Below, in pieces: positions 1-64,000 of a stretch of 64,000 nucleotides of DNA. This DNA is from an uncultured Sphingomonadaceae bacterium. GTDB taxonomy: Bacteria; Pseudomonadota; Alphaproteobacteria; Sphingomonadales; Sphingomonadaceae. Within the stretch, counting starts at the first letter, position 1; each line of letters starts with the position of its first letter. The stretch is taken from positions 1,178,001 to 1,242,000 of the forward strand of contig CANKZR010000001.1 of the NCBI GenBank assembly GCA_947488625.1, in the 5' to 3' direction. The notes beneath the pieces were generated by a model that saw only the letters and a list, made by a program, of their open reading frames with translations, had not been told where the DNA came from and made no database searches. The position numbers and the translations under genes were made by a program.

Positions 1-825
1 ATCGCGGACGAAGGCGCCTATGAACCGTATCCCGCCTTTGCCCTTGGCGCGGGCGATACCACGGTAGAGAAGATGGCAGCAGCATATGCGATGCTGGTGA
101 ACCATGGGCGGCTGAACGATCCGACGGTCATCGATTACGTGCAGGATCGCGATGGCGAGGTGATCTACCGCGCCGACAATCGCGAATGCACGGGTTGCAA
201 CATGACTGAATGGGATGGCGGCCCCATGCCACGGTTTGGTCGCAGCGGCAGGCAAGTGATGGATGCGCGCACGGCCTTCCAGACGGTCAACATGCTGACA
301 GGCGTAGTGCAGCGTGGCACGGCCACCCGTCTGCGCGACCTTGAAATTCCGCTGTTCGGCAAGACCGGCACCAGTTCCGGTCCGACGAATGCTTGGTTCG
401 TGGGCGGATCTCCGGATATCGTCGGCGCGACCTATCTCGGCTTCGATCAGCCGCGCAACATGGGTGGATGGATCCAGGGCGGCAACACGGCAGCCCCCAT
501 CTTCAAGCAATTCGTGCAGGAAACGCGCGATCACTGGTCTGGCAGGCCGTTCCTGGCGCCCACCGGCGTACGCATGGTTCGCGTGGATCGTCGCACGGGG
601 CGCCGTGTGTTCGACGGATGGCCTTCCGACGAGCCGACCTCTGCCGTGATCTGGGAAGCATTCAAGCCCGACACCGAACCGCGCCGCAGCCAGCGGCAGG
701 ACGAGATAAGCGCCATGCGCGAACTGATCCTCGCGCAATTGCGTCGCCAGCAGCAGGGCAGCAATGTGCGACGCCGCTCGCAGGAGCGTGAAGACTTTGT
801 CGAGGAGCAGGGCGGCATCTACTGA
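1..825 (+). CDS. mrcA: Penicillin-binding protein 1A, C-terminal part (truncated by window edge)
   Basis: The reading frame is open from base 1, so the 5' part of the gene lies outside the window. The visible 274 residues are the end of the transpeptidase domain of a class A penicillin-binding protein, a periplasmic enzyme anchored in the inner membrane that polymerises and cross-links peptidoglycan. The KTG box (GKTGTSSGPTNAWF) and the following GGSPDIVGATYLGFD segment are diagnostic. The last 70 or so residues are a charged, glutamine- and arginine-rich tail. prfB follows on the same strand after 65 bp, a pairing common in alphaproteobacteria. The name mrcA is by family resemblance; the N-terminal glycosyltransferase domain cannot be checked here. 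Confidence 0.88.
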   Translation: MADEGAYEPYPAFALGAGDTTVEKMAAAYAMLVNHGRLNDPTVIDYVQDRDGEVIYRADNRECTGCNMTEWDGGPMPRFGRSGRQVMDARTAFQTVNMLTGVVQRGTATRLRDLEIPLFGKTGTSSGPTNAWFVGGSPDIVGATYLGFDQPRNMGGWIQGGNTAAPIFKQFVQETRDHWSGRPFLAPTGVRMVRVDRRTGRRVFDGWPSDEPTSAVIWEAFKPDTEPRRSQRQDEISAMRELILAQLRRQQQGSNVRRRSQEREDFVEEQGGIY

Positions 826-890
826 TCCGCCCACTTCCAACGGCTTGCGCCCCCTGCTAGGCGCGCCTTTCACATTTGGAGAACAAGCCT

Positions 891-2018
891 ATGCGTGCCG
901 AAGGGCAGGCCCATATCGACCGGATCGAAGCCGCACTGGCGCTGGTGCGCAGATCGCTGGACTGGGAACACGCGCTGCGTCGCCTCGATGAGCTGGAAGC
1001 GCGTGTGCAGGACCCGGACCTGTGGAACGATCCCAAGAAGGCGCAGGCCATCAGCCGCGAGCACAAGCTGCTGAAAGATGCCATCGGTACGGTCAACGAA
1101 ATCAGTTCGGAAATGTCCGATGCGACGGAATTCGTCGAGATGGGCGAGGCCGAAGGCGACGACGACGTTGTGGCCGAAGGGCTCGCCAGCCTAGCTTCCC
1201 TTGCCAAGCGTGCCGATCGCGACAAGGTGAATGCACTGCTATCGGGCGAGGCGGATGGCTACGACACCTATCTGCAGATCAATGCAGGCGCAGGCGGAAC
1301 GGAAAGCCAGGACTGGGCCGAAATGCTCATGCGCATGTATGTGCGCTGGGCAGAGCGGCGCGGGTTCAAGGTGGAAACGGTGGAATATGCAGCCGGTGAA
1401 CAGGCGGGCATCAAGTCCGCTACGCTTCAGATCAAGGGCGAGAACGCCTACGGCTATGCCAAGACCGAAAGCGGCGTTCATCGCCTCGTCCGCATCAGCC
1501 CCTACGATAGCTCCGCCCGTCGCCACACCAGCTTTTCCAGCGTTTGGGTCTATCCGGTTATCGACGACGATATCGATATCGAGATCAACGAGGGTGACCT
1601 GAAGATCGACACCTACCGCGCATCGGGCGCGGGCGGCCAGCATGTGAACACCACCGACTCTGCCGTACGCATCACGCACAAGCCGACAGGCATCGTGGTT
1701 GCCAGCCAGAACGACCGCAGCCAGCACAAGAACCGCGCGACCGCCATGAACATGCTGAAAGCGCGTATGTACGAGCGTGAGATGGCCGAGCGCGAGGCAG
1801 CGGCGGCGGGCGAGTATCAGGAAAAGACGGAGATCGGGTGGGGCCACCAGATACGTTCCTACGTCCTGCAGCCGTACCAGATGGTGAAAGACCTTCGCAC
1901 GGGCACGACATCCACCGCGCCGGGCGACGTGCTGGATGGCGAGATAGACGATTTCATCGCTGCCGCGCTGGCGCAGCGCGTGACGGGTGAAACCGTCGAC
2001 GTGGAGGATGTGGAGTAG
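891..2018 (+). CDS. prfB: Peptide chain release factor 2
   Basis: Release factor 2 recognises UGA and UAA stop codons and triggers peptide release on the ribosome. The GGQ catalytic loop is present ([15 protein letters not shown]). The codon-recognition tripeptide region reads [16 protein letters not shown], so SPY stands where Escherichia coli has SPF. The product is 375 residues, a normal full length. I chose the ATG at 891 because GGAG lies about 10 bases upstream; an in-frame TTG at 876 would add five residues. The gene reads straight through without an in-frame UGA near its start, so the programmed +1 frameshift that autoregulates E. coli prfB is absent. Confidence 0.95.
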
Positions 2019-2227
2019 CGCGTTGCTTCACTGGTGAAGGGGCAAGATGCTTGCCGCCAATGGTCGGCGTCAGCTTCGAGCGCGGCGGCTTCAGCTGATT
2101 ACGCCAGCGCGGCGTGCCACATAAATTTTCGATATTCACAACTTGATTCGCAACAAGTGCTTGTCTTGTTATAGGTCTGGCACAAGGAAGTGCCTCGCAA
2201 CCTGGGAAGCGGGCCAAGACAGGATAC
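2019..2227. other. Intergenic region prfB to HTH regulator
   Basis: No gene is visible in these 209 bases. There are two short dyads just after prfB: TTCAC/GTGAA at 2027-2038 and GGCAAG/CTTGCC at 2041-2055. They may help end the prfB transcript, although no T-run follows. The stretch before 2228 is more AT-rich and probably holds the promoter of the next gene; I cannot place it firmly. Confidence 0.4.
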
Positions 2228-2758
2228 ATGACTGAAGGTCGGGAAACTTCAAATTTGCCGGATGGTCTTACCGAAAAGCAGCGGGAAGTCCTGGACCTTC
2301 TGGTGCTGCACAAAACGTCCAAGCAGATTGCCCGCGAACTGGGCATCTCCCCGCACACGGTCGATCAACGCGTCGTCGCTGCCCGAAGGAAATCCGGTGT
2401 GGAAACCCGTGGCGAACTTGCGGCCGCCTATATGGCCGTACAGGCACCAAACGGCAGCGGCACGGTATACGAGAAATCCGTATATCAATCCTCGCAGGTC
2501 GAAAAACGACAGCACCCCGGCGATGAGAGTGGCGGGTCAGACGCGGTGCTGGCCGAAGGACAAGTGTCTGCCACAACTGGCGAATCTCCCAAGATTACGA
2601 AGCCTTTCGTTTATTACCGCGTCGTCCCGGAGTCCTTTGAGGGTCGCAACGGGTATTTCTGGCGTTTAATCGCTATAGTCGGGATTACCCTTGGCCTGCT
2701 GATTGCGATTCTGGTGGGTCTCGCCATTTTTGGCGAGCTTTCGGAACTGCTGCGGTAG
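2228..2758 (+). CDS. LuxR-type HTH protein with C-terminal membrane anchor
   Basis: The first 70 residues form a LuxR/GerE DNA-binding domain: LTEKQREVLDLLVLHKTSKQ, then IARELGISPHTVDQRVVAAR. There is no receiver or autoinducer-binding domain in front. A polar linker follows, and residues near 146-169 form one hydrophobic helix (IAIVGITLGLLIAILVGLAI). The regulator should therefore be tethered to the inner membrane with its DNA-binding head in the cytoplasm. An AGGA box sits 5 bases before the ATG. The next two small genes run the same way and could be one unit with it. Ligand, targets and gene name are unknown. A membrane-bound activator of the ToxR kind is the nearest analogy in layout, not in sequence. 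Confidence 0.75.
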   Translation: MTEGRETSNLPDGLTEKQREVLDLLVLHKTSKQIARELGISPHTVDQRVVAARRKSGVETRGELAAAYMAVQAPNGSGTVYEKSVYQSSQVEKRQHPGDESGGSDAVLAEGQVSATTGESPKITKPFVYYRVVPESFEGRNGYFWRLIAIVGITLGLLIAILVGLAIFGELSELLR

Positions 2759-2816
2759 GCCGCCTCAGGACTCCTTGATCATCACGAGGTCGGATGACCG
2801 GAACGGAGTTTTCGAA

Positions 2817-3143
2817 ATGGGTATGTCTCACACCGTCGCACAGATGCGCATTATCCGTGAGTTGCGCGAAGCGGAGCAAGCACTCGACACAGCCTTGCTT
2901 CGCCAAAGCAGTCTCCTCACCACCATGCTTGAAGCGCGGCGCGATACCGATACCGATCCGTTTGTGGGCCAGGAAGCCATGCTGCGGCTCACCAAATCGC
3001 ATCAGACACTTGTCAGTGCAGGCGGCGATCTGGCGCGCGTACATTCCAACCTTCTGAAGGTGCAGGAAGACGTGCTGGGTTATGAAGATTGCCCGCCCAA
3101 CGAACCGATGGCCCGGCAGCCCGAATTGCGCACGGCGTCCTGA
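2817..3143 (+). CDS. Small helical protein of unknown function
   Basis: 108 residues, mostly helical and charged, with heptad-like spacing in the first 90 residues (QMRIIRELREAEQALDTALL; SAGGDLARVHSNLLKVQEDV). There is no signal peptide and no membrane segment. I chose the ATG at 2817 because GGAG lies 8 bases upstream; the frame stays open to 2703, inside the preceding gene, but that part reads as out-of-frame sequence. It lies 58 bp after the membrane-anchored HTH gene and 16 bp before the membrane protein gene, suggesting a three-gene unit. I recognise no family. Confidence 0.65.
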   Translation: MGMSHTVAQMRIIRELREAEQALDTALLRQSSLLTTMLEARRDTDTDPFVGQEAMLRLTKSHQTLVSAGGDLARVHSNLLKVQEDVLGYEDCPPNEPMARQPELRTAS

Positions 3144-3159
3144 TAACGCCGCCGAAGCA

Positions 3160-3633
3160 ATGTCGCAGGCCTATCTCATCGTCCTGGGTATAACCCTCCT
3201 CATCGTCGCCATGGCGGTGACGAGGGGAGGGCAGCCAGAAAGATGGTGCGCCGCGATCATTGCAGGGGAAGTGACCATCGATCTGCTCATCCTACTTGCC
3301 GTGGGACCGCGATCATTCGGTGAATTCGACATCAGCCGTATATCGCTGGACGGTATTGCGGCCGCTCTGCTCATCGCCGTGGCCATGCGCGCCAACCGGA
3401 TCTATCCGCTGGCCATTGCGGCAGCACAGCTTGTTGCCCTGATCGGCAGTGTCGTGGCCCTGCTGGCCGTAGACGGTATGGCGCAGGCATTCTGGGCAAT
3501 GACGCAGATGCCGCTTTTCCTGCAACTTGCCCTCCTTACCGGTGGCACCCTGGCGCACCGGTTGCGCCTGGCGAAGATCGGGCGATACAATTGCTGGTCA
3601 CCGCGAGAGGGACCGCAACGACAGTTCGGCTGA
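3160..3633 (+). CDS. Small integral membrane protein of unknown function
   Basis: 157 residues with about four hydrophobic segments: AYLIVLGITLLIVAMAV near the N terminus, then VTIDLLILLAVG, IAAALLIAVAM and AAAQLVALIGSVVALLAV, with a shorter one near MPLFLQLALLTGG. The C-terminal 20 residues are basic and probably cytoplasmic. I chose the ATG at 3160. The frame extends upstream, but that part overlaps the preceding gene and is arginine-rich shadow sequence. It lies directly after the small helical protein and probably shares its transcript. Family and function are not recognised. Confidence 0.6.
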   Translation: MSQAYLIVLGITLLIVAMAVTRGGQPERWCAAIIAGEVTIDLLILLAVGPRSFGEFDISRISLDGIAAALLIAVAMRANRIYPLAIAAAQLVALIGSVVALLAVDGMAQAFWAMTQMPLFLQLALLTGGTLAHRLRLAKIGRYNCWSPREGPQRQFG

Positions 3634-3748
3634 CCGACACGATCCTCCGCAAATTGTTCTGAAAATCTGGCGACCACGCACCAATTCAGCCTCTCCGATC
3701 GCATTTGGTGCTTTGCGTTCCGCTTCTGCAATCGCTAGAGCCGGGAGC

Positions 3749-4543
3749 ATGGAGAGCGGGGTTTTTATCCGAATTCTGGCGGGGGCCGCTGCGTGTCTTT
3801 GCGTCGCCGGCTGCGAGGTTGCCGAGGAAGACCGACCGGTTACGGCGCGGGATTTTCCTCGCCCTTACAGGCCGGTTTCCGATCTCGGTTCCAACGCCTT
3901 TTCGACAGAGCAGATCCGCGATGACCGTCAGGAAGCGCAAACTGTCATGGATCAGGCGGATATCACACGCGGCATGACCGTGGCCGATATCGGGGCGGGC
4001 GAAGGGTATTATACCGTGCGCCTTGCGGCCCGCGTTGGCGAGAATGGCCGTGTACTGGCGCAGGACATCGACGAGGACGCGCTGCGCCGCCTTGGCAATC
4101 GCGTGGAGCGCGAGCGACTGGACAACGTATCCATTGCACTGGGCGAGACTGACGATCCAGGGCTTCCCCACGACAGCTTTGACCGGATTTTCATGGTCCA
4201 TATGTATCACGAGATTACAGAGCCTTACGCATTGCTTTGGCGGATGCGGCCTGCGCTGCGCGACGGTGGCCAGGTGATCGTGGTGGATACCGATCGCCCG
4301 GCGGACCAGCACGGGATCAATCCACAACTTCTGTTTTGCGAATTCGAGCGGGTCGGCTATCGGCTCGTGGAATTCGTGCGTAAACCGCAGATTGCCGGCT
4401 ATTACGCGCAGTTCGAAGTGGTCGGGGATCGCCCGGAACCACGCGATATCGAACCCTGCGTACAACCAGGCGACACTTCCACCGAGTTCTCGCTGACTGA
4501 AGAGGACACTTCTGGGGATAATGATGAGTTTCAAGGGTCTTAA
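3749..4543 (+). CDS. Predicted lipoprotein with SAM-dependent methyltransferase fold
   Basis: 264 residues. The N terminus looks like a lipoprotein signal with lipobox VAGC at residues 19-22, so Cys22 would be lipidated. The rest is a class I methyltransferase: motif I VADIGAGEGYYTVRLA, acidic residue after strand 2 (LAQDIDEDAL), and LRDGGQVIVVDTDRP at the later strand. The phrase FDRIFMVHMYHEITEPYALL fits the family. GGGAG just precedes the ATG. The last 23 bases overlap the next gene. An exported methyltransferase is odd because S-adenosylmethionine is cytoplasmic. Either the signal is not used or the domain binds something else. The substrate is unknown. Confidence 0.75.
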   Translation: MESGVFIRILAGAAACLCVAGCEVAEEDRPVTARDFPRPYRPVSDLGSNAFSTEQIRDDRQEAQTVMDQADITRGMTVADIGAGEGYYTVRLAARVGENGRVLAQDIDEDALRRLGNRVERERLDNVSIALGETDDPGLPHDSFDRIFMVHMYHEITEPYALLWRMRPALRDGGQVIVVDTDRPADQHGINPQLLFCEFERVGYRLVEFVRKPQIAGYYAQFEVVGDRPEPRDIEPCVQPGDTSTEFSLTEEDTSGDNDEFQGS

Positions 4544-5930
4544 GCCGATTTCCTATGGTGGCCGCGAGGTCTGGCCGCTGATCGAGGGCGGCAAGGGCGT
4601 ATCCGCCACCAATGGGGAGAGCAGCGGAGCATGGGCTGCCGCAGGCGGTATCGGCACGGTCAGCGCAGTGAATGCCGACAGCTACGACGAGGACGGCAAC
4701 CCGATCCCCCAGGTCTATCCGCAGGCGACGCGGGTCGAACGGTTCGAGCAACTGGTTCGCTATGCCATCGACGGCGCAACCACGCAGGTGAAGCGTGCGC
4801 ATGAAATCTCCGGCGGCAAGGGCGCGATAAATATCAACGTCCTGTGGGAAATGGGCGGCGCGCAGCAGGTTCTGGAAGGCGTGCTGGAAAATTGCCCGGG
4901 CCTGATAACGGGCGTCACCTGCGGTGCGGGCATGCCTTACAAGCTTGCCGAAATCGCCGCGAAGCACAACGTGTATTACCTGCCGATCATCTCCTCCGCT
5001 CGCGCATTTCGCGCGTTGTGGAAGCGAAGCTATTCCAAGGTTCCGGACCTGATGGCCGCGGTGGTCTATGAAGACCCCTGGCTGGCGGGGGGGCATAACG
5101 GCCTGTCCAATGCCGAGGACCCGACGAAGCCGGAAGACCCCTATCCCCGCGTTGCCGCTTTGCGTGAAACGATGCGCAAGGAAGGTGTGTCCGAAGAAAC
5201 CGCCATCGTGATGGCGGGCGGCGTATGGTTCCTGCGCGAGTGGGAAAACTGGATCGACAATCCCGAGCTTGGCAAGATCGCCTTCCAGTTCGGAACACGG
5301 CCCCTACTCACCGAGGAAAGCCCGATCCCGAACGTGTGGAAGGAAATGCTGCGCACGGTCGAGCCCGGCGACGTCTTGCTGCACAAGTTTTCGCCCACCG
5401 GCTTTTACTCCAGTGCGGTGAAAACGCCTTTCCTCTATGATCTGATTCACCGTTCCGAACGACAGATCCCGATCTTCAAACGCGATGCGGAAGAAGGCAC
5501 GATCCCGCTGCTGGATCATGGCAAGGCCAAGTATTACTACGTTCACCCCGGCGACCAGCGCAAGGCGCTGGCGTGGATACACGAAGGCTTCACCGAGGCC
5601 TTGAAGACGCCTGATGATACCGTGGTTTTCGCCACCCCCGAAAGTGCGGAGCAGATCCGCACGGATCAGGTGAATTGCATGGGCTGCCTGTCGCATTGCC
5701 AGTTTTCAAGCTGGAAGGACCACGACAACCACACCACCGGACGACTTGCCGACCCGCGCAGTTTCTGCATCCAGAAAACCCTGCAGGATATCGCCCACGG
5801 CGGGGACCCGGACGAGAATCTCGCATTCGCCGGACACGCGGCCTACCGCTTCAAGGAAGATCCGTTCTATTCCAACAACTTTACGCCCACGGTGAAGCAG
5901 TTGGTCGACCGCATTCTGACAGGCGACTGA
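4521..5930 (+). CDS. Nitronate monooxygenase / 2-nitropropane dioxygenase-like flavoprotein
   Basis: 469 residues with the TIM-barrel features of the NMO/FabK family, FMN enzymes that oxidise nitronates or reduce enoyl groups. Recognisable parts are GLITGVTCGAGMPYKLAEIA, VYYLPIISSARAFRALWKR, VYEDPWLAGGHNG and TAIVMAGGVWFLREW. It is longer than the usual 320-360 residues. The C-terminal third carries a cysteine cluster NCMGCLSHCQFSSW (near residues 390-400), not typical of simple NMOs. It could coordinate a metal or Fe-S centre, which is inference. The start overlaps the preceding gene by 23 bp; two consecutive ATGs (4521 and 4524) follow a GGGGA box. The exact substrate is unknown. Confidence 0.8.
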   Translation: MMSFKGLKPISYGGREVWPLIEGGKGVSATNGESSGAWAAAGGIGTVSAVNADSYDEDGNPIPQVYPQATRVERFEQLVRYAIDGATTQVKRAHEISGGKGAININVLWEMGGAQQVLEGVLENCPGLITGVTCGAGMPYKLAEIAAKHNVYYLPIISSARAFRALWKRSYSKVPDLMAAVVYEDPWLAGGHNGLSNAEDPTKPEDPYPRVAALRETMRKEGVSEETAIVMAGGVWFLREWENWIDNPELGKIAFQFGTRPLLTEESPIPNVWKEMLRTVEPGDVLLHKFSPTGFYSSAVKTPFLYDLIHRSERQIPIFKRDAEEGTIPLLDHGKAKYYYVHPGDQRKALAWIHEGFTEALKTPDDTVVFATPESAEQIRTDQVNCMGCLSHCQFSSWKDHDNHTTGRLADPRSFCIQKTLQDIAHGGDPDENLAFAGHAAYRFKEDPFYSNNFTPTVKQLVDRILTGD

Positions 5931-5974
5931 CGCTGGCGCACAAGCGTGAACAACCACCCCCTTGGCGCAACACG

Positions 5975-6640
5975 TTGCGCGAGGGGCTGGCTGTTCCACG
6001 CGTCCTGCTCAATCCGCTTCGGTTACCCAGGAGCGGCAGGCAATTCGGGCAGGGCAGGGCGGCGCTTGTCATTCCCGGCCTGACCACCGGCGACATCTCC
6101 ACCACACTGCTGCGGCGAACCCTGCGCAAGCGCGGTTTCAGGCCTGAAGGGTGGCGTCAGGGTATCAACACAGGGGCCGACCCTGCCAAGCTGAAGGCGC
6201 TGGAAGCGCGCATTGCGCAACTTCGCGAAGACACAGGCAAGCGGATCGTGCTGATGGGGTGGAGCCTCGGCGGTCTCTATGCCCGCGTCCTCGCCCAGCG
6301 CTGTGCTGAGGATATCGACATGGTGGTTACCGTGGCCAGCCCGTTCTCTGGCGATCGTCATGCAAATCACGCGTGGAAGCTGTACGAGGCGATCAACGAT
6401 CACACGGTCGACAATCCGCCTTTCGAAGAGGATGTGTCTGCCAAGCCGCCCGTGGTGACTATTGCCATATGGTCTGCCACCGATGGCATTGTCGCTCCGC
6501 AATGCTGCCGGGGCAAGGACGGCGAAACCGACCACACGCTGCGGATCGATGCGCCGCATTTCACGATCGGTACTTCTGCTTCCTGCATCGAGAAGATACT
6601 GGCGAAAATGGCCGAGGTAGACCCAGCGCAGACCAGCTAG
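5975..6640 (+). CDS. Alpha/beta hydrolase (esterase/lipase-like)
   Basis: The protein carries the nucleophile elbow GWSLGG (Ser nucleophile) preceded by the strand KRIVLMGW. An oxyanion-type ALVIPGLTTGD loop lies near the N terminus, and DAPHFTIG near the end probably holds the catalytic histidine. Family members of this lipase-like type cleave esters, but the substrate cannot be told. The start is uncertain: the frame is open far back into the preceding gene and holds no ATG. TTG at 5975 gives 221 residues; CTG at 5933 is another candidate. The gene lies directly after the nitronate-monooxygenase-like gene and may be translated with it. It ends 4 bp from the oppositely oriented NTF2-like gene. 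Confidence 0.72.
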   Translation: MREGLAVPRVLLNPLRLPRSGRQFGQGRAALVIPGLTTGDISTTLLRRTLRKRGFRPEGWRQGINTGADPAKLKALEARIAQLREDTGKRIVLMGWSLGGLYARVLAQRCAEDIDMVVTVASPFSGDRHANHAWKLYEAINDHTVDNPPFEEDVSAKPPVVTIAIWSATDGIVAPQCCRGKDGETDHTLRIDAPHFTIGTSASCIEKILAKMAEVDPAQTS

Positions 6641-6644
6641 ACCA

Positions 6645-7073
6645 TCAGGTCCAGAGCTGCAGCTTGGTCAGTTCACGACCAAGATCATCGTCCCCTTCCG
6701 GGCGAGACACCACTCGCTCGACAAGCTTCCAGTTGTTGCGCAGCCGCGATTTGCGCCAGAGATCGCAAACCCACACCTGCCCTTTCCATTCGTGATCGCC
6801 CAAGGCGGCCTCCATCTCCAACTGGCAGGTGAAGATGCCAACATTGCCATGCCGCCGCACGTAGATGTCGCCGAAGCGGTATGAATGCAGCCGCAAGCGC
6901 GTGGTGGCCGCCTCCAGCCAGCTGACGCGATCCAGGATGGTCGCCTTGTTGCCGCCTAGCAGGAACACGAAATCGCGCGCGGCGACTTCCTTCATCAGCT
7001 TGCGATCCCCGCGCATCCATGCGCGCATCCATTGGTGTTCAAGCGTTTCGAGGCGGGCTGCGAAGGTGTCCAT
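6645..7073 (-). CDS. NTF2-like / DUF4440-type protein
   Basis: 142 residues in the small cone-shaped NTF2-like fold. Features are the N-terminal helix LETLEHQWMRAWMRGDRKLM, the strand after AARDFVFLLGG, and the typical RLRLHSYRFGDIYVRRHGNVGIF and later LVERVVSRPEG strands. Proteins of this type act as ketosteroid-isomerase-like enzymes, dehydratases or plain binding proteins. No catalytic residue set can be assigned here, so function is open. No signal peptide. It is convergent with the hydrolase gene (4 bp gap) and stands 77 bp downstream of amtB on the same strand. Confidence 0.75.
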   Translation of the reverse strand: MDTFAARLETLEHQWMRAWMRGDRKLMKEVAARDFVFLLGGNKATILDRVSWLEAATTRLRLHSYRFGDIYVRRHGNVGIFTCQLEMEAALGDHEWKGQVWVCDLWRKSRLRNNWKLVERVVSRPEGDDDLGRELTKLQLWT

Positions 7074-7150
7074 ACCCCTTTGCCAACTAGCCGAATGGCG
7101 GCGCTGCGCAAGAGTGGTTAATCTGCCTGCAGGTCAGCGCGCTTGTCCAC

Positions 7151-8449
7151 TCAATCGAATTGCCAGCTGCGTTCGCCGTGGCTGGTCTGGTCTAGGCCCT
7201 GTATTTCTTCCTCCTCGCTTACCCGCATGGGGATGAACAGCGACACGCCCAGCGCGATAATCGCGGTAACAACGGCAGAGAAAATGGCGACTGCCACAAT
7301 GCCCAGCGCCTGCACGCCGACCATGCCGGCCATCGGCATACCATCGGTGTAACCCGTGCCGCCAAGATCGGCCGAGAGGAAGACACCCAGCAACAACGTG
7401 CCCAACATTCCCCCCACGCCGTGCACCGCGAAGACATCGAGCGAGTCATCAATGCCCAGTTTGTTCTTCACCAGCTGGATCGCATAGTAGCACACCAGCG
7501 CGGCGAGGATGCCGAAAAGGATTGCTGCGCCGGGTGATATGAAGCCGGCTGCGGGCGTAACAGTAGCGAGGCCCGCAATAGCGCCGGTGGCAAAGCCCAC
7601 CGTGGTCGCTTTGCCGAAAGCAACTTTCTCCACCATCACCCAGGCAAGCGCGGCAGTGGCTGCGGCGACGTGGGTGTTGATGATAGCCATGGAAGCATCG
7701 TCCGTGGCGGTCAGTGCGCTGCCGCCGTTGAAGCCGAACCAGCCGACCCACAGCAGCATCGCGCCCAGCATCGTCATGCCAGGAGCATGGGGAAGCAGGG
7801 AGGAACCTAGAAAGCCCTGCCGTTTGCCCAGCAGCAGCGCGACGACTAGAGCGGACACGCCCGCCGTGGTGTGGACCACGATACCGCCTGCAAAATCCAG
7901 TACGCCAAGATCCCCCAGCCAGCCTCCGCCCCAGACCCAGTGCGTTACCGGTGCATAGACCAGCAGGCCCCAGATAGCCGTGAAGGCAATCACCCAGCCA
8001 AACCGCGCGCGATCGACCCATGCGCCCACCATCAGTGCAGGGGTGATGGCGGCAAAAGTCATCTGGAACATCACGAAAGTGCTCTCGGGCAAGGTGATAC
8101 CTTCGCGCAGATTATCGAGATTGATGAGCATCCACTTGCTGCCATCACCAAGGTAGCCGCCGGTGGTGTTGCCGAAAGCCAGCGTGTAGCCGACCACGAT
8201 CCACAGGATCGAGGCGACGCCCGCTACTGCCGCCACCTGCAGAAGCACCGAGAGGAAATTCTTCGCCCGCACCAGCCCGCCGTAGAACAGCCCGAGCCCG
8301 GGCAGCGTCATCAGCAGCACCAGCGCCGCTGCCGTGAGTATCCAGGCTGTATCGCCGGTTTCGTTTTGGGCGATGTTGGTAAGTTCCTGCGCCTGTGCGG
8401 CATGCGGAATGGCCACGATCGCCGAAGCGGCAGCGAGTTTGCGAAGCAT
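7151..8449 (-). CDS. amtB: Ammonium transporter
   Basis: 432 residues of the Amt/Rh channel family, which conducts ammonia across the inner membrane as a trimer. There is a signal sequence (MLRKLAAASAIVAI, cleavage near HAAQAQE), then about eleven hydrophobic helices. Family marks include LGLFYGGLVRAKN, the first pore histidine in INTHVAAATAALAW and the second in VFAVHGVGGMLGT. I chose the ATG at 8449 because GGGGGAAAA sits just upstream and the signal peptide starts there; the open frame to 8497 is not needed. A PII gene (glnK), which usually accompanies amtB, is not next to it. Confidence 0.95.
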   Translation of the reverse strand: MLRKLAAASAIVAIPHAAQAQELTNIAQNETGDTAWILTAAALVLLMTLPGLGLFYGGLVRAKNFLSVLLQVAAVAGVASILWIVVGYTLAFGNTTGGYLGDGSKWMLINLDNLREGITLPESTFVMFQMTFAAITPALMVGAWVDRARFGWVIAFTAIWGLLVYAPVTHWVWGGGWLGDLGVLDFAGGIVVHTTAGVSALVVALLLGKRQGFLGSSLLPHAPGMTMLGAMLLWVGWFGFNGGSALTATDDASMAIINTHVAAATAALAWVMVEKVAFGKATTVGFATGAIAGLATVTPAAGFISPGAAILFGILAALVCYYAIQLVKNKLGIDDSLDVFAVHGVGGMLGTLLLGVFLSADLGGTGYTDGMPMAGMVGVQALGIVAVAIFSAVVTAIIALGVSLFIPMRVSEEEEIQGLDQTSHGERSWQFD

Positions 8450-8578
8450 AGATTTTCCCCCACGCCCGCTCTGGTGGCGGGATATCGTCCGGTGCATCTG
8501 TTAGGGCAGATTATTCCAACTCGGCAAGGGGCGTGTTGTGTGTTGCGGCGTTCAGGTGTGGACGGCTATTCGTGCTGC

Positions 8579-9049
8579 ATGCGCAATCTTGTCCGACTCG
8601 CGATTTTTTCGTTTGCCGTTGCCCTCAGCACGCCTGCCACCGCGCAGGAGGTGGAATTGCCCTATTGGGCGAGCATCGATGCCGAGGAGGCCTACATGCG
8701 TGCAGGTCCGGCGATGCAGTATCCCATCGTATGGGTGTACAAGCGCGAAGGCCTGCCGGTGCGGGTGGTCCGCCTGATCCAGGGCTGGCGTTATGTCGAG
8801 GAGCCGGATGGAACCATGGGATGGATTTCCAGCGGTTTGCTGAGCAGGCAACGCACGGCGATGGTGATCGGGGAAGGGCTGGTTCCGATGCGTGCAGAAC
8901 CGTCAGCCAATGCCGAACTGCGCTGGAACCTTGAGCCCGGCAATGTTGGCAACCTTGGTGACTGCGACAATGGCTGGTGCGAGCTGGATATCGACGACCA
9001 CGTCGGATGGGTGGAAGAAGCGCGCCTCTGGGGCGCAGGGGAACCGTAG
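8579..9049 (+). CDS. Secreted SH3-domain protein
   Basis: 156 residues. A signal peptide (LVRLAIFSFAVALSTPATAQ) is followed by two SH3b-like repeats: YMRAGPAMQYPIVWVYKREG to GTMGWISSGLL, and VPMRAEPSANAELRWNLEPG to DHVGWVEEARLWG. Such domains bind cell-wall peptides or other periplasmic partners. A cysteine pair (GDCDNGWCELD) could form a disulphide. It is divergent from amtB with 129 bp between the starts, and a bidirectional terminator follows. Alphaproteobacteria commonly carry this type of SH3 protein, but its exact role is not established. Confidence 0.8.
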   Translation: MRNLVRLAIFSFAVALSTPATAQEVELPYWASIDAEEAYMRAGPAMQYPIVWVYKREGLPVRVVRLIQGWRYVEEPDGTMGWISSGLLSRQRTAMVIGEGLVPMRAEPSANAELRWNLEPGNVGNLGDCDNGWCELDIDDHVGWVEEARLWGAGEP

Positions 9050-9065
9050 TTTCGGTGTAGAAATG

Positions 9066-9097
9066 AAAAAGGGCGATCCGCGCGGACCGCCTTTTTT
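9066..9097. terminator. Bidirectional intrinsic terminator
   Basis: A hairpin with arms GGCGATCC and GGACCGCC (one mismatch) and loop GCGC is flanked by an A-run on the left and six Ts on the right. It can end transcription from both sides. It lies between the converging SH3 gene and the small lipoprotein gene, where a shared terminator is expected. Confidence 0.8.
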
Positions 9098-9118
9098 ACA
9101 GAAACACGAAAACTGCAA

Positions 9119-9496
9119 TCAGCCTTCGTAGTTGTAGCTCATAGTTTCACCGGTGGAATCGGTGACATCCATCATGCCATCGACGCCGGGCTGAATGCTC
9201 CAGCAATCTTCGCCATCGCCGCCTTCGGCAGTGAGGCAGGTGCCACGATCATTGTCTTCCCAGGTCCCGGCCTCGACCATATCGCCACCTTGCATGACGG
9301 TGTATGTGCCGTTTTCGGCAAGCGTCACCGATACCTCGCTACCATCCTCAGCGGTGGAGGTGTAAGTTCCGGCATTGGTGGCGGACATGGGTTGCGTCGC
9401 GATTGTTTCATCAATCTCGGCTTCACTAGCGTCCTCGGCATCGCCGCCGCACGCGGCAAGGGTAGCGAGGGCGGCCACTGCGATAAGCTTCTTCAT
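9119..9496 (-). CDS. Small lipoprotein of unknown function
   Basis: 125 residues. A short signal ends in the lipobox LAAC (Cys16), so the mature protein should be a lipid-anchored periplasmic or outer-membrane protein. The mature part is acidic and rich in Thr, Gly and Glu, with repeated strand-like pieces (GTYTSTAEDGSEVSVTL, GTYTVMQGGDMVEAGTW). It has a likely disulphide pair in RGTCLTAEGGDGEDCWS. The ATG at 9496 has AGGGG upstream. I recognise no family. The lipoprotein at 12995-13486 is similar in size and beta-rich style but not visibly homologous. Confidence 0.78.
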   Translation of the reverse strand: MKKLIAVAALATLAACGGDAEDASEAEIDETIATQPMSATNAGTYTSTAEDGSEVSVTLAENGTYTVMQGGDMVEAGTWEDNDRGTCLTAEGGDGEDCWSIQPGVDGMMDVTDSTGETMSYNYEG

Positions 9497-9629
9497 AATA
9501 AAAACCCCTGTTGATGATAACCGGACGGACCGTTTGGGTCCGGGCGTGTTTTGCAATCAACCTCGCGAGAGGGAGAAGGGTTCCAATCATCGGCAGTTGG
9601 ACCGACTGACGCTAAGAACCTGCGCGAAA

Positions 9630-9649
9630 GGCGGGCATTGCTGCCCGCC
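9630..9649 (-). terminator. Terminator-like hairpin after thiolase gene
   Basis: GGCGGGCA and TGCCCGCC pair perfectly around a four-base loop. Read on the minus strand the hairpin is followed by TTTCG, a short U-run. It stands 16 bp beyond the thiolase stop codon, so it is probably the end of that transcript. Confidence 0.55.
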
Positions 9650-9665
9650 CTGCGGCAAGTCAGAT

Positions 9666-10862
9666 TCAGGCCAGTTCCACCGCCACGGCTGTCGCTTCGC
9701 CGCCGCCGATGCAGAGGCTGGCGATACCGCGCTTCTTGCCCTGCTGCTTCAGTGCGTTGAGCAAGGTGACAATGATGCGAGTACCACTCGCACCGATCGG
9801 ATGGCCAAGTGCCGTGCCGCCGCCGTTGACGTTGATCTTGTCGTGATCGATACCGATGTCGCGCATGGCGAACATGGCGACGCAGGCGAAAGCCTCGTTC
9901 ACTTCCCACAGGTCAACATCTTCGACGCTCCAGCCCGTCGTCTCAAGGAGCTTCTCGATTGCCCCTACAGGTGCAATGGTGAACTCCGCCGGAGCCTGCG
10001 CATGCGCGGTAAGCCCGGTGATCGTGGCGACAGGTTTCAGTCCCTTGGCCTCGGCGACGCTCTTGCGCGTGAGCACCACGGCAGCAGCACCATCCGAGAT
10101 CGAGGACGAGGTGGCGGCGGTAATGGTACCATCCTTGGCAAATGCCGGACGCAAGGTGGGAATCTTGTCGGGGCGACCCTTGCCCGGTGCCTCGTCCGTA
10201 TCCACGGTAACTTCACCCTTGCGGGTCTTGATGGTGACCGGCACGACTTCGTCGGCGAAAGCACCGCCTTCAATAGCCTTGTTGGCACGGTCCAGCGAGG
10301 TGATGGAATACGCGTCCATGTCCTCACGCGTCAGCTGGTACTTGTCGGCCATGTCCTGCGCGAATGTGCCCATCGCGCGGCCCTCCTCGTAAGCGTCTTC
10401 CAGGCCATCGAGGAACATGTGGTCATAGGTCGTATCGTGGCCAAGGCGCGCACCTCCGCGATGCTTCTTCAACAGGTAAGGGGCTCCTGACATGCTCTCC
10501 ATCCCGCCTGCGACGACATAGTCGACATTGCCGCACGCGAGCGCCTCTGCACCCATGATGACGGTCTGCATGCCGCTGCCGCAAACCTTGTTTACCGTGG
10601 TCGCCTGCGCGCTGAGCGGAAGGCCGGACTTGACTGCCACCTGACGCGCCGGGGCCTGTCCCAGGCCGGCGGGCAATACGCAGCCCATATATACACGGTC
10701 GATCTCCTCCCCGGCCACGCCTGCACGCTCCATCGCAGCCTTGACGGCAGTTGCGCCAAGATCGGTCGCGGCAACATCGGACAAGGAACCCTGCATCGAG
10801 CCCATGGGCGTGCGGGCGTATGAAAGGATGACGATCGGATCGGATTCGTTGAAAGTTGCCAT
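9666..10862 (-). CDS. atoB: Acetyl-CoA acetyltransferase (thiolase)
   Basis: 398 residues, full length for a biosynthetic-type thiolase that joins or splits acetyl-CoA units. The acyl-accepting cysteine is Cys94 in NKVCGSGMQ. The catalytic histidine lies in NVNGGGTALGHPIGASG, and the second active-site cysteine in SLCIGGGEATA. The ATG at 10862 is chosen because GAGG lies upstream and MATFNESDPIVILSYARTPM is a normal thiolase N terminus; the frame runs further to 11138 without thiolase-like sequence. It stands alone and is divergent from the nuo operon. Whether it serves acetoacetyl-CoA, fatty acid or polyhydroxybutyrate metabolism is not shown; phaA is an equally valid name. Confidence 0.92.
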   Translation of the reverse strand: MATFNESDPIVILSYARTPMGSMQGSLSDVAATDLGATAVKAAMERAGVAGEEIDRVYMGCVLPAGLGQAPARQVAVKSGLPLSAQATTVNKVCGSGMQTVIMGAEALACGNVDYVVAGGMESMSGAPYLLKKHRGGARLGHDTTYDHMFLDGLEDAYEEGRAMGTFAQDMADKYQLTREDMDAYSITSLDRANKAIEGGAFADEVVPVTIKTRKGEVTVDTDEAPGKGRPDKIPTLRPAFAKDGTITAATSSSISDGAAAVVLTRKSVAEAKGLKPVATITGLTAHAQAPAEFTIAPVGAIEKLLETTGWSVEDVDLWEVNEAFACVAMFAMRDIGIDHDKINVNGGGTALGHPIGASGTRIIVTLLNALKQQGKKRGIASLCIGGGEATAVAVELA

Positions 10863-11084
10863 GACGTGTTTGCCTCGATTGGACGTTGCAGGGTGTGGTC
10901 TGGCAACCAATCTAGGTGCTGAACCACTCGCACGCAACATTGTGCGCCGCACCATGCAGCGGCAGGACCGCCGCCGGCGATTGCAGGGGCTAAAACGTCC
11001 GCGAGCCTGGTGCCGAACCCCGCCAGGCGTCGCGAACCTGCGGGAAAAGTCAGTGATTAGCCGACCCTGGTCCTTCGGACTGCC

Positions 11085-11112
11085 TTGCATCGCGGCATGG
11101 CATTGCCTAGAC
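11085..11112 (+). promoter_or_regulatory. Possible sigma-70 promoter of nuo operon
   Basis: TTGCAT, 16 bases, then CTAGAC lies about 40 bp before the nuoA start. The -35 box is good and the -10 box weak, which is usual in GC-rich sphingomonads. The 287-bp thiolase-nuoA spacer holds no gene. This assignment is by eye only. Confidence 0.3.
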
Positions 11113-11149
11113 GCGCCACGAACCCCCGCAGCAACCATCCGAGTCTGTT

Positions 11150-11524
11150 TTGGTCGATCTCGAACAATATTTCCCGATCCTGCTTTTCCTCGTCATTGCG
11201 GCGGGGCTTTCGGCAGCATTCGTTTTCCTGCCGATGGGCGTCTCTCGCCTCACCGGCGCGCACAACCCGCAGGCTGAAAAACTGACTGAGTACGAGTGCG
11301 GTTTCCCCGCGTTCGAGGATCCGCGCAGCCAGTTCGACGTGAAGTTCTATCTTGTCGCGATCAGCTTCCTGCTGTTCGACCTGGAGGCTGCATTCCTGTT
11401 TCCCTGGGCCGTCAGCCTGGATCACACCGGCTGGCCGGGCTGGATCGGCATGATGATCTTCCTCGGCATCCTCGCGATTGGCCTCGCTTACGAATGGAAG
11501 AAGGGAGCTCTGGAATGGGAGTGA
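11150..11524 (+). CDS. nuoA: NADH-quinone oxidoreductase subunit A
   Basis: 124 residues with three membrane helices, part of the membrane arm of respiratory complex I near the quinone site. The conserved loop reads [20 protein letters not shown], followed by [23 protein letters not shown]. The start is TTG at 11150, since [20 protein letters not shown] is the usual N terminus and no ATG is near. It opens the operon. Its last 10 bases overlap nuoB, which implies coupled translation. Confidence 0.95.
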
Positions 11525-12132
11525 CCGACAAGCCCGAACCCGCCCTGTACCCGCCTTACCAGGATGGTGTTGCAGATTCGTCGAACCCTGCATTGGCCGA
11601 TGCGCCCACCGCAAAGGGCGGTGAGGTAAAGCAGCCCGACGCGGAATACTTCAACGCCATGCAGACCGAGGTTAACGACAAGGGCTTCCTTGTTACCTCG
11701 ACCGAGGATCTGTTCCAGTGGGCGCGCACCGGCAGCCTGTGGTGGATGACCTTCGGCCTCGCGTGCTGCGCGGTGGAGATGATCCACGTCAACATGCCGC
11801 GCTATGACATGGAGCGTTTTGGCGTCGCCCCGCGCGCATCCCCGCGCCAGAGCGACGTGATGATCGTGGCGGGCACACTGTGCAACAAGATGGCCCCGGC
11901 ACTGCGCCGTGTTTACGATCAGATGTCGGACCCGAAGTACGTCATCTCGATGGGCAGCTGCGCCAATGGCGGCGGCTATTATCACTACAGCTATTCCGTG
12001 GTGCGTGGCTGCGATCGCATCGTGCCGGTGGACATCTACATTCCCGGTTGCCCTCCCACGGCAGAAGCCCTGCTGTACGGGGTAATGCAGTTGCAGCGTA
12101 AAATACGCCGCGTCGGCACGATCGAGCGTTGA
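11515..12132 (+). CDS. nuoB: NADH-quinone oxidoreductase subunit B
   Basis: 205 residues. NuoB carries the terminal Fe-S cluster N2 that hands electrons to quinone. The ligands are visible as the adjacent pair in LACCAVEM, one cysteine in [13 protein letters not shown] and one in [13 protein letters not shown]. The first 50 or so residues are a proline- and alanine-rich extension. It overlaps nuoA by 10 bp, and nuoC follows with a strong GAGGAG box. Confidence 0.96.
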
Positions 12133-12146
12133 GGAGCGAAAAGCCG

Positions 12147-12998
12147 ATGGCAAAAGTCCTGCATTCCGCTCCGCGTTTCGCAACCAATGATGGCGTGCGA
12201 GACACGCTTGTCGCCGCGCTTGGCGACATGGCTGTCGATGCGCGCGAGGATTTCGGCGAGATTTCGATCACGGTCAGGCGCGAGAGCATCGAGGATGTTC
12301 TCCGCCTGCTACGTGACGAGCACGATTACCAGCAGCTGATGGAAATTGCCGGGGCCGACTACCCGGGCCGTCCCGAGCGGTTCGAGGTGGTCTACATGCT
12401 GCTCAGCCTCACGAAGAACCACCGTATCATGGTGAAGCTATCGACCGACGAGGCCACACCCGTTCCCACTGTCACCACCTTGTGGCCGGTGGCGGGGTGG
12501 CTGGAGCGCGAGGTGTTCGACATGTATGGCGTCACCTTCGACGGCAATACCGACCTGCGCCGCATCCTCACCGATTACGGCTTCGAAGGACATCCCTTCC
12601 GCAAGGATTTCCCGCTGACGGGTTATACCGAACTGCGCTACTCCGAAGAGGAAAAGCGCGTGGTGTACGAACCGGTGGAACTGGCACAGGATTTCCGCAG
12701 CTTCGATTTTACTTCGCCATGGGAAGGCGCGGACTACGTACTGCCGGGCGACGAGAAGGCCGACGTACCGCCTATCGATGACCCCAAGACCACTGAAAGC
12801 CCCAAGCAGACGGGCGCGGGCGCAAAAGCCGACGATAAGGCCGCTGAAACGGTGAGTGCAGGCTCTCCTGCCGAAAAGGATACCAGCACGGACGACGCGG
12901 GCGCTCCGGAAACGACCGAAGACCAGCCCGACCGCGAAGCGAGTGAGGGCGATGTACACGACACCAAGGGCGCGACGAAGCCGGAGGACAAGAAATGA
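12147..12998 (+). CDS. nuoC: NADH-quinone oxidoreductase subunit C with acidic C-terminal tail
   Basis: 283 residues. Residues 1-202 are a normal NuoC of the peripheral arm ([56 protein letters not shown]). Residues 203-283 are a low-complexity tail rich in Asp, Glu, Lys, Ala, Pro and Thr. Standalone NuoC is usually near 200 residues. GAGGAG lies 10 bases before the ATG at 12147. The stop codon overlaps the following lipoprotein gene (ATGA). The tail is probably disordered and exposed; its role is unknown. Confidence 0.95.
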
Positions 12999-13486
12999 TC
13001 CGCAAGATTGCTCTTTTGCCCGCTATTGTGCTGGCGTTGTCTGCCTGTGGCGATTCCCAGCAGGTTGTCGACGATGACGTGACGACTGACGTGGAAACCG
13101 GCGATGTCGCGGTCATCCCTGTGCTGGAAAGCGTGAGCCGCGATGCCATCGACCTCGAGTTCGACGAGACCCTCGGTGTCTGCAATTTTTCGGCTGATGG
13201 CGAGACGCTGCTGATCGCGGGCGTAGCCGATGGCACGGACGGCGTAGGCTTCATCTCTCTGGGAGGAGAGCAAGTGCGGCTGAACGGCACCGAACTTGGC
13301 GGGCCGGATGCGATTTCTGTCGGCCCGATGATGTTCTCTGGCGATTACACGGTCGAGATCAATCGTGACGAGGTTGGCGGCGAGGCCGGGATGGAAAGCA
13401 CGAGCTATGACGCGACGCTCACCCTGCGCAAGGACGGGATGAGCGAAGTTGTCTACGGCCCCGGCACATGGGAGTGTTCGGTATGA
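12995..13486 (+). CDS. Lipoprotein of unknown function inside the nuo operon
   Basis: 163 residues with lipobox LSAC (Cys18), so an exported lipid-anchored protein. The mature part is acidic and beta-rich. It has two well-separated cysteines, [20 protein letters not shown] and the last residues GTWECSV, which could form a disulphide. It overlaps nuoC by ATGA at the start and nuoD by ATGA at the end, so it should be translated in step with complex I subunits. It is not one of the 14 core subunits and I recognise no family. An assembly or accessory factor is possible; that rests only on position. Confidence 0.82.
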
Positions 13487-14694
13487 GCCTGACCTACGAA
13501 CAGTCGCCCACCACCGATGGTGAGGAGATTTCCAACTACACCATCAACTTCGGTCCTCAGCATCCTGCCGCGCATGGTGTTTTGCGGATGGTGATGGAAC
13601 TGGATGGCGAGATCATCGAACGCATCGATCCGCACGTCGGCCTTCTGCATCGCGGCACCGAGAAGCTGATCGAGTACAAGACCTATCTTCAGGCTCTGCC
13701 TTACTTTGACCGGCTCGATTACTGCTCTCCGCTGGCACAGGAATACAGCTACGTCCTCGCTATCGAGAAGCTTCTGAATGTCGAGGTTCCAGAGCGCGGC
13801 CAGTACCTGCGCGTGCTGTTTGCGGAGCTTACCCGCATCTGCAACCACATGCTCAACATCGGCGCGCACGTGATGGACGTGGGCGCGATGACGCCGAACC
13901 TGTGGGTGTTCGAACTGCGCGAAGACTGCATGAACTTCTTCGAGCGGGCCTCTGGCGCACGCATGCATGCCGCATGGTTCCGCCCCGGCGGCGTGCACCA
14001 GGACGTGCCGCTGAAGCTGCTGACCGACATCGGTGACTGGGTTGATGGCCGCCTGCCGGAACTGTTCGGCGATGCGATGAGCCTCGTTCTCGACAACCGC
14101 ATCTTCAAGCAGCGCAACGTCGATATCGCTGTCGTGTCGAAGGACGACGCGGTGAAGTGGGGCTTTTCCGGCCCGATGATCCGCGCTGCCGGTATCCCGT
14201 GGGACCTGCGCAAATCGCAGCCCTACGACGTGTATGACCGGATGAAATTCGAAATTCCCGTCGGCACGAATTCGGACTGCTACGATCGATTCGTGGTGCG
14301 GGTGAAGGAAGTCTACGAGAGCGCGAAAATCATCAAGCAGTGCCTCGCGGAAATGCCCGAAGGCCCTGTCGTGTCCGACGATCGCAAGGTTGCTCCGCCC
14401 AAGCGTGCCGAGATGAAGCAGTCGATGGAAGCGCTGATCCACCACTTCAAGCTCTATACCGAGGGCTTCCATGTGCCTGCAGGCGAAGTGTACGTGGCGA
14501 CCGAAAGCCCTAAGGGCGAATTCGGCGTCTATCTCGTCAGCGACGGATCGAACAAACCCTATCGCTGCAAGATCAGGCCGACCGCTTTCTCGCATCTGCA
14601 GGCGATGGACTTCATGTCCCGTGGTCACATGCTGCCCGACGCGACCGCCATCCTTGGCGCGATCGACGTGGTGTTCGGGGAGTGTGACCGTTGA
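13483..14694 (+). CDS. nuoD: NADH-quinone oxidoreductase subunit D
   Basis: 403 residues. NuoD is the 49-kDa-type subunit that forms the quinone cavity with NuoB. Conserved parts are [56 protein letters not shown] and ending [15 protein letters not shown]. The ATG at 13483 overlaps the lipoprotein stop. An in-frame ATG at 13468 lies inside that gene and is less likely. The usual alphaproteobacterial neighbour nuoE is delayed by two small genes. Confidence 0.96.
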
Positions 14695-14696
14695 CG

Positions 14697-14963
14697 ATGG
14701 AAAACGTCCGCGCGCACTGGAAGTCGCTTGCCGTTGGGTTAGCGATCCTGATGGTAGTTGCAGCCTTGGGTCCCGTGGTGTTTTACGGTTTGCCATGGCT
14801 TTTTAACGCGTTGAGAGACGCAAATCCTATGCTGGCATTGCTGATCATACCGATGTTGTTTGTCGCTTATCCGATCTACTCCTACGCTGCCATCAGGCGC
14901 GCCGATCAACGAGACGACCTGAAGATTGCGGGTGGAACTCAAGTACGCCGAGATGTTCCATGA
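14697..14963 (+). CDS. Small two-helix membrane protein in nuo operon
   Basis: 88 residues with two hydrophobic helices (SLAVGLAILMVVAALGPVVF and MLALLIIPMLFVAYPIYSY) and a basic C terminus. The start may be TTG at 14691, which overlaps the nuoD stop as TTGA, or ATG at 14697. Its stop overlaps the next small gene by ATGA. No family recognised. The tight coupling on both sides argues that it is real and co-expressed with complex I. Confidence 0.65.
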   Translation: MENVRAHWKSLAVGLAILMVVAALGPVVFYGLPWLFNALRDANPMLALLIIPMLFVAYPIYSYAAIRRADQRDDLKIAGGTQVRRDVP

Positions 14964-15148
14964 TCCTGCGCGAACTCTTCATCCTCATTGCAGCTTTCGC
15001 CGCCTTCGCCTCGGCCATTGCGGCATACCTCGCTGCGTTTCACGGCGAAGTGACGCTGAAGGAAGTGTTTTCCACCGCCTTTGCCGCGGTGATCGGCCTG
15101 TATGTGGGTCGCTATATCGAACGGAGGCTGGCTGATGGCCGCGCGTAA
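14960..15148 (+). CDS. Small membrane protein in nuo operon
   Basis: 62 residues with one or two hydrophobic helices (LFILIAAFAAFASAIAAYLA; VFSTAFAAVIGLYVGRYI) and an arginine-rich end. It starts in an ATGA overlap and its last 14 bases overlap nuoE, including the nuoE ribosome-binding site GGAGG. No family recognised. Confidence 0.6.
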   Translation: MILRELFILIAAFAAFASAIAAYLAAFHGEVTLKEVFSTAFAAVIGLYVGRYIERRLADGRA

Positions 15149-15803
15149 TATCGCCCCCGATACGCCCGAACTGCGTGCGCAGTACGATGGTTGGGCATTC
15201 ACGGATGCAAACCGTGAGAAGGCCGACTGGCATATCCGGAAGTATCCCGAGGGCCGCCAGAAAAGCGCGGTCATGCCGCTGCTCGATCTGGCACAGCGCC
15301 AGGTTGGAGAGGAAACCGGCACGCAAGGCTGGTTACCCCTGCCGGTTGTGGAATACGTCGCCGAATACCTCTCAATGCCGGTGATCCGCGTGCTGGAGGT
15401 GGCGACCTTCTACACGATGTACAACCTTGTTCCCGTGGGCAAATTCCACGTACAGGTGTGCGGCACCACGCCGTGCATGCTGCGGGGATCGGATGACCTT
15501 CTGGACGCCTGCTATGCGCGCGGAATGAAGAAGGGGCATACTACCGATGATGGCCTATGGACCCTCACCGAAGTGGAATGCATGGGCAATTGCGCCACCG
15601 CGCCCATGGTGCAGATCAACGATGACAATTATGAAGACCTGACGACCGAACGTTTCGACGCAGTGCTTGATGCGCTCGCGTCGGGCGAGACACCCAAGGC
15701 GGGCACGCAGGAGCCAGGCCGTCATACGTCCGAACCTTCGGGCGGGCCGACCAGCCTCAAGGAAATGGTCGACGCCAATCACGATTACCGGAGCGAATGG
15801 TAA
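15135..15803 (+). CDS. nuoE: NADH-quinone oxidoreductase subunit E
   Basis: 222 residues. NuoE is the thioredoxin-like subunit of the NADH-input module with the [2Fe-2S] cluster N1a. Ligands are seen in HVQVCGTTPCML and EVECMGNCATAP. The last 40 residues are a proline- and glycine-rich tail after the fold. The ATG at 15135 has GGAGG 7 bases upstream, inside the previous small gene. Confidence 0.95.
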   Translation: MAARNIAPDTPELRAQYDGWAFTDANREKADWHIRKYPEGRQKSAVMPLLDLAQRQVGEETGTQGWLPLPVVEYVAEYLSMPVIRVLEVATFYTMYNLVPVGKFHVQVCGTTPCMLRGSDDLLDACYARGMKKGHTTDDGLWTLTEVECMGNCATAPMVQINDDNYEDLTTERFDAVLDALASGETPKAGTQEPGRHTSEPSGGPTSLKEMVDANHDYRSEW

Positions 15804-15805
15804 TC

Positions 15806-15976
15806 ATGGCCAAAAAGCTTTTCATCCTTGCGGGAATTCTCTTCATCATTGCGGCCGTCGGCTACTTCGTGGCCGATAACGGATCGATGGGTGCAACCTT
15901 CCTTGCGCTAGGTGTCGTGTTTCTCGCGCTAAGCGCAGGGCAGGGCCGCAAGAAGGGCGGGGAGGACGACCACTGA
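15806..15976 (+). CDS. Small membrane protein (56 aa) in nuo operon
   Basis: 56 residues: [20 protein letters not shown], then [18 protein letters not shown], then a charged end KKGGEDDH. Two short helices in a hairpin are likely. It begins 3 bp after the nuoE stop and ends in a TGATG overlap with the next small gene. Length and spacing suggest a real gene, but there is no recognised family. Confidence 0.55.
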
Positions 15977-16122
15977 TGGAACAGATCATCCCCATCCTGC
16001 TGGCCGTGGTGCTCATCTTCATCGCGTGGAAGGTGTTGAAGGGCATCGTCAAGACCGTCGCGCTGGTTGCCATTCTGGCAGCGGTTGCAATCTGGGTATT
16101 TTTCGGTGGAGGGCTGGCATGA
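15976..16122 (+). CDS. Small membrane protein (48 aa) in nuo operon
   Basis: 48 residues, almost all hydrophobic: [20 protein letters not shown] and [20 protein letters not shown]. It is linked to the preceding gene by TGATG and to nuoF by ATGA. No family recognised. Being so short, it might also serve mainly as a translational link; comparison with related genomes would show whether the peptide is conserved. Confidence 0.55.
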
Positions 16123-17414
16123 GCCTGGCTGACAAGGATCGCATCTTTACCAATCTCTACGGGTTCCAGGATTGGGGCCTGAAGGCAGCGCAAAAGCGCG
16201 GCGATTGGGACAACACCAAGGACCTGATCGCACGCGGCAACGATTCCATCATCGACGAGATGAAGGCGTCCGGCCTGCGCGGTCGCGGTGGTGCCGGCTT
16301 CCCCACCGGTATGAAATGGTCTTTCATGCCCAAGGAAAGCAAGGATGGCCGTCCATCCTTCCTGGTGATCAACGCGGACGAGTCCGAGCCTGGTTCGTGC
16401 AAGGATCGCGAGATCATTCGCCACGATCCGCACAAGCTGATCGAAGGCGCGCTGGTTGCCGGTTTCGCCATGCGGGCAAGGGCAGCCTACATCTACATTC
16501 GCGGCGAATATATCCGCGAGGCTGAGACCTTGCAGGCCGCCATCGACGAGGCGTACGACGCCGGACTGATCGGCAAGAACGCCAGCGGCTCTGGATACGA
16601 TTTCGACGTGTTCATGCACCGGGGTGCAGGCGCCTACATCTGCGGTGAAGAGACCGCGATGATCGAAAGCCTCGAAGGCAAGAAGGGGCAGCCCCGCCTG
16701 AAGCCGCCTTTCCCGGCAGGCGCGGGCCTTTACGGTTGCCCGACAACGGTGAACAATGTCGAGAGCATCGCGGTGGTGCCCACCATCCTGCGGCGCGGCG
16801 GCGCATGGTTCGCCAGCTTCGGGCGTGAAGGCAATGCGGGCACCAAGCTGTTCCAGATCAGCGGTCACGTAGAAAAGCCCTGCGTCGTGGAAGAAGCGAT
16901 GAGCATTCCCTTTCGCGAACTGATCGAAAAGCATGCAGGCGGCATTACCGGCGGTTGGGACAACCTGCTGGCCGTGATCCCCGGCGGTTCGTCCGTTCCG
17001 CTGGTGCCTGCCGAGCAGATTATGGACGCACCGATGGACTTCGACGGTTTGAAGGAACTGGGCTCCGGCCTCGGCACCGCCGCCGTTATCGTCATGGACA
17101 AGTCCACCGATATCGTGCGGGCCATCAGCCGCATCAGCTATTTCTACAAGCACGAGAGCTGCGGCCAATGTACCCCCTGCCGCGAAGGCACGGGCTGGAT
17201 GTGGCGCGTGATGGAGCGCCTTCGCGTGGGCGAAAGCACTCCGCAAGAGATCGACATGCTTTACGAAGTTACCAAGCAGGTCGAAGGGCACACGATCTGC
17301 GCGCTGGGCGACGCCGCCGCATGGCCCATCCAGGGCCTGCTCAAGCACTTCCGTCCGGAACTGGAGCGCCGTATCGCCGAACGTGAGAACGCTGTGTTGG
17401 AGGCGGCGGAATGA
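16119..17414 (+). CDS. nuoF: NADH-quinone oxidoreductase subunit F
   Basis: 431 residues. NuoF binds NADH and FMN and carries cluster N3. The FMN/NADH loop reads [16 protein letters not shown], with [15 protein letters not shown] next. The [4Fe-4S] ligands are in [15 protein letters not shown] and [13 protein letters not shown]. It starts in an ATGA overlap with the 48-residue membrane protein and ends in an ATGA overlap with the secreted hypothetical gene. Confidence 0.97.
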
Positions 17415-18157
17415 TCCGTTCGGCATTCACGATCGCGGCCGTATTTCTCGGACTCTCCGCAGTCCCTTCGCAGGCACAGGATGCGAACGAGAACAACAAT
17501 GGTTTGCAGACCGGAACGCGTTTTGAACGTGAGCCGGAAACTGCCGACGCGGCCCAAGCGCGCTGGATGCAGAAGCGCGTCGCGAATTGCGTGTTCAATC
17601 GCAACAAGGACGAAGCACGCGAAATCCTCGCGAACAGCAATTTCTACTCAATTCAGTTCGACGATTTCGATCAGGATCCGGAGACCCTTTTCGATGATCT
17701 GAACGTGGATTTCTGCATCGGTCGTCTAATGCGCGGTGCCGACAACCGGGCCTATTACACCTATATGCAGATTCAGTACTCCACCTTGCGCAATCTGCTT
17801 GCCGAGGAAGCCTATCTGCAGGATTTCGACGGTCCTCCGAAGATCGACTCCGCTACGCCTCGGGATGTCGCGGGTCGGTTCGACGGGATGCGAGTTCACC
17901 CGCAGATCAGCACCATGGCATCGCTTGCCGATTGCCTTACTTATCATGCCAGCGCGCAGACCCACGATCTGCTTCGGGCGCGTCCCGGATCGGATGACGA
18001 GGACGAAGCTATCACGGCACTTGGGCCGGTGATTGTTTCCTGCGCCGATACACAAGAGCAGCAATTGCAAATTCCAACCTCGCTCATTCGCCAGATGGCT
18101 GCCGATGGCCTTTGGTCGCGAAGCTACTACGGCTCGACCGCCGCAGGAGAGGGCTAA
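17411..18157 (+). CDS. Secreted protein of unknown function inside nuo operon
   Basis: 248 residues with an N-terminal signal peptide ([20 protein letters not shown], cleavage near AQA-QD). The mature protein is acidic and predicted mostly helical. It has four cysteines spread over the chain ([37 protein letters not shown]), suggesting periplasmic disulphides. It overlaps nuoF by ATGA and nuoG by one base (TAATG). It is not a complex I core subunit and I recognise no domain. Confidence 0.8.
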
Positions 18158-20145
18158 TGCCGACAGTCAAAGTAGACGGACACGAAATCGAAGTCCCAGA
18201 CGGCGCGACCGTCCTCCAGGCCTGCGAACTTGCGGGCAAGGAAATCCCGCGTTTCTGCTATCACGAGCGTCTGAGCATCGCGGGCAACTGCCGCATGTGC
18301 CTTGTCGAAGTGAAGCCCGGCCCGCCCAAGCCACAGGCATCGTGCGCCCTGCCTGCAACAGAGGGGCAGGAAATCCGCACCGATAGCGAGATGGTGAAGA
18401 CCGCGCGCGAAGGCGTGATGGAATTCCTGCTCATCAACCACCCGCTCGATTGCCCGATCTGCGATCAGGGTGGCGAGTGTGACCTGCAGGATCAGGCCAT
18501 GATGTATGGCCGCGGTGCCACACGCTATCACGAGAACAAGCGCGCCGTGACGGAAAAGTTCATGGGCCCGCTGATCAAGACGATCATGACCCGCTGCATT
18601 CATTGCACCCGCTGCGTTCGCTTCTCGGAAGAGATTGCCGGCGTGGACGAGATCGGCGCGCTCTATCGCGGCGAGGACATGCAGATCACCACCTATCTGG
18701 AGCAGGCGGCCAAGCACGAGCTTTCCGCCAATGTGATCGACCTGTGTCCGGTCGGCGCGCTCACCAGCGGCCCCTATGCGTACGAATCGCGTCCGTGGGA
18801 ACTGAAGAAGACGATGGGCATCGATGTCTCCGATGCAGTTGGCTCCAACATCCGGATCGACAGCCGAGGGCGCGAAGTCCTGCGCGTTCTGCCGCGCGTG
18901 AACGACGACGTGAACGAGGAATGGATTTCGGACAAGGCACGCTACCAGGTCGATGGCCTGACGCGTCGCCGCCTCGACAAGGTGTGGATCCGCAAGAACG
19001 GCAAGCTGACAGAAGCGAGCTGGGACGAAGCGTTCAAGAAGATCGCGCGCGAAAAGCCGGGCAAGGGCATTGCCGCTATCGCGGGCGATCTGGTGGATTG
19101 CGAAACGATGTTCGCGGCAAAGGCGCTGCTTAATGCGTCAGGCTCCGACCTCGTCGAAAGCCGACAGACGGGAATGGACTACGATGTGTCCAACCTGGCG
19201 GCGGTCAATTTCAACAGCACCTTTGCCGGGATCGAGGATGCCCAGGCCATTCTGATCGTCGGCAGCCAGATCCGCTGGGAAGCGCCGCTAATCAATGTAC
19301 GCCTGCGCAAGGCCGTGAAGCGCGGCGCAAAGGTCTTCGTGGTCGGACCCGAGTGGGATACCACCTATCCGACCGAGTTCCTGGGCGAAGACGCAAGCGT
19401 CCTGGGCAATCTGCCATCGCAGGTTTCGGATGCTTTCAGGGATGCGGAAAATTCTGCCGTCATCCTGGGCGCAGGCGGTTTCGCCGCAGGTGCACACGGT
19501 GCGGCAATGCACGCTGCCGAGCAGCTTGGTGCGACGTTCAATGCGCTCCACACGGCTGCTGCCCGCATGGGCGCTCTGATGCTGGGCTTTGCCAGCAAGG
19601 GCGGCATTGCGGATATCGTGGCGGCCAAGCCGAAGGTGGTCCTGTCGCTTGGCGCGGATGAAGTGGACTGGAGCCAGTTTGCAGGTTCGCTCAAGGTATA
19701 CATCGGCCACCATGGCGATAAGGGCGCCCACGCAGCCGACATCATCCTGCCGGCGTCAGCCTATACGGAAAAGGCCGGAACCTACGTGAACACCGAAGGC
19801 CGCGTGCAGATGTCCGACAAGGCAATCTTCGCGCCCGGCGATGCACGCGAGGACTGGACGATCCTGCGCGCACTCGCCGATGCACTGGGCGTAAACGTGG
19901 GTTTCGACAGCTTCGACGAGTTGCGCACTGCGATGATTGCCGAAGTGCCCGCTCTGGGCGAGGAAGGTCTGGCCAACTACGGTACGATTTCCGCAGCGCC
20001 TGCAGGTGTGACGGCCTCGGGAACGATCGGCTATCCGATCAAGGACTTCTACCTCACCAACTCCATCGCCCGCGCGAGCGTGGTGATGCAGCGCTGTTCG
20101 GACGAACTGCTGCACGGTGATTCGGTGAAGGAGGCCGCGGAATGA
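18157..20145 (+). CDS. nuoG: NADH-quinone oxidoreductase subunit G
   Basis: 662 residues. NuoG is the large Fe-S subunit of the NADH module. An N-terminal [2Fe-2S] domain has [19 protein letters not shown]. It is followed by the His/Cys ligand segment [19 protein letters not shown], the [4Fe-4S] segment [11 protein letters not shown], and [15 protein letters not shown]. The rest is a molybdopterin-oxidoreductase-like domain without cofactor. The start is the ATG in the TAATG overlap; the frame upstream to 18112 is shadow. The stop overlaps nuoH (ATGA). Confidence 0.97.
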
Positions 20146-21275
20146 CCGAATACTTCATCTCGCAGGGTATGGATGAAAGCTGGGCGATCTTCGTCGCTTC
20201 GGTCGTCGGCATTCTTGCAATTGCCTTGCCGCTGATGCTGGCGGTGGCGATGGTGATTTATGTGGACCGCAAGGTGTGGGCCGCGATCAACCTGCGGCGC
20301 GGGCCGAACGTGGTTGGCCCCTTCGGCCTGCTGCAATCCTTCGCGGACGGGTTGAAGGTGTTCCTGCAGGAAACCATCATTCCGAGTGCCTCCAACAAGG
20401 GCATCTTCCTGCTCGCGCCGATCATTACCTTCACGGTGGCGCTGCTGGCCTGGGCGGTGATCCCCTTCGATGCTGGCGTGGTGCTGGCAGACATCAACGT
20501 CGGCCTGTTGTACATCCTCGCGATCTCGTCGCTGTCGGTTTACGGCGTGACGATGGCGGGCTGGGCGTCCAACTCCAAGTACCCGTTCTTTTCCGCCATG
20601 CGCGCTGCTGCGCAGATGATTTCCTATGAAGTCTCTATCGGCTTCATCCTGGTATGCGTGGTGCTGTATGCAGGTACCTTCAACCTCTCAGCTATTGTCG
20701 AGATGCAGCGCGGCCACGGCTTGGGATTCGTGAACGGCTACTGGTTCAACCTGCTGCTGTTCCCGATGTGGGTGGTGTTCTTCATCTCCAGCCTTGCCGA
20801 AACGCAGCGCGTTCCGTTCGACCTGACCGAAGCGGAAAGCGAACTTGTGGCAGGCTATCAGACCGAATACTCCTCCATGGCCTTCGCGCTGTTCTGGTTG
20901 GGTGAATATGCCAACATCCTGCTGATGTGCGCGCTCAACACGCTGCTGTTCTTCGGTGGCTGGCTGCCGCCGGTGGAGATCGAGTTCCTCTACTGGGTGC
21001 CGGGCATCGTCTGGTTCTTGCTGAAGACGTTTTTCTTCTTCTTCATGTTCAGCTGGGTGATGGCGACCGTGCCGCGCTATCGCTACGACCAGTTGATGCG
21101 GCTTGGCTGGAAAGTGTTCCTGCCCATGAGCCTCATCTTCGTCTTCCTGATTTCCGGTTGGCTGATGCTTACGCGGTATGATGACCCCGATTATGATTGT
21201 GTCCCGGTTGCCGTAGAAGGCACCACCGGCACCGACGATGCCGTGCTGTGCGGTCCTGAAAGAATTGTTCCATGA
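20142..21275 (+). CDS. nuoH: NADH-quinone oxidoreductase subunit H
   Basis: 377 residues with about eight membrane helices. NuoH links the peripheral and membrane arms and helps form the quinone tunnel. Conserved parts are [40 protein letters not shown] and [20 protein letters not shown]. About 25 residues extend past the last helix ([20 protein letters not shown]), with two cysteines. It overlaps nuoG and nuoI by ATGA. Confidence 0.97.
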
Positions 21276-21757
21276 ACGTCGCCCATCTCATCAAGTCTTT
21301 CACCCTGTGGGAATTCGTGAAGGCGCATGCCCTCACGCTGAAGTATTTCTTCAAGCCCAAGGTGACGATCAACTACCCGTTCGAGAAGAACCCGCTTAGC
21401 CCGCGCTTTCGCGGTGAGCATGCGCTGCGTCGCTATCCCAACGGGGAAGAGCGCTGCATCGCCTGCAAGCTGTGCGAGGCCGTGTGTCCGGCGCAGGCTA
21501 TCACCATCGAGAGCGAACCGCGTTCGGATGGCAGCCGCCGCACCACGCGTTACGACATCGACATGACCAAGTGCATCTACTGCGGCTTCTGTCAGGAAGC
21601 ATGCCCGGTGGATGCCGTGGTGGAAGGGCCGAACTTCGAATACGCGACCGAAACGCGTGAAGAACTGCTCTATGACAAGGCAAAACTGCTGGCAAACGGG
21701 GACAAGTGGGAGCGGGCCATCGCCGCGAACCTTGAAGCCGACGCGCCCTACCGCTAA
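21272..21757 (+). CDS. nuoI: NADH-quinone oxidoreductase subunit I
   Basis: 161 residues. NuoI holds the two [4Fe-4S] clusters N6a and N6b. Both ferredoxin motifs are complete: [16 protein letters not shown] and [16 protein letters not shown]. An amphipathic N-terminal helix region precedes them. It starts in an ATGA overlap with nuoH. The next gene, nuoJ, begins after 30 bp with its own AAGGGG box. Confidence 0.97.
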
Positions 21758-21787
21758 CCGCGCCGCAAGACTCGTAAGGGGCTCACT

Positions 21788-22405
21788 TTGACCGTCTTCG
21801 CTTTCTATCTGTTTGCAGCACTGATGCTCGCCTCCGGCGCGTTCACCATCTTTGCCCGCAACCCGGTGCATTCCGTGCTCTGGCTGATCCTCGCTTTTTT
21901 CAATGCGGCAGGCCTGATGATCCTTGTCGGGGCAGAGTTCCTCGCCATGCTGCTGGTGGTGGTTTACGTCGGCGCCGTTGCCGTGCTGTTCCTGTTCGTG
22001 GTGATGATGCTCAACATCGATTTTGCCGAAATGCGCGCAGGCTTCATGAAGAACGCGCCGCTGGGCGTGGCCATCGCGGTGGTTCTGCTGGCGGAACTGG
22101 TCCTGGGCATCGGTGCCTACCGCGCAGGCGCGCTGGAGCTAGGTGTTCCCGATGGCAGTGCCGCGCCGCTGCTGGGCGAAAGCAATATCGAGAGCCTGGG
22201 CGCTCTGCTCTACGGAAATTACCTGTTCCTGTTTGAAACCTCGGGCATCATCCTGCTGGTGGCGATGATCGGCGCAATCGTGCTGACGCACCGCGAGCAG
22301 CGTAACACTCGCGGCCATCAGGACATCGGCAAGCAGAATGCGCGCCGTCCCGAGGACGCGACGCGCAATGTCAGCCCCGAGATCGGGAAAGGGGTCGAGC
22401 TATGA
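21788..22405 (+). CDS. nuoJ: NADH-quinone oxidoreductase subunit J
   Basis: 205 residues with five membrane helices, next to NuoH and NuoK in the membrane arm. The family segment [20 protein letters not shown] is clear. The start is TTG at 21788, with AAGGGG about 7 bases upstream; [20 protein letters not shown] is the usual N terminus. The C-terminal 40 residues are polar. It overlaps nuoK by ATGA. Confidence 0.95.
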
Positions 22406-22707
22406 TCGGTATCGAACATTACATCGTGGTGAGCTCGATCCTCTTCGTGCTCGGCGTGTTAGGGATTTTCCTCAACCGCAAGAACATCATCATCATCCTG
22501 ATGGCGATCGAACTCATCCTGCTCTCGGTGAATCTCAACCTCGTGGCTTTCAGCGCCTACCTGAATGATCTGACCGGACAGATTTTCGCCATGTTCGTAC
22601 TCACCGTGGCCGCGGCAGAAGCTGCCATCGGCCTCGCGATCCTCGTCACCTATTTCCGTAACCGCGGCACCATCGCGGTGGACGACGTAAACCGGATGAA
22701 GGGATAG
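22402..22707 (+). CDS. nuoK: NADH-quinone oxidoreductase subunit K
   Basis: 101 residues with three membrane helices, a normal NuoK (MrpC-like). Conserved acidic residues in the membrane are seen in [18 protein letters not shown] and [18 protein letters not shown]; they belong to the proton-translocation path. It overlaps nuoJ by ATGA and is followed by nuoL after 3 bp. Confidence 0.96.
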
Positions 22708-22710
22708 ACC

Positions 22711-24768
22711 TTGAACTCGATCCTTATCATCGTCTTCGCGCCACTACTGGCCGCGATTATCGCCGGGTTGGGTGGCCGTATTATTGGCCACACCGCTGCC
22801 AAGGTGCTGACCACGGGTGCGCTGTTTCTCGCGTGCGGATTAAGCTGGCCGATTTTCCTGTCGTTTGTCGGCGGGGATGCGCAAGCCAGCGTATTGCCGG
22901 TGCTGAAATGGGTGCAGTCGGGTGACATGACCTTCGATTGGGCCCTGCGTGTCGACACGCTGACAGCCGTTATGCTGGTGGTGATCACCAGCGTCTCCGC
23001 ACTCGTCCACCTCTACAGCTGGGGCTACATGGATGAGGACCCGGATCAGAGCCGGTTCTTCGCCTATCTCTCGCTGTTTACCTTCGCCATGCTGATGCTG
23101 GTGACGGCGAACAACCTGGTGCAGATGTTCTTCGGTTGGGAAGGCGTGGGCCTCGCCAGCTATCTGCTGATCGGTTTCTGGTACAAGAAGCCTTCGGCCA
23201 ATGCTGCCGCCATCAAGGCTTTCGTAGTGAACCGCGTGGGTGACCTTGGCTTCATGCTCGGCATCTTCGGCACCTTCCTTGTGTTTCAGACGACAAGCAT
23301 TCCTGAAATCCTGGCGGCAGCGCCGGCAATGCAGGGCAGCACCATTACCTTCATGGGTGCGCGCTGGGATACGATGACAATCCTGTGTCTGCTGCTGTTC
23401 ATCGGCGCGATGGGCAAGTCCGCGCAACTTGGTCTGCACACGTGGCTGCCCGACGCGATGGAAGGGCCGACGCCCGTTTCTGCGCTGATCCACGCCGCGA
23501 CCATGGTGACCGCGGGCGTGTTCATGGTGTGCCGCCTGTCGCCGTTGTTCGAAGCCGCGCCTGCGGCTCTGGCCGTGGTGACGATCATCGGCGCTGCCAC
23601 CTGCCTTTTCGCCGCGACGATTGGTACCACGCAGTGGGATATCAAGCGCGTGATCGCCTATTCCACCTGTTCGCAGCTGGGCTACATGTTCTTTGCTGCC
23701 GGTGTGGGCGCCTATGGCGCGGCGATGTTCCACCTCTTCACGCACGCCTTCTTCAAGGCACTGCTGTTCCTGGGTGCTGGCTCGGTCATCCACGCCATGC
23801 ATCACGAGCAGGACATGCGCTACTACGGCGGCCTGCGTAAGAAGATCCCCTTCACCTTCTGGGCTATGATGTTCGGCACTCTGGCGATCACCGGGCTTGG
23901 CATCTACGATCTGCACATCGGTTTCGCCGGGTTCTGGTCCAAGGATGCCATCCTGGAAGTGTCTTACGCCGCTGGAGGGCACGGAACCGGCGCATTCTGG
24001 GTCGGCGCCTTCGCCGCGCTGCTCACGAGCTTCTACTCCTGGCGTCTCATGTTCCTTACCTTCTGGGGCAAGCCGCGCTGGATCGAGAGCGAGCACATTC
24101 AGCATGCGGTCCATCATGGACATGACGAGCCTGAAGAAGCCAATCCCGCTTCGCAGGAAGATTCAGGTCACGATGTCGCGCACACCGTACCCGATCCCGC
24201 GCATGGCGACGGCACCGGAGGCTATCATCCACACGAAAGTCCGCTGACGATGCTGGTGCCTCTTGGCATCCTGTCGATCGGTGCAATCTTCGCAGGGCAG
24301 TTCTTTGCTGGCTCCTTCCTCGATAGCGCCAGCTTCTGGAACGGTTCGATCGCCTATAACGCGGAACTGATGCACGCGATGCATGAGGTGCCCAAGTGGG
24401 TGAAGTACACGGCGCTTGTCGTCATGCTCATCGGTCTGTTCCTTGCGTGGCTCGCCTACATCCGCAGCACTGATCTGCCGCGCAAGACGGCGGAGCAGCT
24501 CGGCCCGATCTACAATTTCGTGTTCAACAAGTGGTATTTCGACGAGCTCTATAATCTTATCTTCGTGAAGCCCGCTTTCTGGCTCGGTCGCATCTTCTGG
24601 AAGAAGGGTGATGAGGGCACGATTGACCGCTTTGGCCCCAATGGCGTTGCCTGGGTGGTTGAACGGGGAAGCCATTACGCGAAGAGCGTCCAGTCCGGTT
24701 ATCTTACGAGTTACGCCCTGATCATGCTGCTTGGCCTTGTTGCCGCTATCACCTGGGTGCTGTTCTGA
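22711..24768 (+). CDS. nuoL: NADH-quinone oxidoreductase subunit L
   Basis: 685 residues, one of the three antiporter-like proton pumps of complex I, with the long lateral helix at the C terminus. Conserved parts are [39 protein letters not shown] and [14 protein letters not shown] loop near residues 455-510 is His- and Glu-rich (about ten histidines), starting [15 protein letters not shown]. The start is TTG at 22711. The stop overlaps nuoM by TGATG. Confidence 0.96.
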
Positions 24769-26300
24769 TGGGCGGCTTTCCTATTCTTTCCGTCATGCTT
24801 CTGGTGCCGCTGCTGGGCGCCATTGCCTGCCTGTTCCTCGATGCGAAGCCCGCCCGCATGGTGGCGCTGCTTGCCACGCTGATCGATCTGGCGCTGGGCA
24901 TCGTGCTGTGGGCCAATTACGATATCGGCGGTGCGCAGTGGCAGTTTACCGAAAGCGCAGGACTGTTCGCAGGCTTCGACTATGCGCTCGGCATCGATGG
25001 CATTGCACTGATGCTCATCATGCTCAGCGTGTTCCTGATGCCGATCTGCATCGGGGCAAGCTGGGAAGCCATTACAAAGCGCGTAGGCGAATACATGGCC
25101 GCTTTTCTGCTGATGGAAGTGCTGATGATCGGCGTGTTCGCCGCGCAGGATATCTTCCTGTTCTACATCTTCTTCGAAGCAGGCCTTATCCCGATGTACC
25201 TGATTATCGGTGTGTGGGGCGGCCAGAACCGCATTTACGCGGCCTACAAGTTCTTCCTCTACACGCTGCTTGGCTCTGTCCTGATGCTGATCGCAATGCT
25301 GTGGATGGTGAACGAGGCGGGCACCAGTTCCATTCCCGTCCTGATGGAATATGATTTTGCGCCGGAGGCCCAGACCTGGCTGTGGTTGGCCTTCTTCGCA
25401 AGCTTCGCCGTGAAAATGCCGATGTGGCCGGTACACACCTGGTTGCCGGATGCGCACGTGCAGGCGCCCACGGCAGGCTCTGTAATCCTCGCTGGCGTTC
25501 TGTTGAAGCTTGGCGGCTACGGCTTTATCCGCTTCAGCCTGCCGATGTTCCCCGATGCCAGCGCCGAATTCGGATGGCTGGTGTGGGGCCTTTCGATGAT
25601 CGCGGTTGTTGTCACCAGCCTTATCGCCCTGGTTCAGGCGGACATGAAGAAGCTCATTGCTTATTCTTCAGTCGCGCACATGGCGATCGTGACCGTGGGC
25701 CTGTTCGCTTTCAACGTTCAGGGCCTGGAAGGCGCGATGATGATCATGCTGGGCCACGGTCTGGTATCCGGCGCGCTGTTCCTGTGCGTGGGCGTGATCT
25801 ACGACCGGCTCCATACCCGCGAGATCGATCGCTACGGCGGGCTTGCCATCAATATGCCCGCGTACGCCGCCTTGTTCATGCTGTTCACGATGGCAAGTGT
25901 CGGTTTGCCCGGCACCAGCAACTTCGTGGGTGAGTTCCTCGCTCTTGCCGGCATCTACCAAGTCAACAGCTGGGTCGCCTTTGTCTGTACCACCGGCATC
26001 ATTCTTGGTGCTGCCTACATGCTCTACCTCTACCGCCGCGTCGTGTTCGGCATTCAGAAGAACGCGGATGCAGCGGCCATGCCCGATCTTTCCATGCGCG
26101 AATACCTGCTGCTTGGCCCCATTGCCGCAGCCGTGCTGTGGATGGGCGTCTATCCCGAAAGCTTCCTTGCCCCCATGCGTGCCGATATTGAAATTCTCGA
26201 TACCCGCCTTGCCACTGCTGCGCCAGAAAGCGACGCGCAACTGGCTATTGGAGAAGGCGCGCCGATTGAAGAAGATCTTTCCCACGGGGGAGCGCACTGA
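24768..26300 (+). CDS. nuoM: NADH-quinone oxidoreductase subunit M
   Basis: 510 residues, second antiporter-like pump. Marks include IFFEAGLIPMYLIIGVWGG with the membrane glutamate, the lysine-containing VKMPMWPVHTWLPDAHVQAP, and KLIAYSSVAHMAIVTVG. An acidic tail of about 30 residues ends the protein. It is linked to both neighbours by TGATG overlaps. Confidence 0.97.
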   Translation: MGGFPILSVMLLVPLLGAIACLFLDAKPARMVALLATLIDLALGIVLWANYDIGGAQWQFTESAGLFAGFDYALGIDGIALMLIMLSVFLMPICIGASWEAITKRVGEYMAAFLLMEVLMIGVFAAQDIFLFYIFFEAGLIPMYLIIGVWGGQNRIYAAYKFFLYTLLGSVLMLIAMLWMVNEAGTSSIPVLMEYDFAPEAQTWLWLAFFASFAVKMPMWPVHTWLPDAHVQAPTAGSVILAGVLLKLGGYGFIRFSLPMFPDASAEFGWLVWGLSMIAVVVTSLIALVQADMKKLIAYSSVAHMAIVTVGLFAFNVQGLEGAMMIMLGHGLVSGALFLCVGVIYDRLHTREIDRYGGLAINMPAYAALFMLFTMASVGLPGTSNFVGEFLALAGIYQVNSWVAFVCTTGIILGAAYMLYLYRRVVFGIQKNADAAAMPDLSMREYLLLGPIAAAVLWMGVYPESFLAPMRADIEILDTRLATAAPESDAQLAIGEGAPIEEDLSHGGAH

Positions 26301-27763
26301 TGGATTATGCCAACTCCTTCGCGCTGGTTCTTCCGGAAATCGTTCTTGCACTTTCCGGCCTCTTGCTGCTGCTTGTTGCGGCCTGGGGCGGTGACAAGGC
26401 GGCACGCCTGGTATCCATCGCGGCGGCCGTCGCACTCGGCGGGGCCTTTGCGCTGGCTGCCGTGGCCGTATGCAGCGGCGCGGGCGGACTGGATACGATA
26501 GCCTTTGCCGGCCAGTTCCGCGCCGATGCGTTTGCAGGCCTTGCCAAGCTGATGATCTACGCCGCCAGCGGCGCTGCCCTGATTGTCGCGCCGCGCTTTT
26601 TCGAGCGGGCAGGGGCAATGCGCGCCGAATTCCCCGTGCTGGTGCTGTTTGCCACTCTGGGCATGAGCATCATGGTCTCGGCTGCCGACCTGATGACCCT
26701 GTATATCGGTCTGGAGCTCAACTCGCTTGCCGCCTACGTCCTTGCCGCGATCCTGCGCGATGACGAGCGCAGCTCCGAGGCAGGTCTCAAGTATTTCGTC
26801 CTGGGCGGGCTTGCCTCGGGTATCCTGCTGTTCGGCATGAGCCTGATTTACGGATTTACCGGCACGACGAATTTCGCCGGGATTGCCGTTGCAGTTTCGG
26901 ACGGCCTTTCCCCCGGACAGCTGTTCGGCTTGACGTTTGTTCTCGCAGGTCTCGCTTTCAAGATCAGCGCCGCGCCCTTCCACATGTGGACACCCGACGT
27001 TTACGAGGGCGCACCCACTCCGGTTACGATGTTCTTCGCCAGTGCACCCAAGGTTGCGGCGATCGTCCTGCTGGCGCGCGTCTCGCTGGAAGCTTTCGGC
27101 ACGCAGGATGATGCGTGGCGTCAGATCGTGATCTTTGCCGCGCTGCTATCGATCGTGATCGGTGCACTCGGCGCCATCGGCCAGCAGAACGTGAAGCGGC
27201 TGCTGGCCTATTCATCCATCAACAACGTCGGGTTTATCCTGATCGGGCTTGCTGCCGGTACACAGGCAGGTGCCAGCGCCATGATGGTCTACCTCGCCAT
27301 CTATGTCGTGATGACGATCGGCAGTTTCGTCGCCGTGCTGCTGATGCGCGATGCGAACGGCAACCAGGTGGAGAACGTTTCCGACCTCGCCGGCCTTTCT
27401 ACCACGCGCCCCGTCCTGGCGTGGTGCCTGCTGGCGCTGATGTTCAGTCTTGCCGGCATTCCGCCGCTGTTCGGATTCTGGGGCAAGTTCGTGGTGTTTC
27501 AGGCCGTTGTCGAGGCGGACCTTCTCGCGCTGGCAGCAATCGGTATCGCCGCGTCCGTGATTGGCGCGTTCTATTATATCAAGATCGTGAAAATCATGTT
27601 CTTCGACGAAGCCGGAGATACCGTAAGAGGCGCGGGCGACACGCCGCACTGGTCCTTGCTGGCCATTTGCGCGCTGCTGGTTTCACCGTTGGGCTATCTG
27701 TTGATCGGACCGCTTGGTAATCTGGCGGACATGGCTGCAGCCTCGCTCGCCGTCGCGTTCTGA
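26300..27763 (+). CDS. nuoN: NADH-quinone oxidoreductase subunit N
   Basis: 487 residues, third antiporter-like pump, at the boundary with NuoK. Marks include DLMTLYIGLELNSLAAYVLA, AFKISAAPFHMWTPDVYEGA, KRLLAYSSINNVGFILIGLA and LAGIPPLFGFWGKFVVFQA. It closes the complex I subunits, and birA follows one base after its stop. Confidence 0.97.
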   Translation: MDYANSFALVLPEIVLALSGLLLLLVAAWGGDKAARLVSIAAAVALGGAFALAAVAVCSGAGGLDTIAFAGQFRADAFAGLAKLMIYAASGAALIVAPRFFERAGAMRAEFPVLVLFATLGMSIMVSAADLMTLYIGLELNSLAAYVLAAILRDDERSSEAGLKYFVLGGLASGILLFGMSLIYGFTGTTNFAGIAVAVSDGLSPGQLFGLTFVLAGLAFKISAAPFHMWTPDVYEGAPTPVTMFFASAPKVAAIVLLARVSLEAFGTQDDAWRQIVIFAALLSIVIGALGAIGQQNVKRLLAYSSINNVGFILIGLAAGTQAGASAMMVYLAIYVVMTIGSFVAVLLMRDANGNQVENVSDLAGLSTTRPVLAWCLLALMFSLAGIPPLFGFWGKFVVFQAVVEADLLALAAIGIAASVIGAFYYIKIVKIMFFDEAGDTVRGAGDTPHWSLLAICALLVSPLGYLLIGPLGNLADMAAASLAVAF

Positions 27764-27764
27764 C

Positions 27765-28490
27765 TTGACCGTCACGATCGAGTACATTCCCGAAACCGGC
27801 AGCACCAATGCCGATATGGTTTCGCGTCTTGCGCGCGGTGAACGCGTGCCCGAAGGGCATTGGCTCGTCGCGGACCGCCAGCGCGCCGGACGCGGTCGCC
27901 AGGGTCGCAGCTGGATCGATGCGCCGGGCAACTTCATGGGTTCCACCGTAGTGCGCCTGAATGATCGAGATCCGGCCCCGGCCACGCTAAGTTTCGTGGC
28001 TGCCCTTGCGGTATACGAAGCTGTCTTGCCCAACCTCGCCAATCCGTCGTCCTTGATGCTGAAGTGGCCGAACGACGTCCTGTTGGACGGTGCGAAATTC
28101 TGCGGGCTGCTGCTCGAATGCGAGGCGGAATCTGCCATAGTCGGTATCGGGGTGAACCTCACCGCCGCGCCGACGATTGCGGACCGCAGGGTGAAGGCGC
28201 TTTCCGAACGGGGACCGGCACCTACGCGCAATGCATTCGCGGAACGGCTTGCTGCACAGATGGCTCTCGAAATTCAGCGTTGGCGCGAATTTGGCACTGG
28301 CCCGATCATCAATCGATGGAAGGCCGCCGCCCACACAAAGGGTACGCCGATCAGCGTACACGATGCAGTCGGAAAGCGTTTGTCAGGCACTTACGATGGC
28401 CTCGACGATGACGGCGCGCTACGCTTGCGCCTGCCCGATGGCACCACACATACGGTGCACGCTGGCGATGTCTTGCTGGAGGAACGCTGA
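27765..28490 (+). CDS. birA: Biotin--protein ligase (catalytic type)
   Basis: 241 residues. It attaches biotin to the carboxyl-carrier subunit of acetyl-CoA carboxylase. The biotinyl-AMP loop appears as [20 protein letters not shown], with ETGSTNADM before it and [20 protein letters not shown] after it. There is no N-terminal helix-turn-helix, so it cannot act as the biotin-operon repressor known from E. coli. I chose TTG at 27765, one base after nuoN; the frame open to 27714 inside nuoN is shadow. It overlaps coaX by TGATG. Confidence 0.94.
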
Positions 28491-29269
28491 TGCTGCTCGC
28501 CGTCGATGTCGGCAACACCAATGTTGTTTTCGCCTTGTTCGAAGGTCAGGATATACGTGCGCGTTGGCGCATTGCCACCGATGGTCGCCGCACGGGCGAT
28601 GAATACGCCACCTGGTTCCTCCAGTTGCTCGCGATCGAGGGGATCGAACGCAGCGCTGTTACCAGCATCATCTTCGGCTCGGTCGTGCCGCGTGCCGATC
28701 ACAACCTCACCGTGCTGGCCAGCAAGTATTTTGGCATCGAACCGCTGATCGCAGGCGAGGGCAAGGCGGCCTGGGGCTTCGAGATCGACGTGGAACAGCC
28801 CAACACCTTGGGCGCGGATCGCGCGCTCAACTGCATCGCTGCACACCAGTTGGTTGGCGGCGACATGATCGTGGTGGATTTCGGCACCGCCACGAAGTTC
28901 GAGGCGGTCGATTTCAATGGCGCCTACAAGGGCGGGATCATCGCGCCCGGCATCAATCTCTCGCTCGATGCGCTGGTGGGCAAGACCGCAAAGCTCCCTC
29001 GCATTGCCATAGAAGCGCCTGAAACCGGCAACGTCATTGGCAGGAATACCGAGGACCAGATGCTCATCGGGGTCTTTTGGGGGTATGTGGCGATGATGGA
29101 AGGGTTGATAGAGCGCATGAAGGCGCAGATAGGCCGTCCTGTCACCGTCGTGGCGACGGGCGGGCTTGCCATCCTGTTTGACCAGAAGACCGATATTTTC
29201 GACCGTATAGACGCCGATCTAACCATTCGCGGCCTGCAAATCCTGGCCGAGCGCGCAGGAGCGACATGA
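28490..29269 (+). CDS. coaX: Type III pantothenate kinase
   Basis: 259 residues. It phosphorylates pantothenate, the first step of coenzyme A synthesis. The phosphate-binding [12 protein letters not shown], the [11 protein letters not shown] segment, and [16 protein letters not shown] with later [15 protein letters not shown] are typical of CoaX. Full length. It is joined to birA by TGATG and to the ribonuclease gene by ATGA, so three enzyme genes ride on the nuo transcript. Confidence 0.95.
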
Positions 29270-30915
29270 AAAAAGATTTCACCCCGCAGGAAGAATTGCT
29301 GTTTCTTGCCCTTGGCGGTTCCGGCGAGATCGGCATGAACGTCAATCTCTACGGCTGTCAGGGCAAATGGCTGATGGTGGACCTGGGGATGAGTTTCGGC
29401 TCGAACGAATATCCTGGCACCGAACTGATGTTTGCCGACCCTGAGTTCATCGAGGAACGCAGCCGCGACCTGCTGGGCATCGTGCTGACCCACGCACATG
29501 AAGATCACATCGGCGCGATTCCCTATTTTGCGGCAGACCTGGGCGTGCCACTATACGCCACGCCTTTCACGGCAGACCTGATCCGTCGCAAACTGGATGA
29601 GGCAGGGCTCACCCGCGAAATTAAGTTGAACGTGATCGAGGAAGATCACGGGCAAATCGAACTCGGCCCCTTTACAGTAACCTACATCCCGCTCGCCCAC
29701 TCCATTGCAGAGGGCAATGCCCTGCTGATCGACACGCCATACGGCCGCATATTTCACACGGGCGACTGGAAGCTGGACGACGAGCCGCAAATCGGCACGC
29801 CTGCTACCGAAGAGGAACTGTCGGAAATCGGTGACGAAGGCGTGCTGGCGATGGTGTGCGATTCCACCAACGTCTTCAATCCGGTGCCATCGGGCAGCGA
29901 GGGGGCCGTCTATCGCGGGCTGCTGGAGGAGACGCAAAAACACTCGGGAAAGCGCGTTCTGGTTTCTACGTTTGCTTCCAATGTCGCGCGCCTGAAAACA
30001 TTGGGCGCGGTTGCCGAGCATACCAATCGCCGCTTGTGTGTCGCAGGACGTTCGCTGGACAGGATGATCGAGGTCGCCAGTGCGAATGGCTATCTGGACG
30101 ATTTTCCCGATACCGTCGATTTCGATACGGCGATGGGTCTGCCACGCGGCGAGGTGATGATCATTGCCACAGGCGGCCAGGGCGAACCGCGCGCAGCGCT
30201 TTCGCGCATTGCCGACGGCAACCACCCCCTCAGCCTGGCGGAAGGCGACGTCGTGCTGTTCTCGAGCCGCGTCATCCCAGGTAACGACATTGCCATCGGC
30301 CGTGTGCAGAATCAGCTCGCAGAGCGCGGTATCGTGATGGTGACCGATCGTCAGAGCGAAATTCACGTTTCCGGTCATCCGGGAAGGCCGGAACTCGAAG
30401 CACTCTATGGGTGGCTGCGGCCCGATGTCCTCGTGCCTGTCCATGGCGAGATCCGTCACATGCAGGAACAGGCGCGGGTTGGGCGTGCGGCTGGCATAGC
30501 CCACGCGGTGTTCCAGAAAAACGGCGATATCGTTCGGCTAGCGCCCGGCAGCCCCGGAAAGATTGCGGAGGTGCACACCGGCAGACTTGTGCTGGACGGC
30601 GATATCATCGTTCCGGCGGATGGTGATGCCATCACCATGCGACGTCGCCTGTCGCGCGATGGATTGCTGATCGTGATACTCGATCAGACAGGCGGGGTGC
30701 AGATCGAGGGGATCGGCCTGCCGCTGGACGAAGACTACGACGATTTCGTGGAAGAAGCCGTGAACGATGTGCAGACGTCCCTGGGGAAGCTGAAAGGCAA
30801 GCGCGGGCAGGACCGCGAGGCGGTAGTTGAGGCAGCGCGCCTTGCCGCACGCCGAGCGGCGCAGCGATGGTCTGGCAAGAAACCGCAAACGCGCGTGATC
30901 ATTGCTGGTGAATAA
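29266..30915 (+). CDS. rnj: Ribonuclease J
   Basis: 549 residues. Ribonuclease J is a metallo-beta-lactamase/beta-CASP nuclease that trims and degrades RNA, with 5' exonuclease activity. The metal site is [15 protein letters not shown], then [12 protein letters not shown]. The beta-CASP part has [16 protein letters not shown] and [11 protein letters not shown]. The C-terminal 50 residues are basic and alanine-rich. In alphaproteobacteria this enzyme typically follows coaX and nuo. It starts in an ATGA overlap. Confidence 0.94.
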
Positions 30916-30941
30916 GGGCCGGAAACAGGAAAGCTGACGTC

Positions 30942-31217
30942 ATGCAGATAACGTCGATTGTTGCGATCTACGCCCTCTTCTGGGTGATGTGCGCATTCCT
31001 GCTGCTGCCTTTTGGCGTGAAAACGCATGACGAAGCGGGCGTCGAGAAGGTGCCCGGCCAGGCCGAAAGCGCGCCTGTCCATTTTCGCCCTGGCAGGCTC
31101 AGCTTCAAGGCCACGCTGTTGGCAGCGGTACTTACAGCCTTGTTCGTGGCAAATTACACACAGCAATGGATCACGGTCGAGGACATCGACCTGCTTGGCC
31201 AGATGGGCCCCGACTAG
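30942..31217 (+). CDS. DUF1467 family membrane protein
   Basis: 91 residues with two helices: SIVAIYALFWVMCAFLLLPF and LLAAVLTALFVANYT. Between them is the family hallmark FGVKTHDEAG. DUF1467 proteins are small alphaproteobacterial membrane proteins of unknown role, often at the end of this gene string. AGGAAAG precedes the ATG. It converges with the large coiled-coil gene, with 4 bp between stops. Confidence 0.85.
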   Translation: MQITSIVAIYALFWVMCAFLLLPFGVKTHDEAGVEKVPGQAESAPVHFRPGRLSFKATLLAAVLTALFVANYTQQWITVEDIDLLGQMGPD

Positions 31218-31221
31218 CGAT

Positions 31222-33795
31222 CTAGTCGCGCAGCCTGTCTATGGCCTGCGCAAGCGCAACGTAGAGTTTGCCCATATCGCTCGAAAGCAGTGTTACCGCC
31301 ATGGCATGACCATCACGCGTTGCCAGAATGCTGCGCAGCATCGCTTCGAAATCATGAATGTAGCGGTTTACTGTTTCACGGAATTCCGCATCTTCCGAAT
31401 ACACCGCGCTGATCTGGCGCGCCTCGTGCTTGTCGAGGAGGCGAACGGCCCGCCGCGTGAAAATCCCCCGATCGCCGCGCAGGTAGTGCGCCCACTGGGT
31501 GTCACCGATATCGTTGTCAAAGGCCTTCGCAATATCGATGGAGCTTGAATTAAGGGCCTCGGTGATAAGCGCCATGCGTCGCGCGAAGTCGGTATCGACA
31601 TGCTCCTCGGCCCTTTCACGGGCGTATTGCACGCGTTGCTCGAGATTGGCTGCCAGTTCGTCGATGCCCGAAAGTTGCTCGCGAAGCAGTTGTGCGGTTT
31701 CCCGCCCGGCTTCGTCTGCACGGGAGGTGGCCTGTTCCAGTTCGCCGATCGTCTCGCTTGCATGGCGACGCATGGCCTCGGCCAGCTGGTTCCTGCTCGC
31801 TTCGGCGACCTGTTGCGCCAAGGCGGTCACGGCCTCCGTCTGCTCGCCTCGCAAATTCTCCAGCACGGACGCGGATGCAGCACCGAGCATTTCGATCGCT
31901 TCGCGCAATTCCCGAGAGGTGCGCTCTGCGACCTTTTCCGTTTCGGTGGATACGACGGCCAGTCGGGTTTCCAGCGCGGATAGTTGATCGAGTGAAGCGT
32001 CGCCGGACGTGCGGGTCCTGTCCAGTTGTCCCGCCAGGTTGCTGCCCCGTGCTTCGGCCTCCTTGATCAATTCGTGAAGCTCTCTTGCTGTCGACCCGAA
32101 CGAGGCAAGCCGCGTCTCGGCGGTGGTCATCGCATCGGACAATGCTCCATCGGTATGGTCGGCGCTGGACCGGATGATTTCGAGCATGCGCACGCTGTCA
32201 TCTGTCAGGCGGCCCAGGAAGTTGCTGCTTTCGTCCAGCACTGCGCGGTTATTCTCAAGGCGTTCGGAAAGGGTTGCAGCCGCCTCTGCCACCTTTTCTC
32301 CGGTATCGTCGGCCTGAGCGCCAAGTTTGGAGATGTTATCGTCGAGGACTGTGAGACGTTTGGCCAAGGCTTCTCCGCGTTCGGCAAGGCCGGCGACATG
32401 GGCAAGGTGTTCTTCCTGCCGTTCGCTGACGCGCTGGTCGAACTCGGCAATACGCCGCTCGAGTGCGGCTAGAGCTTCGTTCTGGTTGTCCTCATTGGCC
32501 TGACGCCGTTTGGCAAAGTCATCTTCGAAAGCGGCCATGCTATCCGACAGGCGCCGGTCTACCTTGGAGGCTTCGTCATTCAGCGCCACAAGCCGCATTC
32601 GCGCGTTGGTCATCGCCGATTCGTCCAGCTTGACCACGCCGTCGAGGACTTCCTTCATGCGGTCTTCCAGCGCAGTGATCGCGCTACTCCATCGCTTGGC
32701 AGCTTCCGCATGGCCGCCATCCATGGAGTCGACGAGCTTTTCACCTTCCACCCGCAGGGCGACAAGCCGTTCCCGCATGGCGGTTGCCGCCTCGGTCTCG
32801 CGTTCGTGAATGGCATCGGCATCATCGCGCAACTGGCGGGCCAAGGCCTCGGAACGGGACGCGATGGTATCGAAGACACGTTCCTGCGACAGGTCGAGCT
32901 CGCGACGGAATTCGTCACTGCTGGCACGCAGCCGGTCGAATCGTTGACCTGCCAGATCACCAAGGGCGACAATTTGCTCCTCGAATGCGGCAATTGTCGA
33001 ATCCACCTTGTCGCCGATCTGCGTGACGTGGGCTTCGCCTATCTCGCCAAAGCCGTTGAGCCTTTCGAATGCAGATACAAGAGCATCCACCCGGTCCTGC
33101 GCTGTCTGGCCTGCGCCGCCGAGCTGATTATTCAGGTCGCGCGCGGAATTGGTGAGGACAGGCAACTGGTCCCGCAGCCTCTCCATGTTCCCGACAGCGG
33201 TTTCGCTCACATGACCGATACTTTCGACCTGCGTGGAATTGTCGCGCACAAGATCCTGCAACCGGTCTGCATTCGTGGAAATGCGTTCGACGGCAATGCG
33301 CCCGAGGGTTTCCAAGTCTCGTGATTGCGATTCGATGAAGTCGCGAGCAAGCGCAAGTTCGCGGTTCACAACCTGTAATCGGCTTTCCAGTTGAGAAGAC
33401 TCGTATGCCAGGGCACGAGCGGCATCGGTGAAGCGATTGGCTTCGCGGCGGCTGTTGCGCATGGCAAGCATGTAAACGCCGATCAGCAGTACCAGCGGCA
33501 CCGACCATTGCACGATCCAGTCGATCCACCGGTCGGGAGCCGCTCCGGCCAGCATCTGCTCATGATGAACCCAGGCGAAGAACCCTGTCCAGCCAAGGGC
33601 TGCAGATGCCGTTAGAGCGGGGGCGACCCACGTGCCGCGTGGCTTTGCTGGCTCTTCCTCCCAAAGCCGGTCGTCGTAGACCTCTTCCTCGGAAGTTTCG
33701 TAAATATCATGCTCTTCACCATCGAAGTCGGTTTCGGCGACGTTTTCGGTGGGCATATCGTCCTGCGAAGGGACCAGGTTTTTCCAGCGGCTCAT
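31222..33795 (-). CDS. Large membrane-anchored coiled-coil protein
   Basis: 857 residues. Residues 1-50 are very acidic. Two membrane helices follow (ALTASAALGWTGFFAWVHHE and IVQWSVPLVLLIGVYMLAM, near 55-115). About 650 residues of nearly continuous helical coiled coil come next. A more globular end of about 120 residues starts near DTDFARRMALITEALNSSSI and closes with SDMGKLYVALAQAIDRLRD. No enzymatic motif, P-loop or HAMP/MCP signalling segment is visible. This layout fits a scaffold or a polarity/envelope protein of the kind alphaproteobacteria use, but that is inference. The upstream region has a long dyad (33821-33851). Confidence 0.8.
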   Translation of the reverse strand: MSRWKNLVPSQDDMPTENVAETDFDGEEHDIYETSEEEVYDDRLWEEEPAKPRGTWVAPALTASAALGWTGFFAWVHHEQMLAGAAPDRWIDWIVQWSVPLVLLIGVYMLAMRNSRREANRFTDAARALAYESSQLESRLQVVNRELALARDFIESQSRDLETLGRIAVERISTNADRLQDLVRDNSTQVESIGHVSETAVGNMERLRDQLPVLTNSARDLNNQLGGAGQTAQDRVDALVSAFERLNGFGEIGEAHVTQIGDKVDSTIAAFEEQIVALGDLAGQRFDRLRASSDEFRRELDLSQERVFDTIASRSEALARQLRDDADAIHERETEAATAMRERLVALRVEGEKLVDSMDGGHAEAAKRWSSAITALEDRMKEVLDGVVKLDESAMTNARMRLVALNDEASKVDRRLSDSMAAFEDDFAKRRQANEDNQNEALAALERRIAEFDQRVSERQEEHLAHVAGLAERGEALAKRLTVLDDNISKLGAQADDTGEKVAEAAATLSERLENNRAVLDESSNFLGRLTDDSVRMLEIIRSSADHTDGALSDAMTTAETRLASFGSTARELHELIKEAEARGSNLAGQLDRTRTSGDASLDQLSALETRLAVVSTETEKVAERTSRELREAIEMLGAASASVLENLRGEQTEAVTALAQQVAEASRNQLAEAMRRHASETIGELEQATSRADEAGRETAQLLREQLSGIDELAANLEQRVQYARERAEEHVDTDFARRMALITEALNSSSIDIAKAFDNDIGDTQWAHYLRGDRGIFTRRAVRLLDKHEARQISAVYSEDAEFRETVNRYIHDFEAMLRSILATRDGHAMAVTLLSSDMGKLYVALAQAIDRLRD

Positions 33796-33952
33796 GATTC
33801 TTTCTTAACACATGGTAAAGGGGTTGAAACCATGCCAAATGGTTAAAACCCACTGTGTAGCCGACGCTTAGACAGTTTCGGTCGCGGCATGGCTTGGCAG
33901 CGCGTGCCCGTAGTCCTAGCTACGCGGAGATGCTTCCCTCGGAACAGATAAC
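33796..33952. promoter_or_regulatory. Divergent regulatory region with long dyad and CtrA-like boxes
   Basis: This 157-bp spacer separates two divergent genes. It holds an imperfect inverted repeat, GGGTTGAAACCAT at 33821-33833 and ATGGTTAAAACCC at 33839-33851, with two mismatched positions. ACACA/TGTGT at its outer flanks extends the symmetry. TTAA-N7-TAAA at 33805-33819 differs by one base from the CtrA consensus TTAA-N7-TTAA. ATGGTTAA at 33839-33846 is the reverse of the half-site TTAACCAT. Function is inferred from motif only. Confidence 0.4.
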
Positions 33953-35104
33953 ATGCGCGCGGCTTTAATCGCACTTCCACAGGCGGGGGAGGGTGATTTG
34001 CCCACCATTGCCGGCAAGTCGATTGCCCATCGGCAATTGCTTTTCGCTCGCGAAGTGGGTTGCGACAGCGTGATCGCTCATGGCAGCGGCGCAACGCCCG
34101 ATGGTATCGGGCTGCGGCATGCCGCGGAGAAGCTCGGCCTGAGGTATCAGGTCATCACCAACAGCCATGCCTTGCCTGGCATCATTGGCGACGATGAAAG
34201 CCTCCTGGTCCTGCAGCCCGGCCTGCTCCCCGAATCCCGCACCGCGCTCGACCTGCTGCGTGCTGAAGGGGACCGGGTTCTGGTGGTCTCCGCCGGTCCG
34301 GGATCGAGCGCCGGTTTCGAGCGGATCGATCTTGACCGCGCGTGGGCAGGTGCCTTTTCGATACCGGGGCAATGGCTTGGCAAGCTCGCCAGCCTGCCGG
34401 AAGATGTTGCACCGCACGGGGCTCTGCTGCGCATTGCCTTGCAGCAGCGCCTTCCCGAAGCGCGGCTCGCAGACGGAATGCTGGATGACGGCAGGTGGAC
34501 CATCATCGATACCGAAGAGACAGCGCGTGCGCGAACGCTCGACTGGCAAAACAGCCACCTTGGAAAGACCAATCCCGGTGCTATCTCGCGCTGGTTGGGC
34601 AAGACAGCGATCGCAAGCTTGGGATCGCGTGCGCTCGACACACCATATGCACGCCCTGCCTTATTGGCTTTATTCGCGTTTCTGCTGGCCGGATCGATTG
34701 TGGCGGGCCTCTTCGAACGCCCCGTGCTCGGCTTTGTTCTCGTCGCCTTGAGTGTATCGGTATGGGAATCTTTCCTCGCCCTATCACGGCTGGTGGTCGC
34801 ACCATTCGGGCGGATCGGGCGACTGCCCGTCCTTCGCTTCCTGATAGATGCAGCGTTGTTGGCATTGGGGGTCATGGCAATCGACAGCCTGTTTCACCGC
34901 AGTATCTTTCCGCCGTTCGTGCTTGTCGGGGGACTTTTGCTCCTGGATCGATGCAGCCTGCCGAACTGGTTGGAACCGTTGCGCGACCGGATGTTCATCG
35001 CCGTTTCGATTGCCGCGCTCGCCTTGTTCACCACTCCCGAAATGGCGATCATGTTGACCGGCCTGCTAATGATTGCCGCAAATATCCTCGCATCGCGCAG
35101 ATAA
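33953..35104 (+). CDS. Membrane protein with nucleotidyltransferase-like N-terminal domain
   Basis: 383 residues. Residues 1-210 are soluble and look like an alpha/beta domain of the NTP-transferase kind: start MRAALIALPQAGEGDLPTIA, then KSIAHRQLLFAREVGCDSVI, then ESLLVLQPGLLPESRTALDL. The canonical GxGTRxxxLT signature is missing, so activity is doubtful. Residues 225-383 hold about six hydrophobic helices (PALLALFAFLLAGSIVAGLF onward). It may be a degenerate relative of sugar- or alcohol-phosphate enzymes fused to a membrane part. Function not recognised. The next gene follows 23 bp later. Confidence 0.65.
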   Translation: MRAALIALPQAGEGDLPTIAGKSIAHRQLLFAREVGCDSVIAHGSGATPDGIGLRHAAEKLGLRYQVITNSHALPGIIGDDESLLVLQPGLLPESRTALDLLRAEGDRVLVVSAGPGSSAGFERIDLDRAWAGAFSIPGQWLGKLASLPEDVAPHGALLRIALQQRLPEARLADGMLDDGRWTIIDTEETARARTLDWQNSHLGKTNPGAISRWLGKTAIASLGSRALDTPYARPALLALFAFLLAGSIVAGLFERPVLGFVLVALSVSVWESFLALSRLVVAPFGRIGRLPVLRFLIDAALLALGVMAIDSLFHRSIFPPFVLVGGLLLLDRCSLPNWLEPLRDRMFIAVSIAALALFTTPEMAIMLTGLLMIAANILASRR

Positions 35105-35127
35105 CGCGCGCTTAACCAAGGTGCGTT

Positions 35128-36099
35128 ATGGGCAAGGGCATGAACAACACGAACGATGCCGGGCAATCAGCCGAATCTGTTGAGGACATGCTGCGGGGCG
35201 AGCTCGCGCAGGGTGATGTCATCCTGTCGACTGCGCGGCCTATCTTGCGTCATCTGCTTGCCAATGATGACCACGCGCTGTTCAGCGACGAGGTGATTGC
35301 GAAGATCCGTGGCATGATGACGCATCTGGCACGCCAGTTGCTGTTCGAACTCGCGAAAGAGCTGGAGAAAGAGGACCGCGGTCCGTTCGTGGAACAGCGC
35401 CAGGATGCGCTCGCCACGATGTTGCTCGATGATACGGCGTTTCTTGGCCATGCGCATGCCCTTTCGATCGAAGCGCAACTTGCCGAACGGCTGCAATCGC
35501 GCAGCGGGATCGATCCCGTGCTTTCACCTCTCCTGCAAGAACTCGCAGCCTCCAATGACGAGGCGCAGGCAGCCGCGGCAATGCGCGTGGTGGCGTCGCA
35601 GGCACGGTTCATGCAGCACCAGCGGCGGATGGAATTGCCGCTGTCCGAATTGCCTGCCGAACTCTTCCATGCCGCCACCAACGCTCTTAAAACAAGCCAG
35701 ACCGATTACCCTCGAGAAGCGGAAGCCGTGCGCGACCGGCTGCGCCATGAATTCGACGAGAGCGACCGCCGCGTGGGCCAGATGACGAGACTGGTGATGT
35801 CGATGGCCGGCAATGCCAAGCGTGCCCTGGCTGTAGACCATGCAGGATTGTCGTTGTTCTCGACTGCGCTTTGCATGGCGGCCGAGCAGGAGCGCGATGT
35901 GGCAGTTCTTGCCTTGGGCGAGAACCAGTGCGCCCGTCTCGCGCTATCGCTGCGCGCAGCGGGTTTGGGTCAAAGCGCCGTGGAAGAGCAATTTCTCTAC
36001 CTGCATCCGGAAATCACTCTGCCGGAGGGTTTTGATGCCCTGCGAGCGGATCGCGCAGCAGCACTGCTCAATTCTGCCGCGACCGGCACGGCGCATTGA
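35128..36099 (+). CDS. Conserved-looking helical protein of unknown function
   Basis: 323 residues, soluble, mostly helical, with no signal peptide or membrane segment. Typical stretches are ARPILRHLLANDDHALFSDE, MTHLARQLLFELAKELEKED and VVASQARFMQHQRRMELPLS. Glutamate- and alanine-rich helices in pairs suggest a repeat-like helical array. I recognise no domain. The ATG at 35128 has AGGTG 8 bases upstream; ATG at 35140 is an alternative. It ends 4 bp before the histidine-kinase-like gene, so the two products probably work together. A binding partner or input module for that protein is a guess from position. Confidence 0.65.
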   Translation: MGKGMNNTNDAGQSAESVEDMLRGELAQGDVILSTARPILRHLLANDDHALFSDEVIAKIRGMMTHLARQLLFELAKELEKEDRGPFVEQRQDALATMLLDDTAFLGHAHALSIEAQLAERLQSRSGIDPVLSPLLQELAASNDEAQAAAAMRVVASQARFMQHQRRMELPLSELPAELFHAATNALKTSQTDYPREAEAVRDRLRHEFDESDRRVGQMTRLVMSMAGNAKRALAVDHAGLSLFSTALCMAAEQERDVAVLALGENQCARLALSLRAAGLGQSAVEEQFLYLHPEITLPEGFDALRADRAAALLNSAATGTAH

Positions 36100-36103
36100 G
36101 GCA

Positions 36104-37483
36104 ATGGCCTCTTCAACTTCCATAGTTGCGCGCGGGCGTACGGATGCGCAGGATCGCCTTGTCGAGGCGGATGAACCGCTGGCAGGCTTTCATCTGCGCG
36201 CCGGGGGCGAACTTCCCGGCCCGCTCGTCACACCAGCATTCATCGAGCTGGTGCGCAAGGCGCGCGTCTATGGCTTGCGCCTCGCCCGAGTAATCCATGC
36301 ACAGGACGAAAGCGAACAGGTCACAGCGTGGGTGGAAGTGGAACCAGCAGGCGAGGGCGCTTCCATTTCCATCGCCGATTGGCAGGCGGAGCCGCTGAAA
36401 TCCGTTTCCGAGAATGACGCATCGCGCGACAAACTGGCTCTGGTTCGGCAGATCGCCGGATTGCGCGCTAGGCTGGGTGCTTCGCAGGAACTGCTTGCCG
36501 TGGACTGCGATGCCGAGGATCTCACCGAACTTGCAATGAAAATGCGCGCCGGGATCGGAGAGACATGGACCGATTTCATCGCGCCTGCCGGAAATGCGCA
36601 TCGCAAGCCAATGCACTGGCGTTTGCTCGATGGGGCCTCGGTCGATGTTCCGGGATCGAAGCGACGCTGGAACGTCAGCCTTGTCCCTCTGGGCAAGCCA
36701 CAACCGGGAAGCACCGGTTTTGAGCTTTATCTTTCGCCCCAGCAAGCGGACCCGTATCCCGTGTCCAAGGTCGGCCGCGAGGCAGAACGGACCAGTGGCA
36801 TAGGCCGCGACATAGCGCCCGTCTTGCGCCAACCCGTCAGCCGGATCATTGCCAATGCGGAAACGATCCGGACCCAGCTTTCCGGCCCGTTGGCCGAGGA
36901 GTACAGCAATTACGCTGCCGACATCGCAACGGCCGGCGAACACCTGCTTGCGTTGATCGACGATCTTACCACGCTAGAGCTTGTGGAAGACGACGAGTTC
37001 GAAACTGCACCTGACAAGATTGACCTGGCTGATGTCGCTCGCCGCGCTGTCGGTATCCTTGGGGTTCGCGCCGGGGAGCGGGGCATCACGCTCGATGCAC
37101 CGAAGTCGGCAGACAGCGTCCCTGCGATTGGCGAGTTTCGCCGCGTGTTACAGGTTCTGCTCAATCTTGTTGGCAATGCCATCCGGCATTCACCAGAGGG
37201 CGGACAGGTATGGATCCGTACAGAGCACAGCGGCGAGCGCGCGCGCATAACCGTGGCCGATCAGGGCGAAGGTCTGGACGAAGAACAGCAGTCGAAAGTG
37301 TTCGCCAAGTTCGAACGGCTCGGTCGAAGTGGCGATGGTGGCTCGGGCCTGGGCCTGTACATTTCGCGCCGACTGGCCGAAGCGATGGACGGTACGCTTA
37401 CCGTCGAAAGCAGCAAGGGACAGGGCGCGCGGTTCACGCTGGAACTTCCCAGCTTCAGGGAACGTCGCAAAGAGCCGCGCTGA
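36104..37483 (+). CDS. Histidine-kinase-like protein lacking the H-box histidine
   Basis: 459 residues, no membrane segment. Residues 1-230 are a sensory part, perhaps PAS-like (ETWTDFIAPAGNAHRKPMHW). Residues 231-290 align with a dimerisation domain, but where SHELRTPL is expected the protein has 238-APVLRQPV-245, so Pro239 replaces the phospho-acceptor histidine. The ATP-binding domain is intact: N box LLNLVGNAIRH (352-362), G1 DQGEGLDEEQ (386-395), F box KVFAKFERLG, G2 GGSGLGLYI. It should bind ATP without ordinary autophosphorylation, as seen for the atypical Caulobacter DivL, which has Tyr there. A bidirectional terminator follows. Confidence 0.82.
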   Translation: MASSTSIVARGRTDAQDRLVEADEPLAGFHLRAGGELPGPLVTPAFIELVRKARVYGLRLARVIHAQDESEQVTAWVEVEPAGEGASISIADWQAEPLKSVSENDASRDKLALVRQIAGLRARLGASQELLAVDCDAEDLTELAMKMRAGIGETWTDFIAPAGNAHRKPMHWRLLDGASVDVPGSKRRWNVSLVPLGKPQPGSTGFELYLSPQQADPYPVSKVGREAERTSGIGRDIAPVLRQPVSRIIANAETIRTQLSGPLAEEYSNYAADIATAGEHLLALIDDLTTLELVEDDEFETAPDKIDLADVARRAVGILGVRAGERGITLDAPKSADSVPAIGEFRRVLQVLLNLVGNAIRHSPEGGQVWIRTEHSGERARITVADQGEGLDEEQQSKVFAKFERLGRSGDGGSGLGLYISRRLAEAMDGTLTVESSKGQGARFTLELPSFRERRKEPR

Positions 37484-37498
37484 TCACGACCAGATACG

Positions 37499-37528
37499 AA
37501 AACGCCCGGCCGTGAGACCGGGCGTTTT
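37499..37528. terminator. Bidirectional intrinsic terminator
   Basis: AACGCCCGG (37501-37509) pairs perfectly with CCGGGCGTT (37518-37526) around an eight-base loop, with A-run on the left and T-run on the right. It separates the converging kinase-like gene and gltA and can serve both. Confidence 0.85.
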
Positions 37529-37547
37529 CTTGTATCCGCCAATTACT

Positions 37548-38834
37548 TTAGCGCTTGTCGAGCGGTACGTAATCGCGCTGCGTCGGGCCGGTATAAAGCT
37601 GGCGCGGACGGCCGATGACCTGGCCTGGATCGGAGATCATCTCGTTCCACTGCGCGACCCAGCCAACGGTGCGGGCAAGGGCAAACAGTGCGGTGAACAT
37701 GGTGGTCGGGAAACCGATCGCCGACAGGATCACGCCCGAGTAGAAGTCCACATTCGGGAACAGCTTCTTTTCCTGGAAGTACGGATCGTTCAACGCCATC
37801 TCTTCCAGCTTGAGGGCGGTTTCGAAGACCGGATCATTAACCTTCAGTGCGTCGAACACTTCACGCACGGTCTTCTGCATCACCGTGGCACGCGGGTCGT
37901 AGTTCTTGTAGACGCGGTGTCCGAAGCCCATGAGGCGGAACGGATCGTTCTTGTCCTTGGCGCGCTCGATATAATGCGGGATGCGATCGGGCGTTCCGAT
38001 TTCGCGCAGCATGTTGAGCGCCGCTTCATTGGCGCCACCGTGAGCCGGGCCCCACAGGCAGGCAATGCCGGCGGATATACATGCAAATGGGTTGGCTCCT
38101 GACGAACCGGCAAGCCGCACGGTGGACGTCGATGCGTTCTGCTCGTGGTCGGCATGGAGGATGAAGATCCGGTCCATCGCCTTTTCGACAGCCGGGACAA
38201 CCTCGTATTCCTCGGCAGGAACGCCGAAGGTCATGCGCAGGAAATTGCCGGTGTAGCTGAGCGAATTGTCCGGCTGCATGAACGGCTGACCCACGGCATA
38301 CTTGTATGCCCATGCCGCGATGGTGGGCATCTTGGCAATCAACCGGTGGCTCGAAATCTTGCGGTGCTCAGGATCCGAAATGTCGGTGCTGTCATGGTAG
38401 AACGACGACAGCGCTCCCACCACACCGCACATGATAGCCATGGGGTGCGCATCACGGCGGAAGCCCTGATAGAATTGCCGCATCTGATCATGCAGCATGG
38501 TGTGATAGGTGATCGTGTTGGTGAAATCGGCGTATTCGTCCTGGCTCGGAAGTTCGCCATTCAGCAGCAGATAGGCGACTTCCATGAAGCTGGAATTTTC
38601 TGCCAACTGGCCGATCGGGTAACCCCGGTGGAGCAGAACACCCTCCTGGCCGTCGATGAACGTCAGAGCACTTTCACACGACGCGGTCGACTTGTAACCC
38701 GGATCGAACGTAAACCTGTCGGTCTTGCCGTAAAGCTTTCGGATGTCGATGACATCGGGACCGCAGCTGCCTTTCAGGGTAGGGAAATCAAAATTTTCCC
38801 CGCCTACCGTCAATTCTGCCTGCTTGTCAGCCAA
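37548..38834 (-). CDS. gltA: Citrate synthase
   Basis: 428 residues, type II hexameric-class size. It condenses acetyl-CoA with oxaloacetate to start the citric acid cycle. Catalytic residues are visible in [44 protein letters not shown] and [16 protein letters not shown]. The first codon is TTG at 38834, with AAGGAG upstream, giving [12 protein letters not shown]. It lies downstream of gltX on the same strand (46 bp). Confidence 0.96.
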
Positions 38835-38880
38835 AGCCGTTCTCCTTCAAATGTTTGCTATCGATGGTCGAGAGGTCGTC

Positions 38881-40329
38881 TCAGCCACCGGCTTGATCAT
38901 TGATCCGCGCCAGGCTCTCTTCTCGACCGAGAAGTACCAGCACGTCGAATATTCCGGGCGAAGTGGTTTGCCCCGTCAGCGCCGCGCGGAGCGGCTGCGC
39001 AAGCTTTCCGAGGCCCAGTTCGAGCTCTTGCGCATAGGCGTTCAAATTGGCCTCCAGCGCCTCGATTGTCCAGTCCGTTTCCGCCTGCAACCGTTCGAAA
39101 ATGGCGGCGAGCAGCTGGCGACCGTCTTCGTCGAGAAGTCCGGCGGCTTTTTCCGTCAGGTCCAGAGGCCGGGTCTTGAACAGGAAGGATGCCCCTTCTG
39201 CCAATTCATTCAGGTCACGCGCCCGCGTTTTCAACACCGGCATCGCTTGCGTCAACAACGCCTTGTCCGCATCTGGACCAATGAGCGGTGCCACCATTCC
39301 GGCAAGGCGCGCATCGTCAGCGGCGCGAATGTAATTGCCGTTCATGTTGAGCAGCTTCTTCATGTCGAAGCGGCTGGGCCCCTTGTTCACCGCGTCGATA
39401 TCGAACAGCGCAATCGCTTCGTCGCGACTGAATTCCTCCTGATCGCCGTGACCCCAACCAAGTCTCAGCAGGTAATTGAACAGCGTTTCGGGAAGGATGC
39501 CCATTTCGCGGTAGTCGCGCACGCCAAGAGCGCCGTGACGCTTGGATAGCTTGGCGCCATCGTTGCCGTGAATCAGCGGAACGTGCGCATAGGTCGGCTC
39601 TTCCCAGCCATCCTCGATGGCCTGACCGCCGTTGGCGCCGTTCATCGCGCGAATCACCTGGATCTGGCGGAAGGCGTTGTTCAGATGATCGTCGCCGCGG
39701 ATGATATGGGTGCAGCCCATATCCATGTCGTCCACCACGACGGCCAGCATATAGGTTGGCGAACCGTCGGCACGCAGTAGGATGAAGTCGTCGATCTCGC
39801 GATTGTCCACTTTCACGCGGCCCTGCACCGCGTCGTTGATCACGGTTTCACCACCTTCGGGCGTCTTGATACGCACGGTGAAGGGCGCGCCTTCGGCAGC
39901 CTCGGACGGATCACGATCGCGCCACCGGCCGTCGTAACGCATGGGCTGCTTAGCCGCTTTTTGCTGTTCGCGCATTTCGGCAAGTTCTTCGGACGAGGCG
40001 AAGCACTTGTAAGCATGTCCAGCCTCCAGCAGCTTCATCGCGACTTCGGCGTGGCGGTCCGCCCGCTGGCTCTGGTAAACTGCGTCGCCATCGAATTCGA
40101 GACCGAGCCAGTCGAGCCCGTCAAGGATGACGTCGATTGCTTCCTGTGTGGAGCGTTTCTTGTCCGTATCCTCGATTCGCAAGAGCGCCTTGCCGCCATA
40201 ATGGCGGGCGTACAGCCACGAGAACAATCCGGTGCGGGCATTGCCGATATGCAGGAAGCCGGTTGGACTGGGCGCGAAGCGCGTCACAACAGGACGCTGA
40301 TCCGAACCATTGCCACTCGAACTTGCCAT
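38881..40329 (-). CDS. gltX: Glutamate--tRNA ligase
   Basis: 482 residues, class I synthetase charging tRNA-Glu. The HIGH motif is in [20 protein letters not shown] and the KMSKS counterpart is [32 protein letters not shown] is typical. The C-terminal helical anticodon-binding part is complete. It is divergent from comEC with 28 bp between start codons, so the two promoters must overlap or lie inside the genes. Some bacteria carry a second, non-canonical copy that charges tRNA-Gln; sequence alone does not settle this. Confidence 0.95.
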
Positions 40330-40357
40330 ATCTGCTTGTTTCCTGTCCTATATTTCC

Positions 40358-42544
40358 ATGGCTACAAAGCATCCGCCACTGGTGCCACTGGGTGAGGAAC
40401 CGGGCGATGCTGCGCCGCAGCACACGCCTTGGCGAAAGCTGCGTGGTTTGTCCAGCGTGGCAGAGGTCGCAGAGCAGTTCCTTGCCACGTCGGGCTTCGA
40501 TCGCGGACCCTGGATGGCGGTTGCCCTGGCGACGGGAATAGGCAGCTGGTTCATCCTCGATACGCCGGCGCACTGGGTCCTTGCAATCACCACCGGATTG
40601 TTGACGGCTGTCGGTGCAGTTGCGGCATGGAAGGGACGCGAGGATCGCACTCACCTGGTCGGCGCGTTGGTGGCCTGTGGATTATTGCTGGCTTTCGGAA
40701 CGGGACTGGCGTGGTCGCGATCGGAGATGATTGGCGCCGAACCCTTCGAGCGGCCCGTGTATGATACGTTCAACGGCCGCGTGCTGGAACGGATAGAGCA
40801 GCCCGCACGCGAACGGGTAAGACTGGTGCTGGCTACCCGCCACCCTGAAACGGGCGAACCGGTGAAAGTTCGCATGAACGTGCCGAACCACGCCGATTTG
40901 GCGGACCTTGGGGAAGGGGCGATAGTGCAGGCGCAGGCACGTCTGATGCCGCCAGCCTCGCCGATGCTGCCGGGCGGATACGATTTCGCCCGCACAGCAT
41001 GGTTTGCAGGATTGGCCGCCACGGGCAGCGCGCAGGGTGAACTGCGCGTCGTCGAACCTGCGGACAACGAGGCCGATCCGATTGCAGCTCTACAGCGGCG
41101 TCTTTCCGGCCATGTGCGGGAAAATCTTGGCGGGTCGGCAGGCAGTATCGCTGCCGCCTTCGCCAGTGGAGACAGGGGTGCAATCAGCGAGGCCGACGAG
41201 GATGCCATGCGCGATGCTGGCCTCACTCATCTTCTCTCCATCAGCGGTCTGCATGTAAGTGCCGTGATAGCTGGCACCTACTTTCTGGCGATCCGTCTGC
41301 TGGCATTGTGGCCATGGCTGGTATTGCGCGTGCGCCTGCCGGTCGCGGCTGCGGGCGTGGCGGCGCTGGCTGGCATTGGCTATACCCTGCTGACGGGTGC
41401 GCAAGTCCCCACAGTGCGCAGCTGCATTGCCGCGCTGCTGGTCCTGGGCGCGCTTACGATAGGGCGGGAACCGCTTTCCTTGCGGATGGTGGCGGTGGCG
41501 GCGGTAGCGGTTATGCTTCTGTGGCCCGAAAGCCTTGTCGGCCCCAGTTTCCAGATGAGCTTCGCCGCTGTCGTCGCCATCGTCGCCCTGCACAATGCCG
41601 AACCGGTAAAGCGGTTTCTCGCGCCCAGAGAGGAAGGTCGACTGGCATATATCGGACGGCGCACGCTGATGTTGCTAATTACCGGTATGGTAATCGAGAT
41701 TGCGCTCATGCCGATCGTGTTGTTTCATTTTCACAGGGCCGGTGTCTACGGGGCGCTTGCCAATGTTATCGCCATTCCATTGGTGACATTCATATCGATG
41801 CCATTGATTGCCTTCGCGTTGGCCCTCGACCTGATCGGTGCGGGCGCTCCGGCGTGGTGGTTGGCAGGGCAATCGCTGGATCTGCTTATCGGAATTGCGC
41901 ATTTCACATCAAGCCAGCCCGGCGCGGTAAAACTCATTCCGCAGGTTAGCGGTCTCGCCTTCGCCCTGTTCGTGTCAGGCGGCCTATGGCTTGCACTTTG
42001 GCGTGGAAACGCGCGCTTGTGGGGGTTTGTACCTGCTGCGACTGCCACCGCGATGGTTTTCGCCACGCCTGTCCCCGATATCCTTGTCTCAAGCGACGGA
42101 CGGCACGTCGGGATCACGGGAGAGGGTGATAGCCTGCTGGTCCTGCGCGACACACGTAGCAGTTACACGCGGGACAATCTGCTTGAACTGGCTGGCGTGG
42201 AAGGTGAAACCGTGCCGATGGAGAACTGGCCGGGGGCCAGATGCAGCCCCGACTTTTGCGTCATCACCATAAGGCGCGGCGCGAGGGATTGGGACATATT
42301 GATGAGCCGCAGCCGCAATATCGTGGGCGAACGCGCACTTGCGGCTGCATGCGAGCGCGCAGACATCGTTATCTCGGATCGCTGGTTGCCAAGGAGTTGT
42401 TCACCGAGATGGCTGAAGGCCGATAACCGTATGCTTTCGCGAACGGGAGGTCTGTCGATCGTGCTGGGTGAAGAACCCCGGATCCGCAGTGTTGCAGATA
42501 CGCAGGGCCAACATGGATGGTGGCGCGGGCGGCCCGACGATTGA
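40358..42544 (+). CDS. comEC: ComEC/Rec2-family membrane protein
   Basis: 728 residues. ComEC forms the inner-membrane channel for DNA uptake in competent bacteria. The N-terminal membrane pair and the DUF4131-like beta region (PFERPVYDTFNGRVLERIEQ) are followed by the competence domain with LTHLLSISGLHVSAVIAGTY and AGIGYTLLTGAQVPTVRSCI. The C-terminal 150 residues resemble a metallo-beta-lactamase tail (ILVSSDGRHVGITGEGDSLL) but have no HxHxDH metal motif. I chose ATG 40358 (MATKHPPL). No other competence gene is in the window, so a role in transformation is not shown. Confidence 0.88.
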   Translation: MATKHPPLVPLGEEPGDAAPQHTPWRKLRGLSSVAEVAEQFLATSGFDRGPWMAVALATGIGSWFILDTPAHWVLAITTGLLTAVGAVAAWKGREDRTHLVGALVACGLLLAFGTGLAWSRSEMIGAEPFERPVYDTFNGRVLERIEQPARERVRLVLATRHPETGEPVKVRMNVPNHADLADLGEGAIVQAQARLMPPASPMLPGGYDFARTAWFAGLAATGSAQGELRVVEPADNEADPIAALQRRLSGHVRENLGGSAGSIAAAFASGDRGAISEADEDAMRDAGLTHLLSISGLHVSAVIAGTYFLAIRLLALWPWLVLRVRLPVAAAGVAALAGIGYTLLTGAQVPTVRSCIAALLVLGALTIGREPLSLRMVAVAAVAVMLLWPESLVGPSFQMSFAAVVAIVALHNAEPVKRFLAPREEGRLAYIGRRTLMLLITGMVIEIALMPIVLFHFHRAGVYGALANVIAIPLVTFISMPLIAFALALDLIGAGAPAWWLAGQSLDLLIGIAHFTSSQPGAVKLIPQVSGLAFALFVSGGLWLALWRGNARLWGFVPAATATAMVFATPVPDILVSSDGRHVGITGEGDSLLVLRDTRSSYTRDNLLELAGVEGETVPMENWPGARCSPDFCVITIRRGARDWDILMSRSRNIVGERALAAACERADIVISDRWLPRSCSPRWLKADNRMLSRTGGLSIVLGEEPRIRSVADTQGQHGWWRGRPDD

Positions 42545-42561
42545 CGCGAGCGGATACAGAA

Positions 42562-42589
42562 AGGGCGGCATCCCTGCAGATGCCGCCCT
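42562..42589. terminator. Terminator-like hairpin between comEC and lexA
   Basis: AGGGCGGCAT (42562-42571) and ATGCCGCCCT (42580-42589) pair perfectly around an eight-base loop. On the minus strand the stem is followed by TTCTG; on the plus strand only a weak T-run follows. It lies between converging stops and most likely ends lexA transcripts. Confidence 0.65.
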
Positions 42590-42614
42590 AATCGTTTCGC
42601 ACGTTCGAGGGATT

Positions 42615-43286
42615 TTAGTGATACCGCCGCAGCAAGCCTGCAAGCTTGCCCTGGACCTGCACCTGTCGGTCCTCGTAAACCTGGGGATCATAAGCGGCGT
42701 TGGCTGGATCGAGACGTATCTTGCCACCGTCATGATAAAGATACTTCAGCGTCGCTTCCTCGTCATTGACGAGGGCGACCACGATATCACCGTCACGCGC
42801 CGTGTCGGCCTTTTTCACCAGCGCGAAATCGCCGTCGAAAATACCAGCTTCGACCATGGAATCGCCCGAAACCTCAAGCGCGTAATGTTCACCCGAACCC
42901 AGCAGGGCTGCAGGAACGGGCAGTGTCTGGCTATCTTCCAATGCCTCTATAGGGACACCGGCAGCAATACGGCCATGCAACGGAATCTGGATCACATCGT
43001 TGGCAGGTTCCGGCTGACTGGCGGGAGGCGTGGTGACCTTGGCCACTGCTTCCACGCCCTTACTGCCGAGGTTTTCCGGCATCTTGACCACTTCCAACGC
43101 GCGGGCGCGATTGGGCAGGCGGCGGATGAAGCCACGTTCTTCCAAAGCAGAGATCAGGCGGTGAACACCGGACTTGCTCTTCAGATCAAGCGCTTCCTTC
43201 ATCTCTTCGAAACTGGGAGAAATCCCGCTGTCTTCAAGACGACGGTTAATGAACAGCAGCAATTCGTGTTGCTTGGCAGTAAGCAT
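42615..43286 (-). CDS. lexA: LexA repressor
   Basis: 223 residues. LexA represses DNA-damage genes and cleaves itself when RecA filaments form. The N-terminal winged helix ([40 protein letters not shown]) is followed by the cleavage site region AAGVPIEA (Ala-Gly bond), the catalytic serine in [10 protein letters not shown] and the lysine in [13 protein letters not shown] 43286 has AGGGG 8 bases upstream. The promoter region carries an alphaproteobacterial SOS box, indicating autorepression. It lies downstream of moeA on the same strand. Confidence 0.96.
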
Positions 43287-43317
43287 GGGCAAGCCCCTCA
43301 TCAATGTTCCATTATGG

Positions 43318-43332
43318 GAACGAATAAGGAAC
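43318..43332 (-). promoter_or_regulatory. SOS box (LexA operator)
   Basis: On the minus strand the sequence reads GTTCCTTATTCGTTC, a perfect match to the alphaproteobacterial LexA operator GTTC-N7-GTTC. It sits 31 bp before the lexA start. A neighbouring dyad GTTCC-N6-GGAAC (43306-43321) shares one half-site, so two overlapping binding modes are possible. Confidence 0.85.
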
Positions 43333-43356
43333 AATTAAGAAACAGATTCGCGCAAG

Positions 43357-44562
43357 TCAAGCGATACCGCCATTTTGGATGCGATAGCAGTTCACCATAT
43401 CGCCAGGCTTCGTTGCAGGCGCATCAATGTCTCGGCGGATCAGCACATCAGCCGCAGCAAGGGCGCGTAGCGCGCTGCTATCCTGCTCGTCGACCAGGGT
43501 GACACCGCCATCGACTGTGCGACCGCGCAAGAACTCGGTCCGGCTGCCGCCTGCTGGCAGAGGATCGACACAAGGGGTCGGTATCGCATGCGCAAACCTT
43601 GTGCTCGCTCCGGCCATTGTTCGCAGCAAAGGGAGCAGGAACAGGTAGGCGGTTACGTAACTGGAAACCGGATTGCCAGGCAGGCCGACGATCATCTGCT
43701 TGCCGCGCTGCGCCACCATGAGCGGCTTTCCCGGCTTGATCGACACGCGCCAGAAATCGATCGTTGCACCCCATCGCTCCAGCGCCGGTTGAACGAGATC
43801 GTGATCCCCAACCGATGCGCCGCCGCTGGTTACAATGACATCGGCACCAGATGCCTGGTCCAGTCCATCAAGAATGGCTTCCATCGTATCTCGAACAGGA
43901 CCGATGCGCCGAACGTTCGAAATGAAGGGGCGGGCAAGGGCAGCGATGGCGGGGCCGTTGCTGGCGGGTAGCTGGTGCGGGCCGCAATTTACCGGATCGG
44001 CGCTCAACTCATCACCGCTGTCGAGAACGGCGAGCGAAGGCTGTCGATGCATTGGCAGAGTGCCATGCCCACCGGATATCGCCAAAGCCAGCTGGGCAGG
44101 GCCGATCGCGGTGCCGCTCCTCAGAAGAACATCGCCGTCGGCAAAATCGAAGCCGGCGCGGCGGATATGGCGCGCTGTCGGTTCGCCTTCGCCATTCAGT
44201 GAAACCATTTCGCCATCGCGCGCAGCGTTTTCCTGCAACAGGACGGCACCTGCGCCACGGGGCATATGGGCACCTGTTGAAATGCGCACGGCTTCGCCTG
44301 TGGCAAGTGTGGCTTCGAAAGGATGCCCCGCAGCGCTCTCACCCACCAGGCACCAGGGGCCGCGCACATCGCTTTCCGCCATCGCATAGCCATCCATGGC
44401 GGACAGATCGGCCATGGGATGCGTGCGCTGCGCCAACAGGTCCTGCGCCAGGTATCGTCCGACCGCCTCTGCCACGTCGACCTGTTCAACCGGCAGGAGA
44501 GTGGCAAGGGCGCACAAACGTTCCTGCGCCTGCTCCAGCGGTATGGGTTTGGGCGGTGCCAT
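43357..44562 (-). CDS. moeA: Molybdopterin molybdenumtransferase
   Basis: 401 residues. MoeA inserts molybdate into adenylated molybdopterin. Characteristic pieces are HPMADLSAMDGYAMAESDVR, ISTGAHMPRGAGAVLLQENA, VLDSGDELSA, VTSGGASVGDHDLV and IVGLPGNPVSSYVTAYLF. I chose ATG 44562 (MAPPKPIPLEQAQERL), 7 bp after the moaC stop; the longer frame lies inside moaC. It forms a unit with moaC. Confidence 0.94.
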   Translation of the reverse strand: MAPPKPIPLEQAQERLCALATLLPVEQVDVAEAVGRYLAQDLLAQRTHPMADLSAMDGYAMAESDVRGPWCLVGESAAGHPFEATLATGEAVRISTGAHMPRGAGAVLLQENAARDGEMVSLNGEGEPTARHIRRAGFDFADGDVLLRSGTAIGPAQLALAISGGHGTLPMHRQPSLAVLDSGDELSADPVNCGPHQLPASNGPAIAALARPFISNVRRIGPVRDTMEAILDGLDQASGADVIVTSGGASVGDHDLVQPALERWGATIDFWRVSIKPGKPLMVAQRGKQMIVGLPGNPVSSYVTAYLFLLPLLRTMAGASTRFAHAIPTPCVDPLPAGGSRTEFLRGRTVDGGVTLVDEQDSSALRALAAADVLIRRDIDAPATKPGDMVNCYRIQNGGIA

Positions 44563-44569
44563 CGCAGCC

Positions 44570-45040
44570 TTATTCCGCGCGCCAGTCGCCACTTTTCCCG
44601 CCGGTTTTTTCCAGCAGGCGGACGTGTTCGATGACCATGCCCTTTTCCAGCGCCTTCGCCATGTCATACAGGGTAAGCAGGGCTATGGACGCAGCGGTAA
44701 GCGCTTCCATCTCCACTCCGGTCTTGCCGGTAAGCGCTGCTTTCGCAGTGACTTCCACCGCATCGTCGACAAAAACAAAGTCCACGCTGACCGTATCCAA
44801 GGTAAGTGGATGGCACAGCGGAATGAGATCGCCCGTCTTCTTGGCCGCCATGATCCCGGCAATACGCGCTGCTGACAGCACGTCACCCTTCGGCCCGCTT
44901 CCATCTCGCACCGCTGCAAGCGTCGCTGGCGCCATGCGGATACGTCCCGCAGCGGTAGCACTGCGCACGGTCTCGGGCTTTCCGCCCACATTCACCATGC
45001 GCGCGGCGCCCTTGTCGTCGAGATGTGTAAGATCGCTCAT
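44570..45040 (-). CDS. moaC: Cyclic pyranopterin monophosphate synthase
   Basis: 156 residues. MoaC makes cyclic pyranopterin monophosphate in molybdenum cofactor synthesis together with MoaA. Conserved segments are [55 protein letters not shown] and the C-terminal [12 protein letters not shown]. No Shine-Dalgarno box is visible; instead a perfect hairpin ends 2 bases before the ATG. moaA is not in the window. Confidence 0.94.
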
Positions 45041-45042
45041 GC

Positions 45043-45065
45043 GGGCGATCTATCGCAGATCGCCC
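45043..45065 (-). promoter_or_regulatory. Hairpin directly before moaC start
   Basis: GGGCGATC (45043-45050) and GATCGCCC (45058-45065) form a perfect 8-bp stem with a 7-base loop, ending 2 bases before the moaC ATG. It occupies the place of the ribosome-binding site and lacks a following U-run, so a role in translation is as likely as termination of the upstream gene. Confidence 0.45.
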
Positions 45066-45079
45066 GACGGGAGCAACGT

Positions 45080-45460
45080 TTAGCTGCGCAGGCTTTGTGG
45101 TACCTTGCCGCCATTATCGGCCAGCTTGTCCATCACGTGCTGGTGCAGAGCGATATTCTCTTCCGCCTTGCCGGAATAATCGTTGTCGCCCAATTCGTTC
45201 GCCAGTTCCTTGCGATTTTCGTAGCTGGGATCGAGCCCCACGAGTTTCATCAGATCGACGATCGAGGTGCGCCAGTTGAGTTTGTCCGCGCCGTCCATTG
45301 CATCGAGACGCGCTTCGACGTCGACTTCGCTGATAGGCGCGCCCTTGGCCTGAGCGCGACCAAATCCGCCAGAGCCGGGGTTTGCCGTGGTTTTCGGCGC
45401 TTCCTGCGCTTGCGCTTCCTTGCCGAAAATCGCGTCTTTAATGGAACTGAAAATACCCAT
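45080..45460 (-). CDS. DUF3597 family protein
   Basis: 126 residues. A short N-terminal helix MGIFSSIKDAIFGKEAQAQE is followed by a glycine- and alanine-rich linker. The conserved domain follows: EARLDAMDGADKLNWRTSIV, DLMKLVGLDPSYENRKELAN, then ELGDNDYSGKAEENIALHQH. It resembles DUF3597/LysM-associated domains of unknown role. The ATG at 45460 has GAAGGGG just upstream. It sits between trpC and moaC with intergenic gaps on both sides, so it may be its own unit. Confidence 0.8.
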   Translation of the reverse strand: MGIFSSIKDAIFGKEAQAQEAPKTTANPGSGGFGRAQAKGAPISEVDVEARLDAMDGADKLNWRTSIVDLMKLVGLDPSYENRKELANELGDNDYSGKAEENIALHQHVMDKLADNGGKVPQSLRS

Positions 45461-45541
45461 TGGTGTCCCCTTCACAGGATTGCCCGACGTTCATCGCCGC
45501 TTTCGTGTGCAACATGCGGCGCAACCATGCCTGGGGCAAGC

Positions 45542-46330
45542 TTAACCTTGCAGCAATTTCCGTGTCGCAGCTTCTACATCGGCCTGTCGCATCAGGCTCT
45601 CTCCGACAAGGAAGCAGCGTACGCCTGACCGGGATAGCCGCAAGCAGTCGGTATGGGAGTTGATACCGCTTTCGCCGACCAGCAGGGCTCCTTCGGGCGC
45701 TAGCGGCGCAAGGCGCTCGGTCGTGCGCAGGTCCGTGGTGAAAGTCTTGAGGTCACGGTTGTTCACGCCGATCAATCGTGACGAGAGTTTGGTAGCGGCG
45801 CGCTCCAGCTCCCTCTCGTCATGCACTTCGACCAGAACATCCATTCCGTAATCGATCGCGGCAGCTTCGATCTCAGCCATCAGTGCATCGTCAAGCGCGG
45901 CGACGATAATAAGGATAGCGTCGGCAGCGAGAGCGCGGCTTTCGGCCACCTGCCAGGTGTCCACCATAAAGTCCTTGCGCAATACCGGAAGCGCACACGA
46001 TGCACGGGCATCGCTGAGGTAATCCTCGTGCCCCTGAAAATAGGGTTCATCGGTGAGGACGGACAGGCACGCCGCGCCGCCACTGGCATAATCCATCGCG
46101 TGCTGGTGCGGACGGAAGTCGGCCCGGATCAGACCTTTCGATGGTGATGCTTTCTTGATTTCGGCAACGAGGCCGAAGCCATTGGCAGACTTCTCTTCCA
46201 GGGCGCGGCGAAATCCACGCGGGGGCGCGGCGGCGCTAGCCAGTTGCTCCAAATCGGCCTGCGTTCTGGCTCCCTTGCGGACGCGCACTTCCTCTCGCTT
46301 GGTTGCGCAGATTTCTTCCAGCTTGTTCAT
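45542..46330 (-). CDS. trpC: Indole-3-glycerol phosphate synthase
   Basis: 262 residues, a standalone TrpC (not fused to TrpF). It closes the indole ring in tryptophan synthesis. Conserved parts are [70 protein letters not shown] and [18 protein letters not shown] chose ATG 46330, which overlaps the trpD stop by ATGA. The preceding in-frame ATG at 46351 lies inside trpD. Confidence 0.95.
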
Positions 46331-47319
46331 TTCGCTGCCGCAATCCAGCAATCCAGAAGCGCCTTGGCCAGTCCCTTGTCCAAGGCCTCAGCCGCTTCTT
46401 CCACGCCTTCCTCCCAGCTATCAACTTCCCCTGCCACCATCAGCGAGCCTGCAGCGTTGAACAGCACGGCATCGCGGTAAGGTCCGGGCGTGCCCATCAG
46501 CAGCGCTTCGAGCGCTCTGGCATTATGCTCGGCATCGCCGCCGCGGATCGCTTCGACAGGGGCGTGGGGCAGGCCCGCATCTTCGGCAAGCACACGGCGC
46601 ATCAGCACTTCGCGCCCCTGCACGTCTGCCACCTCGTTGCCTTCATCCAGGCTAAGCTCGTCCAGCCCTTCATCGCCAGAGACGATGAAGGTCCGCTCGG
46701 TCCCCAGCCTTGCCATCGCATCAGCATATATCGGCACATAGGCAGGGCGTGCGATACCGATTAGCTGACGGCGCACCCGAGCGGGGTTGGACAGTGGGCC
46801 CATGAGGTTGAAAATCGTACGCTTCGCCAGCTTCTGCCGGATGGGCTGGATACGCGCCATCGCAGGATGGTGGTTCTTGGCGAAAAGAAAGCAGATACCG
46901 ATCTCGCGCAAGGTATGTTCGGCAGTCCGGCCCGCTGCATCCATATCGAGGCCGAGCGCCTCGAGCGTATCGGCAGCACCTGCCTTTGAACTTGCCGCAC
47001 GGTTACCATGCTTGGCAACCGGTACGCCGCAGGCCGCCACCACCAGGCTGACCGCTGTCGAGACGTTCAACGTATGATGGCCGTCGCCGCCCGTACCACA
47101 AACGTCGATAGCGTTATCGGGCGCGTCTATGGGGATAAGCCGTTCGCGCATGGCGCGCGCTGCGCCGGTAATTTCTTCCGCCCGTTCGCCGCGATCGGAC
47201 AGGTCGGAGAGGAAGCGTGCAATCTCATCGTCGGCGGGCTTGCCATCCAGCATGGCGCCAAAGGCGACTTCGGCGTCCTCTTCGGTAAGCGGGTGATCGA
47301 CAGGGGGAAGCACGCTCAT
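46327..47319 (-). CDS. trpD: Anthranilate phosphoribosyltransferase
   Basis: 330 residues. It transfers phosphoribosyl to anthranilate. The PRPP-binding [16 protein letters not shown] and [20 protein letters not shown] are typical, followed by [20 protein letters not shown] and [13 protein letters not shown] 47319 overlaps the trpG stop by ATGA and its own stop overlaps trpC by ATGA, so G, D and C are translationally coupled. Confidence 0.95.
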
Positions 47320-47930
47320 GCCGGTACCTTCGCAGTTACGCCGCAGATTGCGCAAAAATTGGCGAGCAGATCGTGACCGTACTGGGTGGCGATGCTCTCG
47401 GGATGGAACTGCACGCCGTGAATGGGCAATTGCGCATGGCGAAACCCCATGACCGAAGTTCCATCCAGACCCGGTGTTTCGCTGGTGGCGTTCACCACCA
47501 GGCAGTCGGGGATGTTTTCGACAACCAACGAGTGATAGCGGGTCGCGGTGAATGGCGAGGGCAGCCCGGCAAATACGCCGGTATCGTCATGATCGACGGG
47601 CGAGGTCTTGCCGTGCATCAGCCCGCCGCGCACGACCTTGCCGCCAAAATGCTGACCAATCGCCTGGTGCCCCAGGCATACGCCCAACAACGGGCGGGCC
47701 ATATCGGCGCAAGCGGCCACCAGGTCCAGGCTAATGCCCGCTTCGTTGGGGGTGCAAGGACCGGGAGAGATCAGAATACCCGCAGCGCCGGTGTCCAGGG
47801 CTTCTTGCGCGGAGATTGCGTCATTGCGCACCACGTCCACCTTCGCGCCCAACTCCATCAGGTAATGGACAAGGTTGAAGGTGAAGCTGTCGTAGTTGTC
47901 GACAACAAGGATATCCGGCGTTTCGCTCAT
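47316..47930 (-). CDS. trpG: Anthranilate synthase component II (glutamine amidotransferase)
   Basis: 204 residues. TrpG supplies ammonia to TrpE. It has [19 protein letters not shown], the oxyanion [12 protein letters not shown], the nucleophile cysteine in [17 protein letters not shown], and His/Glu in [16 protein letters not shown] chose ATG 47930. It is separated from trpE by two unrelated genes, and pip lies 65 bp upstream across a tandem repeat. Confidence 0.95.
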
Positions 47931-47959
47931 GCGCGTGCCTTTGCCTTTCACAGTCTGTC

Positions 47960-48010
47960 GATCAAGCAAATTTGGCGATCAAGCAGATTTGGCGATCAGG
48001 CGGATTTGCC
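47960..48010. repeat. Three tandem 17-bp repeats at the end of pip
   Basis: Three head-to-tail units of 17 bp: GATCAAGCAAATTTGGC, GATCAAGCAGATTTGGC and GATCAGGCGGATTTGCC. Units one and two differ at one base, and unit three at three bases. The third holds the pip stop codon. The array fills most of the pip-trpG spacer and each copy carries a TGA in the pip frame's strand. Confidence 0.85.
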
Positions 48011-48955
48011 CGCGAATTCATCAGTCGCACGCACCAGTCCGTCAATGATGCCCGGTTCGGACGCACTGTGACCCGCATCGTGCACGATCCGCAAGTCTGC
48101 TTCGGGCCAGGCCTTGCGCAATTCCCAGGCGGAGACGGGCGGCGTGCAGATGTCATGTCGACCCTGCACGATGATACCGGGTATGTCCTTTATTCGTGGC
48201 ACGTTCTCGAGCAACTGACCTTCTTCGAGAAAGAAATCTTCAAGGAAGAAGCGCGCACAGATCCGCGCGAAGGGGACGGCTTTCGCGGGATCGGCGAAGC
48301 TGTCCAGCAGGTCGTCATTGGGTAGAAGCGTCGCGACGTTGCCTTCCCACAAGGACCATTCGCGCGCGGCGGCGAGGCGGGTATCCTCGTCCTCGCTGGT
48401 CAGGCGATCGTGGTAGGCTTTCACCAGGTTGCCGCGCTCTGCCTCGGGTATCAGGCCGATAAATGCATCCCACTGCTCTGCCATGATTTCGCTGGCGCCA
48501 TATTCGTAAAGCCAGGCCTTTTCCTTCTGCCGGCCAAGAAATACGCCACGAAGCACAAGTTCGTTGGTCCTGTCGGGATGGGTCTGGGCATAGGCGAGGG
48601 CGAGCGTTGCGCCCCAACTGCCGCCAAAGACCTGCCATTTGTCGAAGCCGCACATCTCGCGCAGCCGCTCCATATCGGCAACGATGCGCCATGTGTCGTT
48701 GTTATCGATTTCGGCGAAGGGCAGCGATTTTCCGCAGCCGCGCTGATCGAACAGCACAACGTCGTAAAGCTCCGGATCCCATTGTCGGCGATGATCGGGA
48801 CTGATGCCGCCGCCAGGCCCGCCGTGCAGCATCACCGCAGGCTTCGCGCCTTTCGTGCCTACGCGCTCCCAGTAGAGCGAATGGCCTTCGCCAACATCCA
48901 GCATTCCGCTGTCGAAAGGTTCGATCTCGGGATAAAGCTCGCGATATTGTGTCAT
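47996..48955 (-). CDS. pip: Proline iminopeptidase
   Basis: 319 residues, alpha/beta hydrolase of peptidase family S33 that removes N-terminal proline. Oxyanion motif HGGPGGGISPDHRRQWDPE, DQRGCGKSLPFAEID and the nucleophile elbow GGSWGATLALAYAQTHPD are typical; GRHDICTPP and HDAGHSASEP supply Asp and His. No signal peptide, so cytoplasmic. It overlaps the upstream lipoprotein gene by ATGA and interrupts the trp operon. Confidence 0.93.
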   Translation of the reverse strand: MTQYRELYPEIEPFDSGMLDVGEGHSLYWERVGTKGAKPAVMLHGGPGGGISPDHRRQWDPELYDVVLFDQRGCGKSLPFAEIDNNDTWRIVADMERLREMCGFDKWQVFGGSWGATLALAYAQTHPDRTNELVLRGVFLGRQKEKAWLYEYGASEIMAEQWDAFIGLIPEAERGNLVKAYHDRLTSEDEDTRLAAAREWSLWEGNVATLLPNDDLLDSFADPAKAVPFARICARFFLEDFFLEEGQLLENVPRIKDIPGIIVQGRHDICTPPVSAWELRKAWPEADLRIVHDAGHSASEPGIIDGLVRATDEFAGKSA

Positions 48956-49734
48956 TGTGTCGTACCCTTGTCGGTAACGAGGATGATCGGTCCGATGGAT
49001 GCCCCTGCGTCGAGGCGATCCCTCGCCGGGTCCCAGATTTGTGAAACACTGCCGTCCAGAAACAATGCGTTGTTCACTTTAAGCACGTCGCGATAGAGAC
49101 GCGCCAGCTTGCCGAAACTTACCGGAGCTTCGGTGATAACGAAATGCGCGCGGCCCGCTGCATCGACGCCCACGGCGTTGCGGATCTTGCGACTATCGCC
49201 GTCGATATCGATGGCCGGATGCAGTTCTCCGTTGATCACCAGCATCGGGCCGGACTGGGTCGCGAATTGTGGACGATCTACGATCTCGTCAGCGAAGCGG
49301 CCGGTTTCCCATACGCGCCATGGCCCCGAGGCAGTTTCGCTGAAGAAAACACCGTTGGGAAGAAGGTGGAAATTGCCCGGCCCCTCGTTCTCGTTCAGCA
49401 CCGTGAGGCGCATCCCGTCTTCCACGTAGTATCCGATGGGTCGGCCTTCGGAATCGAACATGCCACCGTTCATGGCCAGCACGAGGCGTTCTTCCTGTTC
49501 ACCCAGCGATCGCGATAGCGCACCAAGCGAGCGGTAGGGTTCGTCAGTCTCGTCGGAGGACAGATCCATTGCAATGGCATGGTCGCCCGGCTGCGCGGTG
49601 CAATGGGTGAATGGCGAATCCTCGAACACTATCGGTTCGCATATCGACGCGCGTTGTTCCTCATTTTCACCTTCGCCCCGGATCGTGCAGGCAGAAAGCG
49701 CAATTAGAATAGAGAGGCCGAGTGCATGCCTCAC
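48952..49734 (-). CDS. Phosphodiester glycosidase-family lipoprotein
   Basis: 260 residues. The start is GTG at 49734, overlapping the trpE stop as GTGA. The N-terminal signal VRHALGLSILIALSAC ends in lipobox LSAC (Cys16). The rest resembles the NAGPA/DUF2233 phosphodiester glycosidase domain: LVLAMNGGMFDSEGRPIGYY, FATQSGPMLVINGELHP, RKIRNAVGVDAAGRAHFVIT and NNALFLDGSVSQIWDPA. Family members cleave sugar phosphodiester links; the periplasmic substrate is unknown. An in-frame ATG at 49812 exists but lies inside trpE and gives no signal peptide. Its place within a trp operon is unexplained. Confidence 0.82.
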   Translation of the reverse strand: MRHALGLSILIALSACTIRGEGENEEQRASICEPIVFEDSPFTHCTAQPGDHAIAMDLSSDETDEPYRSLGALSRSLGEQEERLVLAMNGGMFDSEGRPIGYYVEDGMRLTVLNENEGPGNFHLLPNGVFFSETASGPWRVWETGRFADEIVDRPQFATQSGPMLVINGELHPAIDIDGDSRKIRNAVGVDAAGRAHFVITEAPVSFGKLARLYRDVLKVNNALFLDGSVSQIWDPARDRLDAGASIGPIILVTDKGTTQ

Positions 49735-51242
49735 TGGCCGAACCCCGGTTCGTTCGCCACCGCTACCGCCTCGCGCGCAGCCGCGATCAGGGCGCCGGCC
49801 TTGTGGCGACACTCGGCGGCCTCATATTGCGGATCGCTGTCCGCCACGATTCCTGCGCCGGCCTGTACGTGCATGGTACCGTCCTTCACCACTGCCGTGC
49901 GCAGGACGATACAGCTATCGACCGACCCATCGGGTGCGAAATAACCGACCCCGCCGGCATAGGGGCCGCGCGTTTCCGGCTCCAGCTCCGCGATAATCTC
50001 GCAGGCCCGTATCTTGGGCGCCCCGCTGACAGTGCCTGCCGGAAAGCCTGCGAACAGCGCGTCCAGGGCATCCTTGTCCTGCGAAAGCTGGCCAACGACA
50101 TTGCTGACGATGTGCATCACGTGGCTGTAGCGTTCGATGGTGAAGCTGTCCGTCACTGTCACGCTGTCCGCGTCTGCCACGCGGCCCACGTCGTTCCGGC
50201 CAAGGTCGAGCAGCATTAGATGCTCGGCACACTCCTTCGGATCGGCCAGCAAGCTTACCTCGTTGGCCCTGTCTTCGCTTTCGGTAGAACCTCGTGGACG
50301 CGTTCCGGCAATGGGGCGAATGGTCACTTCGCCATTGCGCACGCGCACGAGAATTTCCGGGCTCGATCCCACTACGGCGAAACCGGGTAGGTCGAGGAAA
50401 TAGAGAAACGGCGACGGATTGACCCGCCGAAGGGCGCGATACAGCGCAATGGGGGGCAACGGGAACGGACAGGTGAAACGCTGCGCAAGAACCACCTGAA
50501 AAATGTCGCCTGCGGTAATGTAATCCTTTGCGCGAAGCACGATGCGCTCGTAATCTGCGGGGTCCATGACGGCCTGCAGATCGAGATCGGGAAGGTCGGA
50601 AACACGCGCTGCCGCGGGCACCGCTTCGCCCAGCTTGCGCAGGGTTTCATCGATCCGCTCACCAGCGCGTTCTATCGATGCCTCGCCCCCAGTTTCGGCG
50701 GCCCATAACGGTGCGATAAGATAGAGGCTGTCGCTCAGCCGGTCGAACACCAGCACCAGCGCAGGCCGGGCAAACAGCATGTCCGGCAGGTCCAGCTCAC
50801 TGTCTGGCGCCCGCGGCAGCGTTTCCACCAGACCGATGGTCTCATAACCGAAATAGCCGACCAGGCAGGCGAGGGCGGGCGGTAGGCCGTCGGGCATGTC
50901 GATCCGGCAGGCATTCGCAAGTGCGCGCAGTTCCGCCATGCTGTTGCCTGCGAGAGGCTCGAACGCCTCGCGGTCATGCCGCCAGCGGCGGTTGACCTCG
51001 GCCCTGGCCCCGGTTGCACGAAAAATCAGGTCAGGATCGAGGCCGAGCAGACTGTAGCGTCCGCGTATTTCCCCACCCTCCACCGATTCCAGAAGGAAAT
51101 CGCCGCGCCCCGGTTCTATCAGTTTCAGGGCAGCGCCAATCGGGGTTTCAGTATCCGCTACCACCCGTCGCCAGACAAGCGTATTGCGACCCTGCGACAG
51201 GGCGATCTTCGCGGCATCGGCATTCAGGAGGGCGGCAGACAA
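49731..51242 (-). CDS. trpE: Anthranilate synthase component I
   Basis: 503 residues. TrpE makes anthranilate from chorismate. The feedback-site region LLESVEGGEIRGRYSLLGLD is present near the N terminus. The catalytic part has VVGSSPEILVRVRNGEVTIR, PIAGTRPRGSTESEDRANEV, MLLDLGRNDVGRV and FPAGTVSGAPKIRACEII. The first codon is TTG at 51242, with AGGAG about 10 bases upstream. It starts 12 bp after the ppiD-like gene, so no leader peptide or attenuator fits in between. Confidence 0.95.
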   Translation of the reverse strand: MSAALLNADAAKIALSQGRNTLVWRRVVADTETPIGAALKLIEPGRGDFLLESVEGGEIRGRYSLLGLDPDLIFRATGARAEVNRRWRHDREAFEPLAGNSMAELRALANACRIDMPDGLPPALACLVGYFGYETIGLVETLPRAPDSELDLPDMLFARPALVLVFDRLSDSLYLIAPLWAAETGGEASIERAGERIDETLRKLGEAVPAAARVSDLPDLDLQAVMDPADYERIVLRAKDYITAGDIFQVVLAQRFTCPFPLPPIALYRALRRVNPSPFLYFLDLPGFAVVGSSPEILVRVRNGEVTIRPIAGTRPRGSTESEDRANEVSLLADPKECAEHLMLLDLGRNDVGRVADADSVTVTDSFTIERYSHVMHIVSNVVGQLSQDKDALDALFAGFPAGTVSGAPKIRACEIIAELEPETRGPYAGGVGYFAPDGSVDSCIVLRTAVVKDGTMHVQAGAGIVADSDPQYEAAECRHKAGALIAAAREAVAVANEPGFGQ

Positions 51243-51254
51243 GCCGGATCGCTC

Positions 51255-53189
51255 CTAGTTCACCGAACCGGTAAGCTGTGACCGCACCGCGTCGATGGCG
51301 ACATCGTTCATTTCCACGTCGAAGGTGCCTTCGGCGGCACCAAGGAACTGATCGAGATATTCAGAGCCCGCGACCTGACCAAGCTGCTGACGGACAGACG
51401 CGAACAACTGGCCATCCTCGTCGATCTCTGGCGTCTGAATCTCGTCCAGCTTCAAGACGAACCAAGTGTTGGCCTCGTCCTGGCGAACGCGCTTCGTCGT
51501 GCCTTCCGCCATGGAGAAGAACAGCAGGCTCGCGCGCGATACCTGGCCTTGCTGGGCAACCTGCTGGCGGTTCAGGCGCAGGGGCTGAGGCGCCGGAAGG
51601 TCCACGTCTTCGGAGGCAACCGCCTGTGCAAGCGTCGCCCCATCCTGCACGCGCTGCTGGATACGCGCCGAAGCGGCGCTGGCAGCTGCCATTCCTTCTG
51701 CACGGCGCCACGCCTGCGTCACCTCGTCCCTGATTTCTGCCAAGGGAGCTGTCGCACTGGGCGTCACTTGAGGCACATCGAACAGGAGGAATTGCTCACC
51801 AGGCACGATTTCGGCCAACTCGGGATCGCTGCCTTCCGGTTTTTCAAAAGCAAAGGAGATAACGCGAGCCAGTTCTTCGGGTGCGGACTGCTGCGTACCG
51901 TAGATGCGGCCATCGGCGGTAAGGGGTGGGGTTGTCTGAATTTCCAGCCCGAGTTCGTCGGCAGCCTCCGAAAGGCTGCGGCCATCCCTGAACTCGTCTT
52001 CAAGCCGCGTCGTCAGTTCATTAAGGGCGAGCCTGCGACGCTCTTCCTGCAACTGTTCACGAATGGCTTCACTCGCCTGTTCCACACTCTGGCCGGAAAC
52101 TTGCGTTACACCGTCAACCCGCAGGACATACCAGCCAAGATCACCGCGCACGGGGCCGACAAGGGTGCCCTCGTCGGCAGCGAAAGCCGCCGCTGCGACT
52201 TGCGCGGACGTTTGCGATTGCAGGGTTTCGCGTTCTACCTCCGACAGGCTGACCGTGCTCAACCCTTTCGACTGCGCCGAGGCAGCAAGAGACACGCCCC
52301 CTTCGACCTCGTCGATCACCGCCTGTGCAGCTGCTTCTGTCGGCAAGACAAGCTGCGTAAAACTGCGCTGCTGGCTTGCTGCATAAGTCTCCGCATCGCG
52401 TTGGTAGCGGCGAGCGATTTGTTCCTGCGTAACGGGCGGCAATTCGCCCACGGCGCCGATATCGAAGGTGGCGTACCGCAATACGCGGCGTTCCGGCCGG
52501 ATATAGTCGGCACGATTGGCGTCGTAATAGCCCTGCAGTTCTTCGGCACTCGGCGCGCCTTCGGGTGCGAAGGCGGCGGCGGGGATGCTGGCTGCGTTGC
52601 CGATGCGCGTATCGTTGCGCAGCTGTGCATAACGGCGCGCAAAACTATCGGGCAATTGCGCGCCATAACCGATCGGGAGGACAAGCTGGCGCGCATAAAG
52701 CCCCATCGCCAGGTCATCGCGCACGGCGCTTTCCGTAAGGCTGAGGCGGCGCAGCGCCGCGCGAAAACTGTCAGCGCTGAATGTGCCGTCGATACCCTGA
52801 AACGCTGGAATATTCATTATTTCGCTATCGACCAGTCGATCGCTGACCCGCAGTCCCATGGCATTACTGTATTCGGCGATGGCCGAACGGCTCACCATCT
52901 GCTGCAACACATCGTCCAGCCCCCCTTGGGCCATGAACTCCTCCATCGTCAGCGTGGGATTTTCGGCCCGCGCCTGTTGCAAGGCGTTGTTGGCATTGGT
53001 GGTGAGTTCCGCCGTAGAGATGCGGCGCTCTCCGATAACGGCAACACGATCGCCGCCAGTCACACCGCCGAACATGCCGCTGTTGGCAACATCGGAACTT
53101 GCAAAAGCCACGGCGATCAGACCGAGGAACGCCAGCGTTACGGCAATGCCCAGCTTGGACTGGAAAAAACTGCGGAAGAAAGTGATCAT
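51255..53189 (-). CDS. ppiD: PpiD-type peptidyl-prolyl isomerase/chaperone
   Basis: 644 residues. One N-terminal membrane helix (KLGIAVTLAFLGLIAVAFA) anchors a long periplasmic part. A SurA-N-like chaperone region follows (VAVIGERRISTAELTTNANN; DVLQQMVSRSAIAEYSNAMG). Near residues 265-365 lies a parvulin-like domain (AYTQ-type pieces such as RSFTQLVLPTEAAAQAVIDE and VGPVRGDLGWYVLRVDGV). The domain looks divergent, so isomerase activity is uncertain while chaperone function for exported proteins is likely. It is divergent from tpiA and co-oriented with trpE. Confidence 0.85.
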   Translation of the reverse strand: MITFFRSFFQSKLGIAVTLAFLGLIAVAFASSDVANSGMFGGVTGGDRVAVIGERRISTAELTTNANNALQQARAENPTLTMEEFMAQGGLDDVLQQMVSRSAIAEYSNAMGLRVSDRLVDSEIMNIPAFQGIDGTFSADSFRAALRRLSLTESAVRDDLAMGLYARQLVLPIGYGAQLPDSFARRYAQLRNDTRIGNAASIPAAAFAPEGAPSAEELQGYYDANRADYIRPERRVLRYATFDIGAVGELPPVTQEQIARRYQRDAETYAASQQRSFTQLVLPTEAAAQAVIDEVEGGVSLAASAQSKGLSTVSLSEVERETLQSQTSAQVAAAAFAADEGTLVGPVRGDLGWYVLRVDGVTQVSGQSVEQASEAIREQLQEERRRLALNELTTRLEDEFRDGRSLSEAADELGLEIQTTPPLTADGRIYGTQQSAPEELARVISFAFEKPEGSDPELAEIVPGEQFLLFDVPQVTPSATAPLAEIRDEVTQAWRRAEGMAAASAASARIQQRVQDGATLAQAVASEDVDLPAPQPLRLNRQQVAQQGQVSRASLLFFSMAEGTTKRVRQDEANTWFVLKLDEIQTPEIDEDGQLFASVRQQLGQVAGSEYLDQFLGAAEGTFDVEMNDVAIDAVRSQLTGSVN

Positions 53190-53319
53190 CGTTTGCGTTG
53201 TTTTCTATTCTGCGACGCGGGCAGGGGGATGCCGCGCCTTGTTTCGCGCCCGCTTTATCCGCCCTGCGACTCTCCCGCAACAGGCAGACGCAGCTTTCCC
53301 GCAAAGTGGAAAACCGGCT

Positions 53320-53348
53320 TTGACAAGATGGTGACGCCAGACTAGCGC
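53320..53348 (+). promoter_or_regulatory. Possible sigma-70 promoter of tpiA
   Basis: TTGACA at 53320-53325, a 17-base spacer and TAGCGC at 53343-53348. The -35 hexamer is perfect and the -10 weak. It stands about 75 bp before the tpiA start in the divergent ppiD-tpiA spacer. Confidence 0.35.
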
Positions 53349-53421
53349 GCAGCTATACAAAACGGGATTCCGACGCATCAGTGTCGCTCGCCAGAATCAA
53401 AATCACGGAAAAACAATCATA

Positions 53422-54186
53422 ATGTCCAATCGACCCTACATCGTCGGCAACTGGAAAATGCACGGCACACGAGCCATGCTGGCCGAAGCACGCGCTATTG
53501 ATCGCGCTGCAGAGCGTCTTTTGAAGGTGGAAGTGGCCCTGGCGCCGCCGTTCACGTTGATTCATGCCACCCGCAAGGAAGCAAATCTGATCGGGATCGG
53601 CGCGCAGGATGTACACTCCGCAGATGGCGGTGCGCATACCGGTGATATCTCCGCTGCAATGGTGAAAGATGCAGGCGCAGGCTTCACCATTGTCGGACAT
53701 TCGGAGCGTCGTGCCAACCATGGCGAAACCAATGCCCTCGTGAAAGAGAAGGCGGAGGCGGCGATTGCCGCTGGCATGAACGTCATCGTGTGCGTCGGTG
53801 AAACCGAAGAGGAACGCGATGCGGGCAAGGCCGAGAGCGCCGTAGCCGACCAGCTGGCGAGTTCGGTTCCTGTGGGCGATGGCGTGGCCGAGAAGGTCAC
53901 CATCGCTTACGAGCCGGTCTGGGCCATTGGCACAGGGCGCACTCCGACTGCTGAAGATGTGGGCGCAATGCACCGTCACATCCGAGAGAAGCTTGGTTCG
54001 CTGTATGGCGAGGAAGGCGCGGATGTGCGCATCCTCTATGGCGGTTCGGTCAAGCCCGACAATGCAGCAGAACTGCTGACCGCAGATGACGTTGGCGGAG
54101 CACTTGTAGGCGGTGCCAGCCTTACTGCGGAAAGCTTTCTCGGCATCATCATGGCCGCTGCCGAAGCACATGAAGACAAGTCCTGA
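53422..54186 (+). CDS. tpiA: Triosephosphate isomerase
   Basis: 254 residues. It interconverts dihydroxyacetone phosphate and glyceraldehyde 3-phosphate. The catalytic lysine is in GNWKMHG, the histidine in IVGHSERRANHGE, and the glutamate in IAYEPVWAIGTGRTPT. The phosphate loop is ILYGGSVKPDNAAEL with VGGALVGGASL. Full length. secG follows in the same direction after about 100 bp with a promoter-like sequence between. Confidence 0.97.
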   Translation: MSNRPYIVGNWKMHGTRAMLAEARAIDRAAERLLKVEVALAPPFTLIHATRKEANLIGIGAQDVHSADGGAHTGDISAAMVKDAGAGFTIVGHSERRANHGETNALVKEKAEAAIAAGMNVIVCVGETEEERDAGKAESAVADQLASSVPVGDGVAEKVTIAYEPVWAIGTGRTPTAEDVGAMHRHIREKLGSLYGEEGADVRILYGGSVKPDNAAELLTADDVGGALVGGASLTAESFLGIIMAAAEAHEDKS

Positions 54187-54210
54187 TCAAAACCGTTCAG
54201 GGCACGCCTC

Positions 54211-54238
54211 TTGTGACTAATGATTTGCGGGCCTACAT
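54211..54238 (+). promoter_or_regulatory. Possible promoter of secG
   Basis: TTGTGA, 16 bases, then CTACAT, about 50 bp before the secG start. A moderate match by eye; secG could also be reached by read-through from tpiA. Confidence 0.3.
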
Positions 54239-54289
54239 GCTGCCCCGACAACCTGCCTATTCCCCAAGAAGAATTGCCTGAAAACCGAC

Positions 54290-54682
54290 ATGACCCTGTT
54301 CATTTTCCTTACCGTCATCCAGGCCTTCATTGCCGCTGGTCTCGTAATCCTCGTGCTTATGCAACGATCGGAAGGTGGCGGGCTGGGCATCGGCGGCGGC
54401 GGTAGCCCCGGCGGTCTGATGTCGGCGCGCGGTGCGGCAGATTTTCTATCGCGCGCGACCAAGTGGTTCGCCATCCTGTTCGTGGCGCTTTCCATTGTTC
54501 TTGCCGCCGTTGCGGTAGACGCATCGGGCCAGCGTGATTTCGATGACACCCTTGATCGTTCCACAACGCAAGGTGCAGCCTCGGACGATCCTATTCCTGG
54601 CGATCCCGGCCTCGATGGGGAAGCGCCGGTGGAATCGATTCCCGATCCGGCGGAAGATCCACTGGCCGATCTGGCCGAGTAA
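54290..54682 (+). CDS. secG: Preprotein translocase subunit SecG
   Basis: 130 residues. SecG assists the SecYE channel in protein export. Two helices (TLFIFLTVIQAFIAAGLVIL and FAILFVALSIVLAAVAV) flank the family loop LMQRSEGGGLGIGGGGSPGG. The C-terminal 50 residues are an acidic, proline-rich tail, as in many alphaproteobacteria. It lies between tpiA and pyrG, a common order. Confidence 0.93.
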   Translation: MTLFIFLTVIQAFIAAGLVILVLMQRSEGGGLGIGGGGSPGGLMSARGAADFLSRATKWFAILFVALSIVLAAVAVDASGQRDFDDTLDRSTTQGAASDDPIPGDPGLDGEAPVESIPDPAEDPLADLAE

Positions 54683-54761
54683 GAGATTTCTGCGGGCAAC
54701 TCGCCCTTATTCGCGAAAAGACTGACCAAAGCGCTTGCACCGAATCCGAGTGTGAGCTTAA

Positions 54762-56414
<1,653 letters not shown>

Positions 56415-56507
56415 TTAATCGTATGAAATAGAGTCTGGTTATTTCGACCTACTATTTATCCGCAGAATAATCTTGCATTTTACACCCCTGAGCGGGTAAC
56501 GTTTAAT

Positions 56508-56676
56508 GAAAGGGTGCTGAGGGGCGCACGCGAAACCGGTGACCGGTGGCGCGGTTCTTCACATATTGTTTCAAGGTTCAGATCGACCCAGCGCGGGCAA
56601 CAGGCATTTCTCGCGCGCTGTCGGTTCGGTCTTGCTCTTTGGGAAGGCTGTCTCTTGCGACCCGGACAGCTTTTTT
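56508..56676 (+). ncRNA. Candidate small RNA between pyrG and hsp20
   Basis: The 351-bp space between the converging pyrG and hsp20 genes has no convincing protein. It holds a possible promoter (TTGCAT 56473-56478, 18 bases, TAACGT 56497-56502), a strong stem CAGCGCG/CGCGCTG (56589-56595 with 56614-56620), and an intrinsic terminator at 56646-56676. That predicts an RNA of about 170 nt. The length would suit 6S RNA or a regulatory RNA. I could not match it to tmRNA, RNase P RNA or SRP RNA. The pyrG 3' UTR is the simplest alternative. Confidence 0.4.
56646..56676 (+). terminator. Intrinsic terminator (first of two)
   Basis: GCTGTC (56647-56652) pairs with GACAGC (56665-56670) across a 12-base loop and is followed directly by six Ts. 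It is read from the plus strand and ends either the candidate small RNA or the pyrG message. Confidence 0.7.
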
Positions 56677-56703
56677 GGAGAGCGGGTCGGCGCCAAGCGT
56701 CGA

Positions 56704-56742
56704 GGGGGCGGAGCTTTAGCGGGCTCCGCCCCCAACGTTTTT
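56704..56742 (+). terminator. Intrinsic terminator (second of two)
   Basis: GGGGGCGGAGC and GCTCCGCCCCC pair perfectly around an eight-base loop and are followed by AACGTTTTT. It is the strongest hairpin of this region and protects the hsp20 gene from plus-strand read-through. Confidence 0.85.
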
Positions 56743-56765
56743 AATAGACAATCGATCGAGGTCGA

Positions 56766-57239
56766 TCAGGCGGCGTCGGCCTGCCCGTCGTCCTTGTGCT
56801 TGTTTTCAACAACCTTCAGCGCGTTTCCACCGATGGCTATCTTTTTCGGCTTCATCGCATCTGGCACTTCACGCACCAGGTCGATCACCAAAAGACCATC
56901 GGCAAGGTCGGCATTGTCTACGCGGACATAGTCGGCAAGTTCGAAACGCCGTTCAAATCCGCGGTTTGCGATGCCGACATGCAGCATTTCGCCTTCAGCC
57001 GCCTCTTCGCGCTTCTTCCCCTCTACGGTGAGCAGGTTCTGCTGCGCCGTAATTTCGAGGTCTTCAGACCGGAATCCGGCCACAGCGATCGTGATGCGGT
57101 AGGCATCTTCGTCGCGCCGCTCGATATTGAAGGGGGGATAGTTGTCGCCACTGTTGCGGGCGTTGTTCTCCAGCAGGTCGAACAAGCGATCAAACCCGAC
57201 GGTGGAGCGACGATAGGGGGTAAAGTCTGTACGGTTCAT
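56766..57239 (-). CDS. ibpA: Small heat shock protein (IbpA/Hsp20 family)
   Basis: 157 residues with an alpha-crystallin domain. Hsp20 binds unfolding proteins and keeps them from aggregating. The domain runs from PPFNIERRDEDAYRITIAVA through DLEITAQQNLLTVEGKKRE and GIANRGFERRFELADYVRVD to LADGLLVIDLVREVPDAMKP. I chose ATG 57239, since AGGA is 10 bases upstream; an in-frame TTG at 57248 is too close to that box. Promoter and leader indicate control by heat. Confidence 0.94.
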   Translation of the reverse strand: MNRTDFTPYRRSTVGFDRLFDLLENNARNSGDNYPPFNIERRDEDAYRITIAVAGFRSEDLEITAQQNLLTVEGKKREEAAEGEMLHVGIANRGFERRFELADYVRVDNADLADGLLVIDLVREVPDAMKPKKIAIGGNALKVVENKHKDDGQADAA

Positions 57240-57300
57240 TTGAAACAAATCCTCTTCTGAGCAATTTGAAAGTTATACGGACCCGCTTTCGGCATCCGCA
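57240..57300 (-). promoter_or_regulatory. ROSE-like RNA thermometer in hsp20 leader
   Basis: Read on the minus strand, the leader just before hsp20 has AAATTGCTCAGAAGAGGATT followed by TGTTTCAA and the ATG. The UUGCU segment can pair imperfectly with the AGGA ribosome-binding box, with a G-G opposition in the stem. This is the hallmark of ROSE elements of alphaproteobacterial hsp20 genes, whose hairpins melt on warming. The leader is about 60 nt, shorter than classical ROSE. Confidence 0.65.
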
Positions 57301-57306
57301 TGCTTG

Positions 57307-57334
57307 AGATAGGAAGGCTGTCAAAGCTTTCAAG
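57307..57334 (-). promoter_or_regulatory. Sigma-32 type heat-shock promoter of hsp20
   Basis: On the minus strand CTTGAAA (57334-57328), a 14-base spacer and CCTATCT (57313-57307) closely match the RpoH consensus CTTGAAA with CCCATNT. It stands about 70 bp before the hsp20 start in the spacer shared with grxC. Confidence 0.7.
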
Positions 57335-57367
57335 ATTTTCGGATCCAGCACCTCCAGGGGAATATTT

Positions 57368-57631
57368 GTGACCACGCCCAAAGTCGAAATCTACACGAAA
57401 ATGTACTGTGGCTTCTGCCACCGAGCAAAGCGCTTGCTGGACAGCAAAGGTGTTGAGTACGAAGAGTACGACATCACTTTGGGTGGTCCCAAACGGCAGG
57501 AAATGACGGATCGCAAGCCGGATGCCCGAACGGTTCCGCAGATTTTCATCGACGATAAACCCGTCGGTGGGTCAGACGAGCTCGCCGCGCTGGAACGCGA
57601 CGGCAGGCTGGACCAGCTTCTGGGCCTTTGA
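57368..57631 (+). CDS. grxC: Glutaredoxin 3
   Basis: 87 residues, full length. Glutaredoxin reduces disulphides using glutathione. The active site is CGFC (Cys14-Cys17), not the usual CPYC. The cis-proline loop TVPQIFIDDKPVGGSDELAA binds glutathione. The start is GTG at 57368 with AGGGG upstream. It is divergent from hsp20 and followed by a nitrilase-family gene whose possible TTG start overlaps its stop. Confidence 0.93.
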   Translation: MTTPKVEIYTKMYCGFCHRAKRLLDSKGVEYEEYDITLGGPKRQEMTDRKPDARTVPQIFIDDKPVGGSDELAALERDGRLDQLLGL

Positions 57632-57642
57632 CCGAACACGCC

Positions 57643-58470
57643 ATGACGAAGATCGCCCTATTGCAAATGACATCGGGAATTGATCCCGAAACCAATGCCG
57701 ACGCGATTGTGCATGCGGCACACCAGGCTGCGGGGGAGGGTGCCAAGATGCTCTTCACCCCGGAGATGGCTGGACTGCTGGATCGCAAGCGCAGCCGCGC
57801 GAGCGATAATGTACTTGCAGAGGACGAGAGCCCGATCGTCGAACGCGTGGCTGGCGCCTCCGCCGACGCAGGTATCTGGATAGCACTCGGGCTTCCGGTG
57901 ACACGCGACGACGGTCGCTGGGTCAACCGCACGATACTGTTTGATGACAACGGGGAGGTGGCGGCGCGATACGACAAGATCCATATGTTCGATGTGGAAC
58001 TGGACACTGGCGAAAGCTGGCGTGAATCCGCAGCCTATGCGCCGGGTCAGCATGTCGTGACGGTGGATGATACACCGATCGGCCGCCTTGGACTGACTAC
58101 ATGCTATGACATCCGGTTTCCCGCCTTATTTGAAGAACTTGGCCGCCGCAATTGTGACGCTATCGCAATTCCGGCCGCGTTCACGGTACCGACGGGCAAG
58201 GCCCATTGGCACGTACTGCAACGTGCACGGGCGATAGAGGCGAGCGCCTTCGTTATCGCGGCGGCGCAGGTGGGCGATCACGAAGATGGAAGATCGACCT
58301 TCGGCCATTCTCTCGTGGTGGGGCCCTGGGGCGACGTACAGCTTGATATGGGTGGTGATGCGCCGGGATTGCAGGTCTGGGAAATCGATACGGGCCGGAT
58401 CGCAGAAGTGCGCAAGCAGCTTCCCAGCCTTGCCAACAAGCGGGATATCCCTAGATCACGCAACCCATGA
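57643..58470 (+). CDS. Carbon-nitrogen hydrolase (nitrilase family)
   Basis: 275 residues. The catalytic triad of the nitrilase fold is complete: Glu41 in FTPEMAG, Lys112 in RYDKIHMFD and Cys154 in LTTCYDIRFPALFEEL. The sequence is close to the NIT1-like branch, enzymes that hydrolyse deaminated glutathione or omega-amides. The neighbour grxC uses glutathione, which fits but does not prove such a role. I chose ATG 57643 (MTKIALLQMTSG); TTG at 57628 would overlap the grxC stop. It overlaps the next gene by ATGA. Confidence 0.88.
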   Translation: MTKIALLQMTSGIDPETNADAIVHAAHQAAGEGAKMLFTPEMAGLLDRKRSRASDNVLAEDESPIVERVAGASADAGIWIALGLPVTRDDGRWVNRTILFDDNGEVAARYDKIHMFDVELDTGESWRESAAYAPGQHVVTVDDTPIGRLGLTTCYDIRFPALFEELGRRNCDAIAIPAAFTVPTGKAHWHVLQRARAIEASAFVIAAAQVGDHEDGRSTFGHSLVVGPWGDVQLDMGGDAPGLQVWEIDTGRIAEVRKQLPSLANKRDIPRSRNP

Positions 58471-58937
58471 TAGTTTTTGACCTGACCTGCGACCTTGGCC
58501 ACCGTTTCGAGGGATGGTTCGGTTCGTCCGACGATTTTGCCTCGCAATGTGAACGCGGAATGGTGGCTTGCCCGCAATGCGGATCCGAGGAGATCAGCAA
58601 GGCGCCGATGGCGCCGGCTGTTGGCAAGAAAGGCAGCCAGGTGGTCCAGACTTCTGGCCGGGCAAATGCGGACAAGGGCCTTACCAATACGCCGATGTCA
58701 CCGGAGGTGGCCGCAGCGCTCGGCAAGCTGGCCGAAGCACAGGCCAAAGCTTTGAAGGACAGCACCTGGGTGGGCAAGGATTTCGTCGAACAATCACGCG
58801 CCATGCACTATGGCGAACGCGATCATGCCGCCATCCATGGGGAGGCGAGTGTGCAGGAAGCCCGGGAACTGCTGGAAGAGGGCGTTTCTGTCGCACCTCT
58901 CCCGCTACCCGTCGCTCCGCCAGAAGACGTCAACTAG
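58467..58937 (+). CDS. DUF1178 family protein
   Basis: 156 residues. It begins MIVFDLTCDLGHRFEGWFGS and has a CPQCGSEEISKAPMAPAV segment. Cys8 and the later cysteines (Cys28, Cys35, Cys38) suggest a small zinc-ribbon-like head. WVGKDFVEQSRAMHYGERDH and the following AIHGEASVQEARELLEEGV are the conserved end. DUF1178 is an alphaproteobacterial and betaproteobacterial family of unknown role that often follows the nitrilase-family gene. It starts in an ATGA overlap. Confidence 0.88.
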   Translation: MIVFDLTCDLGHRFEGWFGSSDDFASQCERGMVACPQCGSEEISKAPMAPAVGKKGSQVVQTSGRANADKGLTNTPMSPEVAAALGKLAEAQAKALKDSTWVGKDFVEQSRAMHYGERDHAAIHGEASVQEARELLEEGVSVAPLPLPVAPPEDVN

Positions 58938-58954
58938 ACGGGTTGCCGAAGGAT

Positions 58955-59031
58955 TGGTGCGCCCGACAGGATTCGAACCTGTGGCCCCCGGATTAGGAAT
59001 CCGATGCTCTATCCGACTGAGCTACGGGCGC
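58955..59031 (-). tRNA. tRNA-Arg (anticodon CCU)
   Basis: On the minus strand a complete cloverleaf reads from GCGCCCGTAGCTCAG to the T arm GGTTCGAATCC and acceptor CGGGCGC, discriminator A and encoded CCA. The anticodon arm TCGGA-TTCCTAA-TCCGG places CCU at positions 34-36, decoding AGG. Its 3' end faces the DUF1178 gene. Such tRNA genes are frequent integration sites, but no integrase or repeated 3' end is seen here. Confidence 0.97.
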
Positions 59032-59264
59032 TAATGAAATCCTTGGCATCTCCGCTTCGAATTTGGATTTCAAAATTTGATATACCGGGCGTTGTCAGGA
59101 ACCCGGCAAAGACTGCAGACGGTTGGCGTGAATGGCAGCAATTTTCAAGACAAGTTTTACGGTGATTATGAGGCGGTTTCTGCTTCAGCCGGTTTGACCG
59201 CGCATCGACGAGTTACGCTGAAGCTTTCTTTACCCAAGCCATGCTGGGCCTGGCTTTCGCCGGC
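59032..59264. other. Non-coding stretch upstream of tRNA-Arg
   Basis: 233 bases with no convincing gene. It must hold the tRNA promoter on the minus strand and the 3' end of the SGNH-protein message. The composition is visibly more AT-rich than in the surrounding genes. A short plus-strand frame (59077-59316) overlaps the SGNH gene and is not credible. Confidence 0.5.
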
Positions 59265-60395
59265 TCATGGACATGCAACATCGGATGGTTCGAACTTGGT
59301 GCGATCAACGAACTGATCATCGGGAGTAAAGACGCTCACGCCGTTGTCCTGCAACAATTCCGCTACCGCCCGCGCGGCAGCAAAGTTGCCGATCTCGCGC
59401 ATATGATGATCCGGATCGCCAAACAGTTCTAGCGTCGGAACGCCCAATTCGCGCGACGCGTTTTCTAATACGGGCTTCAGCGGCAGGTAGGTGAAACCGT
59501 TGACTTCAGCCGCTTCGTTGAGCAATTCGCGCGTCGCATCGCCATATCCGACGGAATCCTTTCGGTACGAAAGCCTGCCTTCCGGGAAAAATTCGGCAAC
59601 TTCGGGTAAAGAGAACACGAACAGTCGCGCGTCCTGATCCGCAACGGTTTGCGATATCTCAGCCAGTGAGTTCAGAAACAGCGTCCTCTCTTCGTCAGTG
59701 GGACGAGAAGGATACTCGGTAGGGTTCAAATAGGTGCTGCTGAACCGTTGCAGCAGCTTTCCGATGTGAAGTTTCACGAGCATCCGTTTTGCTCTTTGCA
59801 TCAGCGTGGGCTCATGCAAATCGGATTTGGCATTGTCCTGCCATGCCAGAAAATCGACGTTATCGACCAGATCGTTGCCGTTGAATACGAACAGCAAAAC
59901 GGTGTCGTGCGGGAGCTTGTCCTTGAATTCGCGATAGGTGAGCAGGTGCTGCATCGTACCATGCCCGCCGGTTCCCAGATTTACGAAATGGGACCCTTTG
60001 GACCATTGCGACAACAGGGCAGGGATGGTTTCGGTTTCGTCAGCCAGCGTCCCTCTTATGAAAGAGTCGCCCAGCACGACGATCCGATCGTCGGAACCCT
60101 CCGGATCGAACTCCCCTCTAAACCCATATTCGTTGGTTTCGACCAAAGAGACGATATCATTGAGAAATTCGAAATAGGCCTGATTTGGCGCTTCGCGGGA
60201 ATAAAGCTCCGGATGCGGCAGGAGCTGATCCGGCCCGCCTTTACAGAAATAGAAGGTGTTGTTTTCCAGAGAAACATTTGCCTGTTCCTGACTGGCGTGG
60301 GGCTCCAGGCCAAGTGGATCGAACACCCGCAAACCGATCTCTACGATCAACAACGCGAACAGGACGCTAACGGCGATTGCAACGATGTTCTTCAC
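59265..60395 (-). CDS. Membrane-anchored SGNH-type hydrolase-like protein
   Basis: 376 residues. An N-terminal helix (NIVAIAVSVLFALLIVEIGL) anchors or exports the protein. The SGNH blocks are readable: block I VVLGDSFIRGT with Ser111, block II NLGTGGHGTMQH, block III FVFNGNDLVDNVD, and FGDPDHHMREIGN near the end for Asp and His. Such proteins are esterases or O-acetyl-modifying enzymes of surface sugars. The gene is more AT-rich than its neighbours, and stands alone between a tRNA gene and a gene-poor stretch, which may mean late acquisition. The substrate is unknown. Confidence 0.78.
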   Translation of the reverse strand: MKNIVAIAVSVLFALLIVEIGLRVFDPLGLEPHASQEQANVSLENNTFYFCKGGPDQLLPHPELYSREAPNQAYFEFLNDIVSLVETNEYGFRGEFDPEGSDDRIVVLGDSFIRGTLADETETIPALLSQWSKGSHFVNLGTGGHGTMQHLLTYREFKDKLPHDTVLLFVFNGNDLVDNVDFLAWQDNAKSDLHEPTLMQRAKRMLVKLHIGKLLQRFSSTYLNPTEYPSRPTDEERTLFLNSLAEISQTVADQDARLFVFSLPEVAEFFPEGRLSYRKDSVGYGDATRELLNEAAEVNGFTYLPLKPVLENASRELGVPTLELFGDPDHHMREIGNFAAARAVAELLQDNGVSVFTPDDQFVDRTKFEPSDVACP

Positions 60396-60914
60396 GCACC
60401 TCCCCCTCGGTGGCTGAACATCACGACATATACTTTTGCGTCCTAATTTACTAGCTGCAACCAGTCGTAACTAAGTAACACAGCGACAACTGTCTTGAAA
60501 TGGGCCGCATCGCGCGTTTGTTTATTGGCGCTCTCGACTTTCTCATGCCTAGAGAATGGCCCATAACTTAGCCGGGCGTTGTTATGGGATCAGGTCACGA
60601 AGAAGGGTTTTCGGACATTACCGAGGCAGCGGCCCTCACTGGGAGGAGGTGAGGGGAGGCGCAAAATTGCAACAGCGATCACGGCCGGGTTCTGCACGCC
60701 ATCGTTGCCCTGATCGAGCGAGCGCCCGTTGAGTTCAGCGGGAAGCCATCGTCTAATCGAGCCGACAATGGAAAGACAATGCAATCTGGTGGCGCTCCTG
60801 GCGTCTATTGCGCGCTGTAGACCATCGCGTTGCCGCTCGGTAACGACATTTACATGTCGGAAGCTAGCAACTCGCTAAACCCGAGCCGCTAGCCTCACCT
60901 TCATCGCGCAGATA
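60396..60914. other. Gene-poor stretch between SGNH gene and hppD
   Basis: 519 bases without a gene I can support. It contains the dyad CCCATAAC (60560-60567) and GTTATGGG (60581-60588) and a nested hairpin at 60863-60893. A minus-strand frame of 64 codons (60590-60784) has no recognisable product or start signals. The mixed composition may mark decayed mobile DNA, but no transposase sequence is identifiable. Confidence 0.5.
60863..60893 (-). terminator. Nested hairpin downstream of hppD
   Basis: On the minus strand GCTAGC, gg, CTCG, a 7-base loop, CGAG, tt, GCTAGC forms a two-part stem 22 bp beyond the hppD stop. No U-run follows, so it may protect the 3' end or act with Rho, not as a classical terminator. 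Confidence 0.45.
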
Positions 60915-62024
60915 TCATGCGTCCACGGACTTGGCTTCCGAAGCGTCCAGCACCCCGCGCCGAATCTGGTCGCGTTCCATGCTTTCGAACAGAGCCTTGA
61001 AGTTGCCCTCGCCAAATCCCTCGTCGCCCTTGCGCTGAATGAACTCGAAGAAAACCGGGCCGACCTGGGCTTCCGCAAAAATCTGCAACAGCAGGCGGGG
61101 TGCCCCACCTTCGGTCGTTCCGTCCAGCAGAATGCCGCGCATCTTCAGTTGTTCCACGTCCTCGCCGTGATCGGGCAGGCGATCGTCGAGCATCTCGTAA
61201 TAGGTTTCCGGCGGCGCGGTCATGAACGGCACGCCGAATTCCTTCAGACGGTCCCAAGCGGTAAGAAGATCGTCGCAAATCAAGGCGATATGCTGGATAC
61301 CTTCGCCGTTGAACTCACGAAGGAACTCTTCGATCTGGCCCTTGCCACCTTCGCCTTCCTCGTTAAGCGGAATACGGATCTTGCCATCGGGTGCGGTGAG
61401 CGCCTTCGATGTCAGCCCCGTATATTCTCCCTTGATATCGAAGAAGCGAATTTCACGGAAGTTGAAGAGCGTCTCGTAATAATCGGCCCAATAGGCCATC
61501 CGGCCGCCATAGACGTTGTGGGTGAGGTGATCGATTACGTTGAAGCCCGCACCCTCGGGCCACGGGTCTACACCGTCCTTGTACTCGAAATCGATATCGT
61601 AGATCGACAGGCCCTTGCCATCTTCATCAGCATAACGATCAATCAGATAGACGATCGCTCCGCCAATTCCACGAATGGCCGGAATACGCAATTCCATCGG
61701 TCCGGTTTCGACCTCGACAGGTTCAGCGCCGCGCGCCAACAACTCGTCGTAAGCCTTTGCCGCATCCTTTACGCGGAAACCCATGCCGCAAGCCGACGCG
61801 CCATGCTCGCGCGCAAAAAACCATGCTGCGCTGCGCGGTTCGTAATTGAGGATCAGGTTGATCTGGCCCTGGCGCCAGAGCTGCACGTCCTTCGAACGAT
61901 GTGAGGCGACGTGCTGGAAGCCCATGGCTTTGAATACGGGTTCTATCTGGCCCTTTTCAGGAGCGCAGAATTCAACGAATTCGAAGCCGTCCAGGCCGAT
62001 GGGATTTTCGAATAGATCAGTCAT
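60915..62024 (-). CDS. hppD: 4-hydroxyphenylpyruvate dioxygenase
   Basis: 369 residues. It converts 4-hydroxyphenylpyruvate to homogentisate in tyrosine breakdown. The non-haem iron ligands are His in [14 protein letters not shown], His in [13 protein letters not shown] and Glu in [18 protein letters not shown]. The N-terminal pseudo-repeat domain starts [18 protein letters not shown] chose ATG 62024; the frame extends to 62111 without family sequence. Next pathway genes are not in the window. It is divergent from ftsB with 130 bp between. Confidence 0.96.
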
Positions 62025-62154
62025 GGTTTCAGATGTAACCTTTTCAACCCGATTGTGCAATAGGTGCTCATTACACACTCGATCCGTCGAACTATCCGCT
62101 GGTTCCCGCACAATAGGCTTGAATCCACGAGGGGTTTATGATTCAAGCTGAACC

Positions 62155-62469
62155 ATGAACCGGCCACGCAAGGATATTGTTCGAGAGCGCGTTATGAACG
62201 CCGCTGCCTTGCTTGTGCTGATGCTGGTTGGTGGTCTCGCCCTGATCGGTCCTTCAGGCCTGTTGTCCTGGGGCGAACAGGCTTCGCGATTGGATGAGCA
62301 TGAAGTTCGCATTGCCGCGTTGCAGGAACGCAAGGCGGAACTCGAAAATCGAGTTGCCTTGCTTGACCCCAACAATGTGGACCCCGATTTCGCGTCCGAG
62401 CTCGTTCGCGGTAATCTGAATGTGGTTCATCCCGACGAGTATGTCGTGGAGCTTGAGCCCATTGACTAA
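62155..62469 (+). CDS. ftsB: Septum formation initiator (FtsB/DivIC family)
   Basis: 104 residues. One membrane helix (AAALLVLMLVGGLALIGPSG) is followed by a coiled-coil segment (RLDEHEVRIAALQERKAELE, then NRVALLDPNNVDPDFASEL), the typical FtsB layout. FtsB bridges FtsL and FtsQ in the division machinery. The C-terminal LVRGNLNVVHPDEYVVEL matches the alphaproteobacterial form. No clear ribosome-binding site precedes the ATG. A terminator follows. Confidence 0.88.
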   Translation: MNRPRKDIVRERVMNAAALLVLMLVGGLALIGPSGLLSWGEQASRLDEHEVRIAALQERKAELENRVALLDPNNVDPDFASELVRGNLNVVHPDEYVVELEPID

Positions 62470-62478
62470 AGGGCTCGC

Positions 62479-62506
62479 GGTTTGGCACACCAACCAAACC
62501 ATTTTT
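62479..62506 (+). terminator. Intrinsic terminator after ftsB
   Basis: GGTTTGG (62479-62485) pairs with CCAAACC (62494-62500) around an eight-base loop, followed by ATTTTT. It stands 10 bp past the ftsB stop and separates ftsB from pdhA. Confidence 0.8.
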
Positions 62507-62620
62507 ACCGTATAGGTTACTGTATAAAGTGCAGCGTTGCCAGCGGAACGCTTGGACGCTTATAGCCATTCTAGACCAAACAACCTGCGCCGCAATTGGC
62601 GCGAACCAGGGGATTGCATC

Positions 62621-63721
62621 TTGGCCAAAGCCTCCACCGGAAGCGAAAAAAGCAAGCAGGCAGCGGCGAACCAGCACGCGTCTGGATCATCGGATAGCGA
62701 AGATTTCGCGCTTCGGACGTTGCAGGAGACGCTGGAAGAGAAACAGCGCTTCGAGGCCAGCGAAGAGCAACTCATGCATTTCTACGAGCAGATGCTGCTT
62801 ATCCGCCGGTTCGAGGAAAAGGCTGGCCAGCTTTACGGCCTTGGCCTGATCGGCGGCTTCTGCCACCTTTACATCGGCCAGGAAGCGGTCGCCATCGGAT
62901 TGCAGAGCGCGCTCGACAATGATCGCGACAGCGTGATTACCGGCTATCGCGATCACGGACACATGCTGGCCTATGGCATCGATCCCAAGGTTATCATGGC
63001 AGAGTTGACGGGGCGCGCCGCCGGTATTTCCAAGGGGAAGGGCGGCTCGATGCACATGTTCAGCACCGAGCACAAATTCTATGGCGGACACGGCATCGTG
63101 GGCGCGCAGGTCTCGCTGGGTGGCGGGCTCGCCTTCGCGCACAAGTATAATGAGGATGGTGGCCTTTGCCTCGCCTATTTTGGTGACGGGGCGGCTAACC
63201 AGGGCCAGGTTTACGAGACCATGAACATGGCGGCCTTGTGGAACCTGCCGATCGTGTTCGTCGTCGAGAACAACCAGTATGCGATGGGCACGGCGGTAAA
63301 ACGCTCCAGCGCCGAGACGGAATTCTATCGGCGCGGAACGGCTTTCCGCATCCCCGGCATGGATGTGAACGGCATGGACGTGCTGGAAGTACGGCAGGCT
63401 GCGGAAATCGCGTTTGCACATGTTCGTGAGGGGAACGGTCCAGTGCTGATGGAGTGCAACACCTATCGCTATCGCGGCCACTCCATGTCCGACCCGGCGA
63501 AATACCGCACGCGGGAGGAGGTGCAGGACCAGCGCGAGCACAATGATCCAATCGAGCGCGTGAAGAAGGATCTGGCGGATGCCGACATCGCGGAGGAAAA
63601 ACTGAAAGAGATCGACAAGGGCATTCGCGCCACCGTTTCCGAAGCTGCGGACTTTGCGGAAAGCTCTCCCGAGCCAGAGGCAGGCGAACTCTACACCGAT
63701 GTTCTGGTGGGGGAGTACTGA
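62621..63721 (+). CDS. pdhA: Pyruvate dehydrogenase E1 component, alpha subunit
   Basis: 366 residues. With the beta subunit it decarboxylates pyruvate using thiamine diphosphate. The cofactor site appears as YFGDGAANQGQVYETMNMAA, followed by PIVFVVENNQYAMGT. YRYRGHSMSDPAKYRTREEV is the phosphorylation-loop region of this family. I chose TTG at 62621, with AGGGGA about 10 bases upstream; the frame to 62537 is shadow. The first 40 residues are a polar leader. The beta subunit gene begins 3 bp after the stop. Confidence 0.95.
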   Translation: MAKASTGSEKSKQAAANQHASGSSDSEDFALRTLQETLEEKQRFEASEEQLMHFYEQMLLIRRFEEKAGQLYGLGLIGGFCHLYIGQEAVAIGLQSALDNDRDSVITGYRDHGHMLAYGIDPKVIMAELTGRAAGISKGKGGSMHMFSTEHKFYGGHGIVGAQVSLGGGLAFAHKYNEDGGLCLAYFGDGAANQGQVYETMNMAALWNLPIVFVVENNQYAMGTAVKRSSAETEFYRRGTAFRIPGMDVNGMDVLEVRQAAEIAFAHVREGNGPVLMECNTYRYRGHSMSDPAKYRTREEVQDQREHNDPIERVKKDLADADIAEEKLKEIDKGIRATVSEAADFAESSPEPEAGELYTDVLVGEY

Positions 63722-63724
63722 ACC

Positions 63725-64000
63725 ATGCCTATCGAACTGAAAATGCCCGCTCTTTCACCCACCATGGAAGAAGGCACGCTGGCCAAGTGGATGGTGAAGG
63801 AGGGCGACACGGTCTCCGCCGGAGACGTGCTGGCCGAGATTGAAACCGACAAGGCGACGATGGAATTCGAATCGATCGACGAAGGCACCGTGGGCAAGAT
63901 CTTGGTGGCCGAAGGCACCGAAGAGGTGAAAGTCGGCACCGTCATCGCCATTCTCGCTGGCGAGGACGAAGACGCCTCCGACATCGAGGCTCCTGCCGAT
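63725..64000 (+). CDS. pdhB: Pyruvate dehydrogenase E1 beta subunit with N-terminal lipoyl domain (5' part only)
   Basis: The window ends after 92 codons. What is visible is a lipoyl domain, [20 protein letters not shown], with the lipoylated lysine in [17 protein letters not shown], then an acidic linker start ([14 protein letters not shown]). Directly after pdhA, the expected gene in Sphingomonadales is pdhB, whose product carries such a domain. An E2 gene (pdhC) begins similarly, so the assignment rests on gene order. Confidence 0.72.

What the first reader, a model, noticed from the sequence alone, without database searches (positions are those of the whole stretch)
36104..37483. Histidine kinase with proline in place of the phospho-acceptor histidine
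The ATP-binding domain is intact (N box LLNLVGNAIRH, G1 DQGEGLDEEQ, G2 GGSGLGLYI), but the H-box reads APVLRQPV where SHELRTPL is expected. Pro239 takes the place of the histidine. Such a protein could bind ATP and switch shape without phosphotransfer, like the known atypical kinase DivL. It is preceded 4 bp upstream by an unknown helical protein, and no response regulator is near.
Basis: partly seen in the sequence, partly recalled or inferred. Interest (0 to 1): 0.72.

Follow-up and report, generated by a model that had tools for sequence, protein, structure and literature searches.

The report
Histidine-less kinase paired with DUF2336 protein
A bacterial sensor protein that looks like a histidine kinase has lost the residue that carries the phosphate, together with most of its relatives in one bacterial family, yet keeps its ATP site and usually an uncharacterised neighbouring protein, which suggests it was rewired to signal by shape instead of by phosphate.

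Summary
Confirmed and extended. The ORF at 36104-37483 is a histidine-kinase-like protein with Pro239 at the phospho-acceptor position. It is not a local oddity: of 88 orthologs read from its family (label f1), 1 has His there; the site is Pro in 42 of 43 of the window's clade and R, G, E, Q, D and others elsewhere. The acid next to it is gone in every row; the phosphatase Thr is gone from the window's clade. Six ATP-site residues are invariant in 168 rows (159 distinct), and the dead DHp evolves slower than the PAS, linker and ATPase parts in 6 of 6 pairs. The upstream helical protein is a diverged DUF2336. Other Sphingomonadales families, and one f1 genome, carry the same two-gene module with an intact PleC/PdhS-type His kinase; the His-less proteins form one clade grouped with these. 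So a working DUF2336-kinase module apparently lost phosphotransfer once and was mostly kept. It is not DivL: the genome has a separate Tyr-type DivL-like protein. Most likely mechanism (inferred): a PAS/ATP-controlled conformational switch acting through the DUF2336 partner. Pseudo-histidine kinases are known, so this is a new variant of a known kind.

The parts
36104..37483 (+). Pseudo-histidine kinase, 459 aa: two PAS-like folds, DHp without phospho-acceptor, intact HATPase_c
36122..36394 (+). N-terminal PAS-like fold (residues 7-97)
   Evidence: order of secondary-structure elements in the AlphaFold2 model; PAS is my reading of it; the His-bearing ortholog L121 has Pfam PAS domains
36410..36739 (+). 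second PAS-like fold (residues 103-212)
   Evidence: as above; profile alignment over the full length with the PAS-containing His-bearing kinases
36800..36988 (+). DHp helices (residues 233-295), lowest dN of the four main regions in 6 of 6 pairs
36818..36820 (+). Pro239 codon (CCC) at the phospho-acceptor His position
37133..37453 (+). HATPase_c / CA domain with invariant N354, N358, D386, G388, G415, G417
35128..36099 (+). Diverged DUF2336 (PF10098) partner protein, all helical, 323 aa
   Evidence: no PF10098 hit itself nor in 18 close orthologs; more distant f1 orthologs hit it; profile match to canonical DUF2336 Prob 96, E 4e-9; model pLDDT 95
33953..35104 (+). 383-aa protein of unknown family, 23 bp before the DUF2336 gene, possible operon member; found in 75 of 80 named loci
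37548..38834 (-). gltA (citrate synthase by reading), convergent neighbour, synteny marker
   Evidence: 80 of 80 named loci and 40 of 50 other f1 stretches (some too short to reach it)

Best explanation
The protein descends from a normal His-bearing, PleC/PdhS-type kinase encoded directly downstream of a DUF2336 gene. Early in the window's family it lost the phospho-acceptor His and the adjacent acid (and in the window's clade the phosphatase Thr), so it should not autophosphorylate or transfer phosphate in the usual way (sequence shown, activity inferred). It was kept under purifying selection as a PAS-PAS-DHp-ATPase protein, presumably a dimer. Most likely PAS input and ATP occupancy set the packing of the DHp bundle, and this shape is read by direct binding to the co-encoded DUF2336 protein, which carries the output onward. 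The changed and conserved surface on DHp alpha-1 (Arg at +8, Ala at +11, Asn at +12 from the lost His, in place of Ala, Gly, Phe) is the candidate binding face. Steps shown: loss of the residues, one clade, retained ATP-site residues, usual retention of the partner, purifying selection. Steps inferred: dimer, ATP binding, conformational output, partner binding.
For: His column: 42 P and 1 S of 43 in the window's clade; in 45 further f1 orthologs R 13, G 6, P 5, E 4, Q 3, D 3, K, N, S and T 2 each, A, V and H 1 each. Position +1 (E in 22 of 22 His-bearing rows) is never E or D in 168 rows; +4 (T in 22 of 22) is Q in 43 of 43 of the clade. N354, N358, D386, G388, G415, G417 in 168 of 168 rows, 159 of them distinct because some genomes came in through two collections. 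Beside gltA in 80 of 80 named loci and 40 of 50 other f1 stretches. Pseudo clade 100/100, inside a 99/97 group of 33 rows with 11 rows labelled DUF2336-adjacent His kinases, 9 of these from Sphingomonadales. Whole-length profile match to His-bearing kinases, E 5e-51. Partner in 79 of 79 testable named loci, gap median 3 bp, range -4 to 26. Kinase dN/dS 0.063-0.088 (6 pairs, NG86, dS near saturation); DHp dN 0.015-0.041 against PAS 0.119-0.165, linker 0.054-0.085, CA 0.063-0.097. 17 of 100 DUF2336 loci have an intact SHEL-type kinase directly downstream.
Against: No binding or biochemical data; adjacency does not prove contact. In 12 of 50 other f1 stretches no DUF2336-like ORF was recognised beside the kinase, two of these (L069, L070) in the window's clade (an upstream same-strand ORF exists in 49 of 50). 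The partner has diverged out of Pfam's reach in this clade, which could also mean relaxed function. Nine of 113 f1 genomes have no detected copy, and in one (G131) only a short C-terminal stretch with a stop remains beside gltA, so the gene is dispensable in places. One ortholog (L092, G480) has His at the site, in LDHALRSP without the acid. Thr at +4 is kept in 6 of 45 orthologs outside the window's clade. Conserved ATP-site residues do not show ATP binding; pTM is only 0.58, so domain packing is unsure. No solved relative of the partner was found.
Confidence: 0.55

Rival explanations
1. A DivL-like sensor of a DivK-type receiver: the dead DHp still docks a phosphorylated single-domain response regulator and passes this to CckA or to the DUF2336 protein.
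For: The DHp derives from a PleC/PdhS-type kinase; members of that family are predicted to interact with DivK (PMC7003649, passages). The genome keeps two DivK-like single-domain receivers (L265, L271, named by reading), and CckA-like and DivL-like proteins. Arg at +3, by spacing the place of DivL R553, is kept in 41 of 43. DivL shows that a dead kinase core can work this way (PMC4211667, passages).
Against: Position +12, Phe in 22 of 22 His-bearing rows and by spacing the place of DivL Tyr562, is Asn in 43 of 43; +8 and +11 also changed. A Tyr-type DivL-like protein already exists in the genome.
Confidence: 0.2
2. A trans-acting kinase: the intact ATPase domain phosphorylates a His on another protein, through heterodimers with a His-bearing kinase or on a separate phosphotransfer protein.
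For: ATP-site residues invariant in 168 of 168 rows; histidine kinases can act in trans (recalled).
Against: No His among the invariant or nearly invariant columns of the 54-row partner alignment A5, although His42 is nearly invariant in the 18 closer members of A3. No kinase with the same DHp type and a His was seen among the 22 ATPase-domain matches of the genome. No candidate substrate is linked.
Confidence: 0.1
3. A decaying relic of the lost PleC/DivJ system with no present function.
For: Long stem to the pseudo clade, 1.14 changes per column; the His column varies freely outside the window's clade; Sphingomonadales are reported to show degeneration or loss of DivJ-PleC-DivK (PMC2877005, passages). 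One copy (G083) has an in-frame TGA between two open stretches, one genome (G131) keeps only a fragment, and nine of 113 f1 genomes have no detected full copy.
Against: Low dN/dS, near-invariant DHp, invariant ATP site and retained gene pair over many genera.
Confidence: 0.08

Closest known systems
DivL (Caulobacter pseudo-histidine kinase)
   Same: HisKA/HATPase fold without the acceptor His, lineage-wide replacement, alphaproteobacterial; its solved structure 4q20 is among the sequence and fold hits.
   Different: Tyr in DivL, Pro or variable here. DivL binds ATP weakly (PMC4211667, passages) whereas the ATP-site residues are invariant here. A separate DivL-like gene is in this genome (L210), at a different place in the tree; different gene partner.
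PleC/DivJ/PdhS-type kinases
   Same: DHp signature GPLxxxYxxYAxDIxxAGxHLL; nearest His-bearing relatives read SHELRTPLNAIIGF.
   Different: His and Glu of the H-box lost, Thr lost in the window's clade; Gly-Phe of alpha-1 replaced, by Ala-Asn in the window's clade.
NifL (HK-like anti-activator)
   Same: Works (recalled) by binding a protein partner rather than by phosphotransfer; the NifL-NifA structure 9qq6 is the second fold hit.
   Different: Different lineage and partner; the fold hit reflects the shared PAS/kinase architecture.
DUF2336 (PF10098) proteins
   Same: The partner gene belongs here by profile comparison.
   Different: So diverged in the window's clade that Pfam does not call it.

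Membership tests
Active HisKA histidine kinase | phospho-acceptor His in the H-box | tested here: not met
   Pro239; 87 of 88 f1 orthologs read lack His
Active HisKA histidine kinase | ATP-binding N, G1, G2 boxes | tested here: met
   (sequence only)
DivL | Tyr at the acceptor position | tested here: not met
   Pro here; the Tyr-bearing protein is L210
DivL | orthology to DivL | tested here: not met
   tree: window protein in a 99/97 group with DUF2336-adjacent kinases, own_DivL elsewhere; no Caulobacter DivL row was in the tree and L210 is named from its motif
DivL | phospho-specific binding of DivK~P | not testable with these tools
   needs protein
PleC/PdhS-type kinase lineage | descent from DUF2336-adjacent SHELRTPLNAIIGF kinases | tested here: met
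   that these are PleC/PdhS type is by motif (recalled), with NCBIfam DivJ and PdhS models hitting below cut-off
PleC/PdhS-type kinase lineage | catalytic His and phosphatase Thr | tested here: not met
   Pro and Gln in the window protein
DUF2336 (partner gene) | PF10098 above gathering score | tested here: inconclusive
   window protein and 18 close orthologs have no hit; of 10 upstream proteins from other f1 loci, 3 are above the cut-off, 4 hit below it, 3 do not hit; profile-profile E 4e-9, 14% identity

The most novel reading that the evidence does not exclude
A whole two-component branch was converted into a phosphate-free switch: an ancestral DUF2336 plus PleC/PdhS-type kinase module lost phosphotransfer once and now signals by ATP- and PAS-gated conformation through DUF2336, taking over part of the job of the missing PleC/DivJ arm. 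If so, DUF2336 is a direct kinase partner across Alphaproteobacteria, with active and pseudo kinases alike.
Probability: 0.3. Interest if true: 0.75.

Novelty: new variant of a known kind. Interest (0 to 1): 0.58.

Why it matters
It gives a natural before-and-after pair: the same two-gene module with a working-looking and with a dead kinase in sister lineages, so what a histidine kinase can do without phosphotransfer becomes testable. It also attaches a first plausible role (kinase partner) to DUF2336, found in 146 of 289 sampled alphaproteobacterial genomes, and offers a candidate for what remains where the PleC/DivJ arm is reported degenerate or lost.

Tried and rejected
Chance or sequencing error: rejected. 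Relocated His (His280): not favoured, present in the His-bearing kinases too and Leu in one member. DivL ortholog: rejected. Gene fusion of the two proteins (the 800-aa frame of L010): rejected, a stop separates them. Fold of the partner by Foldseek against the PDB: no usable hit, best E 0.68. CtrA-like sites (motif recalled) upstream of the 33953 gene: 8 of 75 loci with at most 1 mismatch against 2.7% of simple shuffles, related sequences, too weak to use. Literature: searches for DUF2336; for COG5330, PF10098 or DUF 2336; and for Sphingomonadaceae with histidine kinase and pseudokinase returned no paper. Others gave listings in which I saw no title on this protein; one search had 189 papers of which 15 were listed. 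Papers: of PMC2877005, PMC4211667, PMC7003649, PMC3577659 and PMC9430884 I saw passages only; of all others only search listings.

Limits of the counts. In one search, 101 f1 genomes besides G053 matched; I read the H-box in 88 of them and left 13 unread (12 strong matches and G097). The tally printed (117 rows) includes 22 repeats of genomes already counted and 7 kinases from other families or from G053; the counts used here come. The 168 rows are 43 + 45 + 80 named loci, 159 distinct, and the named ones were recruited by motifs of this clade. Eleven f1 genomes had no match: two of them have a diverged copy with Asp at the site beside gltA, nine have no full copy detected there, one of these a fragment. 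Of the 22 His-bearing rows one (L365) has its kinase elsewhere in the locus, not directly downstream; it is also one of the 19 rows so labelled in the tree. Eight of 73 rows were dropped from the tree for low filling; its root is a midpoint and the pseudo stem is long, so attraction of long branches is possible. One of the 18 same-strand adjacent cases (L354) had no readable H-box motif and is not in the 17. Of the 100 DUF2336 loci, 60 came as best matches of two searches and 40 were chosen by me down the list, not at random; near relatives (L363 and L368; L370 and L381) count separately. In one search the profile used to recognise DUF2336 was built partly from four of the loci it was run on.

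Full report
What is there. Window 36104-37483 (+) encodes a 459-residue protein. Pfam finds HATPase_c (E 8e-30) and a HisKA match that starts only after the acceptor position. The H-box reads APVLRQPV, with Pro239 in the place of His. AlphaFold2 on a 58-row alignment (mean pLDDT 89, pTM 0.58) gives two folds that I read as PAS (7-97, 103-212), a disordered stretch at 221-230, a two-helix DHp (233-258, 264-295) and the ATPase domain. I see no transmembrane stretch by reading; no tool was run for that. Fold hits are mostly histidine kinases and phytochromes, with DivL 4q20 among them.

The loss is lineage-wide. I looked for orthologs through the upstream protein, so that the H-box did not choose them: 30 strong and 3 weak hits in 147 genomes of the order, all 33 in the window's family f1; the 30 strong loci, the window's own included, all have a kinase beside the partner with Pro at the site. 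A profile of the N-terminal and DHp part then matched 110 of 196 genomes of the order. I read 88 f1 orthologs. In the window's clade the site is P in 42 and S in 1 of 43. In the other 45 it is R 13, G 6, P 5, E 4, Q 3, D 3, K, N, S and T 2 each, A, V and H 1 each. The following Glu of canonical kinases is absent in all 168 rows. The Thr at +4 is Gln in 43 of 43 of the window's clade but is kept in 6 of the other 45. The 80 best named loci (Aurantiacibacter, Erythrobacter, Croceibacterium, Novosphingobium, Qipengyuania and others) all have Pro, but were recruited with motifs of this clade. The gltA gene lies convergently downstream in 80 of 80 named loci and in 40 of 50 other f1 stretches, so these are orthologs in place.

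What is kept. N354, N358, D386, G388, G415 and G417 are identical in 168 of 168 rows, 159 of them distinct; G390 and G413 differ in a few rows outside the window's clade. Six close pairs give dN/dS of 0.063-0.088 for the kinase, 0.091-0.163 for the partner and 0.017-0.050 for gltA as a yardstick; dS is near saturation, so these are rough. The DHp has dN 0.015-0.041, below PAS (0.119-0.165), linker (0.054-0.085) and CA (0.063-0.097) in 6 of 6 pairs. A dead DHp that is the slowest region suggests a binding surface. On alpha-1 the residues at +8, +11 and +12 from the lost His are R, A, N in 43 of 43 of the clade, against A (20 of 22), G and F (22 of 22) in the His-bearing relatives.

The partner. 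35128-36099 has no PF10098 call, nor do 18 close orthologs. Of 10 upstream proteins from other f1 loci, 7 hit PF10098 (DUF2336), 3 above its cut-off. A direct profile comparison of the window family with canonical DUF2336 gives Prob 96, E 4e-9 over 228 columns. The model is all helical, pLDDT 95, with no PDB match. In 79 of 79 named loci where it could be seen it precedes the kinase on the same strand, gap median 3 bp (the 80th starts at a contig end). In 50 other f1 stretches a DUF2336-like ORF was recognised in 38.

Where it came from. In other Sphingomonadales families (f4 to f7), and in one f1 genome (G053), a DUF2336 gene is directly followed by a kinase of the SHELRTPLNAIIGF type. Of 100 DUF2336 loci across the class and the order, 17 have such a kinase directly downstream, all 17 with His. 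The window family and these kinases align over the whole length (E 5e-51). In a 65-row tree with the H-box columns removed, the His-less proteins are one clade (100/100) inside a 99/97 group of 33 rows with 11 rows labelled as DUF2336-adjacent His kinases, 9 of them from Sphingomonadales; the own genome's DivL-like, CckA-like and hybrid kinases fall outside. G053 has the His form and no His-less form was found in it. This fits one loss of His, then drift of the site, and near-fixation of Pro in the window's clade.

Against a must-have role. Nine of 113 f1 genomes show no full copy; G131 keeps a short C-terminal stretch with a stop beside gltA, and G083 has a split copy. So the gene can be lost.

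Setting. The genome has a CckA-like kinase (NCBIfam CckA models, below cut-off), a Tyr-type DivL-like protein (L210), a CpdR-like and two DivK-like receivers (named by reading), and no His kinase of the PleC/PdhS type was seen among its 22 ATPase-domain matches. Brilli et al. report degeneration or loss of DivJ-PleC-DivK in Sphingomonadales (PMC2877005, passages).

Mechanism. Phosphotransfer by this protein is unlikely (about 0.9 by my judgement). I think it most likely that PAS input and ATP occupancy set the DHp shape and that the DUF2336 protein reads it; the second half is inference from linkage, shared divergence and surface conservation. A DivL-like reading of a DivK-type receiver is the main rival: the lineage fits, but the residue at +12 has changed from Phe to Asn. 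DivL shows that a dead kinase core can act as a sensor of a phosphorylated regulator (PMC4211667, passages), but DivL's ATP binding is weak and here the ATP-site residues are kept, so this would work differently.

Novelty. Pseudo-histidine kinases are known. A family-wide one with a variable acceptor site, a conserved ATP site, a DUF2336 partner and a living His-bearing sister module was not found in the searches I ran of the held library.

Noticed in passing
L287, L320, L324, L325, L328, L329, L339, L342, L348, L355, L363, L368, L370, L372, L377, L380, L381: DUF2336 genes directly followed by an intact SHEL-type kinase in 17 of 100 fetched alphaproteobacterial DUF2336 loci: a kinase module for which I found no paper.
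   Followed up: partly
L092 (G480): One f1 ortholog has His at the acceptor site in an LDHALRSP context without the acid; probably a chance residue at a freely varying site.
   Followed up: no
L084, L085, L086, L091, L092, L094, L112, L114-L118: These orthologs, all of genus label g12, lack part of the end of DHp alpha-2 and the linker to the ATPase domain.
   Followed up: no
L087 (G083); G131:C1:1101297-1101431: The kinase ortholog of G083 is split by an in-frame TGA; G131 keeps only a C-terminal stretch with a stop beside gltA.
   Followed up: no
window 33953-35104: 383-aa protein with no family, hydrophobic C-terminal half by reading, 23 bp before the DUF2336 gene and in 75 of 80 named loci; possible third operon member.
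   Followed up: partly
window 31222-33795 (-): 857-aa long, coiled-coil-like protein (by reading) divergent from the operon, in 74 of 80 named loci; only sub-threshold Pfam hits.
   Followed up: no
window 33805-33819 and 35101-35115: TTAACACATGGTAAA and ATAACGCGCGCTTAA, each one mismatch from a CtrA-type TTAA-N7-TTAA site (motif recalled), before the 33953 gene and before the DUF2336 gene; weak statistics.
   Followed up: partly
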